Source of the DNA: Planctomycetota bacterium
GTDB taxonomy: Bacteria; Planctomycetota; Planctomycetia; Gemmatales; Gemmataceae
Assembly: GCA_016873095.1 (NCBI GenBank)
Contig: VGYC01000060.1
Location: forward strand, 1 to 36,789
Reading direction: 5' to 3'
Length of the DNA stretch: 36,789 nucleotides
Shown here: one piece after another, positions 1 through 36,789 of the stretch
Numbering within the stretch: position 1 is the stretch's first letter
How the letters are laid out: each line of letters opens with the position of its first letter
Position numbers and translations under genes: made by a program
The notes under the pieces: generated by a model
Databases searched by the model: none
Told to the model about the DNA's origin: nothing
Seen by the model: only the letters and a program-made list of their open reading frames with translations

Positions 1-67
1 GCATCCCCGCCAGCACGATCCGCAGCTTGTCCGCCGAGCTCCACTTCCGACGCCGGTCCTGGTTCAT
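1..67 (-). CDS. IS3-family transposase OrfA, N-terminal fragment (runs off left edge)
   Basis: Only the first 22 codons lie in the window. They read MNQDRRRKWSSADKLRIVLA and onward, the usual opening of IS3-family OrfA proteins: a basic start followed by the first helix of a helix-turn-helix that binds the element's ends. A Shine-Dalgarno AAGGAG (minus strand, about 72-80) stands just before the ATG at 67. OrfA normally works with an OrfB carrying the DDE domain, which would lie outside the window to the left. Recognition rests on a short stretch, so the family is likely but the subgroup is not determined. Confidence 0.7.
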   Translation of the reverse strand, partial: MNQDRRRKWSSADKLRIVLAGM

Positions 68-374
68 GCTTCTCTCCTTCTGAGGGTTTTGGTTTTTCCT
101 ACCCGTGGAGAGAACCATCGCCTACCTTAGCCGATGTGCCAGGTGGGATGAAACACTACAGAACAACTTCCATCATCTGAAGATTCTCCGCATCCCCCTT
201 GGATGAGGGGGCCGGAGAACAGAAACGCCAGCTTTTCGGAAGTGTTCCCGCGTCGGTCCAAAACAGCCTTGCACGTTCATCGACAAGCCGCTAGACTCGA
301 CGCCATAACTTGCATTTTGCAGCTGACTTGTGGCTTTCCAAGCCTACCAGCCAAATCACGCCGGACCAACTACT
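68..374. other. gene-free stretch; probable upstream end of the IS3-type element
   Basis: I see no convincing gene here. If the partial OrfA belongs to a complete element, its outer end should lie in this stretch. A minus-strand sequence starting TGTAGTGTTTC at about 160 resembles the TG-starting termini of some IS3 elements and would leave a leader of about 90 bp before OrfA. The opposite end is outside the window, so no inverted repeat can be matched. Confidence 0.3.
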
Positions 375-557
375 TCACACCCGCTTGCCAGTGATTCTGC
401 GCGCCAACGCGAGCAGTTCCGATCTGGCCCAGGATGAAAGCTGCAAGCTTTTGATCTTGGCAGCAGCATCCATTAGCTCGCGCTCTTCCGCCGTCATGCG
501 GATGCGGAGCATGTATTCTTTTCGCTCAGTTGGCGGCTTTTTCGGTCGGCCCATCAT
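375..557 (-). CDS. small ribbon-helix-helix protein, plasmid-mobilization/MobC-like
   Basis: A 60-residue protein rich in Arg and Lys. It starts MMGRPKKPPTERKEYMLRIR: a basic arm, a short beta strand, then two helices (TAEERELMDAAAKIKSLQLS and the WARSELLALAR segment). This matches short ribbon-helix-helix proteins often annotated as plasmid mobilization relaxosome proteins, which also resemble antitoxins and transcription repressors. No Shine-Dalgarno precedes either ATG (557 or 554), but a promoter-like pair sits almost on the start, so the message could be leaderless. It stands alone between transposase genes; DNA binding is inferred from the fold only. Confidence 0.6.
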   Translation of the reverse strand: MMGRPKKPPTERKEYMLRIRMTAEERELMDAAAKIKSLQLSSWARSELLALARRITGKRV

Positions 558-564
558 GCAAACG

Positions 565-594
565 AGTGTAGCAACAATTAAGCCAAAAACTCAA
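565..594 (-). promoter_or_regulatory. possible sigma70-like promoter for the ribbon-helix-helix gene
   Basis: On the minus strand TTGAGT (594-589) and TACACT (570-565) are 18 nt apart, each matching 4 of 6 consensus bases. Transcription would begin at about 558, right at the ATG, giving a leaderless or nearly leaderless message. Confidence 0.3.
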
Positions 595-624
595 TATGTA
601 CACTTGAACATGAACTATTTGATG

Positions 625-638
625 CTACAATAATGTAG
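625..638. repeat. short inverted repeat, possible operator
   Basis: CTACA-ATAA-TGTAG is a perfect 5-bp inverted repeat in the AT-rich spacer upstream of the ribbon-helix-helix gene. Such proteins often bind short symmetric sites near their own promoter, so autoregulation is possible, but nothing else here supports it. Confidence 0.25.
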
Positions 639-656
639 ACGTAGAGCGCAAAAAAT

Positions 657-686
657 ACCCGAAGTCGTTTAGCCGCGACTTCGGGT
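657..686. terminator. strong hairpin (11-bp perfect stem) ahead of the transposase gene
   Basis: ACCCGAAGTCG (657-667) pairs perfectly with CGACTTCGGGT (676-686) across an 8-nt loop. A-rich sequence precedes it and TTT follows, so it could act as a bidirectional weak terminator. It lies upstream of both flanking genes, not after either. It may block read-through into the transposase gene, as many insertion sequences do, or belong to the element's end. Confidence 0.45.
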
Positions 687-772
687 TTGGAACCCAGGCT
701 TGGTCGCCTGAATGCCCGCTAGTCACGGTTCATTCTAGCGACCTTGCCGCCAAAGCGAAAGGTCGCTTTCAA

Positions 773-1972
773 ATGAACGAGCGCCGCAAGCGCGGCTTGG
801 AAATCGTCCAGGCTCACCGCATCGTCCAACGTCCGGACGGCAAATGGATCGTGCCGTCGCAATCCGGCAATGGTTTCTATGCGGTGGACCTGGAAGCGCA
901 GACTTGCGAATGTCGGGACCATCTTGACAACGGCGCAAAGTGCAAGCACCTACACGCCGCCGAGATAGCCAGGAAGCTCCTACAAAACGATGAGATTCGG
1001 CGGCGCGGGGAAATCCCCGTTCAGCCGAAGCCCGTCAGCCTCATCGAATTGGCCGAGAGCTATGACACACGGGACAAGTGTTTGGACTTGCTTGAAAGCC
1101 TGCGCTGGCCGCATGGCCCAATCTGTCCGCGTTGCGAATGCCCGAAGGTGTATTCCATCAAGGCGCGGCGCGTGCATGAGTGCAGCGCATGCAAGTACCA
1201 TTTCTCCGTGACCAGCGGAACGATCCTGCACGATTCACGCATGCCGCTGACGAAGTGGATTCTTGGCGTGGCACTCATCGCCAATGCTCGCAAGGGCGTC
1301 TCGGCTTGCCAGTTGTCGCGCGATCTGCACCTGACGTACAAGTCCGCCTGGTATCTCGGTCATCGCATTCGACGGGCCATGCGCGAGACCGCATGGCTGG
1401 AGAAGTTCACGGGCGTTGTCGAGTTGGACGAAACGTATGTCGGCGGAAAGGCACGCGGCGGCAAGCGCGGACGTGGCGCGGCAAACAAAGAAATCGTGTT
1501 CGGTGCGCGCGAGCGCGGCGGCAAGGTGCGGATCACGTCCATCCCGGACATCACGGGCAAGACTATCGCGAAGGCGGTCCACAAGTATGTGGACACGGAC
1601 GCCGAGATGGTCATGGCCGACGAATTGAGCAGCTACAACCAGCTGGCGGCTGAATTCACGATGGAGCGAATTCAACACAGTCGCGAATACGTGCGCGGGC
1701 AAGTGCATACGAACGGCATTGAGTCGATCTGGGCAGTCTTGAAGCGACAGGTGCATGGGACGCATCACAAGATGAGTTCGCAGTATCTGCCCTTGTACTT
1801 GAGCGAGATCAGCTATCGGTTCAACCACCGGCAAGACCATGAGTTGTTCTTGCGAGTGCTACGGAATGGACTGATAACGGACCGGCAAGTGGCCGATGGC
1901 GGCGCTGCCGCTGAGCAGGCAAACGGAGAGGAAGCTACGCCTGACGAATCGGCAGGGGCGGGCGAGCCGTAG
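773..1972 (+). CDS. IS1595-type transposase with N-terminal SWIM zinc finger
   Basis: A 399-residue protein with three parts. Residues 45-59 form a SWIM zinc finger (C45-x-C47, C57-x-H59). Residues 118-140 form a zinc ribbon (CPRC with C137 and C140) as in IS1595 transposases. Residues about 215-355 are an ISXO2-like DDE nuclease core with VVELDETYVGGK (D219), MADELSSY (D283) and HTNGIESIW (N314/E317). It would cut and rejoin DNA ends. The SWIM finger is not part of the usual IS1595 layout and may add DNA or protein binding. In-frame sequence upstream (734-772, reading SSDLAAKAKGRFQ) still looks like SWIM-protein sequence but has no start codon, so the 5' end may be damaged or the start unusual. 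Terminal repeats were not identified. Confidence 0.85.
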   Translation: MNERRKRGLEIVQAHRIVQRPDGKWIVPSQSGNGFYAVDLEAQTCECRDHLDNGAKCKHLHAAEIARKLLQNDEIRRRGEIPVQPKPVSLIELAESYDTRDKCLDLLESLRWPHGPICPRCECPKVYSIKARRVHECSACKYHFSVTSGTILHDSRMPLTKWILGVALIANARKGVSACQLSRDLHLTYKSAWYLGHRIRRAMRETAWLEKFTGVVELDETYVGGKARGGKRGRGAANKEIVFGARERGGKVRITSIPDITGKTIAKAVHKYVDTDAEMVMADELSSYNQLAAEFTMERIQHSREYVRGQVHTNGIESIWAVLKRQVHGTHHKMSSQYLPLYLSEISYRFNHRQDHELFLRVLRNGLITDRQVADGGAAAEQANGEEATPDESAGAGEP

Positions 1973-2306
1973 GCGGAATCTCGGCTTGCCGGATAGGATG
2001 GATTGAATCAAAATGATACCGGCTGCGGGCCGGGCCGGAGAGTTTCTTGGCGTTTCGGACCGCTTCCTGTGTTAGCGGGATAATTCCCAGATAAAACGCG
2101 ATGCGATTCATATATCGTCGTGTTTGGCAGCGAACCCCTGAGTGTGCAACCATTATCGCCGTTGTCCTGGGTTGGTCAACAAGAAAAACGGCTCGTCGAA
2201 GTCTTGTTCGCGAAGCATGGGACACGGCTCACGGCCCTGGCTTACGCGTCGGGTTGGTGCAGCATCCAGCCGTCGTCGCAATCTGCCAAGCGAGCCGGCT
2301 TTTTCC
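1973..2306. other. gene-free stretch between the transposase and the DUF1501 gene
   Basis: Open frames here are short, overlap on several frames and have no recognisable protein pattern or Shine-Dalgarno. The right end of the IS1595-type element presumably lies within it, but no terminal inverted repeat matching the left side could be picked out by eye. Confidence 0.4.
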
Positions 2307-2335
2307 TTGGATTGACCCAGGCCGACCGTTATACT
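2307..2335 (+). promoter_or_regulatory. sigma70-like promoter of the DUF1501 gene
   Basis: TTGGAT (2307-2312), a 17-nt spacer and TATACT (2330-2335) match 4 of 6 and 5 of 6 consensus bases. The start codon at 2365 is 29 nt beyond the -10 box, with AAGAGG at 2353-2358 as Shine-Dalgarno. Confidence 0.55.
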
Positions 2336-2364
2336 CGCGGTAGTCTCCAGCCAAGAGGTTGATC

Positions 2365-3846
2365 ATGCTGCGAATCCTCGGTGCACCGAAGCGGCTTTGC
2401 GATGGCCTGACCCGCCGTGACCTGTTGCTGGCCGGCGGTCTCAGCGCCTGCGGTCTAGGGCTCGGCGACACCACATCCGCAGCGCCCAGCGACGAGCAGC
2501 GCCGCCAGGGTTTCGGCCGGGCCAAAAACGTGATCCTGCTGTATCTCTTCGGCGGGCCCAGTCATCTGGATACGCTGGACATGAAGCCGGATGCGCCGGC
2601 CGAGGTGCGCGGCGACTTTCGGCCGATCCGTTCGCGCCTGCCCGGCTGCGATGTCTGCGAGCATCTGCCGCGCATGGCCCAGATTATGGACCGCGTCACC
2701 GTGGTCCGGTCGCTGAACCATCCGTGGAACTTCCACGGCATGATGTGGGCGACCACCGGCATTCCGGAGAGCAACGTCCCCATCGAGGAATCGCAGCGCA
2801 ACCCGCTGCACTGGCCGTATCTTGGCTCGGTGCTGACCTGCCTGGATCGGCAACGCAACGGCGTCCGCCCGGCGGGCGCGGTGCCGGACAACATCATTCT
2901 GCCGTTCCTGCTCAGCAGCCGTCGGCCGGCGGAGCTGTACGCCCGGCCGCACGGCGCTTTTCTCGGCAACGCGTTCGATCCGCTCTGGACCGAATTTCGC
3001 GGCCAGGCGACGCGCAGCATGGTCCGCTGGTCGAACGGTCCGCGGCAGGAGATCTTCGATCCTTACCTGGGCATCACGCCGGAGAGCCGGTTCGAGATCG
3101 CGCCCGAGGCGGAACTGCCGGCCGACATCACCGTCGATCGCTTGCACCGGCGGCGCTCTCTCTTGCATCAGTTCGACGCGGCCCGGCGGACGCTCGACGC
3201 CAGTCCGGCGGCGCAGACGATGGACCGCCAGCGCGGCCTCGCCTTCTCGCTCCTGAACTCGGCGCGCGTTCGCCGGGCGATGGACCTCGACCGCGAGCCG
3301 TCCCGGTTGCGCGAGGCCTACGGCATGACGCTCTTCGGCCAGGGGGTGCTGCAAGCGCGACGGCTGGTCGAGGCCGGCTGCCGCTTCGTCACCGTCATCT
3401 GGGACGAGTTCGGCCAGCTCAACGCCGGCTGGGACACGCACGTCGATCAGCGCAATCGCTTGCAGAACGATCTCCTGCCGGGACTGGACGCGGCGTTTCC
3501 GACGTTGATCCGCGACCTGGAAGCGCGCGGCCTGCTGGACGAGACGCTGGTGCTGGTGATGAGCGAGATGGGCCGCACGCCGCGCCGCGAGGGCGACGGC
3601 CGGGGCCACTGGGGCCGCGCCTACACCAACTTCTTCGCCGGCGGCGGCCTGGCCCGCGGCCGCGTCATCGGCCGGACCGACGCGCTCGGCGCCGCCCCCA
3701 CCGACCGCCCCCTCACCGCCAAGGACATCCTCGCCACCATCTATCATCTGCTCGGCGTCGAGCCGCATACCGTCCTGACGGACCGCTTCGGCCGGCCGAT
3801 GCCGCTGGTGGCGTACGGGGCGGTGGTGCGGGAGATGGTGGGGTGA
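2365..3846 (+). CDS. Tat-exported DUF1501 (sulfatase-like) protein
   Basis: A 493-residue protein of the DUF1501 family, abundant in planctomycetes and related to the alkaline phosphatase/sulfatase fold; substrate unknown. Residues 16-25 (TRRDLLLAGG) are a twin-arginine signal followed by a hydrophobic stretch, so it is probably exported folded. Family landmarks are visible: VILLYLFGGPSHLDTLDMKP near residue 57, a WNFHGMMWATTG segment, FVTVIWDEFGQLNAGWDTH, and VLVMSEMGRTPR followed by GRGHWGRAYTNFFAGGG near the end. In planctomycetes such genes often follow a DUF1549/DUF1553 cytochrome-like partner; none is present here. ATG 2365 is preferred over the in-frame TTG at 2359 because of its Shine-Dalgarno spacing. 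Confidence 0.9.
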   Translation: MLRILGAPKRLCDGLTRRDLLLAGGLSACGLGLGDTTSAAPSDEQRRQGFGRAKNVILLYLFGGPSHLDTLDMKPDAPAEVRGDFRPIRSRLPGCDVCEHLPRMAQIMDRVTVVRSLNHPWNFHGMMWATTGIPESNVPIEESQRNPLHWPYLGSVLTCLDRQRNGVRPAGAVPDNIILPFLLSSRRPAELYARPHGAFLGNAFDPLWTEFRGQATRSMVRWSNGPRQEIFDPYLGITPESRFEIAPEAELPADITVDRLHRRRSLLHQFDAARRTLDASPAAQTMDRQRGLAFSLLNSARVRRAMDLDREPSRLREAYGMTLFGQGVLQARRLVEAGCRFVTVIWDEFGQLNAGWDTHVDQRNRLQNDLLPGLDAAFPTLIRDLEARGLLDETLVLVMSEMGRTPRREGDGRGHWGRAYTNFFAGGGLARGRVIGRTDALGAAPTDRPLTAKDILATIYHLLGVEPHTVLTDRFGRPMPLVAYGAVVREMVG

Positions 3847-3881
3847 GAGCGGGCAATGGCAAATATCCAGCGAGAAGCAAA

Positions 3882-4100
3882 ATGGCGGAACGCTTCGAGC
3901 CATGGTGTCCGCTGGAAGTGCATGGAGAATTCTTCATCGTCTGGTTCGAGCATCGCCCTTCACTTCGGATCGACGATCTGCGCGTCTACTACGATATCGC
4001 CGAGCAACCGGAACAACGGGTGACGATTGTTGCCGTTGGCATCAAGGATCGCAACCGTGTACTCGTCGGCGGAAAGGAGTGGAGCTTTGAAAGTCATTGA
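3882..4100 (+). CDS. RelE/ParE-like toxin, N-terminally degenerate
   Basis: A 72-residue protein. Its second half (LRIDDLRVYYDIAEQP, then VTIVAVGIKDRNRVLVGGKE) matches the C-terminal strands of RelE/ParE-type toxins, which cut mRNA on the ribosome or poison gyrase. The usual N-terminal helical hairpin is not recognisable: about 25 residues of unrelated sequence precede the conserved strands, and the protein is shorter than the roughly 85-95 residues typical of the family. It has a weak ribosome-binding site and overlaps the next gene, a Phd-like antitoxin. A truncated, possibly inactive toxin is the best reading. Confidence 0.6.
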   Translation: MAERFEPWCPLEVHGEFFIVWFEHRPSLRIDDLRVYYDIAEQPEQRVTIVAVGIKDRNRVLVGGKEWSFESH

Positions 4101-4338
4101 ACGGGCGGAGGCGACGCAAAGTCTCGCGGAATATGCCGCGGACATCGACAAGGGAACGGTCATTGTCCTGGACCAAGGGCAGCCTGTCGCTGCCCTCGTG
4201 TCTCTCGAGAATGCCGATCTGGAAACCGCGTTCCTCAGCACCGATCGGAGGTTCCTGGAGCTGATCGAGCGCTCGCGGGCCAGAGTTCGAGCCGAAGGCG
4301 GCATTTCCAGCCAAGAAATGCGCCGGCGTTTCAGCTGA
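4087..4338 (+). CDS. Phd/YefM-like antitoxin
   Basis: An 83-residue protein starting with TTG. AAAGGAG at 4073-4079 is ideally spaced from it, and the start overlaps the toxin's last codons, so the two are translationally coupled. The sequence (ERAEATQSLAEYAADIDKGT, then VIVLDQGQPVAALVSLENAD) matches the Phd/YefM fold: a small alpha/beta DNA-binding dimer followed by a toxin-wrapping tail. Such antitoxins neutralise RelE-type toxins and repress the operon. Toxin-before-antitoxin order is the reverse of most Phd systems but is known for some RelE-type pairs. Confidence 0.7.
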   Translation: MKVIERAEATQSLAEYAADIDKGTVIVLDQGQPVAALVSLENADLETAFLSTDRRFLELIERSRARVRAEGGISSQEMRRRFS

Positions 4339-4473
4339 CCGTGTCGCAGTTTTTCGCGAAACGGATCATTCGTTGTGGGAAGTGGACGACGGTGACTTCG
4401 CCGTGGCTCTGAAACCGCTAGGCTGCTATGATCAAGGGTCCATCCCATCGCCCTTGTTGCCGGAGTAGCCCTC

Positions 4474-4704
4474 ATGTCCAAAGACGCATTTGAGTCTTGC
4501 TTGCGGGAAAACCTGGAGCGGCAACCCTTCCATCCCTTCGTTGTGGAGTTCACCGATGGGCGCCAGCTGGTCATCAAACAGCCCCCGGTGGTTTTCTGTG
4601 ACGGCGCCGCCAGATTTATCGACTCCACTGAAGACGCCCTGGTGGAGTTCTTTCATGACGAGGTCCGGGCCATTGGCCTTTGGCCACAGGAGGTCCGCGC
4701 GTGA
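4474..4704 (+). CDS. short hypothetical protein of a type associated with planctomycetes
   Basis: A 76-residue acidic soluble protein beginning MSKDAFESCLRENLERQPFH. The pattern RQPFHPFVVEFTDGRQLVIK, with short strands and a conserved F-x-P-F, recurs as a small orphan family in planctomycete genomes as I know them; no function has been assigned. It has no signal peptide, membrane segment or obvious catalytic residues. It ends in GTGA, overlapping the start of the next gene, which shares the same F-x-P-F-strand-G layout, so the two are likely coupled paralogues. Confidence 0.65.
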   Translation: MSKDAFESCLRENLERQPFHPFVVEFTDGRQLVIKQPPVVFCDGAARFIDSTEDALVEFFHDEVRAIGLWPQEVRA

Positions 4705-4922
4705 CCAACGAAGAGCTGGAAACCGCTACGCCTGTTCAACCGACGCGACCATATCGCCCTTTTCTTCTGGAGTTTCTCAGCGGCGAGCAAGTCCACATGC
4801 ATCACCGCGAAGCGATCGCATTCTTCAGCCCTCTATGGCTCTACCGGGGTCCCAATCAAGCACAAGCGGTCTTTCCAAGCTCTGCCGTTTGCCGCTTGCT
4901 CGATATCACTCCTGACGCCTGA
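4701..4922 (+). CDS. short hypothetical protein, coupled paralogue of the preceding gene
   Basis: A 73-residue protein starting with GTG at 4701. The start overlaps the previous stop (GTGA) and has a strong CAGGAGGT Shine-Dalgarno at 4687-4694. The core (TRPYRPFLLEFLSGEQVHMH, then HREAIAFFSPLWLYR) has the same layout as its upstream neighbour: two aromatic-Pro pairs, a strand, a G turn and a second strand. No function is recognised. Overlap and shared layout suggest the pair acts together. Confidence 0.6.
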   Translation: MTNEELETATPVQPTRPYRPFLLEFLSGEQVHMHHREAIAFFSPLWLYRGPNQAQAVFPSSAVCRLLDITPDA

Positions 4923-4930
4923 CCATTGAA

Positions 4931-5203
4931 ATGTTGGACCATATCCTGGCACAACTCAAGGACGTTCGCGAACGTTGCCCGGAGTTGCGTTTCGGGCAGC
5001 TTATCGCCATCATCGGCGCGCTTGCCGCGGACAAGACGAGGCATTCGCTGTGGGATGTTGAAGACGCTGAATTCGCGGCGGCTCTGGAGCGGTTCGCCGC
5101 AGACATGGCGCATCGTGGCGCTGGTTCGAGTGCTAGCGCGGCGTTTCCGAAAACGACCGTCAAGCCATGCGCGGAGTCCGCAGGTCAACAATCCGCAAGA
5201 TAG
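4931..5203 (+). CDS. short hypothetical protein (LRFGQL family)
   Basis: A 90-residue protein. The N-terminal 65 residues (MLDHILAQLKDVRERCPELR, FGQLIAIIGALAADK, LWDVEDAEFAAALERF) form a compact helical unit that I recognise as a recurrent planctomycete orphan family, often beside short genes like the two upstream. The last 30 residues are low in order. Only 8 nt separate it from the previous stop, so it is probably the third gene of a small operon. No catalytic motif is visible. Confidence 0.6.
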   Translation: MLDHILAQLKDVRERCPELRFGQLIAIIGALAADKTRHSLWDVEDAEFAAALERFAADMAHRGAGSSASAAFPKTTVKPCAESAGQQSAR

Positions 5204-5339
5204 ATCCGGCGGCGCTCTCTCGTTTCGTGACGGAATCATCCGGTCCAAAGCCGGCTCAACCGCTCGAGGTTCGCACGGCTGCGCGAAACCGCAAGCGGCT
5301 GGCCAGGCCTCGGGTGCTTTGGTCAGCGTGCGCAGCCGA

Positions 5340-5864
5340 TCACTTCGCTTTCGGCTCGGTGATCTTGGCGGCGGGCACTTGCAGCAGGCGGGCGACCTCG
5401 TTGGAGAGGGTCTGCGCGTTCTTGCCGTCGTTGGTGCAGCCGGGGATGACGCGGACGATCTTGCCGCCCTTGTCAATGAGGACGTTGGTCGGCATGGATT
5501 TCGCCTCGAAGGTCTTCCAGAGCTTGCCCTTGGGGTCCGACAGCCAGTGGAAGTTCAGGCCGTTCTTGACGGCGTAGTTTTCGGCGGCCTCCGCGTCCTC
5601 GCGGAAGACGGCGATGGTCTGCAGGCCCTTCTTGTTGTAGGCCTCCTGCAGCTTCTTGAAGTAGGGCAACTCCTTGTCGCAGCCGGAGCAGGCGCAGGTG
5701 AGCCGCACCAGCACCGGGCCCTTGGCGGTGAGCTTTTCGAGGTCGTAGGACTTCTTGCCGTCGGCCGATTTCAAGATGACCTTGGGGGCCTGCTTGGGTT
5801 CGTCGGCAATCACGGCGCCGGCCAGGAAGAAGCCGGTCAAGGAAAGGAAGGCAATCGTTCGCAT
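5340..5864 (-). CDS. exported thioredoxin-fold (TlpA/redoxin-like) protein
   Basis: A 174-residue protein with a signal peptide (residues 1-20, MRTIAFLSLTGFFLAGAVIA). ATG 5864 has a strong GGAGGAA Shine-Dalgarno, so a longer upstream reading is rejected. The mature part is a thioredoxin fold: LVRLTCACSGCDKEL holds the redox pair C59-S-G-C62 with an extra C57, and SMPTNVLID carries the cis-proline loop. The KELPYFKKLQEAYNKKGLQT segment followed by IAVFREDA is typical of TlpA/AhpC-TSA-type redoxins. It probably reduces disulfides or peroxides in the periplasm. It stands alone, convergent with the small operon on its left. Confidence 0.85.
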   Translation of the reverse strand: MRTIAFLSLTGFFLAGAVIADEPKQAPKVILKSADGKKSYDLEKLTAKGPVLVRLTCACSGCDKELPYFKKLQEAYNKKGLQTIAVFREDAEAAENYAVKNGLNFHWLSDPKGKLWKTFEAKSMPTNVLIDKGGKIVRVIPGCTNDGKNAQTLSNEVARLLQVPAAKITEPKAK

Positions 5865-6196
5865 GAGACATTCCTCCGGATTCAGGCGGGAAGTTGGGCC
5901 GGCCCGGCACGACGACGTCCGGGCCAACCGGGTGGAACCCTCAGCTTACCCGGCCCGGCAGCAAATGCAACCGAAAAGAAATAAAGAAACGACGGATGTC
6001 ATATATCGCACGGCAAGACGAGTCCGCGGTTTGTGGTCGCCGTGACCTCGAGCGAATTCATGATTATTTGTGGCCGGGCCGGTTAACCCCGGTGAAGTAG
6101 CTCATATATTAAGTGGATAAATTTGGGGAAAACCATGGAGACGTGGTCCGACAACGGACTGTCAACCACAGAAGTTGTGAGGAGAAAGTAGGAGAG
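5865..6196. other. intergenic region upstream of the pyrophosphatase gene
   Basis: This divergent spacer serves the redoxin gene (minus) and hppA (plus). Only short palindromes are visible, such as GGTTAACC at 6081-6088 in a GC-rich context. The AT-rich stretch 6104-6125 may hold promoter elements but no convincing -35/-10 pair was found. Confidence 0.4.
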
Positions 6197-8974
<2,778 letters not shown>

Positions 8975-8995
8975 GCCTCGCGCTCCGCGCGAGGC
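8975..8995 (+). terminator. GC-rich hairpin directly after hppA
   Basis: GCCTCGCGC (8975-8983) and GCGCGAGGC (8987-8995) form a perfect 9-bp stem with a 3-nt loop, starting on the base after the hppA stop codon. No U-tract follows, so it may be a Rho-type or attenuating element, or a 3' stabiliser separating hppA from the WD40 gene 18 nt further on. Confidence 0.5.
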
Positions 8996-9013
8996 GTGCG
9001 GCAAAGGATGTCC

Positions 9014-11488
9014 ATGCTTGCCCTCGCGCGCTTGAGTCTGGTGCTTTCCGTTGGCCTGTCCGTTTTCCAGCTGGGTGCGGGCGGCGAGCCCCCGCGCAGG
9101 CCCGGCTTCGACCGCGCCGGCGACCCGTTGCCACCCGGCGCCGTGGCACGCCTCGGCAGTGCGCGACTGCGGCAGTTCGAGGTCAATCACGTCGTCTACA
9201 GTCCGGACGGCAAGATGCTGGCGTCAGCCGGCATGGACCGGCGCGTGCGCCTCTGGGATGCCGTGTCCGGCAAGGAGACCGTGGTCCTGTCCGGCCAGCG
9301 CGACATAGCCCGGGGCATCGCGTTCGCGCCCGATGGTGAGACCATTGTCACGGTCGGCTCGAAAGGCCTGGCGCTGGTTTCCAGTCGGCGTACCGGCAGA
9401 GAAGTGCGCTCGTTCCGTGTGCCGTTCGCAAATGCCATTGCGCTGTCTCCTGACGGCAAGATCCTGGCGACGGTCGATGACCAATGGATCCGGCTGTGGG
9501 ATATCCAGACGGGAAAGCGAATCCGCGCGCTGGGGCCCACCAGCGGACCGATCCACTGCCTGACCTTCTCTGGCAACGGCGCTGTGCTGGCCAGCGGCGG
9601 CGCCAATCAGCGCCTGCGGCTGTGGAACGTGTCAACCGGCCGGATCCTCACGGAATTACCCGGCCACCACGGGCCGGGAGGCGCACTGGTCGCTGTCTAT
9701 TCGGTTGCCTTTGCGAAGGACGGCAAGCGTCTGGCCTCCGCGGGCAACGACGGAGTCCGATTCTGGAACCTGACAACTGGCAAGGAAATCAGCTACTTCA
9801 GGGAGCATCGCGGATCCGTCTGGCGCGTGGCATTCACGCCGAATGGCAAGGTCGTGTCGCTCGGCAACGAATACGCTGCGTCGGCCGACGGCACGCGCGT
9901 GTGGCTCTGGGATCCCGAGGCCGACCGCGGCCTGCGCGTGTTCCGGATGCCGTATGTCGATGTCCGGGCGCTCGCGGTTGCGCCGGATGGCAAGACGCTG
10001 GCGACCGGAGACCAGGATGGCATTCGTATCTGGGACCTCCAGCGACGGCACGACTGTCCGCTGCTCGACCTTGTTGGCAAGGAAATCCACAAGGGCGCGG
10101 GCCACGCGACCGCCATCTTCGCGCTGGATTATTCGCCGGACGGCAAGATGCTGGCGGCGGCCGGCGACGAACCTTGCGGCCATCTCTGGGACGTCGCCCG
10201 CGACAAGGTGCTGTGCTCCATCGACAGCGAGCAAGATTCGGTGGCGTCCGTGGCCTTCGCACCGGACGGCAAGATGCTGGCCTTCGGCGGCAAGGATGGC
10301 AAGGTCCAGCGCTGGGATGTGTTGCATGGCCGCGGCTTGCCGCCCATTCGCGGCAGCAATCATATCAACTGCCTGGCGATCTCTGCCGATGGCAAGAGAC
10401 TTGCGGTCACGAGCAACGGTCCCGGCGTGCCGATATGGGACGTGACGACCGGCACGCAAGTCCTGCGCCTCGGCGGCCGGCCCACGGACCTGGTGGCATT
10501 TTCGCCCAACGGCGACCTCATCGTCACGGCGACCCTGCAGAACTTGTATCTGTGGGATGCACGCACTGGCAACGAAATCGGCACGCGCTCGGGACACAAG
10601 GATGTTATCGACGCGATTGCGTTTTCGCCGGATGGAACGCTGATCGCTTCCGCCAGCCACGATCGCAGCGTTCGCTTGTCGAAGGTCAAGTTCAACGGAA
10701 CGCTGCACGTGCTGCAACATCCAGAATCCGTGCATGCGGTCGCGTTTTCCACCGACGGCACGCTCGTCGCCACCGCCTGCCACGACCAGTTGATCCGGCT
10801 CTGGGACGTGCTGACCGGTAAGGCCGTCCACGCATTTTCAGGACATCGCGGCCTGGTGTATGCCGTCGCTTTCTCATCTGATGGTCGCACCCTCGCTTCC
10901 GCCGGCCGAGATGCCACGATCTTGATCTGGGACATGGCGGAGGCGTTCGCGCCGCGGCCGTCCAAGTTGCCGATGAAGGATGATGAGCTGCGCGAACTTT
11001 GGACGTCGCTAGGCGGGAACGACGAATGGAAAGCGTGGCAAGCCATCTATGCGCTGGCCCAAGCGCCGACCCAATCAGGCGTCTTCATCGAGGAGAAATT
11101 CTTTCCGCCCTGGTTGGAGAAAATGATCCAGCCGTTGATCGTCGAGCTGGACCATCCATCGTATCAGGTGCGCGAGCGCGCGAGCCAAGAACTCAAGGAG
11201 CTGAACCGCACAGCCGAGCTTTTTCTGAAGGGCGCCCTGACGAAACCGTTGTCGCTGGAGACGCGGCGACGCGTCGAGCGGCTGCTGGTTGCGTTGGCGA
11301 AATCTCCCCAGACCATTCCGCCGGGCGAGTATCGCGCCAAGATGCGCGCCATCCTTGTTCTGGAGCGGATCGGCACACCCCAGGCGCGCGACGTCCTCGG
11401 CAAGCTGGCTGCTGGAGACGCGCTCGATCCTCGAACCCGCGAAGCTCAGGCCGCGCAGGCGCGACTGAAGCGGCGGGCAAGGAAATGA
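9014..11488 (+). CDS. exported WD40-repeat protein with C-terminal helical domain
   Basis: About 825 residues. A signal peptide (MLALARLSLVLSVGLSVFQL) is followed by about a dozen WD40 repeats over residues 50-650. They show recurring YSPDGKMLASAG-type and RLWDxxTGK-type strands, enough for two beta-propellers. From about residue 655 a helical region begins (LWTSLGGNDEWKAWQAIYAL, then PSYQVRERASQELKEL and LETRRRVERLLVAL), a HEAT-like tail I know from planctomycete WD40 proteins. Probably a protein-binding scaffold outside the cytoplasm; partners unknown. ATG 9014 has AAAGG six bases upstream; ATG 9008 is possible. Its stop overlaps a possible start of the next gene (ATGA). A paralogue of the same build lies at 30578-33046. 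Confidence 0.85.
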   Translation: MLALARLSLVLSVGLSVFQLGAGGEPPRRPGFDRAGDPLPPGAVARLGSARLRQFEVNHVVYSPDGKMLASAGMDRRVRLWDAVSGKETVVLSGQRDIARGIAFAPDGETIVTVGSKGLALVSSRRTGREVRSFRVPFANAIALSPDGKILATVDDQWIRLWDIQTGKRIRALGPTSGPIHCLTFSGNGAVLASGGANQRLRLWNVSTGRILTELPGHHGPGGALVAVYSVAFAKDGKRLASAGNDGVRFWNLTTGKEISYFREHRGSVWRVAFTPNGKVVSLGNEYAASADGTRVWLWDPEADRGLRVFRMPYVDVRALAVAPDGKTLATGDQDGIRIWDLQRRHDCPLLDLVGKEIHKGAGHATAIFALDYSPDGKMLAAAGDEPCGHLWDVARDKVLCSIDSEQDSVASVAFAPDGKMLAFGGKDGKVQRWDVLHGRGLPPIRGSNHINCLAISADGKRLAVTSNGPGVPIWDVTTGTQVLRLGGRPTDLVAFSPNGDLIVTATLQNLYLWDARTGNEIGTRSGHKDVIDAIAFSPDGTLIASASHDRSVRLSKVKFNGTLHVLQHPESVHAVAFSTDGTLVATACHDQLIRLWDVLTGKAVHAFSGHRGLVYAVAFSSDGRTLASAGRDATILIWDMAEAFAPRPSKLPMKDDELRELWTSLGGNDEWKAWQAIYALAQAPTQSGVFIEEKFFPPWLEKMIQPLIVELDHPSYQVRERASQELKELNRTAELFLKGALTKPLSLETRRRVERLLVALAKSPQTIPPGEYRAKMRAILVLERIGTPQARDVLGKLAAGDALDPRTREAQAAQARLKRRARK

Positions 11489-11493
11489 TCGCA

Positions 11494-12969
11494 ATGAGAA
11501 AAATGTACTGGCCCATGAAGCGCATGGCGGGCGCTGTCATCGTGGCCGCCGGATTCTCACTCCTGGCAGCCGCGGCCGACGAGCGCTTCGAGCGCTTCGA
11601 GCGCTTCGACACGGACCCCGGCTGGGAGGGCCCAAACAATCGGGCCAAGACGCCGATGCCGCGGACGGTGAAGCAGGACTTCGGCTACAGTCGCACCGCG
11701 CATGCCGGCGGGCAGGCTGGGGAAATCGGCGGCTTCATCACGCCCGCGGCCGAGCCAGCCTATTACGGCAAGCGCATCGACGTGAAGTCGCTGTCCGATC
11801 CGCTGACGGCTTCCGGCAAGCTGATCTGCAAGGGGAGGCAGTTCCACGTGCTTCTCGGCTTCTTCAATGCCGGGACCGTGAACGAATGGCGGACGCCCAA
11901 CAGCATGGCGATCCGATTGCTTGGCCGCGGCGATGTCTTCTATGCCTTCGTCGAGTACGCGACCAGCCGCTGGCGAGCCGGGGGCGACAGCCCCGGCGGC
12001 TTTGCCACGGTTCGCGAGCCAAAGTCGGGCAAGTTGCGGCTGCGCGGGTTCGCCACGGGTGTGCCGCTCACCTGGTCGCTGCGCTATGATCCCACGGCCA
12101 ACAAGGGCAGCGGCGCCGTGACCGTGACGCTGGGCAAGGAAACGGCGGTGTGCCACCTCGATCCGGGCCATCGTGCCGACGGCGCCACGTTCAATCGTTT
12201 CGGACTGCTGGCCGTCTCCAAGAGTGCCGTTGCAGGCGGCGAGATCTGGCTGGATGATGTGACCATCGACGGCCGGCTGGACGAATTCGCGCGCGACCCC
12301 AGCTGGGAAGGGCGCGGCAACCGCCGCACATATGAATCAAGCAACGTGCGGCCGCGCTTCGACTTCGGCTTCAGTCCGACCCGCCATGCCGGTGGGGCGG
12401 CCGCGGGCGAGCTGGGCGGCCTGGTGTTCCGCGGCGATTGCCGCTTTAAGGACAAGATCGCCTGCTACGGCGATCGGCTGGAGCCACTCACGCTGGAGAA
12501 GCCGCTGCAAGCGTCCGGCAAGGTCTGCCTGCGCCGCGGCGTCACCGACAGCACCGTGCTGCTTGGTTTCTACCACTCGAAGGACAGCATGGAGGTCACG
12601 GCGTCGCAAGCCTCCGGGATCCCGCGCAGCTTCCTGGGCGTGGCCGTCGAAGGACCGAGCCGCGAGGGCTTTCTGTTCTACCCGATCTACCGGTCACGCG
12701 GCGAGGAGCAGGGCTACAGCAACAGTCCCGACCGCCCCCACATCCTGCCGGACGGCAAGCCGCATGACTGGTCGCTCGCGTACACTCCGAAGGGAGACGG
12801 CGGCACGATCCTGGTCACGTTGGACCGCCGGTCGGTCGCCATCGACCTTCCTCCCAAGCATCGTGCCCGCGGCGCGAGCTTCAACCGCTTCGGCCTCGTC
12901 ACCACCTGGATCGACGGCAATGGCCAGCAGGTGTTTTTCGACGATCTGCAGTACACCTTCAAGCAATAG
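11494..12969 (+). CDS. exported hypothetical protein made of two related halves
   Basis: A 491-residue protein with a hydrophobic leader (MAGAVIVAAGFSLLAAAADE), probably exported. The mature part is two homologous units of about 200 residues. Each starts FDTDPGWEG or FARDPSWEG, continues with FGYSRTAHAGG or FGFSPTRHAGG and GEIGG or GELGG, and ends with GATFNRFGL or GASFNRFGL plus DDVTIDG or DDLQYTF. The repeated W, H, G and N-R-F positions suggest a beta-sandwich with lectin-like topology, but no named family is recognised. ATG 11494 has AAGGAA nine bases upstream; ATG 11485 would overlap the WD40 stop as ATGA. Co-transcription with the WD40 gene is likely. Confidence 0.75.
   Translation: MRKMYWPMKRMAGAVIVAAGFSLLAAAADERFERFERFDTDPGWEGPNNRAKTPMPRTVKQDFGYSRTAHAGGQAGEIGGFITPAAEPAYYGKRIDVKSLSDPLTASGKLICKGRQFHVLLGFFNAGTVNEWRTPNSMAIRLLGRGDVFYAFVEYATSRWRAGGDSPGGFATVREPKSGKLRLRGFATGVPLTWSLRYDPTANKGSGAVTVTLGKETAVCHLDPGHRADGATFNRFGLLAVSKSAVAGGEIWLDDVTIDGRLDEFARDPSWEGRGNRRTYESSNVRPRFDFGFSPTRHAGGAAAGELGGLVFRGDCRFKDKIACYGDRLEPLTLEKPLQASGKVCLRRGVTDSTVLLGFYHSKDSMEVTASQASGIPRSFLGVAVEGPSREGFLFYPIYRSRGEEQGYSNSPDRPHILPDGKPHDWSLAYTPKGDGGTILVTLDRRSVAIDLPPKHRARGASFNRFGLVTTWIDGNGQQVFFDDLQYTFKQ
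11581..11607 (+). repeat. three perfect 9-bp tandem repeats inside the coding region
   Basis: GAGCGCTTC occurs three times in a row, coding Glu-Arg-Phe three times just after the signal peptide. Being in multiples of three, it can expand or contract without breaking the frame. Confidence 0.8.
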
Positions 12970-13030
12970 CAGCGGCGCAAATGCAGGGCGTGAGGCGACG
13001 TGGTTTGCCACGCGAGCGTACACGGCGGGC

Positions 13031-13156
13031 TCACGCCGCGCCGCTCGCCGTGCTTGTGGCCGTGCCGTGCGCTCGCGCCATCGCCAGCCGCGCCTTGTCC
13101 TTCTGCTCCGCGTACTCCAGTTCCTTGTCGTTGAACCACTCCCAGATGTCGATCAC
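13031..13156 (-). pseudogene. truncated duplicate of the TPR-like gene's 5' end
   Basis: A 41-codon frame starts with GTG and the same Shine-Dalgarno context as the TPR-like gene next to it. Its first 28 residues, beginning IDIWEWFNDKELEYAEQ, differ from the intact gene at only three positions. After residue 28 the sequence turns into Ala/Thr/Ser-rich filler and stops. It lies 20 nt downstream of the intact gene's stop, same strand, so it is a broken second copy at the operon's end. It may still be translated as a short peptide. Confidence 0.75.
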
Positions 13157-13170
13157 GGGACGATCTCCTG
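13074..13170 (-). repeat. 97-bp direct repeat, copy in the truncated duplicate
   Basis: This 97-nt block matches 14213-14309 with four mismatches and no gaps. It covers the Shine-Dalgarno, the GTG start and the first 28 codons of the TPR-like gene. Together the two copies bracket the intact gene body. Confidence 0.9.
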
Positions 13171-13176
13171 TGACTG

Positions 13177-14295
13177 TCAGGATGAGCGTGAAGCTTTTGG
13201 TGCAGCGCGCTCCATGAGTTTCTCGAGCTGTCGAATGCGTTTTTCGTACGCCTTCGGCGCCTTGAGCGGCGCCAGCGCCTTGCGAGCGCAGTCGAGATCT
13301 CTACGTGCCAGTCGTCCGAGTCTGGCGAGCAATTCGCAGCGCTTGATTCGCACGTCGCACTGCAGGCCGACTTGACCTTTCCCTTCAAGCACTTTCAGCT
13401 GCTGCTCGCGGGCGCGTTCAGCCAGGTCGAGATCCTCTCCCAGCTCATGGAAGGCGACCACGGCGTCGAAGTAATTGTCACCGGGTACTGCTTGCAGCGG
13501 CTTCATTCGCTCGTGAGCCTTGCGGAATAGCCGTTTGGCCCTCGCCGCGTCGCCTGCCTGCCGCTCGGCCGTCGCTTGCCAGATTTGCGAAACAGCAATG
13601 TCTGCTTCCGAAGTATCCCGGGTTCGCGCCGTGGCCTCAGCTTCGATGGCAAATGCGCGCACGCGCTCCCAGTCTTTCGTTTTGAAACATAGCCAGCAAA
13701 GGTGATGGAGTGGAGAAAGCAAGTAAAAGCTATTGTCGTCATTGTCGTCCTCGTCCAGGAGGTCAAGCACGTGTAGAGCGTTCTTCTCCGCCTGACGCAG
13801 CTTCCCTTGCTCGATCAAGGACCGGCGCTGATAGCCAAGCATGACGTAACGATGCGCGTTTGGTCCTGCGGGAATCTCGCGGTCAAGCTCGTAAAGTGTT
13901 TCCCTTATCGCCGCAGCGTAACCGAGCACGTCGATATCGACATAGCATCCGAGCAAGATGTTGTGGGCGGCCAGCCGCCACGGATGCTCGCGCAAAACCA
14001 GTTTTCGGCTCTCATGAACGCAATGCAGAGCCTGCCTCAGAGCTTCGCGCAGGTCCCCGATATAGCAAGAGTACGCCTGCGCAAGCCAAACTTCGGACAG
14101 GAATCCCCACCAGGGCTCGCCCAACAGCTTCGCCCGAGCGCGAACTTGCCGAAGCTTGGCGATCATGGCGCGTGGATTGGTTTCCTGAAGATCCAGCGCG
14201 CTGAAAAAAGACCGCGCCATTGCCAGCCGCGCCTTGTCCTTCTGGTCCTCGTACTCCAGTTCCTTGTCTTTGAACCACTCCCAGATGTCGATCAC
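13177..14295 (-). CDS. helical-repeat (TPR-like) protein, translationally coupled to HSP90
   Basis: A 372-residue, nearly all-helical soluble protein. Helix pairs with TPR-like spacing run through it, such as AHNILLGCYVDIDVLGYAAA, HRYVMLGYQRRSLIEQGKLR, QIWQATAERQAGDAARAKRL and FHELGEDLDLAERAREQQLK; the small/large residue pattern resembles tetratricopeptide repeats. It opens with a distinctive IDIWEWFKDKELEYEDQ segment. The start is GTG 14295, whose G-T-G-A overlaps the TGA stop of htpG, with AGGAG just upstream; a longer upstream frame inside htpG is rejected. The overlap and the TPR-like build suggest a partner of the HSP90 protein. The first 28 codons are duplicated downstream. Confidence 0.7.
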   Translation of the reverse strand: MIDIWEWFKDKELEYEDQKDKARLAMARSFFSALDLQETNPRAMIAKLRQVRARAKLLGEPWWGFLSEVWLAQAYSCYIGDLREALRQALHCVHESRKLVLREHPWRLAAHNILLGCYVDIDVLGYAAAIRETLYELDREIPAGPNAHRYVMLGYQRRSLIEQGKLRQAEKNALHVLDLLDEDDNDDNSFYLLSPLHHLCWLCFKTKDWERVRAFAIEAEATARTRDTSEADIAVSQIWQATAERQAGDAARAKRLFRKAHERMKPLQAVPGDNYFDAVVAFHELGEDLDLAERAREQQLKVLEGKGQVGLQCDVRIKRCELLARLGRLARRDLDCARKALAPLKAPKAYEKRIRQLEKLMERAAPKASRSS

Positions 14296-14309
14296 GGGAC
14301 GATCTCCTG
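14213..14309 (-). repeat. 97-bp direct repeat, copy at the start of the TPR-like gene
   Basis: Partner of the block at 13074-13170; 93 of 97 bases are identical. It includes the last codons of htpG, the overlapping stop/start and the first 28 codons of the TPR-like gene. Confidence 0.9.
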
Positions 14310-16133
14310 CAAGGAGCGAGTGAATTCCGCGTAGGCCTGGGCGGCTTCGGCAGGGCTCATGAGCCGTCCGCAGAAGAGCCGGGCGTGCTGGTAGAGGAGC
14401 CGCAAGACCGAAGGCAGCGCCGGCGCCGCCTGTTTCTTTGCGAGGTTCTTGAGGAAAGGACATGAAGCATTCAGGCACAGTGTGCCTTGCCAGTGCGTCT
14501 CCTCATCCAGTCGATCGGAGACAAACATGCGCACCAGCGGCGCCATGCTCTTGGACAGGGCATCCTTGTCGCGGTCGTCCCTCTTGTTGAGCGCGTCCTG
14601 CGAGGCCTTCATGAGTTCGGCATCGGGCGGATAGATCATCAGGGCAGGGATGTCCTTGGGCTCGAAGGCGGCCACGCGGGCGGCGATGCCTTGCTCGGCG
14701 TACCAGGCCAGGAGCGGCGCCAGCGGCCTTTCCGGCGCGGGCCGCAGCAACTCGTCTGCCTCGCCGTCGAGCTGCACGCGCTTGATCTTGCGCTGCGCGG
14801 CGGCATACTTCTCCAGAAACGGCTCGACCGAGAACCACGAGGCATCGATGGCCGGCACGTCGCGCCCTTCCGCCAGCAGCTGCTCCTGAAGCGATCCCAG
14901 CTCGCGCGTGACGTAGTAAAGCGTCCCGCCCGAAAGCTTGAGATACTCCGGCATCGTCAGCAGCCCGCGCGAGGTGCGCAGAGCCACGATGTCCTTGACC
15001 TGGTCGAAGAAATCGTTGTCGCGCACGGCCCAGCCGAGGATGACATCGGTATGGCAGCGGACCAGATTCTTCCAGCGCGGCGGATCGCTGCGGGCCAGCT
15101 TGCGCAGCTCCTGGCTGAGCTGTTCTTCCAGGGCTTGCCGGACGGAATCAAAGTAGTCGTCCTGGTGAATGTCCTCGCGCGACGCCGTCGGTTGCAGCAC
15201 CGGACAGTCGATGAGGCCCCGGACGAACCGCGCCCAGGGCGGCAGCAGGTGCTCTTGCCGATCGCAGATGAACATGCGGCGAATGTAGACGCGCATGTCG
15301 CCGAACTCGCGAACGGAGGCCACCGACACCGCCGGCACGTACACAAAGCCGTTCATCGGCACCGTCAGGGAATCGTGTCCCAGCGACACCTTGGCATTGC
15401 GCAGGGGAAAGACCGCCAGCGGATGCTTGTCGTGAAAGACCCGCTGGATGAAGGCCAGGATCGCCTGCTCCGGGTCGTCCGCCTCCCAGGGCGCTTGCAT
15501 GAGGTTGATGGGCTCGTCGTCATCTTGCCAGTGAATCGGAATCGGGAGAAAGTCGGCGAAGTTGCGCACCGACTCGAGCAGGAGCGCTTTCTGGAGGACG
15601 AAGGATGCCGCCGGCTTGACGCGCAGGGTCACGGTGGTGCCGACGTTTCCCTTCTTGGCGTCGGTGAGCGTGTAGTTTTCGTCGCCGCGCGACTCCCACA
15701 GCAGGGCCGGGCCGCCGCGGAACGAACGGGTCACGACCTTCACTTCCTCGGCGAGAAGGAAGGCGCTGAGAAAACCGAGCCCGAACTGGCCGATCAGTTC
15801 CGACGCCTCCTCCGGGCTGGAAAAGCTCAGGCGCTCGCGCATCTCGCGCGTGTAGCCGCGACCGATGGTGGCCAGGTAGCTGCCGATCTCCTCCTCGGTC
15901 ATGCCGCTGCCGTTGTCGATGATGGTCAACAGCCGTTGCCGAGGCTGCAACGACAGCGTGATCCGTGGCTCGTAGTCCGGATCCTTCTCCTCGAGCCGTC
16001 GGCGAATGCAGGAATCGTGCGCATTTTGCAACAACTCGCGGACGCCGACCTTCTTCGAAGAATAAAGATGCTCGGCCAGGACCTTCAGCAGGCCGGGAAG
16101 GTGCAGCTCAAAGCGGCGCTGATTCATGGGCAT
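14292..16133 (-). CDS. htpG: divergent HSP90-family chaperone ATPase
   Basis: A 613-residue cytosolic protein, close to the usual HtpG length. The N-terminal GHKL ATPase domain is clear: ELLQNAHDS with catalytic E33 and N37, IIDNGSGMTEEEI with D73, and GQFGLGFLSAFLLAEEV, the ATP-lid glycine motif. The middle domain follows, with PLRNAKVSLG, VYIRRMFICD and LIDCPVLQPTASREDI, the last resembling the HSP90 'D-x-LPLN-SRE' segment but with altered residues. The C-terminal part is poorly conserved and ends SLQEIVP, lacking a eukaryotic MEEVD tail. It starts 19 nt after sdhB and overlaps the next, TPR-like, gene by four bases. There is no clear Shine-Dalgarno; ATG 16127 is an alternative start. Confidence 0.88.
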   Translation of the reverse strand: MPMNQRRFELHLPGLLKVLAEHLYSSKKVGVRELLQNAHDSCIRRRLEEKDPDYEPRITLSLQPRQRLLTIIDNGSGMTEEEIGSYLATIGRGYTREMRERLSFSSPEEASELIGQFGLGFLSAFLLAEEVKVVTRSFRGGPALLWESRGDENYTLTDAKKGNVGTTVTLRVKPAASFVLQKALLLESVRNFADFLPIPIHWQDDDEPINLMQAPWEADDPEQAILAFIQRVFHDKHPLAVFPLRNAKVSLGHDSLTVPMNGFVYVPAVSVASVREFGDMRVYIRRMFICDRQEHLLPPWARFVRGLIDCPVLQPTASREDIHQDDYFDSVRQALEEQLSQELRKLARSDPPRWKNLVRCHTDVILGWAVRDNDFFDQVKDIVALRTSRGLLTMPEYLKLSGGTLYYVTRELGSLQEQLLAEGRDVPAIDASWFSVEPFLEKYAAAQRKIKRVQLDGEADELLRPAPERPLAPLLAWYAEQGIAARVAAFEPKDIPALMIYPPDAELMKASQDALNKRDDRDKDALSKSMAPLVRMFVSDRLDEETHWQGTLCLNASCPFLKNLAKKQAAPALPSVLRLLYQHARLFCGRLMSPAEAAQAYAEFTRSLQEIVP

Positions 16134-16152
16134 AACTCATGAACCGGTTGGG

Positions 16153-17010
16153 TCATTTGGCTACGACCGGCAACTGTTGCAGGGTCTTGCGCTCGTCCTT
16201 GCGGCCGAAGATCTTGCGCCAGAGCCACATGACCGGGTCGTAGAACTCGTCGACGACGCGTTCCTTGAGCGGGATGATGCCGTTGTCGGTGATCTTGATG
16301 TGTTCCGGGCAGACCTCGGTGCAGCACTTGGTGATGTTGCACAGGCCGATGTTGAGCTTGTCCTTGAGCAGCGGCAGGCGATCGTCGGTGTCGAGCGGAT
16401 GCATCTCCAGGCTGGCGACGCGGATCATGAAGCGCGGGCCGCCGAAGGTTTCGGGCGGTGCTTCGGTTTCTGCTCCGGGCGCTGTTCCTGTCGCTGTTCC
16501 GGCCGCTGCCGCTTCCGGGTCGCCGAGCATGTGGTGGTCGCGGAGGATGTGGCAGACATCCTGGCACAGGAAGCACTCGATGCACTTGCGGAACTCCTGG
16601 ACGCGATCGACCTCTTCCTGGGCCATCCGCCAGGTGCCGTCGGCCTCCGGCGGCTTCGGCCTGAAGGGCGGAATCATCTTGTTGATCTTGTAATTCCAGG
16701 AGACGTCGGTCACCAGGTCCTTGATGAGCGGGAAGGTCTTGACCGGCTGGATGGTGACGGGCTGATCGATGGGGATGGTCTCCATGCGGGTCATGCACAT
16801 GAGGCGCGGCTTGCCGTTGATCTCCGCCGAGCAGGAACCGCACTTGCCTGCCTTGCAGTTCCAGCGGCAGGCGAGGTCCGGCGCCTGCGTCGCCTGGATC
16901 TGATGAATGGCGTCGAGGACGACCATGCCCTCGCTGATGTCGGCGGAGTAGTCCTTGAACTCGCCGCCGCTCCTGTCGCCGCGATAAACCTTGAACGTCG
17001 CCTGTGGCAT
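16153..17010 (-). CDS. sdhB: succinate dehydrogenase/fumarate reductase iron-sulfur subunit
   Basis: A 285-residue subunit that passes electrons from the flavoprotein to the membrane quinone site. The 2Fe-2S ligands are C52, C57, C60 and C72 (CKAGKCGSC). The ferredoxin domain carries CIECFLCQDVC (C143, C146, C149, C153) and CNITKCCTEVCPEH (C224, C230, C234), for the 4Fe-4S and 3Fe-4S clusters. An Ala/Thr/Gly/Glu-rich insert lies at about 165-190. ATG 17010 follows AAGGA. The gene is separated from sdhA by about 7 kb and sits 20 nt behind the MazF-type toxin gene, so its transcription may now depend on the toxin-antitoxin operon or the old promoter upstream. Its first 18 codons are duplicated at 17612-17666. 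Confidence 0.92.
   Translation of the reverse strand: MPQATFKVYRGDRSGGEFKDYSADISEGMVVLDAIHQIQATQAPDLACRWNCKAGKCGSCSAEINGKPRLMCMTRMETIPIDQPVTIQPVKTFPLIKDLVTDVSWNYKINKMIPPFRPKPPEADGTWRMAQEEVDRVQEFRKCIECFLCQDVCHILRDHHMLGDPEAAAAGTATGTAPGAETEAPPETFGGPRFMIRVASLEMHPLDTDDRLPLLKDKLNIGLCNITKCCTEVCPEHIKITDNGIIPLKERVVDEFYDPVMWLWRKIFGRKDERKTLQQLPVVAK
16956..17010 (-). repeat. 55-bp direct repeat, copy at the start of intact sdhB
   Basis: The first 18 codons of sdhB plus one base match 17612-17666 at 54 of 55 positions. The two copies flank the MazF-type toxin-antitoxin pair in the same orientation. Confidence 0.92.
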
Positions 17011-17030
17011 GGGTGTCCTTCGTTTTCGAC

Positions 17031-17375
17031 CTAAGGGATTGTGGGCAGCTGAAACAGCGCTATCACTTGCGAAAGTATGCGGGCCAAAGTCGTTGGGGTC
17101 AGGGTTCCGACGCAACGCACCATCAGTCCTGCGTGAGCCGTGAACAATTTGCCTGGCCGAGAGAAGCTAGGGACTAATAGTCCACCGGAGGCGAAATCAG
17201 GCGCATCGAGCGCCACTGCGTTCACGTCGCCGTAGGGACTACTGGTAATCTGACAGAGTATCCAATCGCCTCGACCGACGTCAGCAAGACACACTGCCGG
17301 TCGAACCTTGGTCTGCGACAAGTCGGAGAAAGGAAATGGCACCAAGATTACGTCTCCGGCTGCAGGTGTGACCAC
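17031..17375 (-). CDS. MazF/PemK-type toxin
   Basis: A 114-residue protein with the PemK/MazF pattern of an mRNA-cutting endoribonuclease toxin. The start, AGDVILVPFPFSDLSQTKVR, is followed by PAVCLADVGRGDWILCQITS, which holds the conserved beta strands, the R-P-A-V core and the I-T-S strand. It has GTG at 17375 with GAGGA six bases before it and overlaps the antitoxin gene by 28 nt, the usual arrangement for such pairs. The gene ends 20 nt upstream of sdhB. The core residues look intact, so it is probably active. Confidence 0.85.
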   Translation of the reverse strand: MVTPAAGDVILVPFPFSDLSQTKVRPAVCLADVGRGDWILCQITSSPYGDVNAVALDAPDFASGGLLVPSFSRPGKLFTAHAGLMVRCVGTLTPTTLARILSQVIALFQLPTIP

Positions 17376-17566
17376 GCGGCATCCTCCTCGGGCCGGAGCC
17401 AGTCAACCGCAAGTGCCGCCTCTGCCAAAAGCGCGGCTTCTCCCGGCACCGCGGCGGGTTCTTCGAGCACGGTTACCAGTGCGCGGCGCGGGCCAGCAAG
17501 CCTCACCTGTCCCAGCAGTCGAACTCGTCCTGACGCATCGACAATGGCTTCAACTGTTTGGATCAT
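17348..17566 (-). CDS. antitoxin partner of the MazF-type toxin
   Basis: A 72-residue protein that begins MIQTVEAIVDASGRVRLLGQ and continues VRLAGPRRALVTVLEE: short beta strands like small AbrB/MazE-like antitoxins. An acidic, Ala-rich tail (LLAEAALAVDWLRPEEDAAW) would wrap the toxin. ATG 17566 follows a perfect AGGAGG. That Shine-Dalgarno overlaps the stop codon of the sdhB stub just upstream, so initiation may be coupled to translation of the stub. Antitoxins of this kind usually repress their own operon. Confidence 0.7.
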   Translation of the reverse strand: MIQTVEAIVDASGRVRLLGQVRLAGPRRALVTVLEEPAAVPGEAALLAEAALAVDWLRPEEDAAWSHLQPET

Positions 17567-17576
17567 TTGTCGCCTC

Positions 17577-17666
17577 CTAGCCTATTCTACCTCGACCTGA
17601 ATGATCCCTTGTGAACTCGCCGCCGCTCTTGTCGCCGCGATAAACCTTGAACGTCGCCTGTGGCAT
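17577..17666 (-). pseudogene. sdhB 5' stub (first 18 codons), now a 29-codon leader frame
   Basis: The frame begins MPQATFKVYRGDKSGGEF, identical to SdhB except Lys for Arg at residue 13. It then runs into unrelated sequence and stops at 17577. It keeps its own ATG with a GGGATGG Shine-Dalgarno-like stretch. Its TAG overlaps the antitoxin's AGGAGG, and only 10 nt separate stop from the antitoxin ATG. It looks like the original start of sdhB, cut off when the toxin-antitoxin cassette arrived. Confidence 0.85.
17612..17666 (-). repeat. 55-bp direct repeat, copy in the sdhB stub
   Basis: Partner of 16956-17010, one mismatch in 55 bases. With that copy it encloses the antitoxin and toxin genes. 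Confidence 0.92.
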
Positions 17667-17960
17667 ATCCATCCCTTCGCTATCGTTGCCGGAATCAACC
17701 GGGATTGCAGACGTAGGTTTTATATGAAATCCAAGAGTTGCCGCAGCGGCGCCGCGGAGCGTGGCATGCACTGCCGCTGCTGCCCTGCCCGATCAGGATC
17801 AAGTTTCCAGGACGACCCGGCCTGGTGCAGAAAGGGAGTGCCTGGCGGCCATCACCCGCTGCGTCTGCGGGCCTGCGAGGGCCTGCGAGCTTGATCAACG
17901 CAACCACTTTCCAGGTAGTGAGATACGTTCATCGACTGTGTCCGAGAAGTTTTGCCGACG

Positions 17961-18038
17961 GGGTTGAAGCGGCCAAGGGACCCGCGTGGGTGTGTAAAAC
18001 TCGTAAGCGCAGCGCAATCGAAGATGCCGCACCCAGGG
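17961..18038 (+). repeat. dispersed noncoding repeat, copy 1
   Basis: 78 nt match the reverse complement of 30477-30555 at all but nine positions plus one single-base gap. GGGTGTG near the middle can pair with CGCACCC near the 3' end (7 bp with one G-U) in both copies. Eight of the nine substitutions would change the amino acid in the open frame, so a protein-coding role is unlikely. Confidence 0.75.
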
Positions 18039-18141
18039 AAACGGAGAAGCAACGCTGGAATAATGTAACTCTTGGCCGTGTAGTCGGTTACGTGGTTGGC
18101 TGCCATTTGGGAGGATTTGCCGAGGGGGTATATGCCACTTT

Positions 18142-18175
18142 CTGGACGAATCCTGGACGAATCTTCTGGACGGAT
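18142..18175 (+). repeat. 11-bp tandem repeat
   Basis: CTGGACGAATC occurs twice in a row (18142-18163), followed after two bases by a partial third copy, CTGGACGGAT. Confidence 0.7.
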
Positions 18176-18267
18176 GCCGCCGTTACCTGCGGTTGACCCA
18201 GGCCGCCCGCGGAATCTGATCGCTTTCGCTGATAGCCCGGAAAACGACGAGAACGGAGGAGCAAGCC

Positions 18268-21200
18268 ATGAAACACCGCCGAATCAAGCTGGTGATGACG
18301 ATGCTGGTCTGGACGTGGGCGTCGGCGGGCGTCGGCGGGGCGGTCGATATCGTCCAGATCCTGTCGCGCGAGGATCCGGCGTTTCGCGCCGAGACGGCCC
18401 GGCTCGCCGTCGGCCGGGATGGCATGATCTACCTTATCAGCGGCGGCAACGACAGCTACGTTCTCCGTCTTGGCCACGACGGCAAGGGCAAGTTTGGCGG
18501 CAAGGTGGTCTACGCCGCCAACAGTGCGACTGCCAACTCGGCCGGCGTTGTCGCCACCGCCAACGCGCACTTCGCCCACAAGGTGCAACTCTACGATCTT
18601 GCGTTGCAGCAGTTCGGCGAGTCTGCCGAGTTCCTGGTCAACGACCAGGTGGGCTGGGATGCGCCGGCGCACGTGGAGGCCGGCGTCAGCGGCGATTTCT
18701 ACGCCATCGACCAGCACCGCGACCGCATCCTGAGAATCAATGCGACCGGGAAGCTCCTGCGCGCGATCGCTGTTCCCCGCGAGCCGGCCGGTGGCCCGGG
18801 GCAGATGCAGGACTTCCGCGTTTGCGAGAAGACCGAGGCGATCATGCTGCTGCGCCGCGGCGGACCGCTCACGTGCATCGGCTTCGACGGCAAGAAGCGC
18901 TGGCAGGTGAACGCCGGCGTCAACTGGGGCGAGAACGTCAACACCGGGGGCTTCGACGTCGACGACGCGGGCAACCTGTACGCCATCGGCCGGCACGATC
19001 ACGTCATCAAGAAGTTCGATGCGCATGGCAAGCCGTTCGGCCAGATCGATCTGCAAACAGGCACGTTGAAGCCGGCGTCTGCGGAGCACGGCTGGAGCGA
19101 CCTGCGGCTGCGCGGCGGCGAGGTGTTGCTGAAACGCAAGCATCCGACCGAACTGTTTCAGCGCTACGACCTGGCCAGCGGCAAGCTCATCCAGGTCGTG
19201 TCCACGATTCACGAGTATCTCGCCATGACGTTTCCGGAACGTGTGTGGACGGCGGGAAAGAAGATTCCGTTCAGCGTGACGCTGCAAGGCCGGCCGGCGA
19301 AGGGGCAGCCGCGCTGGCGGGTCTGGGCCCGGCCGGTCGGCGGCATCGGCTATCGTGAGTTCTCGGTCACGGACGGCAAGCTGACGGTCCCCGACGATTG
19401 CGCCGGCATCTACCAGATCAAGGTGACACCGGAGATCCAGCCGATGCAGCGTGGCCAGCGCTCCGAGTATGGCGTGCGCACCTGGGTGGACCTCCGCCGG
19501 GACGGCGCCAAGGGCACGGCCACCGTGTGGACGGAAGACAACCGCAATCACTCCGGCCGCGGCGAGGAGATTCGCCTGCACGTGCAGGCTCGGACCGGCA
19601 AGGCGGCCCAGCCTGTCGCCGCCGTCGTTCGCCTGTTGCATGGCAAACGCGCCATCCTGGAAGAGAAGGTCACGCTCACCGTCAAGCCGCTGTCCATGAA
19701 GGTGTCCGCGCAACTGTCGGCAGCGCTGGCGCCGGGGCGGTACACCATCGCGGTCGATGCTGCCGACATGACCTGCGTGGGACAGGAAATCGAGATCGGT
19801 CCCGGCGTCCACAAGCAGGCGTTGCATCGCATCCAGTACGGTGATTACGGCCCGACCTATCCGGCCGCCGATCTCTGGGAGGCGCCCGACCTGGCGGCGG
19901 CGCACGTCGAGCGCACGCGCAAGCTCGGCATGAACCTCATGGTCGATCGGCTGGGCGATCCGAACCAGGGCGGCGCCTTCTTGCCGGATGGCGCCTCGCG
20001 CGGCGACATGGAGGAGATCGTCAAGCATCTCGAAAAGGATCCACTGGCGCCTGCGCCCCAACGGTATCAACCGGTGGCCACGCTGCGGCAAGTGCTGTCC
20101 GGCTACAGCGCGGCCGGCATCGAGCAGATGAGCATCCTGATGATGAATGACGCCGGGCTGCCGCTGGGTACCGGCTTCGATCCGCGCAAGCCGCCGCAAC
20201 TCCTCGAGACCATCGAGCGCGTCACCGAAGCAGCCAGGCCGTATCCGGCGTTTCGCGGCTGGAGCTGGGCGTCCAACTGGTGGATTTTCGACAAGCGCGG
20301 CGCCAACGGCGCACGCACTGCCGCTGAGAAAGCCGCCTACGAGACGGCCTGGAAGGAGGCCAGAAAGTCCGGCGCGTGGGACCCGGTGCTGGATGCTGTT
20401 TCGAGCCATCGCTTCTCATTCGCCGTCGAGGCCCAGGAGCTTTTCAACAAGAAGCTGCGTGTCACGGCGCCGAAGCTGGTTACGGCGTCGGCGTGTCCGC
20501 ATCGCAACGTGGAATCGTATCCGCCGGTGACGTTCAGCAACGTGGACGAGGTGGACCTGCAAGCCCAGTGGGAGCAGATCGGCATGCCGTTGCACGTGCC
20601 GCACGGCGTGGACTTTTACCGCCGCCCCGGCAAGCGCGCCTGGACGCACCCGGAAATCTGGAACGATTCGGGGACGGGCGGTCAGGTGCTGCCGACGCTG
20701 TTTCAGGCGCTCATGCGCGGGGCCGACGGCGTCGGCTGCTCCGGGCCCATTCCACCCTGGACCAGCGGCGGCACGCTGCCGGACGATCCGCGCGGCGGAC
20801 ACTACGGAACGACCTCGGTCTTTCGTGCCTTCAACGACGTGGCCCGCCGCTACGGTCCCTGGCTGGCGACGCTGCGCAACAACGACAAGGTCGCCATCGT
20901 CGTCTCCGGGCGGCAGTTGCGGATCGACGACTGGCCCATCGTCATGGGCACGCACTTCGCCCGGCTCTTCGAGGCGTATGCCGCCTGCCTGCATGCACAT
21001 CATCCGGCGAGCTACGTCTTCGTGGAGGATCTGAAGCCCGGCTTGTTGAAAAGGTACAAGGCCGTGCTCGTGGTCGGCCAGACGGTGGCGATGGAGCCTG
21101 AGCTGCGCGAAGCGCTCGTCGCTGCCAGGAAGCATGGCGTGGCGATCCTGCATGATGGGACATGCCGGCCGGAGCTGGTGAAGGACTTTCAGCCGCTCGG

Positions 21201-24147
21201 CGTGTCGTTCAACCAGTTCGAGAAGGACCCGTCGCCGGCCGCCGATGACGCCGCCTATCTGCGCTTCCCTGCGTATTGCCTGGCCCACGTCGCGCAGATG
21301 AAAAAGGCGCTCGACCCCGTCGTGGGCCCGACGGCAACGACGGATAACCCGGAAGTGTTCATCTCTGAGCGCACGAACGGCGCTGCCCGTTTTCTGTTCG
21401 TGGTCAACAACACGACGCCGGCGCTGGAGCCGGGGCACCTGTGGCGCATCACGCTGGCCGTGGCCAACCGCGTCCCGGTGATCGCCAAGGTCAAGCTGCC
21501 AAAGCACGACGGCGTGATCTACGACGTCTTCGCCGGCAACCGGATCGAGCCGCGCGACGGCGTGATCGATGCCGACCTGCGCTCGCTGCCATGCAGAATC
21601 TACGCTCTGCTGCCGGCGGCAATTGATGGCGTCGATCTAACGGCCCCGAAGGCAGTCAGCGCGGGACAGCCACTGTCCTGGAGCGTGCATCTGCGAAGTG
21701 ACGCAGATTCGCTCGGGACCGCATTGCCGCAACGCATCCGCTTGCTCGACAGCAACGGCAAGGTGTTGCGTGAGTCCTTCACGACAGCAACCGGCGAATG
21801 GAGCAAGGACAGCTTGACTATACCAATCGGGACGCCAGCGGGCGACCTTATCCTGGAAGCAACGGAGTTGGTCAGTGGCCAGCGTGCGCGGCTCACTGTC
21901 GAGGTTACTGCCGTCAACTTGCCGTTCACGTTTGCGACTCGGTTTCTGGGTGATCCGCGAGTTCAGAAGACTTCTGATGCCGTCACACGCTCGCAATCGA
22001 ATATCGCCGCGGATGACCGCTTCGGTTCACACTTGCGCGATGTGGTCATCACCGACCACGGCAGGACGGCCGTGATGAACGCGATGAACTGGGACCACAA
22101 TCTCCATGCCGTGGATGTCGCCACCGGCAAGCTGCGCTGGCGACAGCGGGCGGGGCAGTACTTCGCCTTCGCGCCACAGGCGCTGCCTGGTGGCTTCGCC
22201 GTAAAGGGCTTTGATTTTCAGTCGGCCGAGGGCTATCACCTGTATCTCGGCAACGCCGCTGGCAAGCTGGAGCGTCGCTTCGCGCTGTACGGCCTGCCGC
22301 GCCGACAGATACAGCGGTTCATCCCCGGCATGTTCATGGAACGGATCAACAACTTCGCCGTCGCGCCCGATGGCTCCTGGATCGCCGCGGCGGGCGACCT
22401 GGGATTGGCTGTCTGGTCGCGCGACGGCAAACGGCTTTGGTCGGAGGACTGGTGGAAGACGCGGCGGCACACGGCCACGCTGGCCGCGCTCGACACCAGG
22501 ACAGTGCTCGCCGTCGATGACACGACCGCCAGCGCGCGTGATGCAGTCACCGGCAAGCAACTCTGGCAGGTGAGGCTTGCCGCCACGGGCGAGGCCCGCG
22601 ACATCCGCGTCAGCATGGACGGCAAGACCTGCGCGCTCTACGCCACGACCGAAGGAGGCCGGGTCTTTGTCCTCCGCGATGGCAAGGTTGCAGCGACCAT
22701 CCCGACGGCGGCCAACGGCATCGACCTGTCGGCGGATGGCAGGCTGATTGCCGTGGTCGACCGCAATCATCTCAAGCTTTACTCGGTGACCGACGGCCTG
22801 CAATGGCTGCTCCAGGGGGACGATACGCTGCACCAGCCGCGCATTTCTCCGGACGGCAAGCGCGTCGCCGTCGGCAGTGCGCTCGGGACCGTCTACGTCG
22901 TCGCCGTCGATGGGACGATTCTGCTGGATCGCGACATGAAAGCCCTCAGCGTTCCAGCCTGGCTTCCGGACGGCGACCTGCTGCTGGCCGGCTGGATGGG
23001 CACGGTGTGCCGGCTGGACGGCAAGTACGCGGAGAAATGGCGTACGCACCTGCAACCGGCAGAGATCGACATGCGCGGCAAGCTACTCGCCGCCGAGACC
23101 GTGCCGACGACGCGCATCGCCTCATGGGGCAATGCCGAGGCGAAGCCGTGGCCGCTCGCGCCGAACCTGCTCGGCCCCAAGGATACATACATCCGTTTCC
23201 AGTCGGCGATGGGGCACATGCACTTCGTGCATCCGGTCGCCGAGCTGGTGGACGGCAAGCCGACGCCGCCGAAGACGCCGTGGCTGCACTGGCACGATGT
23301 CGGTCACGCCGCCGAGATCTCGCCGATCAACTCGATCGTGCTGGACACGTTTCGCACGCAGTTGCGGGTGACGGCCGTCACGCTGGTCGAGGATCGCGCC
23401 CATCCGGAATCGTGGCTGCGCGACGTCGCGCTCGAAACCTGGGACCCGACCAGGGAACAATGGCGTCCCGTGCAGACGCTGCTCAGCGACGCTGCCGTGC
23501 ACACGCACAAGCTGGCCAGCCCGATCGAGGCGTCGCGCTTCCGGCTGGTGTTGCCGCGCGGCATGTGCGGCAACATCCGCCTGGGCGAGATCGTCTTTCA
23601 CGGTGACAAGATCGGCCCAAACCATCCGGACGTGATCGCCAAGCGCCCGGTCGCCGTGCTCTTTGACGAGGGGGACGAGCTGAAAAGCGCGCTGGTGTCT
23701 CAGCAGTTGAGCTTCAAGTTCGCCGGCGCGTTCTCCGGCGGGCGTTATCTCGCGCTTGCAAAGGACGCCCAGGTGTATCCGCCGTTCTTGCCCCCCTTCG
23801 GTCATGCGCTGCCAGGCTGGGACTTTGAGATCGCGGAGAAGCCTGGGCCAGGGCAGTACCGCTACCTGGAGTTTGCGTGGAAGGCCGGTTCCCCGGACAC
23901 GAAGGGAATCACGCTGCAGATCGGCTCGATGGTGTATGGCCAGCAGGTGGGCATTCACTGCGGCGCTTACAAGAAGACGGACGGCGTCAAGCCGCTCAAG
24001 GCGGCGGCCGTCCCGCCGTCCGACTGGCAAACCGTGCGCGTCGATCTCTGGGACGTGTTTCGCCGCGACTTCCGGGTGCAGGCGATGACGCTATTGACCC
24101 AGGGAGGCGAAGCGGCTCTGGACCGGATCGTGCTCAAACGCGAGTGA
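18268..24147 (+). CDS. giant exported multidomain protein: propeller, glycosidase-like barrel, PQQ-like propeller, discoidin-like end
   Basis: A 1959-residue protein with a signal peptide (TMLVWTWASAGVGGAV) and a good GGAGG before ATG 18268. Order of parts by sequence feel: a six-bladed NHL-like propeller (about 30-330); Ig-like segments (330-510); a TIM-barrel-like region with HVERTRKLGMNLMVDRLGD and FRGWSWASNWW (510-860); a Rossmann-like segment (870-1030, AVLVVGQTVAMEPELREALV) as in the middle domain of GH42 enzymes; Ig-like (1120-1215); a PQQ-like propeller (1220-1600, VDVATGKLRWRQRAGQYF); a discoidin-like region (1640-1790); and a final beta-sandwich. It may bind or cut an extracellular polysaccharide, but catalytic residues were not assigned. 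It opposes the split sdh genes, ending 15 bp from the sdhA stop. Confidence 0.8.
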   Translation: MKHRRIKLVMTMLVWTWASAGVGGAVDIVQILSREDPAFRAETARLAVGRDGMIYLISGGNDSYVLRLGHDGKGKFGGKVVYAANSATANSAGVVATANAHFAHKVQLYDLALQQFGESAEFLVNDQVGWDAPAHVEAGVSGDFYAIDQHRDRILRINATGKLLRAIAVPREPAGGPGQMQDFRVCEKTEAIMLLRRGGPLTCIGFDGKKRWQVNAGVNWGENVNTGGFDVDDAGNLYAIGRHDHVIKKFDAHGKPFGQIDLQTGTLKPASAEHGWSDLRLRGGEVLLKRKHPTELFQRYDLASGKLIQVVSTIHEYLAMTFPERVWTAGKKIPFSVTLQGRPAKGQPRWRVWARPVGGIGYREFSVTDGKLTVPDDCAGIYQIKVTPEIQPMQRGQRSEYGVRTWVDLRRDGAKGTATVWTEDNRNHSGRGEEIRLHVQARTGKAAQPVAAVVRLLHGKRAILEEKVTLTVKPLSMKVSAQLSAALAPGRYTIAVDAADMTCVGQEIEIGPGVHKQALHRIQYGDYGPTYPAADLWEAPDLAAAHVERTRKLGMNLMVDRLGDPNQGGAFLPDGASRGDMEEIVKHLEKDPLAPAPQRYQPVATLRQVLSGYSAAGIEQMSILMMNDAGLPLGTGFDPRKPPQLLETIERVTEAARPYPAFRGWSWASNWWIFDKRGANGARTAAEKAAYETAWKEARKSGAWDPVLDAVSSHRFSFAVEAQELFNKKLRVTAPKLVTASACPHRNVESYPPVTFSNVDEVDLQAQWEQIGMPLHVPHGVDFYRRPGKRAWTHPEIWNDSGTGGQVLPTLFQALMRGADGVGCSGPIPPWTSGGTLPDDPRGGHYGTTSVFRAFNDVARRYGPWLATLRNNDKVAIVVSGRQLRIDDWPIVMGTHFARLFEAYAACLHAHHPASYVFVEDLKPGLLKRYKAVLVVGQTVAMEPELREALVAARKHGVAILHDGTCRPELVKDFQPLGVSFNQFEKDPSPAADDAAYLRFPAYCLAHVAQMKKALDPVVGPTATTDNPEVFISERTNGAARFLFVVNNTTPALEPGHLWRITLAVANRVPVIAKVKLPKHDGVIYDVFAGNRIEPRDGVIDADLRSLPCRIYALLPAAIDGVDLTAPKAVSAGQPLSWSVHLRSDADSLGTALPQRIRLLDSNGKVLRESFTTATGEWSKDSLTIPIGTPAGDLILEATELVSGQRARLTVEVTAVNLPFTFATRFLGDPRVQKTSDAVTRSQSNIAADDRFGSHLRDVVITDHGRTAVMNAMNWDHNLHAVDVATGKLRWRQRAGQYFAFAPQALPGGFAVKGFDFQSAEGYHLYLGNAAGKLERRFALYGLPRRQIQRFIPGMFMERINNFAVAPDGSWIAAAGDLGLAVWSRDGKRLWSEDWWKTRRHTATLAALDTRTVLAVDDTTASARDAVTGKQLWQVRLAATGEARDIRVSMDGKTCALYATTEGGRVFVLRDGKVAATIPTAANGIDLSADGRLIAVVDRNHLKLYSVTDGLQWLLQGDDTLHQPRISPDGKRVAVGSALGTVYVVAVDGTILLDRDMKALSVPAWLPDGDLLLAGWMGTVCRLDGKYAEKWRTHLQPAEIDMRGKLLAAETVPTTRIASWGNAEAKPWPLAPNLLGPKDTYIRFQSAMGHMHFVHPVAELVDGKPTPPKTPWLHWHDVGHAAEISPINSIVLDTFRTQLRVTAVTLVEDRAHPESWLRDVALETWDPTREQWRPVQTLLSDAAVHTHKLASPIEASRFRLVLPRGMCGNIRLGEIVFHGDKIGPNHPDVIAKRPVAVLFDEGDELKSALVSQQLSFKFAGAFSGGRYLALAKDAQVYPPFLPPFGHALPGWDFEIAEKPGPGQYRYLEFAWKAGSPDTKGITLQIGSMVYGQQVGIHCGAYKKTDGVKPLKAAAVPPSDWQTVRVDLWDVFRRDFRVQAMTLLTQGGEAALDRIVLKRE

Positions 24148-24162
24148 TGGGCCTGCGGAATC

Positions 24163-26025
24163 CTACTTCTGGTCCTCGATCACCTGCTTCAGATAGTCCG
24201 GCATCTCCGGCAACGGCTCCCAGCGGAACTGCATGGTGCCGTCGCCGGCCTGGGAGATGATGGTGTTCTTCTTGCCGTACTCGGCGTCGTTCTTGGCGGG
24301 GAAGTCGTCGCGGAACTGGGCGCCGCGGCTTTCCTTGCGCTCGATGGCGGCCTTGGCAATCGCCTCGGACACCGTCATGAGGTTGAGAAGGTCCATGCAG
24401 GTGTGCCAGCCGGGGTTGTACTCGCGGTTGCCGACGGCCTTCACGCGGCGGGCCCGGTCCTTCAGCTTTTCAATTTCGCCAAGCGCCTTTTGCATCTCGG
24501 CCTCGACGCGGACGATGCCGACCAGGTCCTGCATGATCTCCTGCAAGTCCTGCTGAACCTTGTACGGATTCTCGTCGCCGGCCGGCTGGTCCATGAAGCT
24601 GAGCGCCCAGCGGGCGGCCGCCTCGATCTGATCGTTGTGGATCTGTCCGGCGGATTTCTCCTTCGCGTAGCGCGCGGCATATTCGCCGGCGCGCTTGCCG
24701 AGGACGAGCAGGTCGGAGAGCGAGTTGCCGCCGAGGCGATTGGCGCCGTTGATGCCCGCCGCGCATTCGCCGCAGGCGAACAGCCCCGGCACGCGCGACA
24801 TCTGCGAGTCGGCGTCCACGCGGATGCCGCCCATGACGTAGTGCGTCGTCGGGCCGACTTCCATCGGCTCCTTGGTGATGTCGATGCCGCCCAGTTCCTT
24901 GAACTGGTGATACATGCTCGGCAGCTTCTTCTTGATGTGCTCGACGGGGTTGGTGATGCGCTCCTTGCACCAGGCCGGGTCCTTGAAGTCCTTGAATGCG
25001 TCCGAGTGCGTGAGCCAGGAAACGTCGAGGAAGACGCCGCCGTGCGGGCTGCCCCGGCCCTCGCGAACCTCGCGGCGGATGCAGCGGGCCACGTGATCGC
25101 GCGTCAAGAGCTCTGCGGGGCGGTTGCAATTCTTGTCGCCCAGGCAGTAGCGCATCCCTTCTTCGGGGTTCTTGGCGGTCTGGTTCTTGTAGTTGTCCGG
25201 GATGTCGCCGTACATGAAGCGCTCACCCTTGCTATTGGTGAGGATGCCGCCCTCGCCGCGAACGCCTTCGGTGACCAGGATGCCGCGAACGCTGGGCGGC
25301 CAGACCATGCCGGTTGGATGAAACTGCACGAACTCCATGTCGAGCAGCTCGGCGCCGGCACGGTAGGCGAGCGAATGGCCGTCGCCGGTGTATTCCCAGC
25401 TGTTGCTGGTGATCTTGAAAGCCTTGCCGACGCCGCCGGTGGCCAGCACGATGGCCTTTGCGCGAAACAGGACAAAGCGGCCCTTCTCCCGGTAGTAGCC
25501 GAAGGCGCCGGCGATGCGGTCGCCGTCCTTCAAGAGCGCGATGATCGTGCACTCCATGTAGACGCTCATGCCCTGGTGGATGCCGTGGTCCTGCAAGGTG
25601 CGGATCATCTCCAGGCCGGTACGGTCGCCGACGTGGGCGAGCCGTGGATAGCGATGCCCGCCGAAGTTGCGCTGCAAGATGCGGCCGTCGCGGGTGCGGT
25701 CGAAGACGGCGCCCCATGCTTCCAGCTCACGGACGCGGTCCGGCGCCTCCTTGGCGTGCAGTTCGGCCATGCGCCAGTTGTTGACGTACTGCCCGCCGCG
25801 CATGGTGTCGGCGAAGTGCACCTTCCAGCTATCGCGTTCATCGACGTTGGCGAGCGCGGCGGCGATGCCCCCCTCGGCCATCACGGTGTGCGCCTTGCCC
25901 AGCAGCGATTTGCAGACCAGCCCCACGGACACGCCGCCGGCCGACGCCTCGATGGCGGCACGCAGTCCCGCGCCGCCGGCGCCGATCACCAGCACGTCGT
26001 GTTCGTGGGTTTCATAAGAGTCCAT
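24163..26025 (-). CDS. sdhA: succinate dehydrogenase/fumarate reductase flavoprotein subunit
   Basis: A 620-residue FAD enzyme that oxidises succinate to fumarate. Landmarks: VLVIGAGGAGLRAA (Rossmann GxGxxG, 15-20); KAHTVMAEGGIAAA, with H46 as the expected covalent FAD-binding His; EFVQFHPTGM; GVRGEGGILTNSKGERFM; CIRREVREGRG with the catalytic Arg region; TTHYVMGGIRVD; and NRLGGNSLSDLLVLGKRAG. AGAGGAA precedes ATG 26025. It follows the lipoprotein gene by 14 nt, so sdhC, the lipoprotein and sdhA form an operon. The iron-sulfur subunit gene is not next, unlike the usual order. Its stop lies 15 nt from the stop of the opposing 1959-residue gene. Confidence 0.95.
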   Translation of the reverse strand: MDSYETHEHDVLVIGAGGAGLRAAIEASAGGVSVGLVCKSLLGKAHTVMAEGGIAAALANVDERDSWKVHFADTMRGGQYVNNWRMAELHAKEAPDRVRELEAWGAVFDRTRDGRILQRNFGGHRYPRLAHVGDRTGLEMIRTLQDHGIHQGMSVYMECTIIALLKDGDRIAGAFGYYREKGRFVLFRAKAIVLATGGVGKAFKITSNSWEYTGDGHSLAYRAGAELLDMEFVQFHPTGMVWPPSVRGILVTEGVRGEGGILTNSKGERFMYGDIPDNYKNQTAKNPEEGMRYCLGDKNCNRPAELLTRDHVARCIRREVREGRGSPHGGVFLDVSWLTHSDAFKDFKDPAWCKERITNPVEHIKKKLPSMYHQFKELGGIDITKEPMEVGPTTHYVMGGIRVDADSQMSRVPGLFACGECAAGINGANRLGGNSLSDLLVLGKRAGEYAARYAKEKSAGQIHNDQIEAAARWALSFMDQPAGDENPYKVQQDLQEIMQDLVGIVRVEAEMQKALGEIEKLKDRARRVKAVGNREYNPGWHTCMDLLNLMTVSEAIAKAAIERKESRGAQFRDDFPAKNDAEYGKKNTIISQAGDGTMQFRWEPLPEMPDYLKQVIEDQK

Positions 26026-26039
26026 GTCGTTCCTCTGTG

Positions 26040-26390
26040 TCAGCCTTTCGGCATCGTTATGCCCATCTTGGACCCAATGCGCGACATGCGCGTCTTGGCC
26101 TGCTCGATCTCCGCCTTGAACTTGTGTTCAAGGGCGTTCTGAGTGCTGTTCGGTAGCGCCCTGATCTTCGTTGTCAGCGCTTCGATGTCGGCCCCCACCT
26201 TCTTGATCTTGGCTTCACTGTCTTTCACTGTCTCGATATCCGGCTTCTTCACCATGTTTTCCATCTCGTCCGCCATCTGATTCATGAGCTGCACTAATTG
26301 CTTGCCCAGATGATCGTGAGCGGTAGTGTCCGTCGAGCAACCAACGGCCAGGCAACTCACCGGTAACAGCACACCGAGCAGCGTTCTCAT
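26040..26390 (-). CDS. small lipoprotein within the sdh operon
   Basis: A 116-residue protein with a lipoprotein leader (MRTLLGVLLPVSCLAVGCST); C18 is the predicted lipidated residue, with Ala at -3 as a mild departure from the usual lipobox. The mature part is amphipathic and rich in Lys, Glu and Met (QLMNQMADEMENMVKKPDIE, then AKIKKVGADIEALTTKIRAL), so it is probably a helical coiled-coil. ATG 26390 is chosen because AGGAG lies six bases before it; ATG 26396 abuts the same sequence. It lies between sdhC (12 nt) and sdhA (14 nt) but has no known role in the enzyme. Confidence 0.75.
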   Translation of the reverse strand: MRTLLGVLLPVSCLAVGCSTDTTAHDHLGKQLVQLMNQMADEMENMVKKPDIETVKDSEAKIKKVGADIEALTTKIRALPNSTQNALEHKFKAEIEQAKTRMSRIGSKMGITMPKG

Positions 26391-26402
26391 GGTCATCTCC
26401 TG

Positions 26403-27314
26403 TTACAGGATCCGCAAGTCGGTCCAGATGCCGAGCGCGCACATGCGGATGTATACGTCCGTGAAGCCGACACTGAACAACGACAGCCAGGCCCATTGCA
26501 TGTGATTCTCGTTAAAGAGCGTGCTGAAGCGCCAGAGTTTGTAGCTCGGCCGCAGCTTGGCGATGTTGTTTGGGCAGCTGAAGCAGTCAAGGCGACCGCC
26601 AACCAGATGACGGAACGAATTACAGCCGAAGGTGAAGCCGGCCAGCAGGCAGACGTTCGCGACCATGATGAGCGTGCCCAGGCCGATGCCGAGTTGATGG
26701 CCGCCGTCCAGGAAGTTGCCAGCGCGATCGGTCGGCCACCAGAATGCCTTGAGCGCGTCCCAGCCCAGAATGACCAGGAACAGGACCGCGAAGTACATGA
26801 AATAGCGATGCGAGTTTTGCAGGATCAACGGCCAGCGGTTCTCGCCCCAGTAACTCTTGCGCGGCTCGCCGACGGCGCAGGCGGGCGGGTCAGCCCACAT
26901 GGCGCGATAATACGCCTTGCGATAGTAGTAACAGGTGAAGCGGAAAAGGCCCGGAAATGCCAGGATCAGAAAGGCCGCCGAGAATGGGAACCAGCCGGGC
27001 AGCCAGCTGGGCCGCAGGTCGCCCTTGATAATGGCGTGATGGCTCTGCGGATCGTAAATGAGCGGCGAGTAGAACGGTGACAAGTACGGGGCTGCTTCCT
27101 GAGTGCCTTTCCAATCGACCTTGCCGGCGACATTCTTGCGAATCTCGAAATGGCTGCTCTGCCACGCTGCCCAGGTGCCGTAAATCAGAAACGCCGATAA
27201 GCCGATGGCCGTGAACGCCGGTCCGACCCACCAGGCGTCCCGCCGCGCCGTGACGCCGAAGCCGTCCTGCGATTGCCGCCCGCCTGTCTGGTCCAGTGTG
27301 CCTGCCTGTGACAT
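26403..27314 (-). CDS. sdhC: succinate dehydrogenase membrane anchor, actinobacterial Sdh1-like
   Basis: A 303-residue membrane protein with about five transmembrane helices, including AFTAIGLSAFLIYGTWAAWQ, FSAAFLILAFPGLF, MYFAVLFLVILGWDAL, GIGLGTLIMVANVCLLAGF and WAWLSLFSVGFTDVYI. The segments APYLSPFYSPL, RFTCYYYRKAYYRAMWADPP and WPLILQNSHRYFMYFAVLF strongly resemble the anchor of actinobacterial-type succinate dehydrogenases. His residues in SHRYF and GGHQLG and near FNENH could ligate heme. It is first in the operon ahead of the lipoprotein and sdhA; CAAGGCAGG precedes ATG 27314. Confidence 0.8.
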   Translation of the reverse strand: MSQAGTLDQTGGRQSQDGFGVTARRDAWWVGPAFTAIGLSAFLIYGTWAAWQSSHFEIRKNVAGKVDWKGTQEAAPYLSPFYSPLIYDPQSHHAIIKGDLRPSWLPGWFPFSAAFLILAFPGLFRFTCYYYRKAYYRAMWADPPACAVGEPRKSYWGENRWPLILQNSHRYFMYFAVLFLVILGWDALKAFWWPTDRAGNFLDGGHQLGIGLGTLIMVANVCLLAGFTFGCNSFRHLVGGRLDCFSCPNNIAKLRPSYKLWRFSTLFNENHMQWAWLSLFSVGFTDVYIRMCALGIWTDLRIL

Positions 27315-27322
27315 ATTGCCTG

Positions 27323-27360
27323 CCTTGCGTCAGTTGCTTGCTTTGCGTCAGTTTGCTTGC
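27323..27360 (-). repeat. tandem direct repeat in the sdhC leader
   Basis: CCTTGCGTCAGTTGCTTG and CTTTGCGTCAGTTTGCTTG stand in a row just ahead of the sdhC start (given as the plus strand). They differ by one substitution and one extra base. Either copy may affect the ribosome-binding region. Confidence 0.6.
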
Positions 27361-27460
27361 CATCACGCCTTTGCGTACAACGATGCGCAAACGCGAAGCG
27401 CAAGTCGATCGATGGTACTACGAGAATTTAGGACATCGACCCACCGATTGACAGGGGGGA

Positions 27461-27489
27461 TTGACGGTTGCGGTGGCCTTGGTTATGGT
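27461..27489 (+). promoter_or_regulatory. sigma70-like promoter of the lipoprotein gene at 27546
   Basis: TTGACG (27461-27466), 17-nt spacer, TATGGT (27484-27489): 5 of 6 and 4 of 6 consensus bases. The start codon lies 56 nt beyond the -10 box. Confidence 0.45.
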
Positions 27490-27545
27490 CGCCGCCGCTC
27501 CGGGCGCCAGGTAAACTTGCTGGAAAGCGTTGAATCGAGGGCTGG

Positions 27546-28610
27546 ATGCATCGGTTTGGGGTGTGGATGACTGGAACTTTGCTCTTCACCGGGCTGCTGC
27601 CTGGGTGTGCGCCGTTCCGCTACGCCAAGCTCTGCAAGTCTCAACCTTGCGATTCGACGCCGCCGGTTTTCCAGGATTCAGGTTCCGTCACTGTGGACGC
27701 GCCAGGTGTCCATGAACAGGACTCTTCTCCAGTCAACAATGCCAAGCAGCCTTCAGTCGTCGAGCACGAACCGCAAGAGGTAACGGTCCTCGGCCAGCCG
27801 TTTGTCACGCCCCAGGAAGAACATGGATTTGTGCCTTGGACGCAGATTCTCGAGCCCGCGGAAGGCCAGGACGCCCCGCCGCAGGCCATCCACCCCGGTG
27901 CCGTCGCCACTCAGGTCCGCGATTCCTTCGTTGCCAAGCAAGACGTTCTTCCCGAGGTGCTCCAGTGCATGCTTGAAAAGCATCATCATGACGCGTTGAA
28001 GCTGCTGAAACGGTATGACCAGGCCACGCAGGAATTCTTCCTCGGCATCCTGCCGGTTGTCGCCCGCGTGTCGGAAAAGCCGCTGGAGAGCATGAATGCC
28101 GAAGAGGTTGCTGTCATGCAGGATACGCTGGAGCGCATCCTCGAGACGCTGCGGCCTCGCTCGGTCCTGGTCGTGAACCGCATGTGCTTCTGCGAGTCGG
28201 TCAAGGGTTTCGGTCTCTACCGGCCGTTGCCGGAAGGGCATGTATTCCAGGCCGGCAGTCCGTCGCGGCCGGGCGACCTGGTGCAAGTTTATGTCGAACT
28301 GCGCAACATCTGCAGCGAGTGTCGCGAGCACTATCACGAGACGCTGCTGTGCAGTTATGTCGAAATCAGCGATCCGCGCGATCCCAAGGGCCGCGTGCTC
28401 TGGAAGCATCGTTTTGACGACAGCAAACAACCGCTTCGTAGCCGCGCCCGCCTGCACGATTACTACAATAATTACAGCTTTTACGTGCCCGCCCTGCCGT
28501 CCGGTACCTACCAGCTAACCATCCAGGTAACCGATGAGACACGGCACGAGACGCCGCGTGTCGCCCGCAAGTCGGTGGAGTTCAAGGTTGGCGCCCGCGC
28601 GCCGCAATAG
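27546..28610 (+). CDS. predicted lipoprotein, planctomycete-type, function unknown
   Basis: A 354-residue protein with leader MHRFGVWMTGTLLFTGLLPG followed by C21, a clear lipobox (LPGC). A disordered Pro/Gln-rich stretch (about 35-115) links to a helical region (about 120-200) and a C-terminal beta-rich domain. That domain has LVVNRMCFCESVKGFGLYRP, VFQAGSPSRPGDLVQVYVEL, VEISDPRDPKGRVLW and PALPSGTYQLTIQVTDET. I associate the LVNxMCFC and FQAG-x-GxxVQxYVE pattern with a planctomycete orphan family. Cys pairs (CFCES, CSECRE) could bind metal. ATG 27567 is a possible shorter start. It faces away from sdhC. Confidence 0.7.
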   Translation: MHRFGVWMTGTLLFTGLLPGCAPFRYAKLCKSQPCDSTPPVFQDSGSVTVDAPGVHEQDSSPVNNAKQPSVVEHEPQEVTVLGQPFVTPQEEHGFVPWTQILEPAEGQDAPPQAIHPGAVATQVRDSFVAKQDVLPEVLQCMLEKHHHDALKLLKRYDQATQEFFLGILPVVARVSEKPLESMNAEEVAVMQDTLERILETLRPRSVLVVNRMCFCESVKGFGLYRPLPEGHVFQAGSPSRPGDLVQVYVELRNICSECREHYHETLLCSYVEISDPRDPKGRVLWKHRFDDSKQPLRSRARLHDYYNNYSFYVPALPSGTYQLTIQVTDETRHETPRVARKSVEFKVGARAPQ

Positions 28611-28719
28611 CGCCAGGCTCCAGCGGCGGTTGTCGCGCACTATCTCCGTAAATACAAACATGGTTTACCTTTCGCGCATGCCCGTGTGCGCGAAGGCAAC
28701 CAACCGAAAGGAGTCAGTC

Positions 28720-29337
28720 ATGTCCGAGATGAAGGCGACCAATATCACCTGGCACGAGGGACATGTCACGCGCGAGGAGCGCGGCAAGCTGCTCAAGCAG
28801 CAGGGATGCACGCTCTGGTTCACGGGGCTGTCCGGCTCAGGCAAGAGCACCATCGCCTTCACGCTGGAGCACGCCCTGGTCCAGCGCGGCCGGCTTGCCT
28901 ATGTCCTCGACGGCGACAACATTCGCCACGGACTTAACAAGAACCTGGGCTTCTCGGCCGCTGACCGCGAGGAGAATATTCGCCGCATCGGCGAGGTCGC
29001 CAAGCTGTTTGCCGATTGCAGCGTCATCGCCATGACCAGCTTCATCAGCCCCTATCGCAAGGACCGCGACCTGGTCCGCTCGCTGCACGACGCCGGCAAG
29101 ATGCCGTTCATCGAGGTCTACGTCAACACGCCCATCGCCACCTGTGAGCAGCGTGATCCCAAGGGGCTGTACAAGAAGGCCCGGGCCGGCGAACTCAAGA
29201 ACTTCACCGGCATCGACGACCCCTACGAGGAGCCGCTCAAGCCGGAGTTGACCATCGACGCCACCAACACGTCGCCGCAAGAGGCGACCATCCAGCTCAT
29301 GCAGTATCTCGAAAAACGCGGCCTGATCAGCGGCTGA
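28720..29337 (+). CDS. cysC: adenylylsulfate (APS) kinase
   Basis: A 205-residue cytosolic kinase that phosphorylates APS to PAPS in sulfate activation. The P-loop GLSGSGKST (36-44) and the family signatures LDGDNIRHGLNKNLGFSAADRE, RIGEVAKLFAD and SFISPYRKDRDLVRSLH are intact; KGLYKKARAGELKNFTGIDD is the substrate-lid region. AAAGGAG at 28707-28713 and ATG 28720 fix the start; a longer upstream frame is rejected. No sulfurylase (cysD/cysN or sat) is nearby. A stand-alone copy fits PAPS supply for sulfated polymers as well as assimilation. Confidence 0.95.
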   Translation: MSEMKATNITWHEGHVTREERGKLLKQQGCTLWFTGLSGSGKSTIAFTLEHALVQRGRLAYVLDGDNIRHGLNKNLGFSAADREENIRRIGEVAKLFADCSVIAMTSFISPYRKDRDLVRSLHDAGKMPFIEVYVNTPIATCEQRDPKGLYKKARAGELKNFTGIDDPYEEPLKPELTIDATNTSPQEATIQLMQYLEKRGLISG

Positions 29338-29662
29338 TGTTGCCATTTGTTTACGTTTCGGGATCGCACGGCAGCATGTGTGCGCGCTGCGCCCGCATGC
29401 AATCGCTACAACCGATACGATGCCACCAATCCCCCTACTTCACGCGTCCCCATGCACCTAGCCCAACCGTTGCAAGCTGACGGGAAACGCGTCGAAACCC
29501 TGTAATTAGCACGATTTAGTTAAAGAGCCGCGTTGACACATTTTGGCCATAAACGTAGACTTGGGCCGTCATCAAGATTCGTGCGCGAGCAGGAACGCGG
29601 ACCCAGGCCCGACGCGTGCGAGATGATAGCCCGCCGACACTACCCTCGTTACCAGGTAGGAT
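29338..29662. other. intergenic region between cysC and the hydrolase gene
   Basis: No gene is seen. The region holds the promoter at 29533-29561, with about 100 nt of leader before the ATG at 29663. No repeat or stable terminator was recognised after cysC. Confidence 0.5.
29533..29561 (+). promoter_or_regulatory. strong sigma70-like promoter of the hydrolase-like gene
   Basis: TTGACA (29533-29538) is a perfect -35 box. A 17-nt spacer leads to TAGACT (29556-29561), 4 of 6 matches to the -10 consensus. The start codon follows about 100 nt downstream. Confidence 0.6.
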
Positions 29663-30376
29663 ATGCTGTACACAGAAGAAGTTTTGCGAGCGTACCGGCC
29701 CGCGGAGGGCTTCTATACCTCCGAGGTTCGGGCCCCGAATCCGCAACCGGTCCGCACCTTCTTGCCGACCGGCTACGAGCCGCGCTATCCCTATCCGCTG
29801 CTGGTGTTCTTCCACGGGCAAGGCGGCAACGAGGAACAGACGGTGCGCCTGGCGCCGCGTTTGAGTCGCCGCAATTTCATCGCCATCAGTCTTCGCGGCC
29901 CCATCACTCTTGGGCCGCGTTCCGATGGCCGCATCGGCTACGGCTGGGGCGACGGCTCGCACGACACGCTCAACGAGGACTACATGCTACGCGCCGTCGA
30001 GCAGACGCGCCGCAATTACCACGTGCACTCGGAACGTATCTACCTGGCGGGCTTTGGCCGCGGCGCCGAACTGGCTTATCGCATGGGCCTGACCTTCCCG
30101 GAAAAGCTGGCGGGCGTGATCTCGCTGAACGGCACCATGCCGCGCCAGGGCCGGCCGCTGTTGCGAATGCCCGAGGTCCGGCAACTGCGTGCGTTCATCG
30201 GCCACGGCATCGCCAATTCCGTCATCCCGCTGTCGCTTGCCAAGGCCGACTACCGCTTGCTCTACTCCGCCGGCCTCGACATCGAGATGCGCACCTACCC
30301 CGCCACGCACCGTCTGCACCTAGACATGCTCCGCGACGTCAATCGCTGGATCATCGAGCGCTGCAACAAGGAATAA
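29663..30376 (+). CDS. alpha/beta-hydrolase-fold protein lacking catalytic Ser and Asp
   Basis: A 237-residue protein of the phospholipase/carboxylesterase (Abhydrolase_2) type. YPLLVFFHGQGGNEEQ has the oxyanion HG (51-52). The nucleophile elbow reads LAGFGRGAEL, with G132 where the Ser of GxSxG belongs. The Asp loop reads GHGIANSVIP, with N185 in place of Asp. The His (YPATHRL, H216) is kept. Serine esterase chemistry should therefore be lost, though the fold appears complete. It has no signal peptide. AGGTAGG lies just before ATG 29663. It is monocistronic under its own promoter. A binding or regulatory role is possible. Confidence 0.8.
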   Translation: MLYTEEVLRAYRPAEGFYTSEVRAPNPQPVRTFLPTGYEPRYPYPLLVFFHGQGGNEEQTVRLAPRLSRRNFIAISLRGPITLGPRSDGRIGYGWGDGSHDTLNEDYMLRAVEQTRRNYHVHSERIYLAGFGRGAELAYRMGLTFPEKLAGVISLNGTMPRQGRPLLRMPEVRQLRAFIGHGIANSVIPLSLAKADYRLLYSAGLDIEMRTYPATHRLHLDMLRDVNRWIIERCNKE

Positions 30377-30476
30377 CCCGCCAGGTCGCGGAACTTGCCA
30401 AGAGTTCCAGCAATCGACACGTTTGTAGGGGGCGCCTTCTGCACGGCACTTGCGTCAAACCGTAAGTTTTCAATTG

Positions 30477-30555
30477 CCCTGGGTGCGACATTTTGGATTG
30501 CGTTGCGCTTACGCGTTTCACACACCCACGTGCGTCCCTTGACCGCGTTCAACCC
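30477..30555 (-). repeat. dispersed noncoding repeat, copy 2 (inverted)
   Basis: 79 nt in the spacer between the convergent hydrolase-like and WD40 genes; the reverse complement matches 17961-18038. The same 7-bp GGGTGTG/CGCACCC pairing can form. An overlapping open frame on the minus strand is not thought to be a gene. Confidence 0.75.
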
Positions 30556-30577
30556 AGACTTACTGACAACTTACAAG

Positions 30578-33046
30578 TCAGCGCTTGAGTTTCGCAAGTT
30601 GCCGTACTCTGCCAAGAGCCGATCGCGCATTCTCCGTCAATCGCGCGCCCGGAGCGCCCTCCGCCCAGTGACGCAATAGCGCTTGCGCTCCGCCGGTACC
30701 CGCTAATTCCAAGCATTGGATCGCCCGAATCTCGCGCAATTCCTCCGGCGATGTTTCGTGTTCCATCTGGGCAAGCAATCGTTTCAGGCGACGCTGCGTT
30801 TCCAGTACCGGAGACTTCTTCAGCGCAGCCTTCAGCGCGGGTGCAGCGGCGGCGCCGTACTTGGAAAGACCCTGGTGGGCGGCGTCACGAACTGGGAATT
30901 CGTCGCTGCCCAGATCGGCGATCAACTTGTGGATTCGCTGGATGTCTGGGATGGCGACCGGAACGATCCTGGGCCGCAGCATGGCAACCGCCCCGCGCGC
31001 ATCGTCGCTCAACGCCCAGACGGTTCGAAAAGCCAGGTCAGCTTTGTCGGAGATCAGGGCGTCCCATTGTTGCTTGGGCGTTTGCCTGATCGTGCCGGGA
31101 CGCAGATCCCAGAGGAAGCTCTGACCATCGTCGGCCGCGGTGAAGACGGTGCGCGAATCAGGGCTGAACGCGACTTCATTCGCGGCGCTTTCGTGGCCTT
31201 CGAACTGCATGAGTTGCTTCGCCGTCGCCGTTTCCCAAAGCCGAAGCTGCAGATCGGTGCCGTGGGTGATAAGCCAGCGCCCGTCCGGCGAAAAAGAGAG
31301 CACCGTGACGTGGTTTTGCTGCTTGAGCAGCAAGGCCAACCTGTCCTGTTGCAACGAAACGGCGATGAAGCGCTTGCGTTCCACGCCTGTGACCGCATCG
31401 AACAGAATGACGTGTCCATCGCGCACACCCATGGCGAGCCATCGGCCATCGGGTGAGTAGGCCATCGGAATCGGATAGGCGAGACCTGCCCGCTCGCCGT
31501 CGATGCGCGCTGCAACGCGCACCATGTCGGTCGTCTCGTCGTGGATCGTCAACCTGTCGGAATAAGCGCTCGCCAGCATGGCTCCGTCCGAGAGCGCAAA
31601 GTCTCCCGAGGTGCCGCGCGGTTCCGATTTTCCCGTGGCCAAATCAAAGCGGATCAGTCTGTACCAGGAAGCAACGTACAAAGAGCGGGCGTCGGCACTG
31701 AAGCGCATGGCTTGAATCCGCTTTCGTTCATGCTCAGGCTGCGGCAAGTTCAGCGTCTTGCCCGTAGCCTTGCCCGAGATGTTCCACATGACAATCGTGC
31801 CGTCCTCCTGGGCAAGCGCAAAGACTGCGCTCGTGGGATGGAACGCGAGCTTCTTCACGGCGGGTCCGGACTTTCGCAGCTTTCGCAGCAGCTTTCCCGT
31901 CGTCGCGTCCCATAGATCGAGCCGTCCGCGCGCGTCGCCGGCCACAACCCAGCGCCCATCCGGCGACAGCGCAGCATGCGTTGGTGTCGCGTAGCCTTCC
32001 GGCTCGGCGAGTGATGCGCCGGTCTTCAGATTCCAGCGGCGAATGAGACCGTCGGCGCCGCTGCTGATCAACGTTGAACCATCCGGCGTGTCGTGGACGT
32101 TCGCGACCTCGCCATTATGGATTGTCAACGCCGGCAGCTGTTTCCTGGTGGACACGTCCCAACGGTGCAGGGTGCCCTTACCCGTGCCGAGAAAGAGCGT
32201 TTGGGCGTCGCGAGAGAGTCGAAGACGATAATGCGGGTAGCGACTTCCATCCTTGCGGTCTTTGCGGAAGCAGTCCTCCGGCAAAGGAATCGAGGCATGC
32301 ACCCTCCATGTCGCCGTGTCCAGTACTTGAGTGTCCTTGTGGATGTTCACCAGAGCCAGCCATTTGCCATCGGCGGTGAAGGCCAGGCCATTTTCGATGC
32401 CGTTGCTGGCGACGGCAGCGGCCAGCGTGCGGATCTCCTTGCCCGTCGCGGTCTCGCCGATGATCGTCTCTGCCTTCTCATCAATCTGAATGTAAAACTT
32501 CGCGTCGGGCAGGAGCACGTCGACCATGGGCGTGGGGAAAAATCGATCGGACTTTCCCGTGCCCAAGTTCCAGAAATGGATGCCTTTTCGATCTGCGACA
32601 ATGAAATGGGCACCATCCGCTGAGAATCGCCCGCGCGTGCGAAGAGTCTCCGCCGTGTCCCTGCCAAGCCGCAAGATTTCCTTGCCGGTCTTGATGTTCC
32701 AAACGAATGCTGATTCAGGCCCGTGGACAAAGCCGAGCAAGGTCCCGTCGGCCGAGAACGAGATGCCCGGCGACGAGTATCCAGAGTGCTCTCCTGCTCG
32801 AAACCGCAGCATCGGGCGTCCGGTCTTGAGGTCCCACACCATGATTGCGCGGCCCGCGGCCGTGGCCAGCAGCTTGCCGTCGGGCGACAGCGCGGAGTTG
32901 CGGATGCTCGCTGGCTGCCTCAGGTGCATGCTGGCGAAACGGAATCGCGCCCCGGGCGGCAAGGACTCTGCCTCATTGCCGAGTACCAGCGATGACAACC
33001 CGAAGACTGTGGCCACGGCCCAGCAACGACTGCAAAGCAATGGCAT
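30578..33046 (-). CDS. exported WD40-repeat protein with C-terminal helical domain (paralogue)
   Basis: About 822 residues. A signal peptide (MPLLCSRCWAVATVFGLSSL) is followed by WD40 repeats over about 45-640, with ALSPDGKLLATAAG, IMVWDLKTGRPML, HAALSPDGRWVVAGD and LSFSPDGRWLITHGT as clear blades. From about 650 a helical tail follows (DLAFRTVWALSDDARGAVAM, then LGSDEFPVRDAAHQGLSKYG and LETQRRLKRLLAQM), like the tail of the WD40 gene at 9014. ATG 33046 is preferred because GGAG lies six bases before it; ATG 33058 has no such site. The two genes share the opening SxxLRQ then SPDGKxLA and are related copies on opposite strands. Confidence 0.85.
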   Translation of the reverse strand: MPLLCSRCWAVATVFGLSSLVLGNEAESLPPGARFRFASMHLRQPASIRNSALSPDGKLLATAAGRAIMVWDLKTGRPMLRFRAGEHSGYSSPGISFSADGTLLGFVHGPESAFVWNIKTGKEILRLGRDTAETLRTRGRFSADGAHFIVADRKGIHFWNLGTGKSDRFFPTPMVDVLLPDAKFYIQIDEKAETIIGETATGKEIRTLAAAVASNGIENGLAFTADGKWLALVNIHKDTQVLDTATWRVHASIPLPEDCFRKDRKDGSRYPHYRLRLSRDAQTLFLGTGKGTLHRWDVSTRKQLPALTIHNGEVANVHDTPDGSTLISSGADGLIRRWNLKTGASLAEPEGYATPTHAALSPDGRWVVAGDARGRLDLWDATTGKLLRKLRKSGPAVKKLAFHPTSAVFALAQEDGTIVMWNISGKATGKTLNLPQPEHERKRIQAMRFSADARSLYVASWYRLIRFDLATGKSEPRGTSGDFALSDGAMLASAYSDRLTIHDETTDMVRVAARIDGERAGLAYPIPMAYSPDGRWLAMGVRDGHVILFDAVTGVERKRFIAVSLQQDRLALLLKQQNHVTVLSFSPDGRWLITHGTDLQLRLWETATAKQLMQFEGHESAANEVAFSPDSRTVFTAADDGQSFLWDLRPGTIRQTPKQQWDALISDKADLAFRTVWALSDDARGAVAMLRPRIVPVAIPDIQRIHKLIADLGSDEFPVRDAAHQGLSKYGAAAAPALKAALKKSPVLETQRRLKRLLAQMEHETSPEELREIRAIQCLELAGTGGAQALLRHWAEGAPGARLTENARSALGRVRQLAKLKR

Positions 33047-33175
33047 GATTGTCTCCATAACGGGTGAAAGAGGTGACAGTGCCCGCCAGGATAATCAATC
33101 GAAGTGATGAGTGCAATCTTGGAAACAATGACCGACGGAAACATCAGCCGGTTCGAAGCTTCTCGAGTGCCGCGA

Positions 33176-33949
33176 TCAGCCACGGTCGTTCTTCCTGGCC
33201 TCGATCTTCTCGAAGATGATGATGTGCTGCCAGGGCAGGTGCTTCTGGGTCTCGACGTGCCGAAGGGCGTGCGGCTCCATCTCGCGGATGACTTGCTTCT
33301 CGTACATCTTGTGGACTTCCTTGATCGGCACGAGCTTATCCTCCTTGCGGTACTCGACAAAGACAATGCGTCCCTTCGGCTTCAGTGACTTGACCATCTC
33401 GACAGTCATCTCGTAGGGATGCGAAAACTCATGATACACATCCACGAGCAGGATGAGATCGACTGTGCCTTCCTTCAGTTTTGGATTGGTGACGGTGCCG
33501 AGGATCGGCTGGACATTCTTGACCTTGCCCTTTCTGATGCGGTAGTTGATGATCGCGAGCATTTCTTTCTGGATATCGACAGCCAGGACCTTGCCCTTGG
33601 GGGCGACCAGCTGGGCCATGGCAAAGGTATAGAAGCCGCTGCCGGCGCCGATATCGGCGACGACGTCGCCATTGCGCAGCCGCAGCGCCGGCAACATCTT
33701 CGAGCAATGTTCCTCGCGCTCACGCTCCGGGCGTTCCAGCCAGCCTGCTCCCTGGTGCCCCATTACCTGGGCGATCTCGCGGCCCATGTAGAACTTGCCG
33801 GTGCCGTCCGGATCGTGATCCTTGCGCGTCTCATACCTTGGCTTGAAGGGCTCCTGTTTGGGCTCGGTGTCCTTGCCTGGCGGCGACTGGGCCGTGCCGT
33901 GGCCGATGATGGACATCGAGACGAGCAACAATATGAGGCGTGCGCACAT
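33176..33949 (-). CDS. class I SAM-dependent methyltransferase with signal peptide
   Basis: A 257-residue protein. A hydrophobic leader (MCARLILLLVSMSIIGHGTA) precedes a disordered Pro/Lys linker, then a class I methyltransferase fold. Motif I is VVADIGAGSGFYTFAMAQL (D99-G105). VLAVDIQKEMLAIINYRI supplies the acidic ribose-binding residue, LILLVDVYHEFSHP is motif IV, and LKPKGRIVFVEYRKED is post-motif. WLERPEREREEHCSKMLPAL ahead of motif I recalls planctomycete methyltransferases of this kind. SAM is not normally found outside the cytoplasm, so the leader is surprising. GAGGAG before ATG 33949 lies within the upstream Uma2 gene's end, 6 nt away: an operon. Confidence 0.8.
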   Translation of the reverse strand: MCARLILLLVSMSIIGHGTAQSPPGKDTEPKQEPFKPRYETRKDHDPDGTGKFYMGREIAQVMGHQGAGWLERPEREREEHCSKMLPALRLRNGDVVADIGAGSGFYTFAMAQLVAPKGKVLAVDIQKEMLAIINYRIRKGKVKNVQPILGTVTNPKLKEGTVDLILLVDVYHEFSHPYEMTVEMVKSLKPKGRIVFVEYRKEDKLVPIKEVHKMYEKQVIREMEPHALRHVETQKHLPWQHIIIFEKIEARKNDRG

Positions 33950-33955
33950 GGTCTG

Positions 33956-34576
33956 TTACTCCTCATCCGCCTGCCAGTCATCGACCAAGGCGAACAGCGT
34001 ACGCAAGGGCAGTTCGAACCCGGGCAAGAGCGGCGTCGTGTAAACGTCGCATTCCGCAAGCACGCGTTTGCCGATCCTGGCGCCGCGGCGGAAGAACACC
34101 GAAAGCGTACGCTGGAAGCGGTCGAAGACCCAGTATTCATCGACGCCGATGGCCAGATACTCGTCGCGTTTGTCGATATAGTCGCGCTCGCGATCGCGCC
34201 GGCCGGCGGAGACAAATTCCCCCACCACGCTGGGTACGTCTTTTTTCGTCGGCAGCCGTCCCAGCCCGATCCAGATCACGCGATCCGCCCGTCGCCGGTT
34301 CTTGCCGGTTCGCACTGTGTGTTCCGGCAACGTCTTGTCCAGGCACTTTCCCTGTGGATGCGTCTCGTGATAGAGCCTCAGCCAGTAGCCGAGCTGCTCG
34401 TTGGGGTCCCGTTCCATTTCCAGGGGAGTGGGGCTCACAACCAGGACTCCGTTGATGAGTTCATAGCGCCAGCCTACCTTGAAGTCGGCCTGGTCGAACT
34501 CGCGCGGCGTCAGCCGGATGCCCGCCGAATCGGGCCGGAGGTGAAGTCGCGGACGTTGAACGGTCGTGGTGGCCAT
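33956..34576 (-). CDS. Uma2-family (DUF820) putative nuclease
   Basis: A 206-residue protein of the Uma2/DUF820 family, PD-(D/E)XK fold, numerous in planctomycetes and cyanobacteria with no settled role. Landmarks are YELINGVLVVSPTPLEMERD in the first third, RRADRVIWIGLG, then SVVGEFVSAGRRDRERDYID and KRDEYLAIGVDEYWVFDR, which hold the acidic and Lys residues of the presumed active site. GGGAG precedes ATG 34576. The gene ends 6 nt before the methyltransferase gene and is probably co-transcribed with it. Confidence 0.85.
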   Translation of the reverse strand: MATTTVQRPRLHLRPDSAGIRLTPREFDQADFKVGWRYELINGVLVVSPTPLEMERDPNEQLGYWLRLYHETHPQGKCLDKTLPEHTVRTGKNRRRADRVIWIGLGRLPTKKDVPSVVGEFVSAGRRDRERDYIDKRDEYLAIGVDEYWVFDRFQRTLSVFFRRGARIGKRVLAECDVYTTPLLPGFELPLRTLFALVDDWQADEE

Positions 34577-34624
34577 CCTGATTCTCCCGTCATAGCGAAC
34601 GGAGTCCGTGGCGACCCGCCGAGT

Positions 34625-35404
34625 TTACCATAGCGTGAACCCTCCGTCGATGAGCAGATATGCTCCCGTCATGTAAGACGACGCATCGCTGGCAAGGTAG
34701 ACGGCGAGCGGACCAATCTCTTCGGGATTGCCGAGGCGACCCATGGGGATGACGGCCTCGAATTGTTGCTTGAGTTCGGGTCGCTCGCGGAACCAGCGGA
34801 AGTTGGCGTCGGTGAGGAAGCCGCCGGGTGCGATGGCGTTGACGGTGACGCCGCGGGTGGCCCAGTCGGCGCCCAGGCAGCGTGTCAGGCCAACCATGGC
34901 TGCCTTGGCCGTCTCGTAATGCCGGCCGCTGATGTTTCGCCCGACAATTTGCCCGCACATCGAGGCGATGTTGATGATTCGCCCCCAGCCGCGCTCGACC
35001 ATCGGCTTGCCGAACTCGCGACAGCAGATGAAGCAACTCGTCAGGTTCAGGTCCATGAGGCGTTGCCAGTCGGCCGTCGATTGCTCGAGGAACTCGATGT
35101 TTTCGCGCCGGCCTCCGACGTTGTTGACAAGGATGTCGATGGGCCCGTGCCTGGCCAGCACCTCGCGGCACATGGCTTCGGTCCCTTCCGATGAGACCAG
35201 GTCCGCCTGCAGAATATCGACGGCTCGGCCCAGCGCGGAAAGTTCCTCCTTGGCCTTCTGCAAGGTTGCCAGGTCTCGGCCAGTGAGAACCAGGTCGGCT
35301 CCTGCCTCGGCCAGCGCTTGGGCAATGGCCCGGCCAAGCCCGCGGCTGCCGCCGCTGATCAAGGCGCGCTTCTTGTTCAGTCGAAAACGATCGAATACGG
35401 TCAT
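34625..35404 (-). CDS. short-chain dehydrogenase/reductase (SDR)
   Basis: A 259-residue classical SDR that uses NAD(P)H on an alcohol or ketone substrate. ALISGGSRGLGRA carries the glycine motif (18-24), ILVNNVGG is at 92-98, and N120, S148 (NIASMCG), Y163 and K167 (YETAK) are the catalytic tetrad. APGGFLTDANFRWFR and the C-terminal SSYMTGAYLLIDGGF match the family. Overall likeness is to gluconate 5-dehydrogenase-type and other sugar-alcohol SDRs, but the substrate cannot be named. GGAG before ATG 35404 fixes the start. Confidence 0.92.
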   Translation of the reverse strand: MTVFDRFRLNKKRALISGGSRGLGRAIAQALAEAGADLVLTGRDLATLQKAKEELSALGRAVDILQADLVSSEGTEAMCREVLARHGPIDILVNNVGGRRENIEFLEQSTADWQRLMDLNLTSCFICCREFGKPMVERGWGRIINIASMCGQIVGRNISGRHYETAKAAMVGLTRCLGADWATRGVTVNAIAPGGFLTDANFRWFRERPELKQQFEAVIPMGRLGNPEEIGPLAVYLASDASSYMTGAYLLIDGGFTLW

Positions 35405-35413
35405 GTCGCGACT

Positions 35414-35437
35414 CCAGCATTGTCCAGTATTGTCCAG
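35414..35437 (-). repeat. 10-bp tandem repeat upstream of the SDR gene
   Basis: Minus strand: CTGGACAATA then CTGGACAATG then CTGG, about 10 bases ahead of the SDR ATG and overlapping its Shine-Dalgarno region. Slippage here could alter leader spacing. Confidence 0.55.
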
Positions 35438-35498
35438 GATCTGCCGGGCGCTGTTAGTCTACGAAAGGCAGGTGATTCGAGCCGCGCCGCGCGCTTAT

Positions 35499-36641
35499 TT
35501 AGGCGTCAAGGCTCTGGAACTTGGCGCCGACATCGAAGAAGCCTTCCTGGATCCTGTTACAGCGGACGACACGGGCGCGCACACGCAGTGGAGAGGTGCC
35601 GTCGCGCGGCAACAGGACGATGACGACTTCTTGCGGCAGGGCTTCTGTCGCGATGAACGAAATACCTCCCCTGGAGAGATCTCGAGCGTAGGCAACCAGC
35701 GGCTGAGCGTTGCGTTCTTGCACGATTTCGATGCGCTCGTTGAAGACAACGCGGGGATGGGCACGGCGATCGTCGTCGCCGGCCAGCGAGCCCTGGCGCT
35801 TCGCCAGCAGCGCCGCGACGGCTTCCTGTACGGCCTGGAGGTTTGTAGCGTGCGACGGCAAGCATTCCTGGGTAGCCTCGGCTACTTCGGCTTGGGTCTG
35901 AAAACGGCAGCCCAGTTCGACCACGTGGCCAGCCAGCTGCCGGACGTGGCGAACTTCTGCAGGCAAGTAGATCGGTTGCTCTCCCGTGAAGATGCCGATC
36001 AGGACACGCTCGGTGCCTGTCAATTGTTCCTGAAGCAGCCCGATGCCGTGCTCGGAAAGGTTCAGCGACACGGCTTGCTGTGCGGCCTCCCAGTCCACGG
36101 AGCCGTCGGGGCGAATCGGAGCGACGCGCACCGGCTGGTGAGTACCGACGCGCGGTCGGCGACGTTTCTCTTCCCCGGATTCACGTTTCAGTGTCAGGAT
36201 GGCGCGACGGCCGTCTGCCTCATAGCGCAGCTCATCCAGGAAAGAGCGCATGATGAGGATGCCGCGTCCGCTCGCCAGCGATAATTCCGGGTCGTCGCTA
36301 TCCAGTCTGCCGAGGACGCGATTCACATCAAATCCGCGTCCCTCATCGGTAATGATCCAGCAGCAACGTCGACCATCGTAGTCGACCACGACCTCCACGT
36401 TGCGCTCGGCATATTCAGGATCGGCTGCTTTCGCCGCCAGCGCGCGCGCGAAGGAATCGTCATCGCGCTCCTTCAATTCCGACGAGACCTCCAGGTTGCC
36501 ATGCACCACAGCGTTGGTCAGCGCCTCTTGCAGGGCCAGCAGCAGCTTGCTGGAACGCGATTCGTGACAGGCCCCTGACAGGACGGCTTTCTGGCGGAGG
36601 TACTCGACCGCCGGCTCAATCCAGTGCGGCAGGCTCGGCAA
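35499..36641 (-). CDS. anti-sigma-kinase-like ATPase fused to two PilZ domains, 5' end probably lost
   Basis: About 380 residues as drawn from TTG 36641. Residues 30-155 are a GHKL ATPase like RsbW anti-sigma kinases: ALQEALTNAVVHGN (E39, N43), ITDEGRGFD (98-105) and LASGRGILIM (122-131). Two PilZ domains follow: at about 163-260 with RRRPR and LNLSEHGIGL, and at about 294-380 with DRRAHPRVVF and RDLSRGGISF, the RxxxR and [D/N]xSxxG di-GMP motifs. It likely ties a phosphorylation or partner switch to cyclic di-GMP. In-frame sequence before the TTG (reading IHAEQSHLR) still looks coding but has no start codon or Shine-Dalgarno, and 45 nt upstream lies a transposase stop, so the true 5' end is probably missing. 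Confidence 0.75.
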   Translation of the reverse strand: MPSLPHWIEPAVEYLRQKAVLSGACHESRSSKLLLALQEALTNAVVHGNLEVSSELKERDDDSFARALAAKAADPEYAERNVEVVVDYDGRRCCWIITDEGRGFDVNRVLGRLDSDDPELSLASGRGILIMRSFLDELRYEADGRRAILTLKRESGEEKRRRPRVGTHQPVRVAPIRPDGSVDWEAAQQAVSLNLSEHGIGLLQEQLTGTERVLIGIFTGEQPIYLPAEVRHVRQLAGHVVELGCRFQTQAEVAEATQECLPSHATNLQAVQEAVAALLAKRQGSLAGDDDRRAHPRVVFNERIEIVQERNAQPLVAYARDLSRGGISFIATEALPQEVVIVLLPRDGTSPLRVRARVVRCNRIQEGFFDVGAKFQSLDA

Positions 36642-36686
36642 GCGCAGGTGCGACTGCTCGGCATGGATGGCAGATGGGGTATTGGT

Positions 36687-36789
36687 TCACGGCGCGGGCA
36701 ATAGAGATATTGCCCTTTGTTGATTGTGGTGGGCTTGGACTGCCTCGACAAGCCAGTCGAAGACGTTGCAGGATTGGCGGCGGCAGGTT
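36687..36789 (-). CDS. transposase C-terminus, possibly IS66-like (runs off right edge)
   Basis: The last 33 residues of a protein, ending at a TGA at 36687. The reading CRRQSCNVFDWLVEAVQAH, then RAISLLPAP, matches the C-termini of IS66-like transposases, where a VFDxL-helix and a PxxSLLP tail are usual. The rest lies outside the window, so family assignment is tentative. Its stop is in the same frame as the downstream ATPase-PilZ gene. This fits insertion of an element into that gene's 5' end. Confidence 0.55.
   Translation of the reverse strand, partial: TCRRQSCNVFDWLVEAVQAHHNQQRAISLLPAP

Follow-up and report, generated by a model that had tools for sequence, protein, structure and literature searches.

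How does a two-gene toxin-antitoxin (TA) cassette come to lie at the start of a core gene and leave that gene whole? TAs are among the most mobile of bacterial genes, and a module of just two genes carries no enzyme for its own mobility. In this study, we analysed a contig of 36,789 nucleotides from a Planctomycetota bacterium of the family Gemmataceae (this whole stretch is called the window), in which a TA cassette lies at the 5' end of sdhB. The original prediction placed the TA genes between two direct copies of the first 18 codons of sdhB. The upstream copy was described as a 29-codon ATG stub whose stop overlaps the antitoxin Shine-Dalgarno, and the downstream copy as the opening of the intact sdhB, 20 nt past the toxin stop. 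The coordinates agree with both descriptions, and the repeat alignment (54 of 55 bp) confirms the two direct copies. On the minus strand, read 5' to 3', the order is intergenic DNA, stub ORF, antitoxin, toxin and intact sdhB. The features are as follows.

16153-17010, minus strand: intact sdhB, succinate dehydrogenase/fumarate reductase iron-sulfur subunit, 285 aa (NF009052)
16956-17010, minus strand: repeat copy 2, the first 18 codons of the intact sdhB (repeat alignment)
17011-17030, minus strand: spacer of 20 nt from toxin stop to sdhB ATG, with a Shine-Dalgarno-like GAAGGA (sequence)
17031-17375, minus strand: PemK/MazF-like toxin, 114 aa, GTG start (PF02452)
17348-17566, minus strand: antitoxin, 72 aa (its homologues precede homologous toxins)
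17573-17611, minus strand: TA leader with a -10-like TAGAAT (17584-17589) and AGGAGG (17573-17578) (sequence)
17577-17666, minus strand: 29-codon stub with ATG start, 18 sdhB codons followed by read-through into the TA leader (ORF list)
17612-17666, minus strand: repeat copy 1, the sdhB start within the stub (repeat alignment)

The two copies of the 55-bp direct repeat have a start-to-start spacing of 656 and a longest exact match of 37 bp. The single mismatch is an AAG codon in the stub copy, compared with AGG in the intact sdhB. A 22-bp probe from the repeat, searched with up to 3 mismatches, matched two places only, and 100 dinucleotide shuffles gave no match. This shuffle test excludes a chance origin of the repeat. 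The genome holds the repeat at these two places only, so it derives from sdhB and is no unrelated repeat element. The repeat boundary lies exactly at the ATG, and upstream of the two ATGs only a Shine-Dalgarno-like CGAAGG is common to both; a repeat continuing further upstream was considered and rejected, the match there being merely Shine-Dalgarno-like.

The TAG stop of the stub (17577-17579) overlaps the AGGAGG that precedes the antitoxin ATG. Since the codons after the first 18 run into the TAGAAT/AGGAGG leader, the leader that belongs to the cassette accounts for the tail of the stub. The likeness of this tail to the continuation of sdhB (RDHS/KDYS) was not significant (p about 0.11). An evolved leader peptide is an unnecessary reading of the stub, since its tail is the TA leader in frame. 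The insert between the repeat copies is 601 bp long and contains TA genes only; no integrase, recombinase or relic of one, and no terminal inverted repeats, were found in it or at its ends. The window gave no Rfam match and no tRNA, and PADLOC gave no match. It follows from the sequence, as had been proposed, that recombination between the two repeat copies would excise the cassette precisely, with a single intact start remaining.

The toxin scored 23.5 bits against Pfam PemK_toxin PF02452 (cut-off 23.1, residues 6-107) and had no match in NCBIfam. Its homologues are 40-64% identical to it, and the PFPFSDL and RP motifs are invariant among them. The AlphaFold model from the single sequence had a mean pLDDT of 43, too poor for a fold search. 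A weak PDB sequence match was obtained (7bye_B, E 0.02), and a profile search gave none. By its sequence, the toxin appears to be a distant member of the PemK/MazF family, barely above the cut-off. It shares with the PF02452 PemK/MazF type II toxins the sequence family, the gene order and the overlap with an upstream antitoxin gene (28 nt here). However, it is distant from them, and its antitoxin matches no Pfam family. Homologues of the antitoxin, 56-80% identical, lie upstream of homologous toxins. In genome G121 (contig C8, loci L121 and L151), a homologous toxin gene is broken by a MITE-like insertion, an element of ~100 bp whose ends are inverted (GTAACTTCTCAATAA/TTATTGAGAAGTTAC) and which has CTGGTGG as an apparent target repeat.

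One claim of the original prediction did not hold, namely that the TA pair came under the old sdhB promoter. We reject it because sdhB was the third gene of an ancestral operon, whose order in the relatives is sdhC-sdhA-sdhB. The DNA upstream of the stub is now intergenic and is shared with a divergent gene, and the leader has its TAGAAT box. In genome G121, the arrangement GGTAGAAT...GGAGG...ATGAT likewise precedes the homologous antitoxin gene. With a -10-like box in common with the G121 homologue, the cassette is likely to have a promoter of its own.

SdhB scored 415 bits against the NCBIfam equivalog NF009052 (cut-off 256) and, along its length, shares 69.5% identity with the nearest family relative. 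Its stretch rich in Ala, Gly, Thr, Pro and Glu (residues ~165-190, window 16450-16520) is the point at which matches to most relatives break. The genomic context given earlier needs correction, in that sdhA is on the same contig and is not adjacent to sdhB. The features upstream of the stub are as follows.

17961-18179, no strand assigned: dispersed repeat of ~215 bp, one copy of which lies upstream of the stub (more than 40 matches in its own genome)
18268-24147, plus strand: 1959-aa ORF with PQQ/beta-propeller signals, between sdhA and the stub (ORF list, profile search)
24163-26025, minus strand: sdhA (79% identical to the protein of relative G011)
26403-27314, minus strand: sdhC-like membrane subunit (identified by where it lies and by its resemblance to the gene preceding sdhA in relatives)

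The distance between sdhA and sdhB is 7.15 kb, occupied by the TA cassette, a 5.9-kb opposite-strand gene and ~0.6 kb of non-coding DNA. The junction took up more than one insertion in the lineage of the window, since it holds the cassette, the 5.9-kb gene and a stretch with the dispersed 215-bp repeat. The 1959-aa ORF, on the strand opposite to sdhA and sdhB, lies 15 nt from the sdhA stop. Full copies of the dispersed repeat are 84-91% identical, many partial copies of either end occur (one at window 30474-30555), and the repeat has no Rfam match. Between sdhC and sdhA, a 118-aa small lipoprotein-like ORF (window 26040-26396) weakly resembles Lpp; the sdhC-like subunit gave no Pfam hit.

We compared the locus with relatives. 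Among 27 family members with this SdhB type, the gap between sdhA and sdhB was -1 to 184 nt in 24 and 440, 748 and 1590 nt in the remaining three. The 1590-nt junction (L159, genome G017) holds two related ORFs that read, unscored, like Uma2; the 748-nt junction (L166, genome G003) holds two short ORFs. Relatives with an uninterrupted junction and no cassette had been named as the thing to look for, and the 24 family members are such relatives. At 92 other sdhB loci, no second copy of the sdhB start was found within 6 kb upstream, with less DNA covered where contigs end. None of the relatives compared had a TA beside sdhB or a larger element bounded by sdhB starts. The window genome is the sole member of its genus in the comparison, and the empty site is reconstructed from relatives at about 59-70% SdhB identity. 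Given the missing second copies and the close sdhA and sdhB in 24 of the 27, the cassette was gained at the sdhB start relative to the family, with sdhB kept whole by duplication. This sustains the claim that the cassette entered there and that the reading frame survived. Since the repeat copies are close to identical, the insertion is recent relative to the SdhB divergence of these relatives. More generally, insertions seem to recur at the sdhA-sdhB junction.

Bracketed TA loci were then surveyed across Planctomycetota. The survey covered loci with related PemK toxins (65 toxins) and an independent set of 40 ParE toxins; most of the genomes are draft MAGs, and many loci are on MAG contigs. 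A bracket was defined as a direct repeat of at least 35 bp and 85% identity, with a spacing of 0.4-4 kb, flanking the toxin. Random positions in the same loci served as controls, and the matched genes were Uma2 and SdhB only. Brackets were found around 13 of the 65 PemK toxins, compared with 2.2-2.9% of control positions, and around 8 of the 40 ParE toxins, compared with 1.7%. When the limits were tightened to 45 bp, 88% and 2.5 kb, the counts were 11/65 and 6/40 versus 1.3% and 0.7% of controls. The bracketed fraction was highest at the toxin (20.6%) and dropped to about 0-7% at distances of 2-6 kb in both directions. None of 2000 permutations reached the observed count. When five repeat-rich genomes and the window were removed, 7 of 87 toxins were bracketed against 1.4 expected (0 of 5000 permutations). 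Within 1.5-kb flanks, brackets were present in 10/82 loci of three TA families, 1/29 of Uma2 and 0/40 of SdhB (TA versus controls, Fisher p 0.012). The window's own genome, G000, has 28 Uma2 matches. These results demonstrate that bracketing repeats around TAs are enriched phylum-wide in Planctomycetota. A search for other TA cassettes bounded by duplicated gene starts had been proposed, and across the phylum several TAs do lie between copied gene ends; most of these are 3' ends, and sdhB is a 5' end. The brackets at individual loci are as follows.

L198: htpG 3' end, the last 137 bp up to the stop codon; gene-end duplication
L246: last 18 codons of an rpmH-like gene, 58 bp; gene-end duplication
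L230: end of a gene of no known identity, 165 bp; gene-end duplication
L312: URO-D-like gene end, 109 bp, spacing 731; gene-end duplication
L311: amine-oxidase/desaturase-like gene end, 48 bp, spacing 751; gene-end duplication
L375: metH end, 92 bp; gene-end duplication
L197: region around a restriction-methylase gene end; gene-end duplication
L318, 5728-8293: ppdK 3' end three times, around two different TA-like pairs; array at one gene end
L149, L212, L226, L229, L289 and L293: non-coding dispersed repeats or palindromic (MITE/REP-like) elements; brackets that are not gene ends
L154, 7400-8800 (G000, contig C126): PemK pair with a GH15 gene on one side and, on the other, a decayed piece from the interior of that gene
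L377: PIN gene between 55-bp non-coding repeats

The duplications range from 48 to 413 bp, length and target gene differ from case to case, and the repeat copies at loci other than sdhB differ by 2-13%. The rpmH-like gene of L246 scored 19.6 bits against Pfam L34, under the cut-off of 25. The array at L318 reads ppdK with its terminator, a first TA-like pair, a second ppdK end with terminator, a ParE pair, and a third, decayed ppdK end; we take the first pair, unscored, to be DUF433/DUF5615-like. At L311, the cassette is absent in 13 relatives, in several of which the next gene directly follows. Both copies at L311 carry a codon change that is not present in the relatives shown, so this duplication arose within the lineage. 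L154 and L377 are two further bracketed TAs in the window's own genome. As a gene-end case, L154 was rejected, its second copy being an internal decayed fragment, and it was counted as bracketed only. The non-coding and palindromic brackets may have other causes.

We consider it reasonably probable that a type II TA cassette was inserted at the sdhB 5' end with a long (55 bp) target duplication, and that the same process acts across Planctomycetota. The long direct duplication is present, and the target is single where the cassette is absent. The cassette, consisting of toxin, antitoxin and their own leader, would have inserted at the sdhB 5' end and duplicated 55 bp of target. The duplication would span the start codon and 18 codons, leaving the upstream copy as the stub and the other as the opening of the intact sdhB. 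The cassette has neither a transposase or integrase nor inverted repeats at its ends, so the insertion would most likely be the work of the host's own repair or recombination systems on TA DNA entering the cell. The TA may then persist, as loss by repeat crossover would leave stable toxin without antitoxin. The same process could operate elsewhere in the phylum, where TAs of three toxin families lie beside copied core-gene ends. We infer that one insertion process causes the enrichment, that it follows a repair route and that addiction accounts for retention. A broader formulation is more tentative, with somewhat less than an even chance of being right: type II TAs of Planctomycetota may be minimal recombinase-free mobile elements that duplicate a long stretch of target on entering core-gene ends, build up step by step at preferred ends such as ppdK, and are kept by a toxin that punishes repeat crossover.

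Known mobile elements and integration by homology have to be weighed against this reading. A DNA transposon was rejected, as the ends have no inverted repeats, no transposase is present and a 55-bp duplication is not short. An integrase-type island fits poorly, with TA genes only in the insert and no second sdhB start in relatives. Thus, given the lack of a recombinase and terminal repeats and the varying duplication length and target, an ordinary transposon is excluded and a site-specific island is unlikely. The direct repeat alone, on the other hand, fits target duplication and integration by homology alike, and recombinase-free homologous integration is a serious rival, even if we hold it to be rather unlikely. 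In a Campbell-type event, circular or joined DNA carrying the TA and a fragment of a related cell's sdhB start would enter by one crossover at the chromosomal sdhB start, and gene ends would be portable homology for RecA excision and re-entry. The product would be identical, the lone mismatch in 55 would be a donor allele, and both the 2-13% difference between copies at other loci and the accretion of different TAs at the ppdK end would suit a homology target. However, 55 or 48 bp is near the minimum for RecA exchange, the lineage-specific codon shared by the L311 copies would require a very close donor, and a free circle or donor junction was not found.

Three further explanations have lower standing. 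The layout might have been left by an integrase-borne element that used the sdhB start as its attachment site and lost all but its addiction module. Att sites classically show this arrangement, in which a duplicated gene end restores the gene, and a chromosomal island at the mutL 5' end has been described (PMC4129442). We regard this as improbable, however, as the 601-bp insert has no integrase or recombinase relic, the duplication lengths (48-413 bp) and target genes vary, and in none of the relatives do sdhB starts enclose a larger element. Alternatively, a segment in which a TA already lay beside sdhB might have been duplicated in tandem and one of the two TAs then lost. This would account for the enrichment with no insertion mechanism, addiction protecting unstable duplications; short tandem duplications are indeed visible nearby and beside metH in L375. 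Two exact events would be required, the relatives have no TA beside sdhB, and the DNA before the two ATGs is unrelated apart from the Shine-Dalgarno. Protection by addiction also fails to explain the single-step layout at sdhB, and we give this account a slightly smaller chance still. A chimeric join at a k-mer-sized repeat is suggested by the length of 55, a common assembler k-mer size, and by the resemblance of the window to a MAG contig (548 contigs). Such an artefact is highly improbable, as the copies differ inside the block, with exact matching only up to 37 bp, the DNA between them is a complete TA with both genes open, and the contig's sdhA (79%) and sdhB both match the same relative well.

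Insertion with a long target duplication, our preferred reading, has a parallel in restriction-modification systems. Such insertions were reportedly described by Nobusato in 2000 and Furuta in 2010. Restriction-modification systems insert with long, variable target duplications of about 100 bp (PMC3874152, a review; PMC3031569). They resemble the present case in being addiction-type cassettes with no mobility gene of their own and with a long, variable direct target duplication; here, by contrast, the cassette is a type II TA, and the 48-413 bp duplications are often at core-gene ends. In Microcystis aeruginosa PCC 7806, a ParDE-like TA beside MaOC1 lies between identical 152-bp direct repeats (PMC7935541). 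It is likewise fenced by direct repeats beside a gene, but those repeats lie 14 bp past the gene stop, and the paper presents them neither as copied gene ends nor as a target duplication (PMC7935541). Chromosomal islands at the mutL 5' end share with the sdhB cassette their insertion at a gene 5' end, whereas they are phage-like (PMC4129442), and the present case lacks both an integrase and the repeated use of a single att site. In our literature search, which was weak on subscription papers, long target duplications around type II TAs were nowhere described.

The fixation of horizontally acquired TAs has been described as not yet understood (PMC2654758). The layout found at sdhB is far commoner than chance in the phylum, which points to movement of TAs without a known mobility enzyme. 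The excess of TAs between duplicated gene ends is a signature open to counting, to dating from the divergence of the repeats and to laboratory tests. The sdhB locus shows how a core gene can withstand an insertion, and insertion with long target duplication would link TAs and restriction-modification systems through one way of moving.
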